Source: Gammaproteobacteria bacterium (GTDB taxonomy: Bacteria > Pseudomonadota > Gammaproteobacteria > JAKDMP01). Taken from it: a stretch of DNA of 49,407 nt. The position numbers were made by a program, and so were the translations under genes. The first letter of the stretch is position 1; every line of letters starts with the position of its first letter. This document shows positions 1 to 49,407 of this stretch, piece after piece. The notes under the pieces were generated by a model that saw only the letters and a program-made list of their open reading frames with translations, made no database searches and was not told where the DNA came from. The stretch covers positions 1-49,407 of the forward strand of contig JALUYA010000030.1 in NCBI GenBank assembly GCA_027018875.1, read 5' to 3'.

Positions 1-226
1 CAAGATCCGGGCTGCTGAGGGGCGGTGCATTAGCCAGTCGATAGACGCCACGGGACACGGCCTCCAGAACCCCATCATCACGTAGCTGGTATAGGGTTCG
101 GGGATGAATGCCAGCTTTTAGCGCCTCGCTGGCTCGGATTTGGCCGCCACGCTCCTGAATCAGCCTAGTCGCCCTGATAGGCGCTTCGGAAAATGTTTTG
201 CGCGAAGTCACGGATAATAAACCCAT
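1..226 (-). CDS. AbiEi-family antitoxin/transcriptional regulator, N-terminal part
   Basis: The gene runs off the left edge; 75 codons are visible from an ATG at 226. The peptide begins MGLLSVTSRKTFSE and continues with a short winged-helix-like segment (about residues 17-60) containing LIQERGGQIRASEALKAGI, then GVLEAVSRGVYRL. This is the typical start of proteins annotated as type IV toxin-antitoxin AbiEi-family antitoxin domain proteins, in which the N-terminal helix-turn-helix represses the operon. A partner nucleotidyltransferase-type toxin (AbiEii) would be expected further left, outside the window; its presence is not shown. A palindrome overlaps the start codon, which fits autoregulation. 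The same domain also occurs in stand-alone regulators, so the toxin-antitoxin role is tentative. Confidence 0.7.
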   Translation of the reverse strand, partial: MGLLSVTSRKTFSEAPIRATRLIQERGGQIRASEALKAGIHPRTLYQLRDDGVLEAVSRGVYRLANAPPLSSPDL

Positions 227-250
227 TACTTATATATATGTATAGGTAAT
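225..250 (-). promoter_or_regulatory. Imperfect palindrome over the start of the AbiEi-like gene
   Basis: Positions 225-250 read as an imperfect palindrome with ATTAC/GTAAT outer arms and TATA-rich inner arms. It is very A+T-rich in a G+C-rich setting and includes the ATG of the AbiEi-like gene. AbiEi-type antitoxins are known to repress their own promoter through inverted repeats, so an operator is the natural reading. The TATA-rich core may also supply a -10 element. Confidence 0.4.
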
Positions 251-375
251 TTTATCCCATTCAGAGGTAAAAACCCAAGCTCTTGGTTGCTCCTGGATCA
301 GCGTACAGCCGACGAAGTGTCAGAAGTATCAGATGAAAGTTTCACCCCAAGATATAGCAAGCCAAAGTCGGGCGC

Positions 376-3300
376 CTACTTGGCTCCTTTCACACTGCCG
401 CGAAATTGATAGCAGTGCCAGATCTGTTCTTCGCAACGCACGGGATTGCGCAGGATCTGTTTTCCCCAGAAGGTTAACACCGCCCAGCCCTGCGCCTGTA
501 GGGTATTGCGCTTGGACGCATCCCCACTCAAGGCATCGGCATTACCGTGGTAGGCAAAGCCATCGCAGTAGATGGCAATCTTGCGCTCCGGGTAGGCGAA
601 ATCCGGGACGGTGATCAGCGTGCCATCGTCTTTGCGATATTCATACTGCGCCGTGGGTTCCGGCAAGCGCCCGGCGGAACGGATGGCCTGCACCAATTTC
701 CGCTCGATGGGGGTGTCGTAGGTTGGCGCTTGGGCAAATGTCTTCGCCGACCATTTGGCTGCCGAGCACTGGGCTTCGCCGACCGCTCCGGATCTCGGCT
801 CCCCGGTTGTTTGCGCTTCGCTCATATGAAACAGGGCGCTGCGCACCAGTTCCTTGTCGAGCAGCGCGTGATCCATCTGGTTGCGCGAGGACTTGAGGCA
901 GCGGTAGCAGGCACGTTCACATTCATGGGCGTACAGCCGATCCTGTGCCGAGCGCGCCCAGTGAGGCAAATTCCGCGCGAGTTGTTCCAGATAGCCAGCC
1001 CCACCGGGAGCCGTCTCATAAAGCACCAGGTTCCATCCGGAAGCTGCGCCGCCGAAGTGGAAATAGGCGATTTCATCCGGTTCGATCTCAAGCATTTCCT
1101 GGGCGCCGACCACCAGCGCCTTGCCTAGCGTCTTGCAGAACGGCTTTGCAGCTTGTGCATCCGGCGGCATCCAGCCCGGCGCCACAGGAAGAATCAGGGC
1201 ATCGGCGGAGAAGCGGTAACCGAGTACATAGGGCCGCGGCTCCCCAATACAGAACCTTTGGTGATTTTCATTCCAACGCGCCAATGCTCGTGCGTTGAGG
1301 CCAGGTGGACGATGCCGACCGCAGTTCGGACAAAGTTCGAAAGGCTCGCCCTCGCCGCCCCAGCGACGCTGGTGCCCCCAATTGCTGACCAGCAAGTCAG
1401 CGTGGGGGCGAAGTTCGAGCGTGGTGAATTCATAAGGGAAAAGTGTGACCGATATGTCGCCGTTTTCCAGCAGGTGTTCGCGTCGCTCGAAGGTCAGACG
1501 TTGGCGGGCATCTTCGGCGGAGGTGATCTGGGTGTTTTCCTCGGCTTCGAACGCGTCGATCAACGCGATTTCGGCAGGGGACCGCAGCGGTTCATGACAT
1601 TTCGGGCATTCGTTGCGAACCTTGGTGGTGGCAAAACCGCAAGGCTCGCAAAAATAATATGCCTCGACGCGGCCGGAGCCCTCGGCGCCACGATCACGGG
1701 CCGTGGACCGTGCTCCGCCTTCAAAAAAGGCACGGATGGTCTTGAGCTTGTGTCCGTTGGCGTACACCATGTTGCCCGGCGCGAACTCGAACAGGGCGAT
1801 CCATGCCGGCCGGCGCAGCATCGGCGTGTCGGCCACACCGGGATCGAGCGAGAACGTGTCCGTCGGGAACTGGTAGGACGGCAGCAGACCCACGTCGGCG
1901 AAATAGGTCAGGCTGAAGGCCTTTTGACGATCCTTGGTCAGTTCCATGTAGGCCCGCATACGCGCGCGCCGCTTCTGCTCACTGTCGCGGGTTCTGACGA
2001 TGAGCGAATATTCGTTGAATTCACGGTGCAAACGCTGAACCTGCACGTGCCATTGCCGGATAGTCTCCTCGATCAGCGCGGGAAACTGATTGACTGTTTC
2101 CTCGATACCTGAAACGTCACCGAATGCAGCTTGCGCGCGCGCTTGAACAGTGGATCCTTGTTCACGCAATTTCTCCAGCAACGGCTGGAAGCGCTCGTCA
2201 CGCAACTTTGCCGGGTTCTGTTCGTCCTGCAGAAGGTCGCCCATCAGCCAGGAAAAGTCCTCGTTCAACTCCTCCAGGGCGAAGGAACGAATGTGCCGCG
2301 CGACGATTTTGTCGTTTTGCATGCGCACCGTGGGCGGCCGGAACTCACCGCGCACCAGCCAGGCGGGGTTCTCGAAACAGTAGCGGTCATGCGGCGAGAT
2401 GCCGCAGAAGGTGGAAATGAATCCGATGCGCAGCCTGCGTCCGGCGCGGCCGGCCCGCTGTACGTAATTGGCGGGAACCGGTGGCGCATTGCGCAGCAAC
2501 ACGCTGTACAAATCGCCGATGTTGACGCCAAGTTCCAGCGTCGGGCTGCACACCAGCACCTCGACCTTGCCGTCCTTGAAATCCTGCTCGCGTTTGGCAC
2601 GCTCCTCCTGATCAATCTGCGCGGTATGCTCCAGCGCGCGCAGACGACGCGGACGGTCCTGGGTGTAGAGGTTGACGTAATAGTTTTCGTGGTCAGCGCG
2701 ACTTTCGAGCAGATCCTCCTCCACCCCGGAACAACTGGTTGTCGCGTAACAGGCTTCCGTATGGTACGGCCGCCAGATCGTGCACTTGCGGCAGCGCCAG
2801 CCGTCCCCAGCCGCAACCAGTTTAACCACGCGCTTCGCCAACTGGAATGCCGGGCGCCCGCCGAGATGGCGGCGCACGCCATCGGGTAGATGGATCGCCT
2901 CGACGATCTCGTAGTCCTTCAGCAACTGGAACATCGCGCGAATCCAAAGCTCGCCGGCATGCGCGCCCAGCCCGGCCTTGTTGTACACGAGGCGGGCAAT
3001 GCCCCCGGGCGCACCGCGCTCGGCGTCCTTGACCAACGCCTCGCACTTGATGCCGGAAACGGGCCGGCTACGCAGGGCTTCCGGCCGGTCGAACACGAAG
3101 ACGGTCGCGCCTTTTTCGTACTCCGGAATGGCGAGGTTGTAGGGCTCCTCGGCAAGCCAGCTCCAGGGCGTGCGATTGGGATTGAGGTAACGCCCGTAAA
3201 AATCGAACGACACCGCGCGCCTACGGCGCATGAAATCCAGCATCGAACGGACCAATACCGCACCCTTCTCGGTGCTGACCGATGCGTCGGCACAGGCGTC

Positions 3301-5559
3301 TGCAAAACGTGCATCCTCGATCAACTGATCGAGAAACTCGTACTGCACTTCGATCAGGGCGAGGTTCTCCAGCCCGATGCGTTGTTGCGAACTGCGACAA
3401 AACTCTCCCGCACATTCGTAGCTCAACGTCTTCTGCCATTTCTTGCATTCTTCGCTGCTGGGTTTGCGCCGTGCCAGACCAATGTTTTGGAAAATCTCGA
3501 ATACCGCCATGGGCAGAGACTCCAGCGCGATTCCGTCGGATCCGGCTGCCCGCACAGCGCTTTCGATGGCGTGGCGCAGCGCAAACTGACGGTGCCGGTC
3601 GCCCATATAACCGGCCTGGTGCGCGGCATTCTGACGGTTGTCGGTGAACACCAGCAGACGGCATTGATCCCGAGGCACTTCGTCGAGATGGTGCGTCCCC
3701 AACACCGAGACACTGGAAGCGACGCCGGTACGCAACAGACTCAATACATCGCCGCGCGAAGATCGGCTGTTACACACCGGGCAGGTGGAGCCCTTGCGGC
3801 GCATCACGTATTGTTCGCTCAGGTTCTCCGCCGGAATTCCCTCGGGGCGGGTCTCGTACACACAACCGCTCGCATGATCCACCCATTCGCAGCTCAATGC
3901 TTTGCGGGCCGTGGTCTGACGACGACGCCGGGTACGCCGTGCGGCATTCACCGTAGCCGCATCGCTTACGTCGTCATCCTCGCTCTCGTCCTCGTCCCGC
4001 TCCCCGATCAGCTCCGGTGTAATAAAGGCGGTGTCATCGTCGCTTGCGAACTCCTCGTTGGGGACCGTTTGTCCCGGATGTTCGGGATCGAACCGCACCT
4101 TCACGAAATCCTGCCCGCAGGTGCGGCACAGCACCGCCGGGCGCACCACGCTGCCACATTCCGGGCAACGGTCGGCCCCGTCGGTGAGCAGTTTGCGGCA
4201 CTCGGGGTTCAGGCACAGACCCACGTCGTACACACCATGGAAAAACGTGTGCAGCTTGGGCCGGAGCAGCGGCGGATGATCGTCATCGCCGTAGCTGCCG
4301 ATTACGAGATACGCCGCAATCAGGCGTTGCAGGTCGTCCTCGGAAAGCGTCTCCAACGCCGGCAAATGTTCGCGCAGTGAAGCGCCCAACTCCTCCAGGC
4401 TCCGCGGCGATTCACCGAATTCGCGCAACGCAGCGACGATTTCATTCCCCTCCAGCAGCCCGGTCAAGCGGGCATGCGTGTCGCCCTGCGCCGGCGCCTT
4501 GCGGCCGCATAGCCGTTCGGCCAGCGCCAGCAGTTTCACGTCGTCGTCCTGGGTCAAACCTGCGATTTCGTCCTCACCCAGCACGACGGCCGACGGCATG
4601 TAGGGTTGCGGCGGCTCGGGATGCGGCAGATACGCTTCCCCGATGATGTCCGCGGCTGCGAACGGTTCGGCAAACAGGTCGGAGGCGAAACATGCCAGCG
4701 CTTCGTCGCCGCCGGCGTCCTGCGAAACCGTGGCCGAGGTGCCGAGGCAGTGCAATTCGCCGGCCTGCAACCCGCAGCGCGCCTTGAGACGGCGGATCAG
4801 GCAGGCCATTTCGGTCGCCAGCGCGCCACGATAGCTGTGAATTTCGTCCAGCACCAGATAGCGCAGCGCCGGCGTGAACAGCACGCGGTCGGCCTTGCGC
4901 ACCAGCAGGTATTCGAGCTGCTTGTAGTTGGTGAGGATGATGTCCGGCGGCGCTTGGCGGATCTGTTCGCGCCGCGTCAGCTCGTTGCCTTCGACGTGCT
5001 CGCCCAGCGCCGTGGTCACCCTCTCGCTGTCGCCGGTGTAGAGCGCGAAGGTGACCGGGCTGCCGGTATCGCGGATCAGTTCGCGCAGCCGCCCCAACTG
5101 GTCGTTGGCCAGCGCGTTCATTGGATACAGCAGGATCGCCTTGGTGCCCGGAATCCCCTGCACGCGCTGGCGCAGAATGCCGGAAAGTATCGGCAACAGA
5201 AACGCCTCGGTCTTGCCGCTGCCCGTGCCGGTCTTGACGATGACGTTGCGCCCGCCCTCAACCGCACCCAGTGCCTGTTCCTGGTGTGCGAACAGCGCGT
5301 GTTCGCCGAATGGCCAGTTGAGGCGTGCCAGGTCGGCATGCCCCTTGCCGTCGGCCAGCAACGCGGAAAGCGGCTTTCCGGGTGCGAAATCGCGCGCCAG
5401 GATCACGTACGGCCCCTTGATCAGTACGTCGGCGCTGTTCACGTGCGTCTCGAACTGCGTGCGCAGCTTCGGATCGGCCAGCCGGTAGGAACTCAGGATG
5501 AAGCTGCGGTACTGCTCCTTGACGTGGCGGACGCTTTCGAGGACGGAGAAGCGGTTCAT
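376..5559 (-). CDS. DEAD-box/DUF1998 helicase with C-terminal Vsr/DUF559-like nuclease (1727 aa)
   Basis: A very large superfamily 2 helicase. Visible motifs are Walker A GTGSGKT (residues 111-117), DEIH box (238-241), SAT motif (about 275) and an arginine-finger motif QRAGRAGRR near residue 1035. Several Cys-pair zinc-binding clusters lie between about 445 and 600 and near 920, 1300 and 1410. A DUF1998/MZB region follows (about 1490-1570), with GGAGYLEQ and a CxxxCxxC cluster. The last 110 residues contain PDFAYPERKIAIYCDGFAYHG, matching the D...D...H core of the Vsr/DUF559 PD-(D/E)xK-like fold. DUF1998 helicases are signatures of DISARM (DrmA/DrmB) and Druantia (DruE). Here helicase and DUF1998 are in one chain, closer to DruE in architecture. 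Its ATG overlaps the stop of the upstream PIN-like gene by four bases (ATGA), so the two are translationally coupled. It is the last gene of its operon. Confidence 0.85.
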   Translation of the reverse strand: MNRFSVLESVRHVKEQYRSFILSSYRLADPKLRTQFETHVNSADVLIKGPYVILARDFAPGKPLSALLADGKGHADLARLNWPFGEHALFAHQEQALGAVEGGRNVIVKTGTGSGKTEAFLLPILSGILRQRVQGIPGTKAILLYPMNALANDQLGRLRELIRDTGSPVTFALYTGDSERVTTALGEHVEGNELTRREQIRQAPPDIILTNYKQLEYLLVRKADRVLFTPALRYLVLDEIHSYRGALATEMACLIRRLKARCGLQAGELHCLGTSATVSQDAGGDEALACFASDLFAEPFAAADIIGEAYLPHPEPPQPYMPSAVVLGEDEIAGLTQDDDVKLLALAERLCGRKAPAQGDTHARLTGLLEGNEIVAALREFGESPRSLEELGASLREHLPALETLSEDDLQRLIAAYLVIGSYGDDDHPPLLRPKLHTFFHGVYDVGLCLNPECRKLLTDGADRCPECGSVVRPAVLCRTCGQDFVKVRFDPEHPGQTVPNEEFASDDDTAFITPELIGERDEDESEDDDVSDAATVNAARRTRRRRQTTARKALSCEWVDHASGCVYETRPEGIPAENLSEQYVMRRKGSTCPVCNSRSSRGDVLSLLRTGVASSVSVLGTHHLDEVPRDQCRLLVFTDNRQNAAHQAGYMGDRHRQFALRHAIESAVRAAGSDGIALESLPMAVFEIFQNIGLARRKPSSEECKKWQKTLSYECAGEFCRSSQQRIGLENLALIEVQYEFLDQLIEDARFADACADASVSTEKGAVLVRSMLDFMRRRRAVSFDFYGRYLNPNRTPWSWLAEEPYNLAIPEYEKGATVFVFDRPEALRSRPVSGIKCEALVKDAERGAPGGIARLVYNKAGLGAHAGELWIRAMFQLLKDYEIVEAIHLPDGVRRHLGGRPAFQLAKRVVKLVAAGDGWRCRKCTIWRPYHTEACYATTSCSGVEEDLLESRADHENYYVNLYTQDRPRRLRALEHTAQIDQEERAKREQDFKDGKVEVLVCSPTLELGVNIGDLYSVLLRNAPPVPANYVQRAGRAGRRLRIGFISTFCGISPHDRYCFENPAWLVRGEFRPPTVRMQNDKIVARHIRSFALEELNEDFSWLMGDLLQDEQNPAKLRDERFQPLLEKLREQGSTVQARAQAAFGDVSGIEETVNQFPALIEETIRQWHVQVQRLHREFNEYSLIVRTRDSEQKRRARMRAYMELTKDRQKAFSLTYFADVGLLPSYQFPTDTFSLDPGVADTPMLRRPAWIALFEFAPGNMVYANGHKLKTIRAFFEGGARSTARDRGAEGSGRVEAYYFCEPCGFATTKVRNECPKCHEPLRSPAEIALIDAFEAEENTQITSAEDARQRLTFERREHLLENGDISVTLFPYEFTTLELRPHADLLVSNWGHQRRWGGEGEPFELCPNCGRHRPPGLNARALARWNENHQRFCIGEPRPYVLGYRFSADALILPVAPGWMPPDAQAAKPFCKTLGKALVVGAQEMLEIEPDEIAYFHFGGAASGWNLVLYETAPGGAGYLEQLARNLPHWARSAQDRLYAHECERACYRCLKSSRNQMDHALLDKELVRSALFHMSEAQTTGEPRSGAVGEAQCSAAKWSAKTFAQAPTYDTPIERKLVQAIRSAGRLPEPTAQYEYRKDDGTLITVPDFAYPERKIAIYCDGFAYHGNADALSGDASKRNTLQAQGWAVLTFWGKQILRNPVRCEEQIWHCYQFRGSVKGAK

Positions 5560-6056
5560 CTCAGCCCCTCCTCCAGCACGAACGCCGTCCGAAGGTCTGA
5601 CAGCCAGCGTTCACAAAAATGTTCCTTGAGGTCGGGTTTCGAACCCGCCGCGTGCGCCAAGGATGCCAGCGAAACCATTCGATCCTTCCAGCCTAACGCG
5701 AAAGCTGCCCTGAGCGCGGCGCGATCGGCACAGCTTGCGATCCAGGCATCGCTGCGGCCGAGCGCATGGGCAAACAAATGCCGCTCGCCAGCGTCGAGCT
5801 CATCCGCCATCGGCAATGTCGCGGCAAGCCGCACCTGCTCGCCACGGTCGACATCGTGAACCCCGCCAATGCGTCCCAAATCCTCGGCCGTCACCGGCAC
5901 ATACTGACGGCGCATCGGGTCGCCGGTTCGCGCCTCTTCCATGCACTTCTCGACCGTTTCAATGGTGAAATGGCTGCTCACCGCATTCCAACAACACGTC
6001 CGGACCGCTTCGATGATGATATTGGTATCCACCAGTACAATCTGTCCGTGCTGCAT
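5556..6056 (-). CDS. PIN-like domain protein in defence operon
   Basis: A 166-residue protein beginning MQHGQIVLVDTNIIIEAV. The DTN triad at residues 10-12 and a Glu at 16 match the first acidic motif of PIN-fold ribonucleases. LDAGERHLFAHA and DAWIASCADRAAL in the second half supply further acidic positions in the expected order. PIN proteins are metal-dependent RNases, often toxins or effector nucleases. No VapB-type antitoxin gene sits beside it; instead it lies 15 bp after the XRE/ImmA gene and overlaps the giant helicase by four bases. It is therefore more likely a component of the defence operon than a free-standing VapC. The ribosome binding site is weak, so translation may be coupled to the upstream gene. 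Confidence 0.65.
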   Translation of the reverse strand: MQHGQIVLVDTNIIIEAVRTCCWNAVSSHFTIETVEKCMEEARTGDPMRRQYVPVTAEDLGRIGGVHDVDRGEQVRLAATLPMADELDAGERHLFAHALGRSDAWIASCADRAALRAAFALGWKDRMVSLASLAHAAGSKPDLKEHFCERWLSDLRTAFVLEEGLR

Positions 6057-6071
6057 CGCCCGTTGCCCCGC

Positions 6072-7190
6072 TCACAAGTCAAAGGGAGCGGGCAGACCAT
6101 AGCTTTCGAAAAACTCCTCCATGTCCTCGAAAGTCATCCCCAGCAGCGAGCCGGCGCGGCGCACCGACAACGCACCCCGCAGCAGGCCCGCGTGCAAGCG
6201 TTGCGCAAATTCGGCGCTGAACAGGCGCGGCTTCGGCTGCTTTTGCGTGGGCCGGCCGTTGGCCGTGAGCTTTTGGTCTTCGATATCCAGGAGATCGGTC
6301 CTGGGCAGCAGGCCGAGATAAAACATGCGCCATTTCAGGGCCTGGGCTGAGACGCACAATTCCGTTGCGGTCTTGTTGAGCCACGCATGCAGCTCGCTTT
6401 CTTCCAAGCGGCTTTGCCAACGCACGGCAAGCTTTTGCTGCGGCATCAGCAACGCCCCCGCAAAGTTGTCGGCAAGCTGCTCGATGCGCTTCTGCCGGCC
6501 CTTGCCGTGGTAATCACCGTTGATCGCCTCGCGGTGCGCCGGCGTCATCTGCTCCCAGGTCAACAGATGGAAGCATTCGTGCGCCAGATCGAAATAGCGA
6601 CGCCCCTCGGGCTCGTTGCGATTGATCAGAATCGTGTTCAGGCCAGGCAACTGACAGGCCGCACCCGAGATGCCCAAGGGCGCATCCACGTACAACACCA
6701 GCGCGCCAAGGTGCGTCTTGATGGCGCCCTCCAGTTCCAGTGCCGGAATCGCACCCAGCTCCCACTCGCGCAGCAGCGCCTCGGCGGCGTCCCACGCCTG
6801 CTCAAAACTGCTTTTTTGCGTCAACGGAAGACGCACCTGCAAGGGGCTGGCCGCTCTGTCCGCTTTCTCCCCGAGCTTGCGGTAGAGCGCAATCCAGCGC
6901 CCGGCCTTGTCTTCGAATTCATCCAGCAAGCTGGCGCTGGCTTCATGGTTCGCGCGCCAATTGAAGGCGCCTTCGCCGACGAGGCGCAGCGAATCGGTGA
7001 AAAAGTCGAGATCGAGCTTGAAGATGTCGAGCGCGCGCACCAGCTCCTCGGCCGTGATCTTGCGCTGCCCGGCCTCGATAGCCGCCAGCGTCTGACGGTC
7101 CTTGAAGCCAAAGCGTTTGGCAAGCTGGGCCTGCGTCAGGCCGGATTTTTCGCGGGCGTATTTCAGCCGGCGGGCAATGACGTCGCTCAT
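6072..7190 (-). CDS. XRE-family regulator with ImmA/IrrE-type zinc peptidase domain
   Basis: A 372-residue two-domain protein. Residues about 5-60 form an XRE helix-turn-helix (LTQAQLAKRFGF). Residues about 150-260 carry an ImmA/IrrE (DUF955) metallopeptidase domain with the zinc motif HECFH at 204-208 and a downstream EQLADNFAGALLMP helix that normally supplies the third ligand. The open frame extends upstream, but the ATG at 7190 has a GAGG-type ribosome binding site and begins exactly at the helix-turn-helix, so it is preferred. Proteins of this type relieve repression by cleaving a partner, or act as the regulator itself, in mobile elements and toxin-antitoxin loci. It starts 7 bp after the GIY-YIG-like gene. 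The inverted repeat at 7522-7547 is a plausible target. Confidence 0.85.
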   Translation of the reverse strand: MSDVIARRLKYAREKSGLTQAQLAKRFGFKDRQTLAAIEAGQRKITAEELVRALDIFKLDLDFFTDSLRLVGEGAFNWRANHEASASLLDEFEDKAGRWIALYRKLGEKADRAASPLQVRLPLTQKSSFEQAWDAAEALLREWELGAIPALELEGAIKTHLGALVLYVDAPLGISGAACQLPGLNTILINRNEPEGRRYFDLAHECFHLLTWEQMTPAHREAINGDYHGKGRQKRIEQLADNFAGALLMPQQKLAVRWQSRLEESELHAWLNKTATELCVSAQALKWRMFYLGLLPRTDLLDIEDQKLTANGRPTQKQPKPRLFSAEFAQRLHAGLLRGALSVRRAGSLLGMTFEDMEEFFESYGLPAPFDL

Positions 7191-7197
7191 GGGGACC

Positions 7198-7485
7198 TCA
7201 CTTCCCCTGCTTGTTGTATTTGGGCTGCGAGCGTCGAATTGCACGCGCTTCCTCGTCGCGCGCGGCGGCGATGTTCGGCTGCTGTTCAACGACGACCTTC
7301 GCTCCCGGTATGTAGTCTTTGCCACCGGGCAGGTGCTCGCCCAGACGTTCCTGCACACGGCCACGCTTGGCCGTGCCGACGTAATTCGTCTTGCCGCTCT
7401 CTGTCTGGATGCGATAGGTAGCTGGCCGATCATTGGGCGCCTTGGCGATTCCCTGTCGGTTGAACGGTACGGTTTTGCGGGGCAT
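7198..7485 (-). CDS. Small GIY-YIG-like protein
   Basis: A 95-residue protein, first gene of the downstream defence operon. The central stretch YRIQTESGKTNYVG followed by RVQERLGEHL, and a terminal ARAIRRSQPKYN, resembles the compact GIY-YIG nuclease fold: paired Tyr-Ile/Tyr-Val-Gly strands, a catalytic Arg in Rxx(x)RLxEH, and a later Glu and Asn. The first GIY motif is degenerate (YRI), so activity is uncertain. An AGAGGA ribosome binding site lies just upstream of the ATG. The gene follows a well-formed promoter and precedes the XRE/ImmA gene by 7 bp. It could be a nuclease subunit or a DNA-binding remnant; the family call is motif-based only. Confidence 0.5.
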   Translation of the reverse strand: MPRKTVPFNRQGIAKAPNDRPATYRIQTESGKTNYVGTAKRGRVQERLGEHLPGGKDYIPGAKVVVEQQPNIAAARDEEARAIRRSQPKYNKQGK

Positions 7486-7515
7486 GGCGAGTTCCTCTGG
7501 TGTCTGATCATGTGC

Positions 7516-7544
7516 ATTTTAATCTTGCAAAACAAAAAATGCAA
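7516..7544 (-). promoter_or_regulatory. Sigma-70-type promoter for the GIY-YIG/XRE/PIN/helicase operon
   Basis: On the minus strand a TTGCAT -35 hexamer (7544-7539) and a TAAAAT -10 hexamer (7521-7516) are separated by 17 bp. They lie 30-60 bp upstream of the GIY-YIG-like start codon and downstream of the drmMI-like stop (7587). This separates the defence locus into two transcription units. Confidence 0.6.
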
Positions 7545-7547
7545 GAT
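7522..7547 (-). promoter_or_regulatory. Perfect inverted repeat covering the -35/spacer (candidate operator)
   Basis: Arms ATCTTGCA (7522-7529) and TGCAAGAT (7540-7547) are perfect complements with a 10-nt A-rich centre. The repeat covers the -35 box and the whole spacer of the operon promoter, so a bound dimer would block RNA polymerase. The likely ligand is the XRE/ImmA protein encoded second in the operon, giving autorepression; this is inference. Confidence 0.55.
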
Positions 7548-7586
7548 GCGTCCGGATCGACTGGTCAAGAGGTTGGAACGACCGGT

Positions 7587-10500
7587 CTAGCGGGCTTCGG
7601 CGACCCATTCGGCGAGGCGGTCGCGGAGGTAGGCGTGGAAGGCGGGGCGTTTGCGGGCGAAGACGGAGAAGGTGGCGAGGATGTGGGCGAGGTCGGCGGT
7701 GTCGAGACCGTAGGCCTCGGCGACGGCGCGGTTGGCTTGCCACAGGGGCTCGAAGCGTTCGGGGTCGTCGGTGTCCTCGGGGGCGTTCGGCGCGGAGCGG
7801 GTGGGGACGGTCGGGATGTCTTGTAGCGCGGCCGGCGGCGGTACGGCGACGCGGCTGATGTGGGTGAAGTTGATCGTTGAGCTCACGCGGAAACGGAGCA
7901 GGAAGTCGAAGGCAAAGGAATTCAGAACCGTGCAGGCGATGTCCGCAGACGGCGTGTCTATTTCGAGGATCGGCAGCTTGTTGTTGGCACACGAGCGCTC
8001 CGGCAGGACAGCGGCAAGGCAGGTGCGCTCGTCGGTGTTGCGGGCGATATCACGGAAGACCAGCTTGGGTGCAGCGCTGGGCCGGCGGTGGTATTTCTGC
8101 TCGGCGGCTTCGAGGCTGAGCCAGCGCGTGATGGGTTTGGTGTCCACGCGGAACTGGTCGATCTGCTTGCCTTCGTAGAGCGGCCAGAAGCCGCGCTCGG
8201 CCATCGCTTCGCGCACCTCGGCGAAGGGCATGCCGCTCACCGGCCAGTCGAGCCCACAGATCTCGCACGACGTGTAGAGCTGGCCGTTGGACTTTGTCCA
8301 CAGGTCGCGGTCGTTGGTCATGTCGAATTCGCGATAAAAATGCGCGTTCCAGGTGCCGGGGCCGTCGGCGCCGAGAAGCGGACGCGGGGTGTCGCCGTCG
8401 CGCAGGCCGTACATCTTCGCCACCACGGCGCGATCACGCTCGCTGCGGAATTCGAGCAAGGCGAGCGTGCCGGGCGAGAGCCGCTCGATCTCCGCCTTGG
8501 CGAGCGCCACCGTCACGCCCGGCGGTGGGCCGGCTTGGAGTTCGTCCAGGTCGTGGCGCATAAAACAGGCGGGAAAACGATGCTCCGGCGCGGGGGGAGC
8601 CTTTTCCGCCGCAAGGCAGACGAATTTGTAGCGCGAGTCAATGGCGAAAATCTTCTTGCGGTTCTCGAAGCCGAAGAAGCGCGCGATGCGCATCTCCTCG
8701 AGCAGTAGATGGCGCAAGCCGGTGCAGCCCTCGTTGTTGTAGACGGCGCTTGGCACCAGATAGCCCAGGCGCCCGCCGGACTTGAGCACGCCGGCGGCGC
8801 GCTCGACGAAGAACTTGAACAGGTCCGGGTCGCCGCCGGTGGAGCGGCCGTTGATCTCCCAGTCCGCGTAGTCGTAGTCGCCGCCGCGCTTGAGGCATTG
8901 GGCGACGGTCTTCAGGTGCTCGCTGTAGGCGTCGAATTGCTCGGCGAGGTCGGGGTCGGCGCGCGTGAGCTCGCGGATACGGGCGTCCAGCTCGCCGCCG
9001 GTCCAGGCGCGGATCAGGACATCGTGCGCACCGTAGAACTCCTTGCGATCGGGTTTGACCTTTTCCCACGGCGGGTTGCCGAGTACGCAATCGAAGCCGC
9101 CGTCGGCGAGCACTTCGGGAAACTCCAGTTCCCAGTGGAAGAAGCGTTCGCGCGCGCGCACGGCTTCGAATTCGCTCCACCAGGGCCGCGTGCGGGCATC
9201 GGCCTTCAAGTCCATGGAGGACATCAGCTGCGGCAGTTCGCGCCAGATCGCCGGCATGAAAGGCGCGGCGCTGCGCAGGTCGAGCAACAGGCGCGCTTCC
9301 GCCGTGGCGGCTTCGGCGCGGCGCAGACGGTCGTCCTTGTAGGCGTACTCTTCGGGTGTGTCCCGTCGCACCTCGGGCGGCAGCGGCGCGTCGATCAGGC
9401 GGCGTTGGTCGAGCGCTTCGGCCAGGCGCCTTTTCAGTTCGGCCTCGAACAGGCCGCGCGTGTGGCGTTCCTTCGGCTTGCCGAGGCCGGGATGCGGCGG
9501 CTGCTCGAAGCGGTCGAGCGAACTGCCGAGCAGCGAGTTGCCGCAACGAATGTGGTGGGCGAAAAACGACAGCGGCCGGTCGCCGGCGAGCGATTCGATC
9601 CACAGCGCGACTTGCGCGAGTTGCACCGCGGCGGGATTCAAATCCACGCCGTAGAGACAATGCTCGACAACGCGGCGCTTGCACCAGTCGCGGCCCTCGG
9701 CCTCCCAGCGTGCGCGCACCTTGTCGTCAACGTGGTCCGGACAAAAGGCCGGCGGCGGCTCGCCCTCGCCTTCGCGCGTGTAGGCCGCGTTCAGTTTGTC
9801 GCCGAGAAAGCGCGCCGCGCCGACCAGGAAGTGCGCCGAGCCGCAGGCGAGGTCCATCACCCGCAGCCGCTCGATTGCGGCCGCACTCTTGTCGGCCGCC
9901 AGCGGTTCGAGCGCCTCGCATACCAGGTAGTCCACGATGGGCGTCGGCGTGTAGTAGGAGCCGCTCGCCTTGCGTGCACTGCCCGGCTTGAAATAGAACG
10001 CGCCGGGCTCGAGGCGGCGCAGGAGCTTGAGCGTCGCGCCGCGTTTGACGCCGGTGTCGGCGGGCCCGTCGGCGTCGGTGCCTGCGTCGGCTTCGGATTC
10101 TTCTGCATCGTCGTCGTTGGCTTCCTCGTCCTCGCTGACGGCGTCGGGGTGCAGGTGCTCGGCCGCGGTGCCCGTAACCAGCGCCAGATCGCCGCGCACC
10201 GCGAGGCCTTTCTGCCCGGCTAGGCGCACGAGATCATCGGGGGCGAGCACGAGGTCGCGGCCGGCGGCGCGACATTCGATCATGGTCCGATCGGCCTCGG
10301 CGGGTTCGTATTCGAGCAGGCCCTGGTAGACGTTGCCGAGCTGCTCGATGTCGAGTTCGCGGAAGGACACCCGCTCGCGACCCACACCGCGGCGCGGGCG
10401 GGTGGCGGCGAGCGCGAGCAGCACGGCGGCGGCGGTGCGATCGTCGAGGCGAAGCCGGCGCAGCAGGCGCCCTTCGGGCGTCTCTTCGCTGAACAGGCGC

Positions 10501-11513
10501 CCGCCACGCGGCGGGATGTTTTCCAGCTCCGGCAGGTGCGGCTCGATGCCTTCGTTGAAGATGCGGAACAGTGCCTGCAGGTGCGCCCACAGGCGGTGCC
10601 GGTTGGCGGGCAACATTTGAGGATCGGCGCGCAGCAGGCGCGCGACGATACCGTCGAGCGAGTAGTTCTTCTGGTAGAAGCGATGCCGAATCAGCCGATC
10701 GTCGCGGGCTTCGGCATAGAGAATGAACAAGAGCCGGTAGAGCGCGAGAAAGCCCGCGTCGCGCAGCTCGGCAAGACCCGGTGTGGCTTCGAATGCGTCA
10801 GGCCGTTCGCCGACATCGGCGAGAAACCCGGCGACGATTCTTTCCGCGGCCTCGAACACCGCCTGCTTCAGGTCTTCCGAGACGCGGGCGCTGTGGCGGC
10901 GGCTTTCCGCTTCCAGCCGCTCGATCGGGCGCACGCCGTCCGCCCCGGGCAGAAAGTTTTCGGCCGCGAGCACGCGGTAGGCGGCGGCGAGGGAGTCGGC
11001 GTCGGCGGTTTCGACGAGCGCGGAGAGATGCAGATCGAAGGCCGCGCCGCGCTGGCCCTGTCCCGGTCGGCGCACGAGTCGCAGTTTTTCCGGGGTGATG
11101 AGAAACCCGTAATCGAGTTCGTGCGAGAGGAGCGCGTCTTCGAGCCGCCGGCGGGGTTGCGGGGCGTCCAGCGCCTCGGCCTCGGGCAGAAGCCAGGCGA
11201 AGGCGACGCGTGCCGGCGCCGCACCGTCCGTTGTCGCGGTGAGCGGGCGCAGGCGCGGTTCGTCGGCGTTTTCTTCGAGCGCGAACCCCAACACTTCCTC
11301 GAACAACGGGCGCGCGAGGCGTTCGCGCAGGCGGGTCAGCTCCGGCGGTTCGACGCCATCCACGGCCTCGACCCCGCGGCGCAGCCGCTCCAACGCCTTG
11401 CGCGTCTGGGCGGGCGTGAGGCGCGCACCGGCCGCACCCCGTGCGGCAGCAAGCGTGCCGAGCCAGTAGTCGGAGAAGAATCCCTTGTGGTTGTGGAGGG
11501 CGGCGAGCGGCAT
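7587..11513 (-). CDS. drmMI: DrmMI/PglX-like N6-adenine DNA methyltransferase (1308 aa)
   Basis: A large Eco57I/PglX-type methylase. After a 500-residue N-terminal region it has GSYYTPTPIVDYLV (about 520), the AdoMet-binding motif MDLACGSAHFL (about 555), GVDLNPAAVQLAQVALW, and the catalytic NPPW box in FDCVLGNPPWEKVKP (about 813). The C-terminal third resembles target-recognition regions. Such proteins methylate adenine to mark self DNA in BREX (PglX) and class 1 DISARM (DrmMI). No pglZ or brxC is present, while a drmD-like gene lies directly upstream with only a 2-bp gap, so DrmMI is the better label. A GGAGGA ribosome binding site is embedded in the end of the upstream gene. An acidic, low-complexity insert (about residues 455-480) resembles a linker. 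Confidence 0.8.
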   Translation of the reverse strand: MPLAALHNHKGFFSDYWLGTLAAARGAAGARLTPAQTRKALERLRRGVEAVDGVEPPELTRLRERLARPLFEEVLGFALEENADEPRLRPLTATTDGAAPARVAFAWLLPEAEALDAPQPRRRLEDALLSHELDYGFLITPEKLRLVRRPGQGQRGAAFDLHLSALVETADADSLAAAYRVLAAENFLPGADGVRPIERLEAESRRHSARVSEDLKQAVFEAAERIVAGFLADVGERPDAFEATPGLAELRDAGFLALYRLLFILYAEARDDRLIRHRFYQKNYSLDGIVARLLRADPQMLPANRHRLWAHLQALFRIFNEGIEPHLPELENIPPRGGRLFSEETPEGRLLRRLRLDDRTAAAVLLALAATRPRRGVGRERVSFRELDIEQLGNVYQGLLEYEPAEADRTMIECRAAGRDLVLAPDDLVRLAGQKGLAVRGDLALVTGTAAEHLHPDAVSEDEEANDDDAEESEADAGTDADGPADTGVKRGATLKLLRRLEPGAFYFKPGSARKASGSYYTPTPIVDYLVCEALEPLAADKSAAAIERLRVMDLACGSAHFLVGAARFLGDKLNAAYTREGEGEPPPAFCPDHVDDKVRARWEAEGRDWCKRRVVEHCLYGVDLNPAAVQLAQVALWIESLAGDRPLSFFAHHIRCGNSLLGSSLDRFEQPPHPGLGKPKERHTRGLFEAELKRRLAEALDQRRLIDAPLPPEVRRDTPEEYAYKDDRLRRAEAATAEARLLLDLRSAAPFMPAIWRELPQLMSSMDLKADARTRPWWSEFEAVRARERFFHWELEFPEVLADGGFDCVLGNPPWEKVKPDRKEFYGAHDVLIRAWTGGELDARIRELTRADPDLAEQFDAYSEHLKTVAQCLKRGGDYDYADWEINGRSTGGDPDLFKFFVERAAGVLKSGGRLGYLVPSAVYNNEGCTGLRHLLLEEMRIARFFGFENRKKIFAIDSRYKFVCLAAEKAPPAPEHRFPACFMRHDLDELQAGPPPGVTVALAKAEIERLSPGTLALLEFRSERDRAVVAKMYGLRDGDTPRPLLGADGPGTWNAHFYREFDMTNDRDLWTKSNGQLYTSCEICGLDWPVSGMPFAEVREAMAERGFWPLYEGKQIDQFRVDTKPITRWLSLEAAEQKYHRRPSAAPKLVFRDIARNTDERTCLAAVLPERSCANNKLPILEIDTPSADIACTVLNSFAFDFLLRFRVSSTINFTHISRVAVPPPAALQDIPTVPTRSAPNAPEDTDDPERFEPLWQANRAVAEAYGLDTADLAHILATFSVFARKRPAFHAYLRDRLAEWVAEAR

Positions 11514-11515
11514 GG

Positions 11516-14440
11516 TTATTCCTCCGGAAAGACCAGCAACACGCCGAGCGGCTGCGGAGGTTCGGGTTCGTTCACTGCGGTGAGGCGCTCGATTTCCCTG
11601 AGGCGCCGGGTATAGATGGTTTCGACCGCCGCGCGGCGTGCGCGCCAGTTGGTTTTTGTCTCGCCGAAGAGTTCCGCCTGCATGCGACTGCCGGCGCGTT
11701 CCTCGCCTTCCTGATCGTCGATTTCAGCCAGCCGGTCCACCTTGTAGAGCGCCGCTTCCTCGCGCAACGTTTCGGCGAACGTGTCCATACGCGCGTGCTC
11801 GCGCTCGGCGATTTGCCGCAGCACGGCCTGGGCCTCTTCGGCGGCCTTTGCCTGCAAAGCCGCGAAGTCCGCCGTGAAAATGCACTCGCATTCGCTCCAC
11901 GGCACTTCGCCGGCCGGGCTGTCCCGATCGGCAAACAGTCGTTCGGTGGTTTCCTGCGGCAGGATTTCGCCATCCGCACCGATGGCAACGGGAAACACCC
12001 GGCCCTGCGGATGGGTCTGGCGTTCGAGAAAGGTGAACAGGGCGAGCGGTGCGCCGGCCCGCGGATGACGGCGCACCGCGATGCGTGCGGGAAGCTGGTT
12101 GCGCGCGGGCTCCAGCGTCAATTCGCGCAGGGCGTGTTCGGCGACGGCGCGAGCGAGCGGATGCAGGCGATGAACATAGGTCACCTGATCGGCGGGATAG
12201 CGCGCCGCGACCGAGCGCAGGAAAGTGGCGCAGTCGTAGCGCGGCTCGACCTCCGCGCCCTGGTACATGCGCGGCACCGCGATCCGCCAGGTGCCGGGTA
12301 AGGCGCTCTCGTGCAGGCCGGCGTGCAAGGCTTCGCGCATCACGTCGGCAAAGGCAAGATCGTCATCGAGCAGGGGATCGGCCGAGACGGCATTGGCGAA
12401 CGGTTGCGAGGTGTCTTGCCTCTCACCGTAAATCAGAAGCGGTGCCATCTCGCGGGAGAATTCGCGCTGGCGCTCGTCCACGTCGCGGATCAGCGCCTCG
12501 CTGGTGCGTTCGGCATCCTCCGCGGAGCAAATGGCGACAATTCGGTCCTCGATGCGACTGCCTTCCAGAATGCCAAGAATGTCGGGCGTTACGACCTGGT
12601 CCTCACGCATGGTGGCGATGCGCCGCACCAGTTTGTCGAGGACGCGATCCTCGGGCGAATCCGGGTAGTAGAGATACCGAATGATCGGGGCGCGCGTCTG
12701 ACCGTGGCGGTCGATGCGGCCGTTGCGCTGCTCCAGCCGGTTGGGATTCCACGGCAACTCGACGTGATACAGGCGGCGGCAGTGCTCCTGCAGGTTCAGC
12801 CCTTCGCTGGCCGCATCGGTGGCGAGCAGAATCCGGCAATCCGGCTCGTGGAAGCGGGCGATGCGCCGGCGACGCTGGCGGGCGGAGATGCCGCCGGTGA
12901 GTTCCGCGCAGGCGTTTTGCAATTGCGGGTGGGCGGCAAACGCATCGCGCAGCGCCGCAAGCGTGTCGCGGTATTCGGTGAAGATGATCGTCTTCTCGTC
13001 CGGGCCTGCCAACACATCGCGTTCCAGATCGGCAATGAGTGCAGTGATCTTGGGATCGGGCGCATCGGCGACCGTATCGAGCAGCTTCTGTACCTGCTTG
13101 AGCTGGCGCTTTTCCGACGCCCGGCGCCGATTGTTACGGTTGATGGCCGCGCGCAACACGCGCTCGGCGGTGCGCTCGGCCTGCGTTTCGCTGAGCGGCA
13201 AATCGCTTTGCAACTCGCGCAGTTCGACGCGCCGGGGCGGTTCTTCGCGTTGCCGACTGGTGAGCGCCGCGAGACGATTGGCCACCGTTTGCCGCAACGC
13301 CGCGCGGCTCGAAAGCATGCGCTTCTTGACGATCTGCATGGCGAAGGAGACCAGGTCCGCTTCCTCGCCGCGCTCCGCGGCCTGCACGGTGGTCGTGCAG
13401 TAGTCGGTGATGAGCCGGAAGATTTCGCGCTCGTCGGGACTCAGGTTCGTGACTGCGATCCGGCCCACCGGTTCGCGCGGGGGAAAAGCCGGTATTTCCT
13501 TTTCGCTTGCGTCATGCTTGACGATCTGCGATTTCAGGCGACGGATCATCGTGCGCCCAACGCGGCGCTGAACGTCCTCGATACGTCCATGCAGCGTGGC
13601 TTCAGCCGGGTCGGCCAATTCCAGCAGCGAGCGGAAGCTGTGCCGGTAACCGTTGTGCGGCGTGGCGGTCAGCAGCAGCAGCGTTCGCCCCTGCGCGCGC
13701 AATTTCCGGCCGAGCCGCGTGCGGGCCGTGGAATAGGGATTGGCGGGGGTGCCCGATTCGGCCAGGTAATGCGCCTCGTCTACCACGATCACGTCCCACG
13801 GCCGGGCCAGTGCCGCCGCCATCACGTCGCGACGCTTCAGGTATTCCGTCGAGGTCACGATCCGGTCGAAGTACACCCACGGCTGCAGGCCTTCGGAAAC
13901 AGTGGTTTGGGCACGATCCAGCGCAGCCGAGTTTTCGATGGACTGAAAGCGCAGCCCGAACTTGTCCCACATCTCGTCCAGCCACTGCGGAATCAAGCCC
14001 GGCGGCACCACCAGCAGCACCCGCCGCGCGATGCCCCGCGCCATGAGTTCCAGCAGGCACAGGCCGGCTTCGACGGTTTTGCCGAGACCGACATCGTCGG
14101 CGATCAGCAAGCCTCGCCGCGGACCGGAAAGCAACCGTGCAATCGGGGCGAACTGGTAGGGTTCGGGCGAAATGCGCCCGGCCACCAGCCCGGCATAAGC
14201 GCCTTGCGGGGGCGTCTGGATTTCCACGGCGCCATGCAATTGACGCCAGTGCCGGAAGGGCGTCAACGCACGCCGGTCGAGTACGGGCGCCGGTTCGACG
14301 AGCGATTCAAATTCTTCCGGCGGGCACAGCGCTTCCAGCGACTCCCCAGTTTCCAGGTCACGCAACGACAAGAGTTGACGCGAGCCAAGCTCTTCCGTGC
14401 CGAGTACCCGGCACACCTGCCCTCTGAACATAACTTTCAC
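11516..14440 (-). CDS. drmD: DrmD-like SNF2-family helicase (974 aa)
   Basis: A complete SNF2/RapA-like ATPase: Walker A DDVGLGKT at residues 115-122, DEAH box at 221-224, LLTATPHNGY (motif III), and the C-terminal helicase motif NGRIDRHGQT near 575, followed by about 390 residues with coiled-coil-rich ends. Length and partner match DrmD, the SNF2-like protein that accompanies DrmMI in class 1 DISARM. The start is GTG 14440, with AAGG eight bases upstream; an ATG three codons later (14431) is an alternative. It heads the two-gene drmD-drmMI unit. No convincing promoter was found upstream; the preceding 570 bp are unexplained. Confidence 0.8.
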   Translation of the reverse strand: MKVMFRGQVCRVLGTEELGSRQLLSLRDLETGESLEALCPPEEFESLVEPAPVLDRRALTPFRHWRQLHGAVEIQTPPQGAYAGLVAGRISPEPYQFAPIARLLSGPRRGLLIADDVGLGKTVEAGLCLLELMARGIARRVLLVVPPGLIPQWLDEMWDKFGLRFQSIENSAALDRAQTTVSEGLQPWVYFDRIVTSTEYLKRRDVMAAALARPWDVIVVDEAHYLAESGTPANPYSTARTRLGRKLRAQGRTLLLLTATPHNGYRHSFRSLLELADPAEATLHGRIEDVQRRVGRTMIRRLKSQIVKHDASEKEIPAFPPREPVGRIAVTNLSPDEREIFRLITDYCTTTVQAAERGEEADLVSFAMQIVKKRMLSSRAALRQTVANRLAALTSRQREEPPRRVELRELQSDLPLSETQAERTAERVLRAAINRNNRRRASEKRQLKQVQKLLDTVADAPDPKITALIADLERDVLAGPDEKTIIFTEYRDTLAALRDAFAAHPQLQNACAELTGGISARQRRRRIARFHEPDCRILLATDAASEGLNLQEHCRRLYHVELPWNPNRLEQRNGRIDRHGQTRAPIIRYLYYPDSPEDRVLDKLVRRIATMREDQVVTPDILGILEGSRIEDRIVAICSAEDAERTSEALIRDVDERQREFSREMAPLLIYGERQDTSQPFANAVSADPLLDDDLAFADVMREALHAGLHESALPGTWRIAVPRMYQGAEVEPRYDCATFLRSVAARYPADQVTYVHRLHPLARAVAEHALRELTLEPARNQLPARIAVRRHPRAGAPLALFTFLERQTHPQGRVFPVAIGADGEILPQETTERLFADRDSPAGEVPWSECECIFTADFAALQAKAAEEAQAVLRQIAEREHARMDTFAETLREEAALYKVDRLAEIDDQEGEERAGSRMQAELFGETKTNWRARRAAVETIYTRRLREIERLTAVNEPEPPQPLGVLLVFPEE

Positions 14441-15008
14441 AGCTTTCGCCTTGTCCTTTTTTAAGCTCGATCCGCTTTTCCAGGAAGGGACGCGAGCAGG
14501 TCTTAAGGGAAATGAGTCTGAGCATCGCGAGCCTGCTCTTCACCACGGTCACCCCGCACCGAAAGGCATCGGCCATCTTCCATGGCGCGGACTTGTATAC
14601 AGCGTTGCTACCGTTGGCGTCCTTCTGCGTCGGCTTACTCACCACCTTCTTTCCTAACTCCGGGACTTCGGATTCGCAGCGGATCGCTGCTTTACACCAT
14701 GCTTGGTATGGCTTTCCGCCACTACGATAGTTTACCCGTAACATAACCCACTCCCCGGTTTCTGGCGACTGCGCGGGTCCTCGCATCGCCGTCACGAGCG
14801 TCGTCCGACGGCTTATGCCGTGTCGTGGGGCCACGAAGGGTGCCCGTCTAATGGTGGGAATTCAATGCCGATCTCCTGGTGAATGAGCCTGGAAGCCTGG
14901 CACGCCGTGCCCTGATGGCGTCAAGGCCAAGCCTGACGGCGCTTCGCGGCCCTGACGCCGGGCAGCAACGTGCCTTTTGCGCTCCGTCATTCACCAACGG
15001 AGACCGCC
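14441..15008. other. 568-bp stretch without a recognised gene
   Basis: This stretch lies between the divergent drmD-like and radC genes. It holds a 158-codon minus-strand frame (14358-14834) that runs into the drmD-like gene; its predicted peptide shows no motif I recognise, and the opposite strand is also open in places, so I do not call it. Short inverted repeats occur around 14900-14955 (for example GGCAC-GCC-GTGCC), possibly an RNA leader of the radC transcript. The segment starting GTGCCCGTCTAATGG near 14838 loosely recalls a group II intron 5' end, but no domain V or reverse transcriptase is visible, so this is not claimed. Confidence 0.4.
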
Positions 15009-15506
15009 ATGACGAATTCCACCGCAATCATTCAGGATGCCGAAGGCCGCTACAGGACGGCACGGCCCATCACCGACGAGGAGCTTGTGGCCACCGCGGA
15101 GGAGATCCTCCGCCAGCGCTGTGACAAGGGGACAGCCCTAACGTCCCCGGCCGCCGTGCGCCGATGGCTGATCGCCAAACTTTCCGGCCTCGAATACGAG
15201 GTCTTCGGTTGCATGTTCCTCGACACTCGCCACAGGGTCATCGGCTTCGAGGAACTATTTCGCGGCACCATAGATGGGGCCTCGGTATACCCCCGAGAGG
15301 TGGTGAAGGCAGCACTTGCAGTCAACGCGGCGGCGGTGATCTTCACGCACAACCACCCCTCAGGCATTCCAGAGCCTTCAGCCGCCGATCGGCAGCTCAC
15401 ACGCAGGCTGGTGGACGCCTTGTCGCTCGTAGAGATCCGCGTCTTGGATCATTTCGTGATCGGCGGCGTGGATGCCGTCTCCTTCGCGGAGCGGGGGCTC
15501 ATTTGA
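15009..15506 (+). CDS. Short RadC-like JAB-domain protein, mobile-element type
   Basis: A 165-residue protein carrying only the MPN/JAB domain of RadC: the Glu in [10 protein letters not shown], then HNHPSG and an Asp in [12 protein letters not shown] form the JAMM zinc motif. It lacks the helix-hairpin-helix N-terminus of chromosomal RadC. Such short versions are typical cargo of integrative elements, plasmids and phage-like islands; their function is not settled despite the 'DNA repair' label. ATG 15009 is chosen over an upstream in-frame start because a GGAG lies just before it and the family begins around MTNST. A full-length RadC is also encoded in this window (26837-27514) and shares the motif [16 protein letters not shown], so the two are clear homologues. 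Confidence 0.85.
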
Positions 15507-15511
15507 GCCCC
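15494..15511 (+). terminator. Stem-loop over the radC-like stop codon
   Basis: GGGGCTCA (15494-15501) and TGAGCCCC (15504-15511) form a perfect 8-bp GC-rich stem that contains the radC-like stop codon. No T-run follows, so it could be a Rho-dependent end or a protective 3' hairpin. A second hairpin (CGGATTT/AAATCCG, 15535-15555) follows closely. Confidence 0.35.
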
Positions 15512-15936
15512 TTCGCTCATGAGCACACGGGTGACGGATTTCGGGGTAAAATCCGCCACCTAAGCAAATAGGTTGATAGCGTCAACGCCAGCTGTCGGTA
15601 GTTAGAATAGTTTGGCTCACTAGAGGGGCGACCATAGGGAGAAGCCTCAAATGTCTGCTTTCTCAAACGCTGGACAGGCAAAAGCGACCCGTAATCAACA
15701 TTGCCGACAACTGAAAGTGGCCATCCGCAATGACAGCGGACTTAGGTCGCATTTCGTCTTGGCCGATTGATGCGAATTCACGCGACGCGAAAAGGCGGGC
15801 GCCTTCCCATTGGGTATACTGGCTTCGGAGATCTGTTGCGGCTCGGTTCTCACAAGACGACGTTATGCGGTAGCGATCGACAGCCAGGGCACACTCCGTG
15901 AGCCTGCAACGGAACGACGTGGATGGGGGATTATAA
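15512..15936. other. Intergenic region upstream of the protease pair
   Basis: About 425 bp without a supported gene. A 39-codon frame starts at 15651 after AGGGAG, but its composition resembles a decayed intergenic repeat rather than a protein. A TATACT hexamer at 15815-15820 could be a -10 element for the protease gene, but no convincing -35 was found. Confidence 0.35.
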
Positions 15937-16749
15937 GTGGCATTATTGGTTCCTTCGTTTCTAGATTGTGTTGTAGGTGTAGGTAGGTACGACGCCAGCG
16001 GAATTCCTATATACGTGGCGTCTGGCCTGCTATATGGGAAGTATGAACCCCACGGCTACTCCATATTTTTTGTGACCAACCGGCATGTACTGCAAGATGT
16101 TCAGGGTCTCGTAATTCTTCGCTTTAACCCCAGTCAAGGGGGTGAGGCTAAGGAGTTCGAGTTCCCGGTTACTGACGACAAGGGACCGCTCTGGGTAGCC
16201 CACCCTAAGGCGGAAATCGACGTCGCTGTTGTGCCACTACAAGCCAAGATATTCAGGGACGCAGGGATCGTTCCGATCACGCTGTTTCGGGACGACAAAG
16301 ATATTCTTTTCCTCGATGATATAGAGGCCCAGAATCTCTGCGAGGGAGACGGAATTTTCCTGCTGGGATTCCCCATGCAGTTAGTTGGGGAAGGGCGCAA
16401 TTACGCTATTGTTCGAAGCGGAGGGATCGCCCGGATTCAGGACTGCCTGCATGAGAGAGCGTATACATTTCTTGTCGATGCGTCGAACTTTCCAGGCAAT
16501 AGCGGCGGGCCTGTGATTAGCAAGCCGGAGGCAGCATCGATAGGGGAAACCAAGCCGGTTAAGTCGTCGAAGGTGATAGGCATCGTTTCCGGTTATATTC
16601 CTTATCAAGAGGTAGCAGTGAGCAAGCAAACTGGCCGATCGCGGATAATATTCGAGGAAAATTCCGGGCTAGCGATAGTGGCGCCAATGGGGTTGGTCAG
16701 GGAGACTGTAGAACTTGCCCAGAAGACGATCAGGCCACTTACTTGTTAG
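15937..16749 (+). CDS. Trypsin-like serine protease (S1-type)
   Basis: A 270-residue protein with the chymotrypsin-fold triad in order: His50 in TNRHVL, Asp95 in EIDVAVV, Ser189 in DASNFPGNSGGPV. No signal peptide or transmembrane helix is apparent, so a cytoplasmic location is likely. That is unusual for HtrA-like proteases, and no PDZ domain follows. The start is GTG 15937, preceded by GGGGGA at good spacing. It is followed after 97 bp by a same-strand gene of unknown function (16847-17653), and both lie between the integrase and the defence operons. Cytoplasmic trypsin-like proteases are known partners of pore-forming effectors in some bacterial immune systems; that role here is inference. 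Confidence 0.85.
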   Translation: MALLVPSFLDCVVGVGRYDASGIPIYVASGLLYGKYEPHGYSIFFVTNRHVLQDVQGLVILRFNPSQGGEAKEFEFPVTDDKGPLWVAHPKAEIDVAVVPLQAKIFRDAGIVPITLFRDDKDILFLDDIEAQNLCEGDGIFLLGFPMQLVGEGRNYAIVRSGGIARIQDCLHERAYTFLVDASNFPGNSGGPVISKPEAASIGETKPVKSSKVIGIVSGYIPYQEVAVSKQTGRSRIIFEENSGLAIVAPMGLVRETVELAQKTIRPLTC

Positions 16750-16846
16750 CCGGGAATGAGCCTCCCTTCCGCTTGGGTTTTTGTTAATGGGCTACGGATT
16801 GGCGGCTCCGTCCTAAGCAGGAGTCCCTAACACGGAAACTTGCAAC

Positions 16847-17653
16847 ATGAGCGAAGAAAGCACGGACAAAAGCAAAGAGCTGAAACGCTTGATCGCGGCT
16901 GGTGAGCGCATGTTGCGTGGCGGGACTTCATCGGTAATTGGTGCAGTAGCTGGATTTCCGGGCGCGCTTTTGGGTGGTGCGGCTGGCAGTATTGCCAATG
17001 AGCTTTTTTTACAACTCGGCGAAGAATTCAGCCGTAGGTTTCTTAGTCCCCGCGAAGCAGAGCGAGTCGGCGCGACGCTAGGTGGAATAGACGCTCTTGT
17101 ACAAGCTGCGCTGCAGCAAGGATATGTCCTACGGACTGACGGATTCTTCGCTGTTGGGAGCGAAGAACGTGCGTGGGGAGAAGAAGTCTTAGAGGGAATT
17201 ATACAAGCAGCGAAGGACGAGTATGAGGAACGTAAGTTGCCATACCTTATGAACCTCGGGAAGGAAGTATTCTTGGATGAAGGTCTTTCGAGACCCATCG
17301 CCCTGCAACTGGTGCATCTAGCGGAAACTCTTTCTTACCAGGAACTGGTGCTTCTTAGCGTGATCGCTGGTAACGAGCAGCATCCCTTGGGCCTTAGGGA
17401 CAGAGTCTACTCCGGAGAAAAGAAGACATTTACTGATCAGAGTTTACTCGTATCGATATTGCAGGATTTCAACCACCTCAAAGCTTTGGGGCTAGTCACC
17501 GACGGAGAGCCGCCCAGATACGGGCCCGCGGAATTTGTGCCCGCTCGCATGAAAGTCGTTGGCGGACCAGGGAAAAGACTGGTTCTGCATCTCGGTCTCG
17601 ACAGAATGCCTCAGTCGGAACGGTTGCCGTATACAATCCTTCTAAGAGAGTGA
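16847..17653 (+). CDS. Unknown protein with glycine-rich hydrophobic segment, next to the protease
   Basis: A 268-residue protein I cannot assign to a named family. Residues 28-50 (SSVIGAVAGFPGALLGGAAG and on) are glycine/alanine-rich and could insert into or perturb a membrane. Then come an amphipathic stretch with ELFLQLGEEFSRRFLSPREAERVG, and a mainly helical middle (about 105-170) including YEERKLPYLMNLGKEVF and LAETLSYQELVLLSVI. The C-terminal quarter looks like a compact winged-helix or beta domain (HLKALGLVTDGEPPRYGPAEF). It follows the protease on the same strand, suggesting a two-gene module in which the protease might cleave or release this protein. It is less G+C-rich than the neighbouring defence genes. 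Confidence 0.6.
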   Translation: MSEESTDKSKELKRLIAAGERMLRGGTSSVIGAVAGFPGALLGGAAGSIANELFLQLGEEFSRRFLSPREAERVGATLGGIDALVQAALQQGYVLRTDGFFAVGSEERAWGEEVLEGIIQAAKDEYEERKLPYLMNLGKEVFLDEGLSRPIALQLVHLAETLSYQELVLLSVIAGNEQHPLGLRDRVYSGEKKTFTDQSLLVSILQDFNHLKALGLVTDGEPPRYGPAEFVPARMKVVGGPGKRLVLHLGLDRMPQSERLPYTILLRE

Positions 17654-17764
17654 TTCGCTTATTTGCGGCGCAAGTGCTGCGAGCGGCTGCAACGGAGGGA
17701 TCCCGCGTCCGGCACTTCTTGGCCAATAAGGGCATCGGGCTAGAGTCCCAAAATAGGCTATTCC

Positions 17765-18820
17765 TCAGCCAAGCAATTGTGCCAAATCCTCTGCCTTCAG
17801 GTGCGTGTAGCGCTTAAGCATCTGTAGCGTTTTGTGCCCCGTGATGGCGGCAACCTGCATAGGATTAAGACCTCGCTCAAAGAATCGACTTGTGGCCTCG
17901 TGTCTTAAATCATGGAACCGTAAGTTTGCCAAATAGCCCGGCTCGGTTTGTTGCCCTTCTTTCTGGCACCCCTCGATATAGGTGACACGAGCTGTCTTCA
18001 CCACCCGTCCAAAGCCGGTCGTGACGAAACTGGTGGACAAAGTCCATACCCGACCATCCAGTTGCCTCGGAAGACTTTTAAGGATATCGACCGCAGCCGA
18101 CGAGAGAGGCACGGAACGGCTCCGAACGACCTTGGCGTCCTTGACCTCCGGAATAAAGACGGTTCGACGCGAAAGGTCGACATACTCCCAGCGCATCGAA
18201 ATGATTTCGCTTCGGCGCATGCCTGTTTCCAGTGCAAAGCGGATGAGTTCGGGGAACTCCCGGTAGCGGGCAGCGGCCTTAATAAGCCGCTTTTCCTCAC
18301 CTGGTAGCAATCGGCGATCCCGGCCGGCCGACGGTTTAGGCTTTTTGATCAATTCCACCGGGTTGACCAGCGAACCCATACCCCACTCGGTCCGGGCCAC
18401 GGTGTAGAGGTTAGAAATCAGCGCAAGATCGAGCCTCACGGTATTGGCAGCCTTGCCTTCCGCGATAAGCCGGTCCCGGTAGGCGCTCAGTTCCTTCCCG
18501 CCGAGATTCGAGAGGTAGACACGGCCCAATGACGACTTAATGATCCTTTTAGCCCTCTGTGCCTCCTGGAGGGCTCCTCGCTTATGCGGTGTAACCTCGC
18601 GAACGTAACGCTCAAGCGCATCAGCGAACGTAATCCGTTCTTCTTCCCTGCTCAGCACCAGATGGCCGCGGACCATGGCCCGCTCAATTTCACGCGCCCA
18701 GGCTTGGGCTTCTCCCTTCGTATCGAAGGTGCGGTATCGGCGCGGTTGCCCCTGCCTGATGATTTGAGCCTGCCAGACGGTACGTCCGCCTGGCCCTGTG
18801 CGCTTGCGTATAGCCGCCAT
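17765..18820 (-). CDS. Tyrosine-type site-specific integrase of the island
   Basis: A 351-residue phage-type integrase: N-terminal arm-binding-like segment (GGRTVWQAQIIRQG), SAM-like core-binding domain (about 65-150), and catalytic domain with Arg202 (ETGMRRSEI), His303/Arg306 (HDLRHEAT), His329 (TGHK) and the nucleophile Tyr338 (KRYTHL). The open frame reaches 18871, but ATG 18820 begins MAAIRKRTGPGG, a normal start for the family. It reads away from tRNA-Gln, whose 3' end lies 120 bp upstream, so it most likely integrates at that tRNA. All catalytic residues are present, so the enzyme may be active. Confidence 0.93.
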   Translation of the reverse strand: MAAIRKRTGPGGRTVWQAQIIRQGQPRRYRTFDTKGEAQAWAREIERAMVRGHLVLSREEERITFADALERYVREVTPHKRGALQEAQRAKRIIKSSLGRVYLSNLGGKELSAYRDRLIAEGKAANTVRLDLALISNLYTVARTEWGMGSLVNPVELIKKPKPSAGRDRRLLPGEEKRLIKAAARYREFPELIRFALETGMRRSEIISMRWEYVDLSRRTVFIPEVKDAKVVRSRSVPLSSAAVDILKSLPRQLDGRVWTLSTSFVTTGFGRVVKTARVTYIEGCQKEGQQTEPGYLANLRFHDLRHEATSRFFERGLNPMQVAAITGHKTLQMLKRYTHLKAEDLAQLLG

Positions 18821-18884
18821 AACCACTTCAGCCCTAGATTCTCCAATCTGATTATGGCAGAGAAATGGCAAAAGGCAAAAACAA

Positions 18885-18939
18885 ATGGCGCCGTAGCGCC
18901 CTTAATTAATATATCTTGTTGTTTTTGTTATATTTATAT
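18885..18939. other. A+T-rich junction, candidate attachment-site flank
   Basis: A strongly A+T-rich run separates the integrase promoter region from the 3' end of tRNA-Gln at 18940. The crossover core is expected to lie within the tRNA 3' half, as in other tRNA-targeted islands. No matching direct repeat was seen elsewhere in the window, so the core cannot be delimited. Confidence 0.4.
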
Positions 18940-19013
18940 TGGCTGGGGGACCAGGATTCGAACCTGGGTTGGCGGAGTCAGAGTCCGCAGTCCTACCGCT
19001 AGACGATCCCCCA
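18940..19013 (-). tRNA. tRNA-Gln (anticodon CTG)
   Basis: A complete cloverleaf on the minus strand: 7-bp acceptor stem (TGGGGGA/TCCCCCA), D-arm, an anticodon arm GCGGA-CTCTGAC-TCCGC giving anticodon CTG, and a T-arm with GGTTCGAATCC. The G discriminator and genomically encoded CCA occupy the 18940-18943 end. It lies between rpsI and the integrase and is the likely insertion target of the island. The gene remains intact, so the island restored its 3' end on integration. Confidence 0.95.
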
Positions 19014-19057
19014 AGAACTGGTGCCGCAGCCAGAGTGAAGACCCGAAGCCGAGCGTT

Positions 19058-19453
19058 TTACCGCTTGCTGTACTGCGGTGCTCGCCGTGCTTTGTGCAAA
19101 CCCACCTTTTTGCGCTCGACCTTACGCGCATCGCGGGTGATAAAACCGGCTTTTCTCAATGGTACCCGTAGCGTTTCGTCATAAGCAACCAGCGCCCGTG
19201 CAAGACCATGACGAATAGCGCCCGCCTGCCCGGTACCGCCACCGCCCTTGATGGTTACGAACACATCAAAGCGTTCGGCCGCCTCGGCGGCTATCAATGG
19301 CTGACGCACAATCATGCGTGAGGTTTCGCGCCCAAAATACTCTTCGATGGGCCGGTCATTAACTACGATGCGCCCACTACCCAAACGCAGGAAAACCCGT
19401 GCGGAAGCGGTCTTGCGGCGACCGGTACCGTAATATTGTTCGCCAGGAGCCAT
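19058..19453 (-). CDS. rpsI: 30S ribosomal protein S9
   Basis: A 131-residue protein of normal length for S9. It shows [15 protein letters not shown] near the start, the glycine-rich [21 protein letters not shown] in the middle, and the basic C-terminal tail ending APQYSKR, whose last Lys-Arg reaches the P-site tRNA in the small subunit. It follows rplM by 9 bp in the conserved rplM-rpsI operon. tRNA-Gln begins 44 bp past its stop on the same strand. Confidence 0.98.
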
Positions 19454-19462
19454 GGTATATCC

Positions 19463-19891
19463 TTAAAGTTTAAGTTCTACAGGTTGCTGGGCGCTATGCG
19501 GATGCTCGGAACCCGTATAAACCCGCAATTTCCTAAACATGGTACGCCCGAGGGAATTTTTAGGCAGCATGCCACGAACCGCATGCTCGATCACCCGGCG
19601 GGCATCTTTTTCTATCTGTTTTTCGAAACTGATTTCCTTCATGTTCCCGATATAACCCGTATGGTGACGGTAAAGTTTCTGCTTGCGCTTGCGCCCGGTT
19701 ACCCGAATCTTCTCGGCGTTAAGCACAATAATATAATCCCCTGTATCGACATGCGGGGTGTAGGTCACTTTATTTTTTCCCCGTAACCTGAGTGCGATTT
19801 CGGTAGCCAGCCGACCAAGAACCTTGCCCTCGGCATCGATCACATACCAGCTTCGGCATACGGTTTCAGGCTTGGCGGAAAGCGTCCTCAT
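19463..19891 (-). CDS. rplM: 50S ribosomal protein L13
   Basis: A 142-residue L13 of normal length, beginning [20 protein letters not shown] and containing [33 protein letters not shown] and the signature [12 protein letters not shown]. It is an early-assembling large-subunit protein and first gene of the rplM-rpsI operon. A promoter-like element lies 32-61 bp upstream. Confidence 0.98.
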
Positions 19892-19922
19892 AGCGAATAA
19901 ACCTTGAACAATCTAGCGCGTT

Positions 19923-19952
19923 AGTCTATCCCAACTCCGCCTTCAATGACAA
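19923..19952 (-). promoter_or_regulatory. Candidate rplM promoter
   Basis: On the minus strand TTGTCA (19952-19947) and TAGACT (19928-19923) are separated by 18 bp, about 30 bp before the rplM start codon. Both hexamers match sigma-70 consensus at four of six positions or better. No L13-type leader structure was recognised. Confidence 0.45.
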
Positions 19953-20142
19953 GGCCTGGCATTGACAGGGATTTCCCAAACCGGGGAGACGCAAGCACCC
20001 GCTCGGTCACCACGCGACCCACGATATGCACCGCCGCTATCAATATCATCACAACCCGGACCTCCCGACCGGTTCACGGGCAGGCACTTGGAGTTACCCG
20101 AATACCACTTTACCCGCAGGGAAATAACCCCTAGGCAAAGAC

Positions 20143-20940
20143 CTATTCCCGGGAAAATATCGGGCCGAAGGTGTACTGAACGGCTATCGAGGTGTAGCCA
20201 GTCGTATTGGGCACCCGGGGGGAGACATTGGAATTACGCTGCAGGGTATAACCAATGGCGAGAGCGACATTGCCGAACAGTTGGGCGGTCGCCTTGCTGA
20301 CCGATTTTGTATATGTATTAAAGCGGGTTCGCTCTATCGTTACGGACTGGGTAAATGTACCGCCCCGGCTGAAGTTCCAGCTATATCGAACCCGGGCCCG
20401 CATGACGAAACTCGACTCCGCCTCTGCGAGTTGGCTCGGGCCCGCCACCGTTCTCGCCTGGGCAACACCCAAACCCAACTCGGTCTCCAACAACTGGGTC
20501 CGGGTATCGAACCAGCGGATACCGTAACCCCCCACCTCGGAAGCCTGGTAGCGGTAACCGCTGAACCGGTCGTGCAGATAGCCGCCAAAGCCAAATACGT
20601 AACCTCGCTTGCCGAGACGATAGTTGGATTGGCCCGCAACGTAGTACTGCTCGGCGGTAGTTTGCCCATCCGTGCCGGCACCGATAGCCTGCAGTTCAAG
20701 CCGCTGCTGCCATGCCGGGGTGTTGTAACCCAGCTTGACCTCGGCATTGAGGCTGGTCGTCGCGACCGCACCGTGCGTGGCCAGATACCCAAGCGTAGTA
20801 CTCGCGCCGAATCCCAGCTTTTTAGGGGGCCCGAGCGCGGGGGTGACCAGCCTCTTGTCCATAAAAAAGTAGCCGACTCCCCGGGGGCCGGGATTGATCC
20901 CGGCGTTCAATAAGCCGGCCATCCACAGTAAAGCAATCAT
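20143..20940 (-). CDS. DUF481-like outer-membrane beta-barrel protein
   Basis: A 265-residue protein starting at ATG 20940 with a short hydrophobic leader (MIALLWMAGLLNAG). The body alternates hydrophobic/polar residues with frequent aromatics, such as LGFGASTTLGYLATHG, YVFGFGGYLHDRFSGYRY and YTSIAVQYTFGPIF at the end. This is typical of the DUF481 (YdiY-like) barrels, with an aromatic C-terminal strand for BAM recognition. The longer upstream frame to 21078 would overlap the divergent glcF gene and lacks sense, so it is rejected. It is divergent from glcF with 31 bp between starts. Substrate and role are unknown. Confidence 0.75.
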   Translation of the reverse strand: MIALLWMAGLLNAGINPGPRGVGYFFMDKRLVTPALGPPKKLGFGASTTLGYLATHGAVATTSLNAEVKLGYNTPAWQQRLELQAIGAGTDGQTTAEQYYVAGQSNYRLGKRGYVFGFGGYLHDRFSGYRYQASEVGGYGIRWFDTRTQLLETELGLGVAQARTVAGPSQLAEAESSFVMRARVRYSWNFSRGGTFTQSVTIERTRFNTYTKSVSKATAQLFGNVALAIGYTLQRNSNVSPRVPNTTGYTSIAVQYTFGPIFSRE

Positions 20941-20971
20941 TCGACAATCTTTATGCTTAGAGGAATAACCT

Positions 20972-22174
20972 ATGATAACAATCATGAGTAACCATGCGAT
21001 TGGAGCGCCCGAGACTCTCCTGATAACCGAAGCGAAGCGCTGTGTGAAGTGCGCTCTGTGCCTGCCCCACTGCCCCACCTATGGACTCAGCCGCAACGAG
21101 GCCGACTCCCCGCGCGGCCGAATCGCCCTGATCCAGGCGCTTGCCGAAGGGACACTCGAACCCGACATCGAGTCCTCACGGTACCTTGACGGTTGCCTCG
21201 ATTGCCGGGCCTGCGAAGCGGTATGCCCCGCCGAAGTACGCTACGGCCGCCTGATCGACGGCGCCCGGGCCGATCTGTTCCAACCCGCCGCCTCATGGCT
21301 GACACGAAGCCTACGGCAAATGGCCACTCGGCCGCGACTACTCGCGGGACTGTTGCCACCGTTGCGAATCCTGGCACATCTCCCCTTGCCGCCTCGCCTG
21401 CGGGGTTGGCGCGCCTATCTCGCCGCCCTGAAACGCCTTCACCCGCTTCCCCGGGGCCCGGCGGAAGCCGAGCCGATCGCCTTGTTCCTCGGCTGCGTCG
21501 CCCGGGCGCTCGATACCGAGGCTATCGAGGCTGGGGTTCGGCTGCTCATCCGCGCCGGCTACCGGGTCGATGTCCCACACAATCAAACCTGTTGCGGCGC
21601 GCTGGCCAATCATGCCGGAAAACGCCCTGCGGCCCGTAAGCTCGCGGCGCGCAATGCCGCTGCTTTCGCCGATTCCACGTTCATTGTCGCCACGGCAAGC
21701 GGCTGCACCGCACAGCTGAGCGAATACTCGCAATTGCTGGAAGCAGGAGAATCCTTTTCCCGCCGAGTACGCGACATTACCGAACTGCTTGCCGATGCCC
21801 TGGAATCCGGGCGGCTCCAAGCGCATGAAAAATCCCCCCTTAAGGTGGCATTACATATTCCCTGCACGGCACGTAATGTACTTCACAGCAACGCCGCCCG
21901 CCGTTGCCTTCTCGCCCTGCCAAACATTGAAATCATAGAACTTCCCGCCACCTGTTGTGGCGCGGCGGGAAGCCATTTTATCGATCACCCCGATGATGCG
22001 GCACAATTGCGTGCGTGCCACATTGAGGTGATCCGCAATACGCATCCTGACTACGTAGTCACCACTAATGTGGGTTGCCGACTACATCTTGGGGCCGGGC
22101 TGGATACCGAATCGCCGCTCATTCCGATCGTCCACCTAAACACCCTGCTCGCAAATCGGATCGAGGGCGAGTAA
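20972..22174 (+). CDS. glcF: Glycolate oxidase iron-sulfur subunit (GlcF-like)
   Basis: A 400-residue protein with two ferredoxin-type 4Fe-4S motifs (CVKCALCLPHCP at about 24-35 and CLDCRACEAVCP at about 75-86), followed by two cysteine-rich CCG domains (NQTCCGALANHAGK and ATCCGAAGSHF). This is the layout of GlcF/heterodisulfide-reductase-like subunits, which pass electrons from glycolate (or lactate) oxidation to the quinone pool. AGAGGA lies 7 bases before ATG 20972. No glcD/glcE flavoprotein genes are adjacent, so the catalytic partner must be elsewhere. coq7 follows after 10 bp, tying it loosely to quinone metabolism. The phosphoglycolate phosphatase gene in this window could supply glycolate. 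Confidence 0.85.
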   Translation: MITIMSNHAIGAPETLLITEAKRCVKCALCLPHCPTYGLSRNEADSPRGRIALIQALAEGTLEPDIESSRYLDGCLDCRACEAVCPAEVRYGRLIDGARADLFQPAASWLTRSLRQMATRPRLLAGLLPPLRILAHLPLPPRLRGWRAYLAALKRLHPLPRGPAEAEPIALFLGCVARALDTEAIEAGVRLLIRAGYRVDVPHNQTCCGALANHAGKRPAARKLAARNAAAFADSTFIVATASGCTAQLSEYSQLLEAGESFSRRVRDITELLADALESGRLQAHEKSPLKVALHIPCTARNVLHSNAARRCLLALPNIEIIELPATCCGAAGSHFIDHPDDAAQLRACHIEVIRNTHPDYVVTTNVGCRLHLGAGLDTESPLIPIVHLNTLLANRIEGE

Positions 22175-22184
22175 CATTTTAATA

Positions 22185-22829
22185 ATGAATTCAGTCTCAC
22201 CGAAGCTAACCGACCACTGCTTGCTCGGCATGGATCGGGTGCTGCGCACCCTCGCCGGGATACCCCACGGCAGCGGGCGAGCGGACCCGGGCCAAGTCCC
22301 GGACGCCGCACCTTTGACCGATCCCGATCGCCAGAAAGCCGGGCGATTGATGCGGGTCAACTTCTCAGGCGAAGTAGCCGCCCAGGCGCTTTATCATGGC
22401 CAGGAGTTGGGGGCTCGCGACCCTGTTATCGCGGCCCAGTTGCAGCGTGCGGCCCGGGAAGAAAGCGATCACCTGATCTGGTGCCACAACCGGCTACAGG
22501 CCCTGGAAACCCGCCCCAGTCTGCTAAATCCATTCTGGTACGGTGGCGCGTTTTGCATCGGCGTTCTTTCCAGTGCCTTGGGAGACCGCATCAGCCTCGG
22601 ATTTCTCGATGAGACCGAACAACAGGTAGTCAAGCACCTGGGCAAACACCTGCAGCGCCTGCCCGAACAGGACGAAGCCTCCGCCAAAGTGCTCCACCAG
22701 ATGCGCTTCGACGAAGCCCGGCACAGCCGCAATGCCCGCGTTGCCGGAGGTGCCAGGCCACCCTTGGCTGCACGCGCGGCGATGCGGCTTACTGCCCGAG
22801 TCATGACCACCGTGGCTTACTGGATCTGA
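22185..22829 (+). CDS. coq7: Ubiquinone biosynthesis demethoxyubiquinol hydroxylase Coq7
   Basis: A 214-residue di-iron monooxygenase that adds the C5/C6 hydroxyl in ubiquinone synthesis. Iron-ligand motifs are visible in order: GEVAAQALYHGQ, REESDHLIW (ExxH), LDETEQQVVKHL and FDEARHSRNA (second ExxH). Hydrophobic helices (FCIGVLSSALGDRISLGF) suit membrane-surface association. It starts 10 bp after glcF, apparently in the same transcript, and is convergent with speD. Presence of Coq7 rather than UbiF is common in gamma- and betaproteobacteria and indicates aerobic ubiquinone production. Confidence 0.95.
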   Translation: MNSVSPKLTDHCLLGMDRVLRTLAGIPHGSGRADPGQVPDAAPLTDPDRQKAGRLMRVNFSGEVAAQALYHGQELGARDPVIAAQLQRAAREESDHLIWCHNRLQALETRPSLLNPFWYGGAFCIGVLSSALGDRISLGFLDETEQQVVKHLGKHLQRLPEQDEASAKVLHQMRFDEARHSRNARVAGGARPPLAARAAMRLTARVMTTVAYWI

Positions 22830-22885
22830 TCCACCTGGCCCCGCCCCGGCTTATGCCCCCGCACGAGACAGCAAGAGCCCCCCTT

Positions 22886-23728
22886 TCAATCGGCCTCGTC
22901 GCCATCACCCGGTACCCGCGACATATTGCGGCCATAGAAAATCTCCAGCATCTCCAGGCGCAGTTCGTCGCGGATCTGCTTCGCCTCCCGCGGCTCTAAT
23001 TCATCATCATCGGTTCCGAAGAGATAATTGTCCAAATCCAACGACTTGAGCAACATCCGGGTGTGAAAAATATTCTGCTGATAGACGTTCACGTCGACCA
23101 TCTGGTAACGCTCACGCACATCTTCACTCATGAAATTTTGTATTGAGTTGATGGTATGATCGGTGAAATGCTTGTAACCGGCTACATCCCGAGTAAATCC
23201 ACGAATTCGATAGTCGATCGTCACGATATCAGATTCAAATTCGTGGATCAGGTAGTTCAGCGCCCGCAACGGCGAGATATGGCCACAGGTGGAGACATCT
23301 ATATCCGCCCGGAACGTGCTGATCCCGCCTTCGGGATTGCTCTCCGGATAGGTGTGTACCGTAATATGGCTTTTGTCCAGATGCCCTACGATCGCCTCCG
23401 GAATCGGGTTCGGCATCTCCTCGCGAAGAGATCTCCGGGCGCTGTCCTGCGTCACCGGTTCCTCGGAAATCAGCATCGTCACCGACGCCCCCTGAGGCTC
23501 ATAGTCCTGACGCGCAATACTAAGGGTATGCGCGCCAATAATTTCCACCACCTGGCTTAATATCTGGGTTAGGCGCTCCGCGTTATAGGCATCATCAATG
23601 TAGCGGATATATTCGGTGCGATGCTCTATGGTCTGGGCATAGCAGATATCGTAAATATTGAAGCTGAGCGTCTTGGTAAGGTTGTTAAAACCATGCAGCC
23701 GCCATCGTTTTGTTTGCTGAACCGGCAA
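22886..23728 (-). CDS. speD: S-adenosylmethionine decarboxylase proenzyme
   Basis: A 280-residue E. coli-type SpeD. The self-cleavage site is in [15 protein letters not shown], between Lys119 and Ser120; cleavage makes the pyruvoyl cofactor at Ser120. The active-site Cys is in [10 protein letters not shown]. Its product, decarboxylated AdoMet, is the aminopropyl donor for spermidine. No speE is adjacent. The start is TTG 23728, fixed by GGAGG eight bases upstream; an ATG nearby is out of frame. A TATAAT hexamer (23787-23782) precedes the gene. Confidence 0.95.
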
Positions 23729-23736
23729 TCACTCAT

Positions 23737-23741
23737 CCTCC
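23737..23741 (-). promoter_or_regulatory. Ribosome binding site that decides the TTG start of speD
   Basis: GGAGG at 23741-23737 lies 8 bases before TTG 23728. The only nearby ATG (overlapping this site) opens another frame that does not encode SpeD. The rare start codon may keep SpeD synthesis low. Confidence 0.7.
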
Positions 23742-23781
23742 AAAAAATATGTGCGGATTTCAAATCCTGGAAGATTGTCAA

Positions 23782-23787
23782 ATTATA
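23782..23787 (-). promoter_or_regulatory. Candidate -10 box for speD
   Basis: A perfect TATAAT on the minus strand, giving a leader of roughly 45 nt to the TTG start. No good -35 is found at 16-18 bp, so an activator or weak -35 would be needed. Confidence 0.35.
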
Positions 23788-23971
23788 GGCGATTTTTTCC
23801 CATGATGATCTGCAGCCTACTCATTTCCCGATTGTTCCCGTTGCACGGCGCTTCCAGGGATTAAGAACAACACGCCTGGTTGCCCTTTTTTGTCCGCGCG
23901 ATCACGCCCATCACTCCACAGGCTTCCATGGAGTATTTTCCGAGAATACTATTCAGCCCTGGGAACCCGAA

Positions 23972-24646
23972 TCAGATTCTCGGAACACTTCCCGCCAACC
24001 AGGTCAGAATTTCGCCGGGACGACTAACGACCCGGTCCACCTGCCCGCTAAACATCCGTGGATCTCCATACCCCCAGTTCACGGCGAGTGCACGCATGCC
24101 GGCACTGGCTGCCGCCTCGACATCGAGGGCGGAATCACCAATCATAACCGTGGCGGTCGGATCCCACCCGACCCGGTGCGCAGCCTCTAGCAATGGCTCA
24201 GGAGAGGGCTTGCGCCGCGCCAAGCTATCGCCCCCCATAACCGCTGCAAAGCGCGGTAAAAGTCCCAGTTTTCCCAACATTCTGCGGGCCAGGATCTCGC
24301 CTTTGTTCGTCACCACTGCAAGCTGCAGCCGCGCCCTCGCAAGTTCATCCAGCACCTGCACCATGCCCGGATAAGGGCGAGTATGATCTACCAGATGCAC
24401 CTCGTAATAAGACCGAAAATCCGCATATAGGGCGGTAAAATCAATCGAGTCTCCGCCGCTTGCCCAGGCACCGGCCCGCTCGAGCATCCGCCGCGCGCCA
24501 TCACCGATCCAACCTCGGACCCGGGCGACACCCGCCTCGGGCAAGGATCGGGCGCACAACGCAGCGTCCGCCGCGGCGGCCAGGTCCGTAGCACTGTCGA
24601 CCAGCGTGCCGTCGAGATCAAAAATCACCAGCCGGGTCTCAACCAT
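23972..24646 (-). CDS. gph: Phosphoglycolate phosphatase
   Basis: A 224-residue HAD-family hydrolase from ATG 24646. Motif I is VIFDLDGTLVDSA (nucleophile Asp at about 10), motif II is VVTNKGE, and motifs III/IV are RKPSPEPLL and MIGDSALDVEAA. A helical cap domain lies between motif I and motif II, as in Gph/CbbZ. It dephosphorylates 2-phosphoglycolate from RubisCO oxygenation or DNA repair. Its start overlaps the end of rpe by 8 bp; the rpe-gph pairing is common and in autotrophs belongs to Calvin-cycle support. The open frame extends 80 codons upstream inside rpe, but that part is shadow. Confidence 0.93.
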   Translation of the reverse strand: MVETRLVIFDLDGTLVDSATDLAAAADAALCARSLPEAGVARVRGWIGDGARRMLERAGAWASGGDSIDFTALYADFRSYYEVHLVDHTRPYPGMVQVLDELARARLQLAVVTNKGEILARRMLGKLGLLPRFAAVMGGDSLARRKPSPEPLLEAAHRVGWDPTATVMIGDSALDVEAAASAGMRALAVNWGYGDPRMFSGQVDRVVSRPGEILTWLAGSVPRI

Positions 24647-25319
24647 GCAGCGTATCCCGGACAAGCTCAGCGCGCATCCGCCCCAGGGTAACGGAATAAT
24701 CCCCGCTCTTGAAGATGGCCGATCCGCTGATAAAGGTATCGGCACCGGCCCGGGCGATTTCGGCGATGTTGGCCATATCGACCCCGCCATCCACCGCCAA
24801 CCGGATATCCCGTCCGCAAGCCTGAATCTGGCGCTTGACGGCGGCAATCTTGACCAGGCTCTCGCGAATGAATCGCTGGCCACCAAACCCCGGATTTACC
24901 GACATGATCAGCACCCAATCGAGCCGCCACAAGGCGTAGCGCAACACCTCGGTCGGGGTTGCGGGATTCAGTGCCAGCCCCGCCTGGATTCCACCTTTCC
25001 GGATACGCTCGAGGCTCCGGTCGATGTGCTGCGTCGCCTCGGGATGGATCAGGATACTGGATGCCCCGGCGGTAATAAAATCCTCGATCAACCGATCGGT
25101 AGGCGTCACCATGAGATGCGCATCGATCGGCGCATCGATGCCGTAGTCACGCAGCGCTTTCAAAACGGGAGCACCAAAGCTCAAGTTGGGCACGTAGTGA
25201 TTATCCATCACGTCGAAGTGAATTCGATCCGCGCCCGCCGCCAATACGTCAGTCACATCCTCGCCCAGACGGGCAAGATCGGCGGCAAGCACCGAGGGAC
25301 AAAGCCAATGCTGGGTCAT
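24639..25319 (-). CDS. rpe: Ribulose-phosphate 3-epimerase
   Basis: A 226-residue TIM-barrel protein: CPSVLAADLARLG at the start, the metal-site residues in RIHFDVMDNHYVPNLSFG, DAHLMV, MSVNPGFGGQ, and LAVDGGV with the phosphate-binding GSAIF near the end. It interconverts ribulose-5-phosphate and xylulose-5-phosphate in the pentose phosphate and Calvin pathways. It overlaps gph by 8 bp downstream and follows the flhB-like gene by 48 bp. Confidence 0.97.
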   Translation of the reverse strand: MTQHWLCPSVLAADLARLGEDVTDVLAAGADRIHFDVMDNHYVPNLSFGAPVLKALRDYGIDAPIDAHLMVTPTDRLIEDFITAGASSILIHPEATQHIDRSLERIRKGGIQAGLALNPATPTEVLRYALWRLDWVLIMSVNPGFGGQRFIRESLVKIAAVKRQIQACGRDIRLAVDGGVDMANIAEIARAGADTFISGSAIFKSGDYSVTLGRMRAELVRDTLHG

Positions 25320-25367
25320 GGAAGTCTTGCCGGGAAAACGCGGTAACAGTTTACGCGACGCAGCCCG

Positions 25368-25670
25368 TCACTGTCGGCCATCCTGTTCCGGGATTGTCTG
25401 CGCACTCAAACGATAGACGAAAGCCAGCACCTGGGCGACCGCTAGGTACAATTCCTCGGGAATCTCCTCGTCCAGCGGCACCTGGGCCAAGGCAGCGCAC
25501 AGGAACCGATCTTCACGCACCGGAATGCCGAGTTCCCTGGCTCGGGCGATGATACGCTCCCCCACCAAACCCCAGCCCTTGGCGCTCACCGTCGGCGCCT
25601 TCACTCCATCGTAGTACAGCGCAACTGCCAAGCGCCGTTCCATACCCTTCCTGCCCTCCCCGGTATTCAT
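25368..25670 (-). CDS. FlhB C-terminal-domain-like protein (FlhX type)
   Basis: A 100-residue protein resembling only the cytoplasmic C-terminal domain of FlhB/EscU: RLAVALYYDGVKAPTVSAKG, ARELGIPVREDRFLCAALAQVPLDEEIPEELYLAVAQVLAFVYRL. The autocleavage NPTH motif of true FlhB is absent, as is usual for these stand-alone paralogues. ATG 25670 overlaps the fliK-like stop (ATGA), so the two are coupled. Such pairs are thought to adjust export-substrate switching in flagellar assembly, but no other flagellar gene is in the window. Confidence 0.8.
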   Translation of the reverse strand: MNTGEGRKGMERRLAVALYYDGVKAPTVSAKGWGLVGERIIARARELGIPVREDRFLCAALAQVPLDEEIPEELYLAVAQVLAFVYRLSAQTIPEQDGRQ

Positions 25671-26734
25671 GCCCGGATATCCACGGCGGCGAGGCCACGA
25701 CATACCGTCGCCACAACCGAATCCGCGGGAGAACCTCGCTCACAGGTCAATCGCCCCGGAACGATTCCCTGGCGCTTTAAATCTCTGGCCAGATCGGGTA
25801 ACGCTTGGGATAATTGGCGAACGGTGTGCTTCCGCTCGGCGACAAACCGTGCGGAAACCGTACCGAATTCGCTGCGAATCCGGATATCAAGCGATCCCAT
25901 CGGCTCCAGCCCCACGTTCAGCCGCACTTGCCAGGTGCGCCGGTGAACCCCATCTTCCTTTTCCGCCGCCGAATCCGGCTTCACCTCGATCTCCATGGAC
26001 AGCAGGCTCATCCCCCCCGCGACCACCAGCGGCAACTCCATCACCCATAACAATCTCCCGTCCGTCCCCCGGCTGAGCATCTGTGCCACCTCGTGTCTGG
26101 CCAAAAGCCCCCGCACGGTTTTTACCAAGATTTCCAGATGGCCCTTCCCGGCGGCCAAATCCGAATTACCAAGCCAATCGGTCAGGCTTAATAATAACGC
26201 CTTGCGCTCGCCTGTATATGGGGCCAAGCCGGCGGCAAGCCGGTTCTCCAGGTGAAGCCCCGCCCCCTGAACCGCTGCTTTCAATCCGCCCGGATCGGCA
26301 ACCTGGGAGAAAGTCGCCTGCGTGGCCAGCACCTGGCGCAACAGGCTTTGTCCCGGCTCGGATACCCCGCGAGCCGCCGCACGTAAAAGCACCGCCGCCC
26401 CGGCCACGAGGTCGATCTGCCTGGAGATCAGCTCGCGCAAAATATTTTGCAGCGTTGTCCCACCCTCGGAAGCCGGTGCCGCAACCACTCGTTGCAATAG
26501 CGGATTTTCGCCATCGCCGATCACCCGAAGGCGCAAGACTTCCCCCCGGGTAACCGGCCAACCCAGATCGACCGTGTAGTCCCGCCCCTGGATGCGCAAA
26601 ACAACCGCCCGTCCATTTCCGGAACCCGCGGTCATTACCCGTGCACGCAGCACCGCCCCTACCCGCCAGGGCCGGGCGACAGGCCCCGGTCCGGAATCGA
26701 CCTGTCCACGAGAAATCCTCAGGATTTCATCCAT
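25667..26734 (-). CDS. FliK-like flagellar hook-length control protein
   Basis: A 355-residue protein whose C-terminal third (QVRLNVGLEPMGSLDIRIRSEFGTVSARFVAERKHTVRQLSQALPDLARDLKRQGI, about 260-320, quoted only as landmarks LGLEPMGSLDI, VSARFVAERKH, LARDLKRQGI) matches the Flg_hook domain of FliK. The N-terminal part has a small beta-barrel-like segment (VVLRIQGRDYTVDLGWPVTRG) and long helices. ATG 26734 is preceded by GTGAGG; GTG 26740 is an alternative. It is coupled to the FlhB-like gene. This is probably the second, non-canonical FliK/FlhX pair found apart from the main flagellar cluster in many proteobacteria. Confidence 0.7.
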   Translation of the reverse strand: MDEILRISRGQVDSGPGPVARPWRVGAVLRARVMTAGSGNGRAVVLRIQGRDYTVDLGWPVTRGEVLRLRVIGDGENPLLQRVVAAPASEGGTTLQNILRELISRQIDLVAGAAVLLRAAARGVSEPGQSLLRQVLATQATFSQVADPGGLKAAVQGAGLHLENRLAAGLAPYTGERKALLLSLTDWLGNSDLAAGKGHLEILVKTVRGLLARHEVAQMLSRGTDGRLLWVMELPLVVAGGMSLLSMEIEVKPDSAAEKEDGVHRRTWQVRLNVGLEPMGSLDIRIRSEFGTVSARFVAERKHTVRQLSQALPDLARDLKRQGIVPGRLTCERGSPADSVVATVCRGLAAVDIRA

Positions 26735-26836
26735 CCTCACCCACTCCCCGGGTTGACGGTAACTGGCTTAAACGACACAAACAGACTCCTTCTTGAAACC
26801 GGCTTCCTGTGCGCCAATCCACTTGAAAACAGCACC

Positions 26837-27514
26837 TCAAAGCAGCCCCCGCTCGGCAAAAGAGATGACCTCGCCATCTCCCACCACGAAGTGATCAAGA
26901 ACCCGTACATCCACCAGCGCCAACGCATCGATCAGGCGCCGGGTCAGGCGCCGGTCCGCCTCGCTGGGCTCGGCAACTCCGGAGGGATGATTGTGAGCAA
27001 AGATCACCGCCGCGGCATTGACTTTGAGAACCCGCTTCACCACCTCGCGCGGGGGAACATTAGCGCCATCGATAGTGCCGCGAAACAATTCCTCGAACAC
27101 AATGACCCGGTGACGGGTGTCGAGATATAGGCAACAGAACAGCTCATGGGGGCGATCGCGCAGTTGCGCGGAAAGAAAGGTGCGCGTCACCTCGGGACTT
27201 GTCAACGGTTCCGAGCGATTCAGAGTTTCGGCCAGGTGGCGCCGGGCGAGTTCGAGAACCGCCTGCAACTGAGCATACTTCGCCGGGCCCAGGCCGGGAA
27301 TCCTGGTAAAAGTTTTCTGATCGGCACGAAACAATGCCCGCAATTCCCCATGATGCGCGACCAGATCGCGGGCGAGATCCAACGCGCTTTTCCCTCGCGT
27401 TCCGGTGCGCAAAAAGATCGCCAGCAGTTCTGCATCGGATAATGCAGCCGCACCCCGTGCCAGCAATTTCTCCCGTGGACGCTCGTTTTCCGGCCAGTCA
27501 CGAATCGACACCAC
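26837..27514 (-). CDS. radC: Chromosomal RadC family protein
   Basis: A 225-residue full-length RadC: N-terminal helix-hairpin-helix region ([41 protein letters not shown] as landmarks) then the JAB domain with [16 protein letters not shown] and EPSEADRRL. The start is a GTG: 27514 or 27511, the latter having GGGAG seven bases upstream. It lies divergent to coaBC, the conserved neighbourhood of proteobacterial radC. Its biochemical role is not established. A short paralogue lies on the island at 15009-15506. Confidence 0.92.
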
Positions 27515-27571
27515 CTCTCTCCCGCTCCGGTTCGGGCTACCATAACCTCAATACCTGGCTGGAGGGAAGTC

Positions 27572-28771
27572 ATGGGACGGCTACACGGCAAAAATGTCTT
27601 ACTGGGAATCGGCGGGGGAATCGCCGCCTACAAGGCGCCGGATCTCGTGCGCCGCCTGGGCGAACGCGGGGCCAAGGTTCAAGTCGTCATGACCGGCGCA
27701 GCGAAGCGATTCGTAAGCCCGCTGACCTTCCAAGCGGTCTCCCATCGTCCGGTGCGCAGCGATCTATGGAGTGTCGGTACCCCCCATGCAATGCCACACT
27801 TGGAACTGGCGAGCTGGGCCGATCTCCTGCTCATCGCCCCGGCTACCGCCGACCTCATCGCGCGCCTAGCCCTGGGCCTGGCCGACGATCTTCTAACCAC
27901 CCTGGCACTCGCGAGCAGGGCGCCGCTGGTGCTGGCTCCCGCCATGAACCAACGGATGTGGTGCCACGCCGCAACCCGGACCAACATCGAGACTCTCCTG
28001 GGGCGGAACGCACGGCTCATCGGTCCCGAGGAAGGCCCGCTCGCCGAAGCAGAATCCGGTCTGGGCCGCATGAGCGAGCCTACCCGGATCGCCGCTCGGC
28101 TCGACGGCGAAGGCGAGCTACGCGGTAAACACGTACTGGTGACCGCCGGCCCCACCGAAGAACCACTCGATCCGGTGCGTTTCTTCGGTAATCGCTCCAG
28201 CGGGAAGATGGGTTACGCCATCGCCCGCGCGGCCGCCAATGCCGGTGCCGAAGTCACCCTGGTCAGCGGCCCGACCAGCCTGCCGTCCCCCCCCGGCTGC
28301 ACCCTGATCCGCGTAAACACGGCACACGAGATGGCCGAGGCGGTCGAGGCCAACCTTGACGGCACCGCTGTATTCATCGCCGCCGCCGCGGTAGCGGATT
28401 ACACACCGGCCATCCGTTCGGAACAGAAAATCAAGAAAACCGGGCACCATATCACCCTTGAGCTGGTACCAACCAGCGACATCCTGACCCACGTCGCGGC
28501 GCGGCATCCGCGCCCATTCTGCGTCGGTTTCGCGGCCGAGACCGAGCACCTGCTCGAGCAGGCCCGCACCAAACTGGCATCCAAGGGGGTGGACATGATC
28601 TGTGCCAACCAGGTCGGGGATGGCCTCGTATTCGGCCACGATAAATCCTCGCTGGTACTGATCGAACCCGGGAATGAGACCAACCTGGGAGTTGCGCCCA
28701 AGTGGATTCTGGCCGAGCACCTGATTCAATACATCAGCCAACGGATTGCAAAGCATGAATCAAAGAGTTGA
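27572..28771 (+). CDS. coaBC: Bifunctional phosphopantothenoylcysteine decarboxylase/synthetase
   Basis: A 399-residue CoaBC. The N-terminal flavoprotein decarboxylase half shows [18 protein letters not shown], the active-site His ([19 protein letters not shown]) and PAMNQRMW. The C-terminal synthetase half begins near [17 protein letters not shown] and has [12 protein letters not shown] and a conserved Lys in KIKKTG. It catalyses the second and third steps of coenzyme A synthesis. GGAGGG lies just before ATG 27572. The 3' end overlaps dut by 17 bp. Confidence 0.97.
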
Positions 28772-29213
28772 ATTACGCATTCTGCGCCCCGATCTCGTCG
28801 CTCGCTGGGGCCTGCCCGATTACGCCACCTCCGGCTCCGCCGGTATCGACCTGCGGGCACTGCTCGATACGCCGCTGCCGCTTGCACCTGGAGCCACGGA
28901 GCTGATTCCCTCCGGAATCGCCATCCACATTGCCGACCCCACCCTCGCCGCCATAATCTTGCCACGCTCGGGACTCGGCCATCACCACGGCATCGTGCTC
29001 GGCAACCTGCTCGGCCTGATCGATTCGGATTACCAAGGTGAACTGATGGTTTCCTGCTGGAACCGGGGACAATCGAACTATACGATTGAACCCGGCGAGC
29101 GTATCGCCCAGTTGATTTTCATCCCCATCGCCCGAGTCAAGCTCATGCCGGTCGATGCCTTTACCCCAAGTAAACGCGGCTCCGGCGGGTTTGGGCATAC
29201 CGGGCGGCAATAA
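28755..29213 (+). CDS. dut: dUTP diphosphatase
   Basis: A 152-residue dUTPase with the five classical motifs: [10 protein letters not shown] (1), LPRSGLG (2), [15 protein letters not shown] (3), [13 protein letters not shown] (4) and the C-terminal arm GSGGFGHTG (5). It hydrolyses dUTP to dUMP, preventing uracil incorporation. ATG 28755 begins the family-typical [10 protein letters not shown]; an upstream TTG is possible. It overlaps coaBC and ends convergent to pyrE, a common proteobacterial arrangement. Confidence 0.97.
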
Positions 29214-29289
29214 CCCGCCGGGTCCTCGCCAAGACTCAAGGTACAGTGCCAATTTTCGCTTACCATCCTCCGAAACCCGATCGACGATC

Positions 29290-29946
29290 TCAGGGCGCCC
29301 CCCCATAGCGCTCGTGATAAACCTCAAGGGCCGCCAAATCCTTCTCCCGCCCCGGGTTCTGTTCGAGCCAGGCCAGGATATCGCTCAGACCGATCAACGC
29401 ATGCACCGCAAGCCCCTCGTCCGTGGCCAACTCACGCACGGCGCTCTGTGCCCCCCTGCCGCGCTCTTCGCGATCTATCGCAACCAGCAGGCCGACGGGT
29501 TGGGCACCGGCGGCACGGATCAGTCCCAAAGCTTCACGCACCGCCGTACCGGCGGTAACCACATCATCTACTATCACCACCCGCCCGCCGAGTGGTGCCC
29601 CCACCAGCTGCCCACCCTCGCCGTGATCCTTGGCCTCTTTACGGTTATAAGCAATGGGGAGATCCAGCCCCAGTTCCCGGGCACAAGCCACGGCGGTTAC
29701 AGTTACCAACGGGATTCCCTTATAGGCCGGCCCGAAAAGAAGATCCGGCTCGAGACCACTTCCGGCCAGGGCGCGGGCATAAAATCCGCCCAACCGATCC
29801 AGCGCCCGTCCTGCGGTGATGGCGCCCAAATTGAAGAAATACGGACTTACGCGGCCCGACTTCAGGATAAAACGGCCGAAACGAAGGACGCCGGCGGCAA
29901 GCATAAACTCGATAAAGTCTTTTTTGTGGGTTTCAATAACAGGCAT
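29290..29946 (-). CDS. pyrE: Orotate phosphoribosyltransferase
   Basis: A 218-residue type I phosphoribosyltransferase. It has LKSGRVSPYFFNLG near the start, AYKGIPLVTVTAVA, the flexible-loop Lys residues in AYNRKEAKDHGEGG, and the PRPP-binding motif VVIVDDVVTAGTAV (about 121-134). It makes orotidine-5'-phosphate in pyrimidine synthesis. It is divergent from xthA with 59 bp between start codons. Confidence 0.97.
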   Translation of the reverse strand: MPVIETHKKDFIEFMLAAGVLRFGRFILKSGRVSPYFFNLGAITAGRALDRLGGFYARALAGSGLEPDLLFGPAYKGIPLVTVTAVACARELGLDLPIAYNRKEAKDHGEGGQLVGAPLGGRVVIVDDVVTAGTAVREALGLIRAAGAQPVGLLVAIDREERGRGAQSAVRELATDEGLAVHALIGLSDILAWLEQNPGREKDLAALEVYHERYGGAP

Positions 29947-30005
29947 GGCCGAAGATGGACGACACTCGCCGCTATGATAACGCCAGAAACCGGGGATTCA
30001 CTCGC

Positions 30006-30776
30006 ATGAAGGTCATTACGCTGAACGTCAACGGGATTCGTGCCGCCACCCGCAAGGGCTTCTTCACCTGGCTCGGCCGCCAGGATTTCGATGTCTGCTG
30101 CTTGCAGGAGATCAAGGCCGGGCATGACCAACTCACCACCGAGCATTACCCCAAGGGCTGGTTCAGCCGTTATTTCCCAGCAGAACGACCGGGCTACTCG
30201 GGTGTCGGCCTCATTAGCAAAAAGGAACCCGAACGCATCATCGAAGGCTTCGGGGTAGCCGAATTCGACCGGGAAGGACGTTATCTCGAGGCCTGGTTCG
30301 ATCACCTCGCCGTAGTTTCCCTGTATGTTCCATCGGGCAGCTCCGGTCCCCGGCGCCAGGCTTCCAAGGATCGCTTTCTGGATGCTTTTCTACCCCACCT
30401 CGAAAAACTCCGGCGCGCGCCGCGAGAATACCTGATCGCCGGGGACTGGAACATCGCCCACCGGGAAATCGATCTAAAAAATTGGAAAAGCAACCGGAAA
30501 AACTCGGGATTCCTGCCCCACGAGCGCACCTGGATGGACCGAGTATTCAGCGAGTCCGGCTTCGTGGACGCCTTTCGGCGAATCAACCCCAACCCGGGGC
30601 AATATACCTGGTGGTCCCACCGCGGACGGGCCTGGGAAAAGAATGTAGGTTGGCGCATCGACTACCAGGTCACGAGTCCCGATCTCGGGAAACGAGTCGT
30701 TTGCGAACAGATCTACAAGGCCGAGCGCTTCAGTGACCACGCCCCATTGATAATGGGCTACGACTACTTTCTGTGA
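30006..30776 (+). CDS. xthA: Exodeoxyribonuclease III (AP endonuclease)
   Basis: A 256-residue EEP-family nuclease: MKVITLNVNGIRAA with Asn7, LQEIKA with the metal-binding Glu, AGDWNIAHREID, and the terminal FSDHAPLI with catalytic Asp-His. It cleaves abasic sites and trims 3' ends in base-excision repair. ATG 30006 fits the family; the longer frame from 29955 is not needed. The stop overlaps the next gene's GTG (GTGA), so xthA and ampG are coupled. Confidence 0.96.
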   Translation: MKVITLNVNGIRAATRKGFFTWLGRQDFDVCCLQEIKAGHDQLTTEHYPKGWFSRYFPAERPGYSGVGLISKKEPERIIEGFGVAEFDREGRYLEAWFDHLAVVSLYVPSGSSGPRRQASKDRFLDAFLPHLEKLRRAPREYLIAGDWNIAHREIDLKNWKSNRKNSGFLPHERTWMDRVFSESGFVDAFRRINPNPGQYTWWSHRGRAWEKNVGWRIDYQVTSPDLGKRVVCEQIYKAERFSDHAPLIMGYDYFL

Positions 30777-32170
30777 ACCGCGCCGCACTCCTCGCCCTGG
30801 CCCGCGCCTTTGCCACCCGGCGGATGCTCATCGCGGGTCTGATGGGGTTTTCTTCGGGCTTGCCGCTGCTACTAATCGGAACACTGCTGCAGGCCTGGCT
30901 GACCGAGCGGGGAGTCTCCATCGAGGTGATCGGCCTGTTCGCCCTGGTCGGCTTGCCCTATACCTTCAAGTTTCTCTGGGCACCCCTGTTTGACCGTTAT
31001 CGACTGCCCCTGTTGGGGCGGCGCCGAGGCTGGCTTTGCGGTATCCAGATCCTGTTAGTGCTTGCCATCGCCGCCATCGGCTGGATCGGGGTGCCCAATG
31101 CGGGCGCCATCAACGCTACCGACCCGGCGCGCATTTTGGCGGATCATCCCTTCGACCCCGCCCTGCTCGCCGTCCTGCCCGAGATGATGGGACGCTACCT
31201 GGACGCGCTGGGAGGACTCCTGCCGGGGTTGGTAACGATCGCGCTGGCCGCATTTGCAGTGGCATTTTTCTCGGCTAGTCAGGATACCCTGATAGACGCC
31301 TATCGGCGCGAGTCGCTGCACGATGAAGAACAAGGCCTCGGTGCCTCCCTCTATGTTTGGGGTTATCGCCTGGCCATGCTGTTTGCAGCGGGTGGGGGCC
31401 TGATCCTTGCGGGAAATATGAGTTTTTCCAAGGTGTTCTACCTCATGGCCGGGGCAATGGCAGTGGGTATCATTCCCACCCTGATCGCCCGCGAACCCCC
31501 GAGTCCCACCACACTCCCGACAAGCCTGTTACGGGCCGTAGTCGATCCGCTCACCGACTTTTTCCGTAACCGTTACCGTCCCCTGTTGATACTCGGCTTT
31601 ATCTTGCTATACAAACTCGGCGACAGCATGGCGGCAAGCCTGAGCACCGTATATTTTCTCAAACTCGGTTTCGATACCGAGACCATCGGTATCGTGGTCA
31701 AGCTATTCGGATTCTGGGCCATCATCGCCGGGGCCGTGCTCGGCGGGACGTTGATCCTGCGCCTGGGGATTATGCGGTCCTTGTTTGTCTTCGGCATACT
31801 CCAGGGCATCTCCACCGCCGCTTTCTCCTGGTTGTCCTATACCGGCCCCTCCTCGGCATGGCTCGCGATGGTCGTAAGCCTGGAGAACTTCACCGGGGGA
31901 ATGGGTACCGCCGCCTTTGTCGGCTATATGGCGCTACTGACAGACCGGCAATTCACCGCCACGCAATATGCCCTGCTTTCCAGCCTCATGGGTGTTCCCC
32001 GGGTGATCATCTCCTCCTTCACGGGTTTCCTGGCCGCGGCACTCGGTTGGCCCCTGTTTTTCCTCCTGTGCGCGGTAATCGCCATTCCCGGGCTGAGCAT
32101 CATTCCCCTGCTGCGCACCCCGGACTCCCCTTCGCCGGCGACCGGGGAAAGGCCCAAGCAAAGTCGGTGA
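30773..32170 (+). CDS. ampG: AmpG-type muropeptide MFS permease
   Basis: A 465-residue major-facilitator protein with about 12 predicted membrane helices. It has the AmpG signature MLIAGLMGFSSGLPLLLIG and LPYTFKFLWAPLFDR near the N-terminus, and SQDTLIDAYRRE in the middle. AmpG imports anhydro-muropeptides for cell-wall recycling. Translation starts at GTG 30773, overlapping the xthA stop by four bases. Confidence 0.92.
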   Translation: MNRAALLALARAFATRRMLIAGLMGFSSGLPLLLIGTLLQAWLTERGVSIEVIGLFALVGLPYTFKFLWAPLFDRYRLPLLGRRRGWLCGIQILLVLAIAAIGWIGVPNAGAINATDPARILADHPFDPALLAVLPEMMGRYLDALGGLLPGLVTIALAAFAVAFFSASQDTLIDAYRRESLHDEEQGLGASLYVWGYRLAMLFAAGGGLILAGNMSFSKVFYLMAGAMAVGIIPTLIAREPPSPTTLPTSLLRAVVDPLTDFFRNRYRPLLILGFILLYKLGDSMAASLSTVYFLKLGFDTETIGIVVKLFGFWAIIAGAVLGGTLILRLGIMRSLFVFGILQGISTAAFSWLSYTGPSSAWLAMVVSLENFTGGMGTAAFVGYMALLTDRQFTATQYALLSSLMGVPRVIISSFTGFLAAALGWPLFFLLCAVIAIPGLSIIPLLRTPDSPSPATGERPKQSR

Positions 32171-32275
32171 CGATGCGGGACGGAAACCGCCCGGTCATTG
32201 CCCCGGGACAGGATATTGTTATTATCATGCGGCAATCATCCACAGACTGAATAACCCGCAACGGAGAGTTTGTCT

Positions 32276-33475
32276 ATGCCATACGACATCGAGCAACATT
32301 TACCTCTCGTCCAAGAAAACGAATATGGCGGCGTCAACCCACCGATCAGCGACTCGGCAACCTTTACCTTTCACGACCCGGACCGACTCAAGGCCTCCTT
32401 CGGACACGACGCTCCCCCGGGCTGCTTCCTCTACGCCCGGGCCACGACGCCCACGGCACAACACCTGGCGGCGGCACTCGCCCGACTGGAAGGGACGGAG
32501 GCGGCGCACGTGACCGCTTCCGGAATGGGAGCCATCGTGGCAACGCTGCTGCAGCGGGTCAACCCCGGGGAGGAGATCGTCGCCAGCCATACTATTTACG
32601 GGGGAACCTGGGCCCTGCTGGCCAATTTTTTCCCCCGCCTGGGAATCAAGACCCATTTCGCTGATTTTCAAGATCTTCACGCCGTCGAATCCCTCATGAG
32701 CGAGAACACGGCCGTGCTGTATTGTGAATCGCTCTCGAACCCGTTGCTGCGCCTGCCCGATTTACCCAGCATCGCCGCACTGGCGCATCGGGCACAAGCA
32801 ATGCTGGTGGTGGACAATACCTTCACGCCGCTTCTGATCAGCCCCGCCAGGCTCGGAGCGGACGTGGTCATTCACAGCCTGACCAAATTCATTAACGGCG
32901 CCAGCGATTGTGTCGGCGGTGTCACTTGCGGACCGGCCGAATTTATCGACAGCCTGTCCGATCCGTCTCATGGGGCCGCCATGCTGCTGGGCGCGGTACT
33001 CGATTCCCTGCGCGCCCAGGGTATCTACAAAAATCTCGCGACACTCGAAATACGGATGCGCCGCCATAGCGAGAATGCCCGATTCATCGCCGAACGGCTC
33101 GCCGAGAAGGGCCTTGCAGTGACCTACCCGGGACTAGAGAACCACCCCGAACACAAACGGTTTATCGCGCTTGCCAATCCGGGATTCGGAGCCGGAGGAA
33201 TACTTGCCCTCGATGTGGGCGATGCCTCCCGGGCCGACGCCCTGATGCGATACCTGCAGCAGGCCGGCGTGGGTCATCTCGCCGTCAGTCTTGGGTTTCA
33301 CCATACCCTTTTCAGCCCTTCGGGAAGCAGCACCTCTTCGGAAATTCCACCCGAAATTCAAGAACGGATAGGGCTTACCCCTGGGCTAATCCGATTTTCG
33401 ATCGGCCTGGATCCCGACATCGGGGCCACCTGGGGCCGCTTTGCCTCCTGCCTGGCTAAAATCGGCCTGGACTAA
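32276..33475 (+). CDS. Cys/Met metabolism PLP-dependent lyase
   Basis: A 399-residue fold-type I PLP enzyme of the cystathionine gamma-synthase/methionine gamma-lyase group. It shows YARATTPTAQHLAAALARLEG, VTASGMGAI, EIVASHTIYGGT, LVVDNTFTPLL, the PLP lysine in HSLTKFINGASD, and RFSIGLD near the end. Phe follows the Lys where most members have Tyr. Whether it acts as methionine gamma-lyase, cystathionine beta/gamma-lyase or a sulfhydrylase cannot be decided by eye. ATG 32276 has GGAG at 9 bp; an in-frame TTG at 32270 is less well placed. Confidence 0.88.
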   Translation: MPYDIEQHLPLVQENEYGGVNPPISDSATFTFHDPDRLKASFGHDAPPGCFLYARATTPTAQHLAAALARLEGTEAAHVTASGMGAIVATLLQRVNPGEEIVASHTIYGGTWALLANFFPRLGIKTHFADFQDLHAVESLMSENTAVLYCESLSNPLLRLPDLPSIAALAHRAQAMLVVDNTFTPLLISPARLGADVVIHSLTKFINGASDCVGGVTCGPAEFIDSLSDPSHGAAMLLGAVLDSLRAQGIYKNLATLEIRMRRHSENARFIAERLAEKGLAVTYPGLENHPEHKRFIALANPGFGAGGILALDVGDASRADALMRYLQQAGVGHLAVSLGFHHTLFSPSGSSTSSEIPPEIQERIGLTPGLIRFSIGLDPDIGATWGRFASCLAKIGLD

Positions 33476-33747
33476 CCGTCGGCCTCCTATGCCCGCGTTT
33501 TCTCCCCGCCGGCATCCCAACACGGGATTCAACCATGCCGGCGGCTGCATCAAAGGTGCGAGCATCCCGAAGTTTCGTGCGCCAAGGGTACAATACCCGG
33601 CGCCGACTCCGGGCTTGGCGTTACGCCCCGAGTTCATGATACATCCCCGTGGCACCGATGCTAAAGTATGCCATCGGCGTCCGCCGGTCGGCGGCGCCGG
33701 CTTCTTATTCACCCGCTCTTTATTTTCCCGAGACAAGAGCCCGAACC

Positions 33748-34380
33748 ATGGAAACTACCAGTTGGATAAACGAGTTGATCGTCCTCTTCGTGGTGATCGA
33801 CCCCCCCGGACTTGCCGCCATGTTTGCCGCCCTGACCCGTGGTGGAGACGAAGCTTACCGGCGCAGGATGGCGCTAAAGTCCATGCTGCTGGCCGCGGGG
33901 ATTCTCTATACTTTTGCCCTAATCGGATCCCGGCTGCTCAATGCGCTCGGAATCACCCTCCCTGCCTTCAAGATTGCGGGGGGTATTTTGCTGTTCCTGG
34001 TCGCCATCGATATGATTTTCGCCCGCCAGTCCGGTTTGCGCTCGGCGACCGTTCGGGAACAGGAAGAGGCCCGGTTTCGTGAAGACATTTCCGTCTTTCC
34101 CCTTGCCTTTCCGTTGATCTCCGGCCCGGGCGCCTTGACCACGGTGATCCTTCTGGCCAGCAATACACACGGCAGGCCGCTGGAATTTATTATCCTGCTG
34201 GCAATCCTTGCAGTCGTCCTGCTGATCGCCCTCGCGGCATTGTTCGCCAGTAGCCGGCTGATGAAGCTGCTCGGTGTTACCGGATCGAATGTTCTCGGTC
34301 GATTGCTCGGCGTCATGCTCGCCGCCATGGCCGTTCAGTTCGTCGTCGACGGGGTACACGCGGTACTTCCTCTTCACTGA
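33748..34380 (+). CDS. MarC-family integral membrane protein
   Basis: A 210-residue protein with about six membrane helices: INELIVLFVVIDPPGLAAMF at the start, GGILLFLVAIDMIF, PLAFPLISGPGALTTVIL and a final VLGRLLGVMLAAMAVQFVVDG. These are signature segments of the MarC/SNARE-like UPF0056 family. The function is unknown; despite the name it does not mediate the Mar phenotype. ATG 33748 begins the family-typical METTSWINELIVLF. No operon partner is evident, and it is convergent to trmB. Confidence 0.92.
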   Translation: METTSWINELIVLFVVIDPPGLAAMFAALTRGGDEAYRRRMALKSMLLAAGILYTFALIGSRLLNALGITLPAFKIAGGILLFLVAIDMIFARQSGLRSATVREQEEARFREDISVFPLAFPLISGPGALTTVILLASNTHGRPLEFIILLAILAVVLLIALAALFASSRLMKLLGVTGSNVLGRLLGVMLAAMAVQFVVDGVHAVLPLH

Positions 34381-34648
34381 GTCGGCACGAGCACTGGTTT
34401 TACTTTTACGCTGGAACCAGCAAAATAAGATTCTCACCCATTCTTACGGGAATCGGAGCCAAAGGAAACCCAGTATAGCTGCCACCAGTGACTGCGATCG
34501 GACTACCGCGATCACGACCAATCCACACGCCGACCCGATACCGGGCGCTGGTCAACTTCCCTAGCCGACCAGCACAATCGCGGATTCTGGAACAAGGCCG
34601 CGGCCTCTTATCCGTGTTTCATCCCACCCGGGGCCGGGGTTAGTGTAT

Positions 34649-35359
34649 TCAGGCGGCGCGCTGATAGCCCAGATCGAGCACCCGGTTGCCGAGCCGCTGT
34701 GCCAGGGATTCGAAACGCGTATGCGGCCGCCCTGCGGCTCGCTCGATGAACCCCTGTTCAGGATGCAGGTTCTCAAGCCCCGGAGTACTGTTGAGAACGA
34801 GACGCATCTCCTCGGCATACTCCTGCCAGTCGGTTGCCAGATTAAGCCGCCCCCCGACCACCAGTTTCGCCGAAACGAGTAACGCGAATTCATCCTGGAT
34901 CAACCGCCGTTTATGATGGCGTTTTTTGGGCCAAGGATCGGGAAAATACACCAGGATTTCCTCCAGTGAGTCGTCTGGAATCTCGTTACGCATGACCGTC
35001 CGGGCATCGCGGGCGGCAATTCGCACATTGGTAATCCCTTCGCGATCCAACCGCAGCAACAGGTGGCCGATACCCGGTTTATGCACCTCGACGCCGATAT
35101 AATTCCGTTCCGGATGTACCTGGGCAAGCTCGGCCAGGGAGTCCCCATTGCCAAAGCCGATCTCGAGTGACGTCGGCGCCCTGCGCCCGAATACGGCGGC
35201 AAAATCCACCGCGGCCTCGCTCTCGGGAAAGGCGTATCTGGGCAACAAGGTCTCCACGGCTCGTGCCTGAGCCGTGGTCAGTCGACCTTCGCGCAGCACA
35301 TAGCTGCGCACGGAACGAGGAGGGGTGCGCACAGAAGTGACCACCTGTGATTCATACAT
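34649..35359 (-). CDS. trmB: tRNA (guanine-N7)-methyltransferase
   Basis: A 236-residue class I methyltransferase that methylates G46 of tRNA. It has [13 protein letters not shown], the AdoMet motif [27 protein letters not shown], the family signature [17 protein letters not shown], and [15 protein letters not shown] 35359 overlaps the thiG stop by 8 bases, consistent with coupling in the thiS-thiG-trmB operon that is common in proteobacteria. A longer open frame upstream is shadow within thiG. Confidence 0.96.
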
Positions 35360-36176
35360 CGAAAAACACTCCATTCTCAGGGGAGGATGCGCTGGCATAG
35401 CGCTTCCTCGGAATACGTCCTGCCAAATAAGCGTCGCGTCCACCCGCCACTGCCTTACGCATGGCATGCGCCATTCGCACGGGGTCACGGGCACCGGCAA
35501 TCGCAGTATTCATCAACACGCCATCACAGCCAAGCTCCATAGCCATGGCGGCATCCGAAGCGGTACCCACCCCGGCATCGACCAGCACCGGAACCTTCGC
35601 ATACGCGACGATTTCTCCTATGTTGTAGCGGTTCTGGATCCCGAGACCCGACCCGATGGGAGCGGCAAGCGGCATCACCGCCACACAACCCAGTGCCTCG
35701 GCCCGCCGAGCCATCACCGGATCATCCGAAACATAGGCCATCACTTCAAAATTCTCGGCGACAAGCATTTCAGTAGCTTCCAGTGTTGCCATCATGTCCG
35801 GATACAGAGTCTTATCGTCACCAATCACCTCTAACTTAATGAGTCCCCCACCGTCGAGAAGTTCCCGGGCAAGATGCGCCGTACGCACCGCCTCGGCGGC
35901 TGTATGGCATCCGGCGGTGTTGGGTAATATCGTGTAGCGATCCGGAGGCAAAACCTCGAGCAGGCTGGGTTCATTCTGGTTTTGACCTAGATTGGTACGG
36001 CGCACGGCAACAGTCACGATCTGCGCCCCGGAGGCCTCCACAGCAGAGCGAGTTTGATTCAGATCCGAGTATTTTCCGGTACCCACAAGCAATCGTGAAC
36101 GGAAAGTCCGTTCGCCGATCCTCCAGCAATCGTCAATTTTCGCCTGTTGTAACTCGTCTGCTATGGATACGGACAT
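35352..36176 (-). CDS. thiG: Thiazole synthase
   Basis: A 274-residue Thi[14 protein letters not shown] near the start, the Schiff-base Lys region [33 protein letters not shown], and [31 protein letters not shown]. It joins deoxyxylulose phosphate, dehydroglycine and sulfur from ThiS into the thiazole of thiamine. Its ATG shares one base with the thiS stop (TGATG). The N-terminal extension (about 14 residues) is slightly longer than in some ThiG proteins. Confidence 0.97.
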
Positions 36177-36376
36177 CAACCACCTCCTATGGCCTCAATA
36201 AACTCAACCCGATCCCCCTCGACCAGGCGGCACTCGCCGTGTCGGCTTTTAGGGACTATCTCACCATTCACTTCAACCGCCACACGCCGTCCCTGGGTTC
36301 CTGTCCGGGACAACAATTCGGCAACCGTAATCCCGGATCGACACCCGTATGCCATCCCGTTAAGCCATATTTGCAT
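36176..36376 (-). CDS. thiS: Sulfur carrier protein ThiS
   Basis: A 66-residue ubiquitin-fold carrier ending in IGGG, with the C-terminal Gly-Gly needed for thiocarboxylate formation. [15 protein letters not shown] and [16 protein letters not shown] match ThiS. The penultimate context has three Gly residues rather than two; family members end GG, so the last Gly is worth checking but is tolerated in some. It is directly coupled to thiG. Confidence 0.95.
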
Positions 36377-36383
36377 GTAAATA

Positions 36384-37424
36384 TTGTATCATTCGACTCT
36401 CGTCTTGGCCAGTCGAATCTACTTGAGCACCCTTGAAAAACGGCGTTTTCAGCCTGGTTCGGTTCCACGCACCGAGCTGCTAAGCCCTACCGCGGCCACC
36501 AGGGTCGAAAACTCCCCCTATACCTTGGCACTGATTCGGCATGGAGGAACATCTCCGGCACCAACCGGGATATCCCCCTGGATTGATACGGGGCTGACCG
36601 TTCTCGGCGATCCGGCGCCCATCCAACGCTGGATTACCGACGAGACGGCAGAGCATTTTCGCAGCGGCCGTTTTCTGGTTCACCGCACGCATAATTGCGC
36701 AATGGTGGTCGCTGCGCCAGAGGATACCGAGGATGCCGAGGGAACCGCGGAGAGAGTTTATCGGGAACTATTGATGCTCGCCGCGAAGCTACGATTACCG
36801 CAAATACTCAGAATCTGGCAATACCTGCCCCGTATTACGGCACCGCAAGGCAGTGAAAACCGCTATCAGCGCTACTGCGCCGGGCGCCAGATTGCGCTTG
36901 CCAAGGCCGGCTATAGCCCCCGGGCCTTCCCAGCCGCCTGCCTGCTGGACAACCAGGGCGATCAACTTATCCTCTACGCCTTGCTGAGCGCCACCCCCGG
37001 AGTACAAATCGAGAACCCCCGTCAAGTGAGTGCCTTTCACTATCCCCGTATTTATGGTCGCGTTGCGCCCTCATTCTCCCGCGCCCTGGCGCTGCGCGGC
37101 GCCGAACAAAGTCGACTGTATATCTCGGGCACGGCCAGCGTGGTGGGTCATGCATCCCGCCACACAAGCGTCGAGGACCAGATAGAGGAAACGCTCGTCA
37201 ACCTGGAATTACTCCTGGAATCGGCCATACCCTACTGTCCCCGGGCGAGGCAAGGACTTGGCGCGATTATCCCGCTCAAGGTCTACCTGCGTAACCGCGA
37301 AGATTATCCGCAATCCCGGGCACAACTCGCCGCGCGGCTGCCCGCCGAGCATCCAGTCATCTATCTCAAGGCCAATGCCTGCCGCGAAAATCTACTGGTC
37401 GAGATGGAGGGCGAAATCGGCTGA
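36384..37424 (+). CDS. Chorismatase family protein (FkbO/Hyg5/XanB2-like)
   Basis: About 346 residues. The core contains ENPRQVSAFHYPRIYG and SFSRALAL, and the C-terminal part ISGTASVVGHASRHTSVEDQ and ETLVNLELLLESA is the RidA-like half seen in chorismatases. XanB2-type members turn chorismate into 3- and 4-hydroxybenzoate, the latter feeding ubiquinone synthesis; FkbO/Hyg5 make dihydroxycyclohexadiene or 3-hydroxybenzoate. Which reaction applies cannot be read safely from sequence. coq7 in this window shows that ubiquinone is made, and no ubiC is seen here. The start is uncertain: TTG 36384 lies only 7 bp from the divergent thiS start, and TTG 36423 is another option; no ATG is well placed. 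Confidence 0.75.
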   Translation: MYHSTLVLASRIYLSTLEKRRFQPGSVPRTELLSPTAATRVENSPYTLALIRHGGTSPAPTGISPWIDTGLTVLGDPAPIQRWITDETAEHFRSGRFLVHRTHNCAMVVAAPEDTEDAEGTAERVYRELLMLAAKLRLPQILRIWQYLPRITAPQGSENRYQRYCAGRQIALAKAGYSPRAFPAACLLDNQGDQLILYALLSATPGVQIENPRQVSAFHYPRIYGRVAPSFSRALALRGAEQSRLYISGTASVVGHASRHTSVEDQIEETLVNLELLLESAIPYCPRARQGLGAIIPLKVYLRNREDYPQSRAQLAARLPAEHPVIYLKANACRENLLVEMEGEIG

Positions 37425-37447
37425 CGTCAGGGTGGTCGCCTGGCGTC
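37423..37447 (+). terminator. Stem-loop at the chorismatase stop codon
   Basis: GACGTCAGG (37423-37431) and CCTGGCGTC (37439-37447) pair over nine positions with one G-T wobble and a 7-nt loop. The stem begins within the stop codon. There is no T-run, so intrinsic termination is doubtful. The remaining sequence to 37706 holds no supported gene. Confidence 0.3.
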
Positions 37448-37706
37448 AAACACCGCTCGTGCCCTAGATCCAATACCAACCCCACAAATGATAGAAAAAC
37501 AACGCCGTAACCTGTCGGACTTGCGCCCAATTTACTGCGTTGATGGGGCAGTGGCCAAAATATCTCCGATCTCTTGCCGCACAGGCCCGCCATGCACCGC
37601 AAAACCAGAGGCATTTTGACTCACCCCCCCATTCTCCTCGCTACGATTGCCTAAGCCCAACAGGTTCCTGGCGGGAAACCTCGACAGGTCAATACCGGCG
37701 GGATGT

Positions 37707-39151
<1,445 letters not shown>

Positions 39152-39398
39152 AAAAAGTGATTGTTTGTACGGACTCACCCCGCGAGCCCCGCACCATAGA
39201 TAAGCGGCGCCTGGGAGATTACGAAATGCTAAATTTTACCTCAGAATCCGACTTTAAAAGGTCATATTATGCGCCTGTCGAACCCGGATTGCCGAACCCA
39301 GGGCTGCGGCATCATGCGACAAAACATGCCGAAAATCACCGTAAAAGTTGATTTACCTCGTTTCGGGTGCTAAATCTGTCAAGCAAGTGTTGAGTCAC

Positions 39399-40133
39399 TC
39401 AACCAATTGTTGTAAACCATGGAAATTGAGCAAGCAACCACGATTCAGCCGTCGTCAACTGACCGGTCGCTATAGCGATCCCGGTGAGGATCAGTATCCC
39501 CCCGGCCACCCTTTGTATCCAGACACCGGCATGCGCCATGCCCCGCAACCGCCCCATCAACAAATCCAGCGTAGCACTGGCAAGCAGAAACGGTACCGCG
39601 AGCCCAAGCGCATACATCACCATGAGGACGGTGGCATTTCCCATGGCTCCGGTCGAAGCAAGCGTCATGATCGAGCCGAGAATGGGGCCAATGCACGGCG
39701 TCCAACCCAGGGCAAATGCCACACCCAAAACGTAGCCCCCAAAAATCCGCTGACGCGGATCCTCCGAGAGGTGGAAACGAAATTCCCGGTTGAACCAGGG
39801 AATACGGATCAACCCCGTCATAAACAGCCCGAAAAGTATAATGACACCACCGGCGACATAGTCGGTTGTCACCCGATAGGCCAAAGTGATGGTGGTTAAG
39901 GCGCTGATTCCCAGGCCGAGAAACACGAAAACGGTTGAGAATCCAAGAACAAACGGTAGGCCGTTTGCGACAGCCAGCAGCCGCCGCCCCAGGCCATGGC
40001 GGGTTCCCTTGGGAAGATATCCGGCCGAATGCGAAAGATACCCGGGAACGACCGGCAAAACGCAGGGAGAAAGAAAAGAAACTATTCCCGCCACAAAGGC
40101 AACGGCCAGGCCGACGGAGTTGACGTCATTCAT
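39399..40133 (-). CDS. ccdA: CcdA-type thiol-disulfide transporter (cytochrome c biogenesis)
   Basis: A 244-residue integral membrane protein with about six helices. The two redox-active Cys motifs are in SFLSPCVLPVVPGY (about 20-33) and LGWTPCIGPILG (about 143-154), the hallmark of CcdA and the DsbD core. It moves reducing power from cytoplasmic thioredoxin to periplasmic targets such as apocytochrome c, which fits the two cytochromes c encoded nearby. The gene is monocistronic by spacing. Confidence 0.93.
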   Translation of the reverse strand: MNDVNSVGLAVAFVAGIVSFLSPCVLPVVPGYLSHSAGYLPKGTRHGLGRRLLAVANGLPFVLGFSTVFVFLGLGISALTTITLAYRVTTDYVAGGVIILFGLFMTGLIRIPWFNREFRFHLSEDPRQRIFGGYVLGVAFALGWTPCIGPILGSIMTLASTGAMGNATVLMVMYALGLAVPFLLASATLDLLMGRLRGMAHAGVWIQRVAGGILILTGIAIATGQLTTAESWLLAQFPWFTTIG

Positions 40134-40647
40134 CCCGGGTCATCTCTCACCACGCATGTTTTTTCGCTCCACTCGAAATGCGGCTTATACCGTACTCGGA
40201 AACTTCGTAATTCTGCCTCTATGCCACCACCGATACCAGCCCTTCCGCATCACTTCTCAAAGCCGCAAAATTTTTCTCCTGGAAAAGATTGATCATGAGT
40301 TTGCACCAACCCATGCTCGCGCCCGAAGGCTGTAGAACCCAGACAATCGTAGCGAATAGAATAGGATAGTTAAGCTTATAGAATAAAAATTGAAACTATT
40401 CGGGCACTACCCTACCGACGCAGCGGATTATTCCTAAGTTCGACAGCTTCCCAAGGGAAATAGTTTACTCAAAATCCATTCCAGGATCCTGTGGGGGCTT
40501 AAGCAATCGTAGCGGGGACGATGGAAGAATGAGTCAAAATATTTCTAATCTTGAGGTATATAGTAGATCTACGCAACAAAAAATTAGAGATGTTTTGGCT
40601 GCTATTCCACCACCGCAATAGATTATTCTCATTAGCCTGACAAATTT
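40134..40647. other. 514-bp intergenic region with one doubtful 30-codon ORF
   Basis: No supported gene. A 30-codon plus-strand frame (40529-40621) encodes MSQNISNLEVYSRSTQQKIR and ends IPPPQ; its A+T-rich codons differ from neighbours, and GGAAGA lies too close to the ATG for a good ribosome binding site. The decanucleotide AATCGTAGCG occurs twice here (about 40349 and 40505). The stretch is more A+T-rich than the flanking genes and may be an old insertion scar. Confidence 0.3.
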
Positions 40648-41067
40648 CTAGCCCCTGGGAGTGACTTGCACGATTGCCCAGGACGATGATCCATTAGGCC
40701 GCACCGCAACTCGTTCACCCGGGCGTAGGCAGCGAAAGTTACTCATTTTATGAGTATTCTGAATGGTAATGCTTCCACCGGATAACAGTTCAATTCGATT
40801 ATGGCAGTGACTTAAACCCTGGCTGTCGGGCATGCAATTGGAGTCCGTCCTGACGACGCCGATGGTCGGGCCCGAGAGCTTGCCCTTGACGACCGGAACG
40901 AAATAGCGGCCTCCCTTACCATTCAGATACCAGGAAGAGGGGCCCTGAACCCCATTAGGAAGCTTGGGTACCCAGGCCCAGGCCGCGGACGAAAATCCGG
41001 CGACAAAAAACCCACCAATTATAATAGCCGGCAGAAATTTCCCCCAGCGAATAGTGCGTAAACTCAT
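40648..41067 (-). CDS. Secreted protein of unknown function with Cys/His motifs
   Basis: A 139-residue protein with a clear signal peptide (MSLRTIRWGKFLPAIIIGGF, hydrophobic core, cleavage likely after AAWA at about residue 31). The mature part is about 108 residues, mostly beta in character. It contains NCMPDSQGLSHCHNRIELLSG, HKMSNFRCLRPGE and SWAIVQVTP. The paired Cys (possibly disulfide) and the CHN/HKM residues could bind copper or heme-free metal in the periplasm, but this is a guess. An AAGGAG site precedes ATG 41067. It lies downstream of the cytochrome c/SHOCT genes on the same strand, 163 bp away. Confidence 0.7.
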   Translation of the reverse strand: MSLRTIRWGKFLPAIIIGGFFVAGFSSAAWAWVPKLPNGVQGPSSWYLNGKGGRYFVPVVKGKLSGPTIGVVRTDSNCMPDSQGLSHCHNRIELLSGGSITIQNTHKMSNFRCLRPGERVAVRPNGSSSWAIVQVTPRG

Positions 41068-41103
41068 GACTTCTCCTTACTTGTGTGACCAATGTGAGTG
41101 GTA

Positions 41104-41120
41104 CCGACTCAATGAGTCGG
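41104..41120. promoter_or_regulatory. Perfect 17-bp palindrome upstream of the secreted protein gene
   Basis: CCGACTCA and TGAGTCGG flank one central base. It lies 37 bp before the start codon of the secreted protein. It could be an operator for a dimeric regulator or a 5'-leader hairpin; no T-run follows, so it is not a typical terminator. Confidence 0.4.
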
Positions 41121-41230
41121 AATGAAACGAAAGAACCATTGCCATCAAACTAAACTTATTAATTTTCAGCATCTTTCATTGTCCGGGCTAAACACTTGAA
41201 ACCAAATTCGGTACAGGTGGCATGCAACGG

Positions 41231-41497
41231 TTAGTCTCGTCCGCTTAGCAAACGCCGCCGCTCTTCGAACTCCTCACGCTCTATTTCCCCCCGGGCAAAT
41301 CGTTCCTCGAGAATTTCCAGCGCTGTCCTATGGCCAGCACCTAAAGGTCCCGGCCCCTCCCTGTGCCCTCCCATTAACCAGCGGATTGCGGCCACCAGTA
41401 CCAGGATCACCGCCGCCCAGAATAAAATCATCAGGATGATACCCACGATCCCCCATCCTCCATGAAGCCCCGACCCAAAACCTCCATACCACATCAC
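41231..41497 (-). CDS. Small membrane protein with SHOCT domain
   Basis: An 88-residue protein: glycine-rich start (MMWYGGFGSGLHGGWG), one transmembrane helix (about 17-41, IVGIILMILFWAAVILVLVA), then a C-terminal SHOCT motif ALEILEERFARGEIEREEFEERRRLL. SHOCT helices are short oligomerisation modules common in small membrane proteins near metal or redox genes. Its ATG overlaps the upstream cytochrome c stop (ATGA), so it is co-translated with it. Function unknown. Confidence 0.85.
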   Translation of the reverse strand: MMWYGGFGSGLHGGWGIVGIILMILFWAAVILVLVAAIRWLMGGHREGPGPLGAGHRTALEILEERFARGEIEREEFEERRRLLSGRD

Positions 41498-41892
41498 GAT
41501 CTTCCCCCTTCCGCCCCGGATCTAGGCGGTGCCTGGGGCGGCAGGGACAGAATCCACCGGGCGATCCGTCGCGCCTGGGTCGGCGGGACATTCAGATCCG
41601 GCATCACGCCTCCCCAAGGACCACTGCCGCCATGCGCGATGAAGGTGCTTATTCGCCGTAGCGCATCTGCCTTACCCCCGTAGCGCCAAGTCACCCAAGC
41701 GAAAGCCGGTCCCACTTTCCCACTTGCAACCGCATGACAAGCCATACAGCCATACTGAGTCAATGCGGCGGGGGCATGTCGGATCGGATGAGCTGGCCGA
41801 CTGTCCATCATTCCCATTCCCATTCCCTGTGCCCAAGCCGCGGAGGCCGCCAAGCCGATGGCTAAGGCCGTCACCATCCAGATGCGTTTCAT
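41494..41892 (-). CDS. Small periplasmic cytochrome c (class I)
   Basis: A 132-residue protein starting at ATG 41892: signal peptide MKRIWMVTALAIGLAASAAWAQ, a Met-rich linker (GMGMGMMDS), then a single heme site YGCMACHAV (CxxCH). A sixth-ligand Met is likely in GGVMPDLNV. The domain ends with ARRIARWILSLPP, the final helix of cytochromes c551/c552. It resembles the second cytochrome upstream (42082-42489), suggesting duplication. It should carry electrons in the periplasm. A strong hairpin lies between the two genes. Confidence 0.92.
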   Translation of the reverse strand: MKRIWMVTALAIGLAASAAWAQGMGMGMMDSRPAHPIRHAPAALTQYGCMACHAVASGKVGPAFAWVTWRYGGKADALRRISTFIAHGGSGPWGGVMPDLNVPPTQARRIARWILSLPPQAPPRSGAEGGRS

Positions 41893-42034
41893 ATCGCTCT
41901 CCCAAATCACAACCCAGGAATACTTTCCCATTAACAATACACTAGCATCAAAATGTAAGCTATATGTGTCCCCTGAGGGCTTTTTTTGTAACGCTTTGTA
42001 ACAAGCAACTGGAAGTTGATACTCGGGACGGAAC

Positions 42035-42064
42035 GGCCTGCGAGGAGAATACCCCTCGCAGGCC
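42035..42064. terminator. Strong stem-loop between the two cytochrome c genes
   Basis: GGCCTGCGAGG (42035-42045) and CCTCGCAGGCC (42054-42064) form a perfect 11-bp GC-rich stem with an 8-nt loop, 17 nt past the stop of the first cytochrome gene (minus strand). No T-run follows, so it may be a Rho-type or partial terminator, or an RNA-stabilising hairpin that sets different levels for the two cytochromes. Confidence 0.5.
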
Positions 42065-42081
42065 GGCAATATCTTGAACCG

Positions 42082-42489
42082 TCAAGATTTCGGCGGTTTG
42101 ATCGGTGGCTGCTTCAAGATCCAGGTGGCAATCGCATCTACCTGCTTCCGGCTGATGTTCGGATGCGAAGGCATCGGCATGCTCCCGGTCCATTTGGACC
42201 AGTAGCCCGTACCGCCAACGATGATGAACTTGGCGACCGCCTGAACCGCTTTTTGATGGTTCTCTCCCTTATAGCGATATGCTACCCAACCCCAAGCCGG
42301 GCCAACCACCTTATTGCTCTCGGCATGACAGGCCGTACAGCCGCGATTGCTCATCATGTTCGAGACGTTCATCATACCTGAGGACTTCATCATGCCTGAG
42401 GCGTTCGCAGCATTCGCCGGTGCGGCGGCAAGCCCCAGGCTTACTGCGGCGGCAAAAATCAAAGCGGGGGTGATGAATTTAATCCGCAT
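42082..42489 (-). CDS. Small periplasmic cytochrome c (class I), Met-rich linker
   Basis: A 135-residue protein from ATG 42489 (AGGAGG at 7 bases). Signal peptide MRIKFITPALIFAAAVSLGL ending near ANA, then a Met-rich segment (ASGMMKSSGMMNVSNMMSN), the heme motif NRGCTACHAES, VVGPAWGWVAYRYKG, and the likely Met ligand in SMPMPSHPNI. The C-terminal helix is KQVDAIATWILKQPP. The fold and motif spacing match c551/c552 cytochromes. It is first gene of the cytochrome-cytochrome-SHOCT set. The Met-rich linker might bind copper, which would fit the copper operon next door; that is inference. Confidence 0.93.
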   Translation of the reverse strand: MRIKFITPALIFAAAVSLGLAAAPANAANASGMMKSSGMMNVSNMMSNRGCTACHAESNKVVGPAWGWVAYRYKGENHQKAVQAVAKFIIVGGTGYWSKWTGSMPMPSHPNISRKQVDAIATWILKQPPIKPPKS

Positions 42490-42516
42490 AACATTTCCTC
42501 CTGAGTTCAGTTTCAA

Positions 42517-42762
42517 TATGGAGGATTCAACTATAGCCCAGATACCCCCCTAATGTATAGCCAATCGCCACGCAAACCAGACGCAGGCATACAGTAGCCT
42601 GGCATCGCGGTTCATAGAACCCGTCAGCCATTGAACTCGATATACTGAAAAAATTGGAGTTTTATTATTCATCAAACGTCATAGCCTCACATGTATATAC
42701 GTGACGAACGCTTCCGCCGCCGGAGGCATCCACAGCGCAAAACGCACCTTCAATCGCCCCGG
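42517..42762. other. Upstream region of the cytochrome set
   Basis: No gene seen. TATAGT on the minus strand (42535-42530) could be a -10 for the cytochrome genes, but a -35 is not convincing. Together with the decayed frame that follows, the gene-free stretch between the cytochrome and glutaredoxin genes is about 600 bp. Confidence 0.3.
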
Positions 42763-43098
42763 TCACCACTTACGGGTCAACCCTCGAAGGTATGCCTCCC
42801 GCGCCTCGGGAACCGACGTATTCACTCCTTGTGATGATCGTAACACCAAATCGTAATGCACCCCGCCGGGTAACTCGCCCCAATCCCGGCTGATAGCCAC
42901 TTTGCCCCCCACCATGTCTCCACAGATATATGCTGCGGTAACGCCCCTATCCAGCGACTTTCAACCCGGTTTTCTTTCCGTCCATTACTTCAATACCCAG
43001 TAGCCGCAGGCCGGCCAATGATATCAACTGGCTATGCTTAAGCGGATTCCGAAACCCACCGGCAGGTATGTTTGTGCCTCCACTTAGGACTATGGCTT
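42763..43098 (-). pseudogene. Decayed gene fragment with one frameshift, family unknown
   Basis: Two adjacent minus-strand frames read sensibly if joined by one frameshift near 42950-42960. The first gives AIVLSGGTNIPAGGFRNPLK, continuing through LISLAGLRLLGIEVMDGKKT, and ends at a TAG. The second continues RGVTAAYICGDMVGGKVAIS, then RDWGELPGGVHYDLVLR, ending RGLTRKW at a TGA (42763-42765). No start codon with a ribosome binding site exists for either part. I do not recognise the family; a chance pair of open frames is possible. Confidence 0.3.
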
Positions 43099-43105
43099 GG
43101 ACGCT

Positions 43106-43396
43106 TCATCCGCAACCCCGGTTACCTGGCCCCACCCGGTCGCGGCCGTAGCGCCCTTCCAGTAACTCGAACAGCCGGGGTTGTTGCTCGGCAAAGGTCC
43201 CCCATAACACCGTGCCGTCGATTACTGTGATCGGCGCAACGCGTACGCCGTACCGGGTCTTGGCCGTCTCGGCCACCCCGGGTGCGGCGATGTCGTATTC
43301 CTCGAATGCAATACCATGCAGATCGAAAAACCGCTTCACCGCCGCGCAATCGGGACAGCCGAGGCTGGTGTAGAGCAATACCTCCGAAAAAGCCAT
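43106..43396 (-). CDS. Glutaredoxin-like thiol protein
   Basis: A 96-residue thioredoxin-fold protein with redox motif CPDC (residues 14-17 in TSLGCPDCAAVKRFFD), the cis-proline in RVAPITVIDGTVLWG, and a C-terminal helix RLFELLEGRYG. It resembles NrdH/glutaredoxin-like proteins rather than classical Grx (CPYC). It is the last gene of the copper operon, one base past copZ, and could keep the CopZ/CopA cysteines reduced or handle Cu-thiol species; that role is inferred from position. Confidence 0.85.
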   Translation of the reverse strand: MAFSEVLLYTSLGCPDCAAVKRFFDLHGIAFEEYDIAAPGVAETAKTRYGVRVAPITVIDGTVLWGTFAEQQPRLFELLEGRYGRDRVGPGNRGCG

Positions 43397-43397
43397 T

Positions 43398-43607
43398 TCA
43401 GCCCTTCACTTCGGCTTGGTAACCCTCCGCTACGATCGCATCAATCAAGGCCTGGGAATCGGCCTGCCCGTGGACGACGGCCTCGCCATGCTCGCGGCTG
43501 ACCTCGGCCTTCTTCACCCCCGGAACCTTCTCCAAGGCCTTGGTCACCGACTGCACACAATGCCCGCAAGTCATTCCGTTGACCGCCAATCGAACTACTC
43601 CGCTCAT
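43398..43607 (-). CDS. copZ: CopZ-like copper chaperone
   Basis: A 69-residue heavy-metal-associated (HMA) domain protein. It has the Cu(I)-binding motif NGMTCGHCVQSVTKAL (MTCxxC) and a ferredoxin-like beta-alpha-beta-beta-alpha-beta pattern ending EGYQAEVKG. It would deliver Cu(I) to CopA. It is separated by 32 bp from the DUF302 gene upstream and by one base from the glutaredoxin gene downstream. Confidence 0.93.
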   Translation of the reverse strand: MSGVVRLAVNGMTCGHCVQSVTKALEKVPGVKKAEVSREHGEAVVHGQADSQALIDAIVAEGYQAEVKG

Positions 43608-43639
43608 ACCTTTCTCCTTTAGTTAAAAAATTTCGCTTC

Positions 43640-44035
43640 TTACCCCTTCAGGGTATCTGCTACCCGCACCAATCGTGTGCGAACCTCTTTCCCCACTTGA
43701 CTCACCTTGGGATTCCCTACCATACCCAGCACCGACTCGGGATCCATGAACACGACACTCACCCGCCCAGTAGCTTCCCCGCGCACCACTACGTTGCAGG
43801 GTAGAAGCGCGCCGAGATCGGGTTCGGCCTCGAGGGCCTGGTGGGCAAACTGCGGATTACAGGCTCCAAGAATCTTGTAAGGCCGATGCTCGATACCCAG
43901 TTTTTCCTTGAGAGTTGCGGCCACATCGATCACGGTTAGCACCCCGAAACCTTCGCTCTTGAGCGCTTCGGTGACCCGGTCCACGGCCGCTTCAAAAGGC
44001 GTATCAAGGGAGATTGAAAACACATATTGACTCAT
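43640..44035 (-). CDS. DUF302 domain protein
   Basis: A 131-residue protein of the DUF302 family: FEAAVDRVTEALKSEGFGVLTVIDVAATLKEKLG (landmarks EGFGVLTVIDV and LGIEHRPYKILGACNP), ALEAEPDLGALLPCNVVV, and VVFMDPESVL. The conserved Cys residues in ILGACNP and LLPCNVVV could bind a metal. DUF302 proteins are often found with sulfur-oxidation and copper genes; their biochemical role is unknown. It overlaps the copA stop by one base, so the two are co-translated. Confidence 0.9.
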   Translation of the reverse strand: MSQYVFSISLDTPFEAAVDRVTEALKSEGFGVLTVIDVAATLKEKLGIEHRPYKILGACNPQFAHQALEAEPDLGALLPCNVVVRGEATGRVSVVFMDPESVLGMVGNPKVSQVGKEVRTRLVRVADTLKG

Positions 44036-46566
44036 TAAATTTCCTCCTGTTCAATGATCACCGGATGGTCCACCCTGGCAACATCCGTAGTACGCCGAGA
44101 CGAAAATATTCCATGACTTTTCGGAACCGGCTCCGCCTGCCAAGCGCGCAGGCGTTTCAAGCGCAGACTGTTGCCAAGGACAAACGTGGACGATAATCCC
44201 ATCGCCAAGGCGGCAAGCATCGGATTAAGATGAATTCCCCAGGGAGCGGCAACGCCGGCGGCAATGGGGATCAGTAAAATATTATAAAAGAAGGCCCAGA
44301 ACAGGTTGCCCCGAATATTACCGAGCGTCCGCCGGGCCGCATTGACAGCCGTAACCACCCCTTCGAGGGCCCCGCGAGTCAGCGTTACATCGGCGGCCTC
44401 GATGGCGATATCGGTGCCCGAAGCAAGCGCAATACCCACATCGGCCTGGGCCAATGCCGGGGCATCGTTAATACCATCGCCAATGAACCCGACCCGACGC
44501 CCCTGGTGCTGGAGATCCGCAACCACGGTGGCCTTGTCCTGGGGAAGGGTCTCGGCATGAATTTCGGTAACACCCAATTTATCGGCCACGAACTGGGCCG
44601 TACGGCGGGCATCACCTGTCACCATGGCTACCTTGAGCCCATGCCGCTGTATTGTCTCTACGACGGCCGCCGCATCATGCTTGATGGGATCGGCAATCGC
44701 CAGCAAACCAAGAACCCGGGTCTCGTTGGCAACATAGACCACCGTCTTGCCTTCCGTCTCCAAGGCCTCGGCACGACCCGCAATTGCCGTCGAATCCAGG
44801 CCCTCACGCTCCATGAACCGTCGCGCACCCACGCGCACAAGGTCTGCGCCGATCCGGCCCTCGATGCCAAAACCGGGAATAGCCTGGAAATCAACCACCT
44901 CGGGTAAAGTCAATTTCCGCACCCCTGCCGCCTCCACAATCGCCTTGCCGAGCGGGTGTTCGGACACCGTCTCCAGGGCGGCAGCCAGGCGCAGGGCCTC
45001 CTCCGGCCTATCGGCAACGATTTTAGTCAACGCCGGCTGCCCTTCGGTCAGCGTCCCGGTTTTATCGAACAGCACGGTATCGATCCTGGAGAGTGTTTCC
45101 AGGGCCTCGCCCTTGCGAAACAACACCCCTAATTCGGCGGCCCGGCCGGTACCCACCATAATCGCGGAAGGCGTGGCCAGGCCCATGGCACAAGGGCAGG
45201 CCACGACCAGCACCGCCACCGCGGCCACCATGGCGGCGGCAATGTCGCCGCTCACGGCAAGCCATACGGCAAAGGCCGCCAGGGCGATGGCCAGTACCGC
45301 CGGGGTGAAGATGCGAACCACCCGGTCGGCAAGTCCCTGAATGGGCAGCTTCCCGGTCTGGGCACGTTCCACCAAACGGATAATCTGCGCCAGCACCATG
45401 TCGGAACCGACCGAAGTCGCCTCGATCACCAGGCGCCCGGCCTGATTCACGGTTCCGCCCACCACCTCGGAACCCACCGACTTGGAAACCGGCAACGGTT
45501 CCCCCGTAAGCATCGACTCCTCGACATAAGAGTGACCTTCAACCACGCTCCCATCGACCGGCAGGCGCTCTCCGGGACGCACCACAATACGGTCTCCCAC
45601 TCGCACCTCGGCCATCGACACTTCGCGTTCGTTGCCATCCTCATCCAGGATCCGCGCCGATTTTGCCTGCAAACCGATTAATTTCTTGATGGCCGCCGAA
45701 GCCCGGCCCTTGGCTAGCATCTCCAGATACTTTCCCGAAAGGATCGCGACAACAATTACCGCCGCCGAGTCGAAATAAACGCTGCGCGACACCACCGGGA
45801 ACAGTTCCGGCGCGACCAAAACAATAAAACTGTACAACCAGGCGGCCCCCGTGCCCGTCGCCACCAGTGAATTCATGTCCGGCGCCAGGTGCCGATAGGC
45901 AATCCAACCCGGGCGGAAGAACCGCCTCCCGGGCCCGAACAGTACCATGCTGGCCAGCACGAACTGGACCCATTCCCAGAAGTTGGTAAACGGGCTCACA
46001 TAAGCCAGTGCCCGATGCAATGGAGGCAAATACGTACCGCCTATGGAGAGTATCAGGATGAGCACCGTCAGCCCGGCGGCTACAAGAACATCCCGGCCCA
46101 TGGAGCGAAGTTCCCGGCGCTTGGTATCGGCTGCATCCTTATCTTCACCGCCCACCGCCGCGGCCGTATAGCCGGCTTCGGCCACGGCTCGAATCAATTC
46201 ATCCACACCACAGGTCATCGGAAAATATCTCACCGTAGCCCGCTCGGTCGCCAGGTTTACTCCCGCTTCGATCACGCCGGAAACCTGTTTCAGTGCCCGC
46301 TCCACCCGCCCGACGCAGGAGGCACAGGTCATGCCCTCAATGGCCAATTCCGCTTCGGTGACAACCGGTGTATAACCGGCCTCGGCAACCACTTCGGCCA
46401 GCGCCTGCGCACTCGTTTGCGCCGCATCATAGCTGACCTGCGCCTGCTCGGTCGCCAGGTTGACACTTACCGCATTGACTCCCGCCACACGCTGGAATGC
46501 GCGTTCCACCCGCCCGACGCAGGAAGCACAGGTCATACCTTCAATGCCAATATTCACGTTCATCAT
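44035..46566 (-). CDS. copA: Copper-exporting P1B-type ATPase CopA
   Basis: An 843-residue P-type ATPase. Two N-terminal HMA domains each carry GMTCASC (Cys13/Cys16 and Cys81/Cys84). Eight membrane helices follow, with the CPC motif in [13 protein letters not shown] (about 457), the phosphorylated Asp in [10 protein letters not shown] (about 500), the nucleotide-binding HP motif (SEHPLGKAI) and [10 protein letters not shown] (about 697). It exports Cu(I) from the cytoplasm. GAGGAGG precedes tandem ATGs at 46566/46563. It lies 10 bp after the merR gene in the operon merR-copA-DUF302-copZ-grx. Confidence 0.97.
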
Positions 46567-46576
46567 CTATTCCTCC

Positions 46577-47020
46577 TCAATGCTCGTCGTCCAGTAGCGC
46601 GCTCAAGATGGGACAGTCGACGGGCGAACCATGCCCTGGACAACGCTCGGTGAGCGATACCAGCCCCGCCTTCATGCGCTCCAGGTCCATGATCCGGGCT
46701 TCGATCTGGGTAATGCGCGCCCGGGCCAAGCGTTTCACTTCGCCCATGTCCGCCTCCGGACGGGTATGTAGCGACAGTAACTCGGCAATCTCGCTCAGGG
46801 AAAACCCGAGCGCCTGGGCCCGACGGATAAAGCGTAACCTTCGCCCGGCTTCCACGCCGTAGTAGCGATAGTTCGAGGCACTGCGACTGGCCGGCGCCAA
46901 CAGACCCAGCCGTTCATAGTAACGAACGGCCTCGGCGCTAAGCCCCACTTTGCGCGCCAAGCGCCCCACGGTTAGTCCTGGATGAACCCCCGGTTGTTGC
47001 CATTCATCTTTCCTTTCCAT
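46577..47020 (-). CDS. MerR-family heavy-metal-responsive regulator
   Basis: A 147-residue MerR-type activator: helix-turn-helix LTVGRLARKVGLSAEAVRYYERLGLL, wing with NYRYYGVEAGRRLRFI, dimerisation helix ARITQIEARIMDLERMKAGL, and a C-terminal metal loop ERCPGHGSPVDCPIL with two Cys. The position that is Ser77 in CueR (monovalent ions) and Cys79 in ZntR (divalent ions) appears to be Gly here (RPEADMGEVKR), so this is a distinct subgroup. Genomic context (copA, copZ) argues for copper sensing. It heads the operon and is preceded by a MerR-type promoter. ATG 47020 lacks a clear ribosome binding site, so the exact start is uncertain. Confidence 0.88.
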   Translation of the reverse strand: MERKDEWQQPGVHPGLTVGRLARKVGLSAEAVRYYERLGLLAPASRSASNYRYYGVEAGRRLRFIRRAQALGFSLSEIAELLSLHTRPEADMGEVKRLARARITQIEARIMDLERMKAGLVSLTERCPGHGSPVDCPILSALLDDEH

Positions 47021-47030
47021 TCGTATTTAA

Positions 47031-47043
47031 ACCTTACTAAGGT
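47031..47043. promoter_or_regulatory. 13-bp perfect palindrome in the merR leader
   Basis: ACCTTACTAAGGT: six-base arms around one central base, between the merR start codon and its promoter. It resembles the ACCTT..AAGGT half-sites of MerR-family operators. It may be a second regulator site or a leader hairpin. Confidence 0.4.
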
Positions 47044-47047
47044 TCAC

Positions 47048-47079
47048 ACATTAAACCTTACAGGAAACTTTAATGTCAA
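47048..47079 (-). promoter_or_regulatory. MerR-type promoter and operator of the copper operon
   Basis: On the minus strand TTGACA (47079-47074) is the -35. Possible -10 hexamers are TAATGT (47053-47048, 20-bp spacer) or TTTAAT (47055-47050, 18-bp spacer). A dyad with perfect 8-bp outer arms ACATTAAA/TTTAATGT spans 47048-47076, centred in the spacer. An over-long spacer with a centred dyad is the known hallmark of MerR-activated promoters, where the regulator untwists the DNA on binding metal. Confidence 0.65.
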
Positions 47080-47136
47080 GCCCCCTCTTCCCCACCCGGT
47101 AAAATACCGCGCATACCACACCGGAATTACTGGTAC

Positions 47137-47838
47137 ATGAAGCAAGTTTTCATTACGGGAATATCCCGTGGCTTCGGACAGGCCCTGGCGAAGGCCACCC
47201 TGGCGGCCGGTGGCATGGTGTACGGCCTGAGCCGTAGCGGTCCCGGCTATTCCGCTCCTAATCTACATACCCTGCGCCTGGATCTGGCTGATCTGGAACG
47301 CATCCCCCCGGCACTCGATACCCTGATTGGAGACGCGGCTATTGACCTGGTTATCCTGAATGCAGGACTGCTCGGTGAGTTCAAAACAATGCCCGAACTC
47401 GGTCTGAGTGCACTGCGCCGGATAATGGACGTCAACGTCTGGGCCAACAAGATCATTCTTGACTGGTTTGCCGCCCATAAAGTACCGCACCAAGTCGTAC
47501 TGATCTCCTCGGGTGCGTCGATCAACGGCCACAAGGGTTGGGGGGCCTATGCGCTCTCAAAGGCTACCCTCAATATGCTGGCCCAGCTTTATGCGCATGA
47601 CCTGCCGAAGGCACACCTTGCCGCCCTTGCTCCCGGCCTGATCCACACTAAAATGCAGGATTACATCAGTGAAAAAGTCGATGCAACCCGCTTTCCGTCG
47701 GTCGCCCGACTAAAACAGGCCCGGGGCACCCCCGACATGCCCGAGCCCGATATTGCCGCTCGGCGAATACTGGATCTAATCCCCACTCTTCCCGACCGGA
47801 TTGCCAGCGGCGGCTTTATCGATATTCGCCAACTATGA
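47137..47838 (+). CDS. Short-chain dehydrogenase/reductase
   Basis: A 233-residue SDR. Cofactor-binding TGISRGFGQAL (TGxxxGxG) lies at the N-terminus, then LDLADLERI, ILNAGLLG (NAG motif), VVLISSGASINGHKGWGAYALSK (landmarks SSGAS and YALSK, giving catalytic Ser, Tyr and Lys), and APGLIHTKM. The enzyme is NAD(P)-dependent; the substrate is unknown. A TAAAAT element about 25 bp upstream of the ATG may be its -10. It is divergent from the copper operon but shares no obvious operator with it. Confidence 0.92.
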   Translation: MKQVFITGISRGFGQALAKATLAAGGMVYGLSRSGPGYSAPNLHTLRLDLADLERIPPALDTLIGDAAIDLVILNAGLLGEFKTMPELGLSALRRIMDVNVWANKIILDWFAAHKVPHQVVLISSGASINGHKGWGAYALSKATLNMLAQLYAHDLPKAHLAALAPGLIHTKMQDYISEKVDATRFPSVARLKQARGTPDMPEPDIAARRILDLIPTLPDRIASGGFIDIRQL

Positions 47839-47879
47839 TCCTGCTATCATCACATTACTGATGCTTTCGATGTTCTAAG

Positions 47880-48815
47880 ATGGAATACAAAGATTATTAC
47901 CAAACACTCGGTCTATCGCGCCAGGCGAAACCGGAGGAAATCAAACGCGCCTATCGCAAGCTTGCCCGAAAATACCATCCCGACGTCAGCAAAGCAGCTG
48001 ACGCAGAAACCCGCTTCAAGGAAATACAGGAAGCCTACACAGTACTCAAAAATCCAGAAAAACGCCAGGCTTACGACCATCTTGGAGCCGACTGGAAAAC
48101 CGGTCAAGATTTTCATGCGCCACCGAATTGGGCCCAGGGATCTACCTATCGGAGCAATCCTCCGGGCACCGGAACCGGTGGATTCAGTGATTTTTTTGAG
48201 ACCTTATTTGGTGGCGGATACCGGAGCGGCCCACGGCAAAGTCACCATGGTCATGGTGAGGACATTCACACGAAAATCCAAATTCCACTCGAAGATGCCT
48301 ATCATGGGGCAACCCGCTCACTGGTGCTACAGATTCCAAAACTCGATTCCCAGGGGATACCCCGGGTGCGCGAACGACACCTCAATGTCCATATTCCTCC
48401 GGGAGTACGGGCAGGCCAACACATTCGCCTCACCGGGCAGGGTGGTGAGGGCTTGGGCGGTGGGCCGCGAGGCGATCTTTACTTGGAGGTACTATTCATG
48501 CCCCATAATTTATATCGTAGCGAAGGCAGAGATGTCTATCTTGACCTGCCCATTACCCCCTGGGAAGCGGCCCTCGGCGCAAGTGTAAAGGCGCCGACTC
48601 CCGGCGGCGTTGTCGACCTGAAAATCCCCAAGAACTCGGGTACCGGCACCAAGTTGCGGTTGAAGGGTCGGGGAATCCCCGGCCACCCTCCGGGTAGCCT
48701 CTATGTGATCCTGCGGATTGTCCTGCCCCCGGCCGATACCGATAAGGCCAGGGCCATTTACCGCACCATGCGGGAAGAACTCGCATTCAACCCGCGTGCG
48801 CATATGGGAGTATAA
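47880..48815 (+). CDS. cbpA: DnaJ-class co-chaperone CbpA
   Basis: A 311-residue J-domain protein. The J domain (about 1-70) has the HPD triplet at residues 33-35 (KYHPDVSK). A Gly/Phe-rich linker follows (GTGGFSDFFETLFGGGY), then two C-terminal substrate-binding beta domains (VHIPPGVRAGQHIRLTGQG, LDLPITPWEAALGASV). There is no zinc-finger domain, which separates CbpA from DnaJ. It stimulates DnaK and may bind curved DNA. cbpM follows after 2 bp, the classic pairing. Confidence 0.95.
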   Translation: MEYKDYYQTLGLSRQAKPEEIKRAYRKLARKYHPDVSKAADAETRFKEIQEAYTVLKNPEKRQAYDHLGADWKTGQDFHAPPNWAQGSTYRSNPPGTGTGGFSDFFETLFGGGYRSGPRQSHHGHGEDIHTKIQIPLEDAYHGATRSLVLQIPKLDSQGIPRVRERHLNVHIPPGVRAGQHIRLTGQGGEGLGGGPRGDLYLEVLFMPHNLYRSEGRDVYLDLPITPWEAALGASVKAPTPGGVVDLKIPKNSGTGTKLRLKGRGIPGHPPGSLYVILRIVLPPADTDKARAIYRTMREELAFNPRAHMGV

Positions 48816-48817
48816 CC

Positions 48818-49132
48818 ATGAACCAACAGACTCCCGACACCTTGAGTGGTCACATTCTCGAAGACGAAGTAAGCCTGGATGCGGATGAACTTTGTCGCGC
48901 CTGCCAAATTCGGGTGGAACATATCGTTGCCTGGGTGGATGCAGGCATACTTGAACCTAGCGGCGGAACTCTCGAGGACTGGCGCTTTGAGGGCACCGCC
49001 CTGGCGCGGGCCCGCAAGGCGCTCAGCCTGGAACGCGACCTTGGAATCAATCCGGCGGGAGTAGCACTGGCACTGCAGCTACTCGAGGAAATAGAAACCC
49101 TTCGCGCACGATTACGGGTACTGGGGTTCTAG
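48818..49132 (+). CDS. cbpM: Chaperone modulator CbpM
   Basis: A 104-residue protein of the MerR-like/CbpM fold: VSLDADELCRACQIRVEHIVAWVDAGILEP and RFEGTALARARKALSLERDLGINPAGVALALQLLEEIETL (landmarks VDAGILEP, LERDLGINPAGVALAL). CbpM binds the J domain of CbpA and inhibits its co-chaperone activity. It has a MerR-like helical core but no DNA-binding role is expected. It is translated immediately after cbpA. Confidence 0.9.
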   Translation: MNQQTPDTLSGHILEDEVSLDADELCRACQIRVEHIVAWVDAGILEPSGGTLEDWRFEGTALARARKALSLERDLGINPAGVALALQLLEEIETLRARLRVLGF

Positions 49133-49134
49133 CC

Positions 49135-49159
49135 TGCTGGACTCAAGAACAATCCAGCA
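49135..49159 (+). terminator. Weak stem-loop after cbpM
   Basis: TGCTGGA (49135-49141) and TCCAGCA (49153-49159) pair perfectly around an 11-nt loop just past the cbpM stop. No T-run follows. The rest of the gap to glmS shows nothing recognisable. Confidence 0.3.
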
Positions 49160-49283
49160 CCGGGCCAGTAAAGTCAAAACATCTCCGGTCTCTAGATTTC
49201 CCTTGGATTATCCTCAGAGAAAAACCCGGAATTGAGAAAATTGAATACGTTCCGTGCCTTCGCGGTGAAAGAGCCTCCGATAT

Positions 49284-49407
<124 letters not shown>

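Follow-up and report, generated by a model that had tools for sequence, protein, structure and literature searches.

The window, by which we mean the whole 49,407-nt stretch analysed (contig JALUYA010000030.1 of assembly GCA_027018875.1, from a Gammaproteobacteria bacterium), carries a defence locus in which comparison with homologous loci supports a second expression unit, begun by a conserved operator-promoter just past the methylase gene. We consider it likely that a portable XRE/ImmA-PIN module, inserted at the methylase-effector junction of an ARMADA-like locus, has this site as its autoregulatory operator-promoter, and that the site works as follows. The XRE/ImmA protein would bind paired GCAAG/CTTGC half-sites, which cover the -35 and lie against or over the -10, and once bound would repress transcription of the GIY-YIG, XRE/ImmA, PIN and helicase-nuclease genes; the upstream SNF2 helicase and methylase genes would have another transcription start, not governed by this operator. 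Inactivation of the XRE part would follow when the ImmA metallopeptidase senses a signal, for which DNA damage and single-stranded DNA are candidates by analogy with other members of the family, so that the promoter opens and the PIN protein is freed. ImmA-type peptidases are described as relieving XRE-type repression in the ImmR/ImmA and IrrE/DdrO pairs (in the parts of PMC7907104 drawn on here), whereas in the window repressor and peptidase form one protein, with a PIN partner. The features of the locus are, in order of transcription:

11516-14440, minus strand: DrmD/BrxHII-like SNF2 helicase (ArmA-like), upstream unit (PADLOC DrmD E=2.8e-132; NCBIfam DISARM_DrmD E=2.3e-140, bit score under the curated cut-off)
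7587-11513, minus strand: PglX/DrmMI-like adenine methyltransferase (ArmB-like), upstream unit (profile matches; NPPW motif in the translation)
7522-7547, minus strand: operator core ATCTTGCA-N10-TGCAAGAT, signature CTTGC-N12-GCAAG (sequence and conservation)
7539-7544, minus strand: -35 TTGCAT within the left operator arm (sequence; 17-nt distance to the -10 kept in homologues)
7516-7521, minus strand: -10 TAAAAT abutting the right operator arm (sequence; -10-like hexamer enriched at a fixed offset in homologues)
7514-7528, minus strand: putative 15-bp dyad O2, GCAAG-ATTAA-AATGC, over the -10 (enrichment of half-sites in homologues at offsets -10 and +27)
7198-7485, minus strand: 95-aa GIY-YIG-like protein, first gene of the controlled unit (Pfam GIY-YIG E=0.004, under the curated cut-off)
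6072-7190, minus strand: 372-aa fusion of XRE HTH and ImmA/IrrE (Peptidase_M78), putative repressor/antitoxin (Pfam HTH_3 and Peptidase_M78; HECFH intact)
5556-6056, minus strand: 166-aa VapC-like PIN protein, putative RNase toxin (conserved acidic residues; AlphaFold model)
376-5559, minus strand: 1727-aa YprA/DruE-like DEAD helicase with MZB zinc domain and C-terminal Vsr/PD-(D/E)xK-like nuclease (ArmC-like effector)

All of the defence genes thus lie on one strand, with the dyad between the methylase and the GIY-YIG-like gene. The helicase-nuclease and PIN genes share 4 nt at the PIN stop. The helicase-nuclease has DEAD, Helicase_C and MZB stretches and a Vsr/MTES_1575/DUF559 stretch, in which DUF559 scores over its cut-off and Vsr and MTES_1575 slightly under theirs; its best PADLOC match is DruE. 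No Pfam match and no PADLOC family were found for the 166-aa protein. Its AlphaFold model (pLDDT 91) has PIN-domain proteins as top PDB matches, including Pyrococcus VapC4 (E ~1e-3, TM-score 0.6-0.7), and residues D10, E41, D88, E91 and D111 are kept in 99-100% of 103 homologues; we therefore predict a PIN fold. The sequence-only reading had correctly made the second gene of the controlled unit an XRE regulator with its own ImmA-type peptidase (the HE[LC]FH motif and the GFKDRQT region are conserved among homologues), and its second unit stands; the PIN gene and the ARMADA/DISARM identity were missing from its description of the locus.

By gene content and order alone the locus matches ARMADA (Bell et al. 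2025, PMC12458937). In the order A-B-C it has the BrxHII/RapA-like helicase, the PglX-like methylase and the YprA-like helicase, which carries a DUF1998-type zinc module and, at its C terminus, a Vsr-type nuclease. It differs in having the operator and the GIY-YIG, XRE/ImmA and PIN genes between B and C; the main text of the ARMADA paper does not mention XRE, ImmA, PIN domain or GIY. No GajB-like ArmD (RelE domain, Type II ARMADA) was seen in the window, where the contig ends 375 bp past the helicase gene. Likeness to class-1 DISARM lies in the DrmD- and DrmMI-like upstream genes and in the module itself, which DISARM relatives carry between drmMI and drmA. However, the window has a single 1727-aa YprA-Vsr protein instead of separate DrmA and DrmB, and no DrmC was seen.

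Read along the minus strand, the site consists of ATCTTGCA (7547-7540), the 10-nt centre TTTTTTGTTT (7539-7530) and TGCAAGAT (7529-7522), so both the perfect inverted repeat and the TTGCAT-17-TAAAAT promoter first described by the sequence-only reading are present. The -35 matches the sigma-70 consensus at 3/6 positions, which is why a consensus promoter scan did not list the promoter; the -10 matches at 5/6 with 17-nt spacing, a geometry conserved in homologues. Judged by chance statistics within the window the dyad is not special, since the count of perfect 8-bp inverted repeats (loop lengths 3-20) is 38 there and 14-36 in six shuffles. These numbers and the weak -35 would fit a functionless chance dyad in an AT-rich gap, and on window statistics alone that explanation would not be rejected; it is ruled out by the comparative result, tens of divergent loci having kept the dyad with constant spacing and position, which leaves it scarcely credible. 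It is this conservation that gives the dyad its significance, with dyad and promoter geometry recurring together upstream of homologous XRE/ImmA genes.

Homologues of XRE/ImmA came from 369 genomes of the class, plasmids, 80 genome contigs and 44 viral contigs; an initial genome-contig search with a single protein gave no relative. Among the resulting 135 loci, which are mutually related and hence non-independent, CTTGC-N(6-18)-GCAAG lies upstream of XRE/ImmA in 97, compared with 1.4% of background windows, and the spacer is nearly always 12 nt. With the spacing fixed at 12 nt and up to two mismatches, 119/135 loci have the site. All 30 DISARM loci carry it at ≤1 mismatch of 12 and all 38 viral-contig loci at ≤2, as do 43 of 52 other loci (≤2 mismatches); control windows gave no exact site (0/2356) and seven at one mismatch (7/2356). 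ARMADA-like operators are more degenerate than those of DISARM (7/15 at ≤2 mismatches of 12 within 450 bp of XRE/ImmA, some sites lying farther upstream), and two loci (L019, L020) have an operator-like dyad with ATTGC/GCAAT arms. In the homologous sites a TTGCAA-like -35 is part of the left arm, and just past the right arm, at a constant 17 nt from the -35, comes a TAnAAT-like -10; a -10-like hexamer (≤2 mismatches) stands at this offset in 55 of 108 sites, against 3.7% of control offsets. Thus what is by sequence the same switch precedes the same pair of regulator and putative toxin genes in about 100 other genomes and prophages.

Two further half-sites are enriched around the core across homologues: GCAAG ahead of the left arm by 10 nt (offset -10; mean 2.9/5 matches vs ~1.2 at other offsets) and CTTGC at offset +27 (mean 2.6 vs ~1.1). 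The simplest reading would be two 15-bp GCAAG-N5-CTTGC dyads, O1 over the -35 and O2 over the -10, and the repeat noted first is probably the inner halves of this pair. In the window the outer half of O2 is partial (AATGC) and that of the upstream dyad, O1, is absent. Such half-sites at fixed offsets, and a weak -35 of the kind seen in activated promoters, could mean that XRE/ImmA is a dual regulator, one dimer activating from O1 and another repressing from O2, as phage repressors and restriction-modification controllers do. The missing outer half-site of O1 in the window argues against this, as does the position of the -35 itself inside the left arm, and we find dual regulation quite doubtful.

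Because XRE/ImmA and PIN alone accompany the site in every context, XRE/ImmA, the only one of the two to carry an HTH, is its natural binder. Proteins that lack the motif also bear on this. L017 has no operator, and its recognition-helix region reads LEDDDS instead of FKDRQT; the distant L139-L142 also have no operator, and neither they nor L017 have the RQ[ST] recognition-helix motif. Association of HTH motif and operator gave p=0.004 (Fisher test), a figure for which the strict pattern misclassified several proteins, so that we rely on the individual cases. We infer that XRE/ImmA binds the operator, and the overlap of the site with both -35 and -10 favours repression as the sign of regulation. 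The exact operator pattern occurs once in the 2.2-Mb genome, with seven other one-mismatch sites against four for a backwards-pattern control, and a host-wide XRE/ImmA regulon was rejected.

The PIN gene comes after XRE/ImmA in 30/30 DISARM, 35/38 viral-contig and 14/15 ARMADA-like loci. Because a PIN homologue follows XRE/ImmA in most loci, the pair and the operator travel as a unit, and the operator belongs to a mobile, toxin-antitoxin-like module. Features of such modules are present, namely an HTH-Xre domain fused to a COG2856/M78 peptidase with HExxH and an adjoining predicted PIN fold with conserved acids; toxin activity of the PIN protein is putative. Operons of COG2856-Xre fusions and PIN genes were predicted as toxin-antitoxin operons by Makarova et al. 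2009 (PMC2701414), likewise with a fused HTH-Zn protease gene, mobile and present in prophages and plasmids; the parts of that paper drawn on here give neither an operator nor a DISARM- or ARMADA-type placement. RmrA models of RosmerTA (RmrA/RmrT) match the XRE/ImmA protein (E=8e-21), and identity with RosmerTA was rejected on finding no RmrT match for the partner gene in PADLOC. In class-1 DISARM the module separates drmMI from drmA, and in the window's group it precedes the YprA-Vsr helicase. It also occurs in prophages and as a solitary locus; in viral contigs it adjoins serine-recombinase and replication genes.

That the pair occurs with the same operator alone and in prophages, and that the stretch from the methylase stop (7587) to the operator (7547) showed no terminator, would suit a passenger addiction module. 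In such a case the operator would autoregulate XRE/ImmA-PIN only, control of the helicase-nuclease would be a by-product, and the defence genes would be expressed mainly by read-through from the methylase unit. Against this, the 4-nt overlap of PIN and helicase-nuclease genes in the window and the drmA genes that overlap or abut PIN in annotated DISARM relatives indicate co-expression, insertion has hit the same junction repeatedly, and some loci have effector genes in the space from operator to XRE/ImmA. We think it unlikely that the module is only a passenger. Without a terminator, read-through from the methylase gene into the second unit is nevertheless possible, so the claim that the promoter isolates the effector half was too strong; a separate operator-promoter past the methylase is what stands.

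The sequence-only reading had also proposed that the methylase half is constitutive and the nuclease half held back so that self DNA is modified before the system is armed, a delay like that imposed by restriction-modification controller proteins, which are XRE-type regulators too. In the window and in ARMADA-like relatives the operator does separate the methylase pair from the helicase-nuclease, and in DISARM it lies at the methylase-effector junction, with no extra operator upstream of the methylase half. But operator and gene pair also exist in prophages and solitary loci that have no methylase, so methylation timing cannot be the operator's general function. It could be one consequence of the layout; as the explanation of the site we hold it rather unlikely.

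Natural controls bear out the two-unit layout itself. In DISARM relatives, where the conserved site starts the effector unit, none was found ahead of the methylase half; extra one-mismatch sites considered as methylase-half operators were rejected, as most of them fall at a single position within the drmA coding sequence. In three plasmid loci of class-1 DISARM without the module (Sphingomonas, Paracoccus, Sulfitobacter) there is a 4-nt overlap of drmMI with drmA and the junction carries no operator, and from this it follows that the module splits one operon into two. A module-less ARMADA control was not found, since a search of plasmids with the 1727-aa helicase gave no relative at E≤1e-60. 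Six DISARM loci (L015, L016, L059, L074, L080, L082) have a small DUF2188 gene transcribed divergently from the operator, and because of this gene their XRE/ImmA unit needs its own promoter.

ARMADA-like relatives with cargo keep the site between the methylase and the next gene, and XRE/ImmA is then 0.36-4.1 kb away. The cargo is GIY-YIG in L006, L022 and L026; GIY-YIG, a 145-aa protein and a ThsB TIR in L021, with L025 similar; an SMC/AAA protein and Schlafen AlbA_2 in L023; and an SMC-like protein and a 204-aa protein in L024, where the operator is degenerate. This variety of effector-like genes (Thoeris ThsB TIR, SMC/AAA, Schlafen AlbA_2 and GIY-YIG in L021, L023, L024 and L025) looks like an insertion slot. 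A broader reading is quite possible, if short of probable: a signal-responsive cassette of operator, XRE/ImmA and PIN toxin was repeatedly inserted at methylase-effector junctions of DISARM and ARMADA, turning one operon into two and offering a slot for further effectors (Thoeris TIR, SMC, Schlafen, GIY-YIG) that this switch would also control; the PIN toxin would be a fail-safe should switch or effector be inactivated. A different insertion at the methylase-drmA junction, also toxin-antitoxin-like, is found on a Thiodictyon plasmid (L147:4759-5908), an MqsA-family antitoxin gene with a SecB gene.

Our comparison suggests that in two kinds of defence system a portable control module was plugged between the genes that mark DNA and those that attack it. 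A conserved operator dividing modification from attack genes, under a putative repressor with built-in protease and toxin partner, makes it directly testable how self-damage is avoided, and how activation occurs, in DISARM- and ARMADA-type systems. The operator also provides a 24-bp signature for locating more defence genes under the same control. A functional parallel, the RptR type I restriction-modification island with embedded DarTG (PMC12255303), shares a small repressor with a conserved operator and a toxin-antitoxin pair between restriction-modification genes, but its repressor is another, its site is TAGCTA, and the whole island is repressed from upstream with no split of methylase from effector. 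Searches for DISARM with ImmA/XRE or PIN/XRE, with most subscription papers outside their scope, found no published description of the operator or module within DISARM or ARMADA.

A search of the window for a second copy of the tRNA end, as would mark an island border, gave none. A phage-type integrase gene adjoins a tRNA-Gln (CTG) gene (18940-19013, minus strand) at 17765-19013, so the defence locus is probably on an integrated island. The prophage XRE/ImmA had no match in a phage record collection. In the viral contigs L099-L138, operator, XRE/ImmA and PIN are followed by a protein of ~760 aa without Pfam match, the module lying between a serine recombinase on the opposite strand and replication genes, which is possibly a prophage-borne defence operon. 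In two Gemmatimonadota-type genomes (L029, L036) the XRE/ImmA-PIN pair is placed directly before recF-like and gyrB genes.
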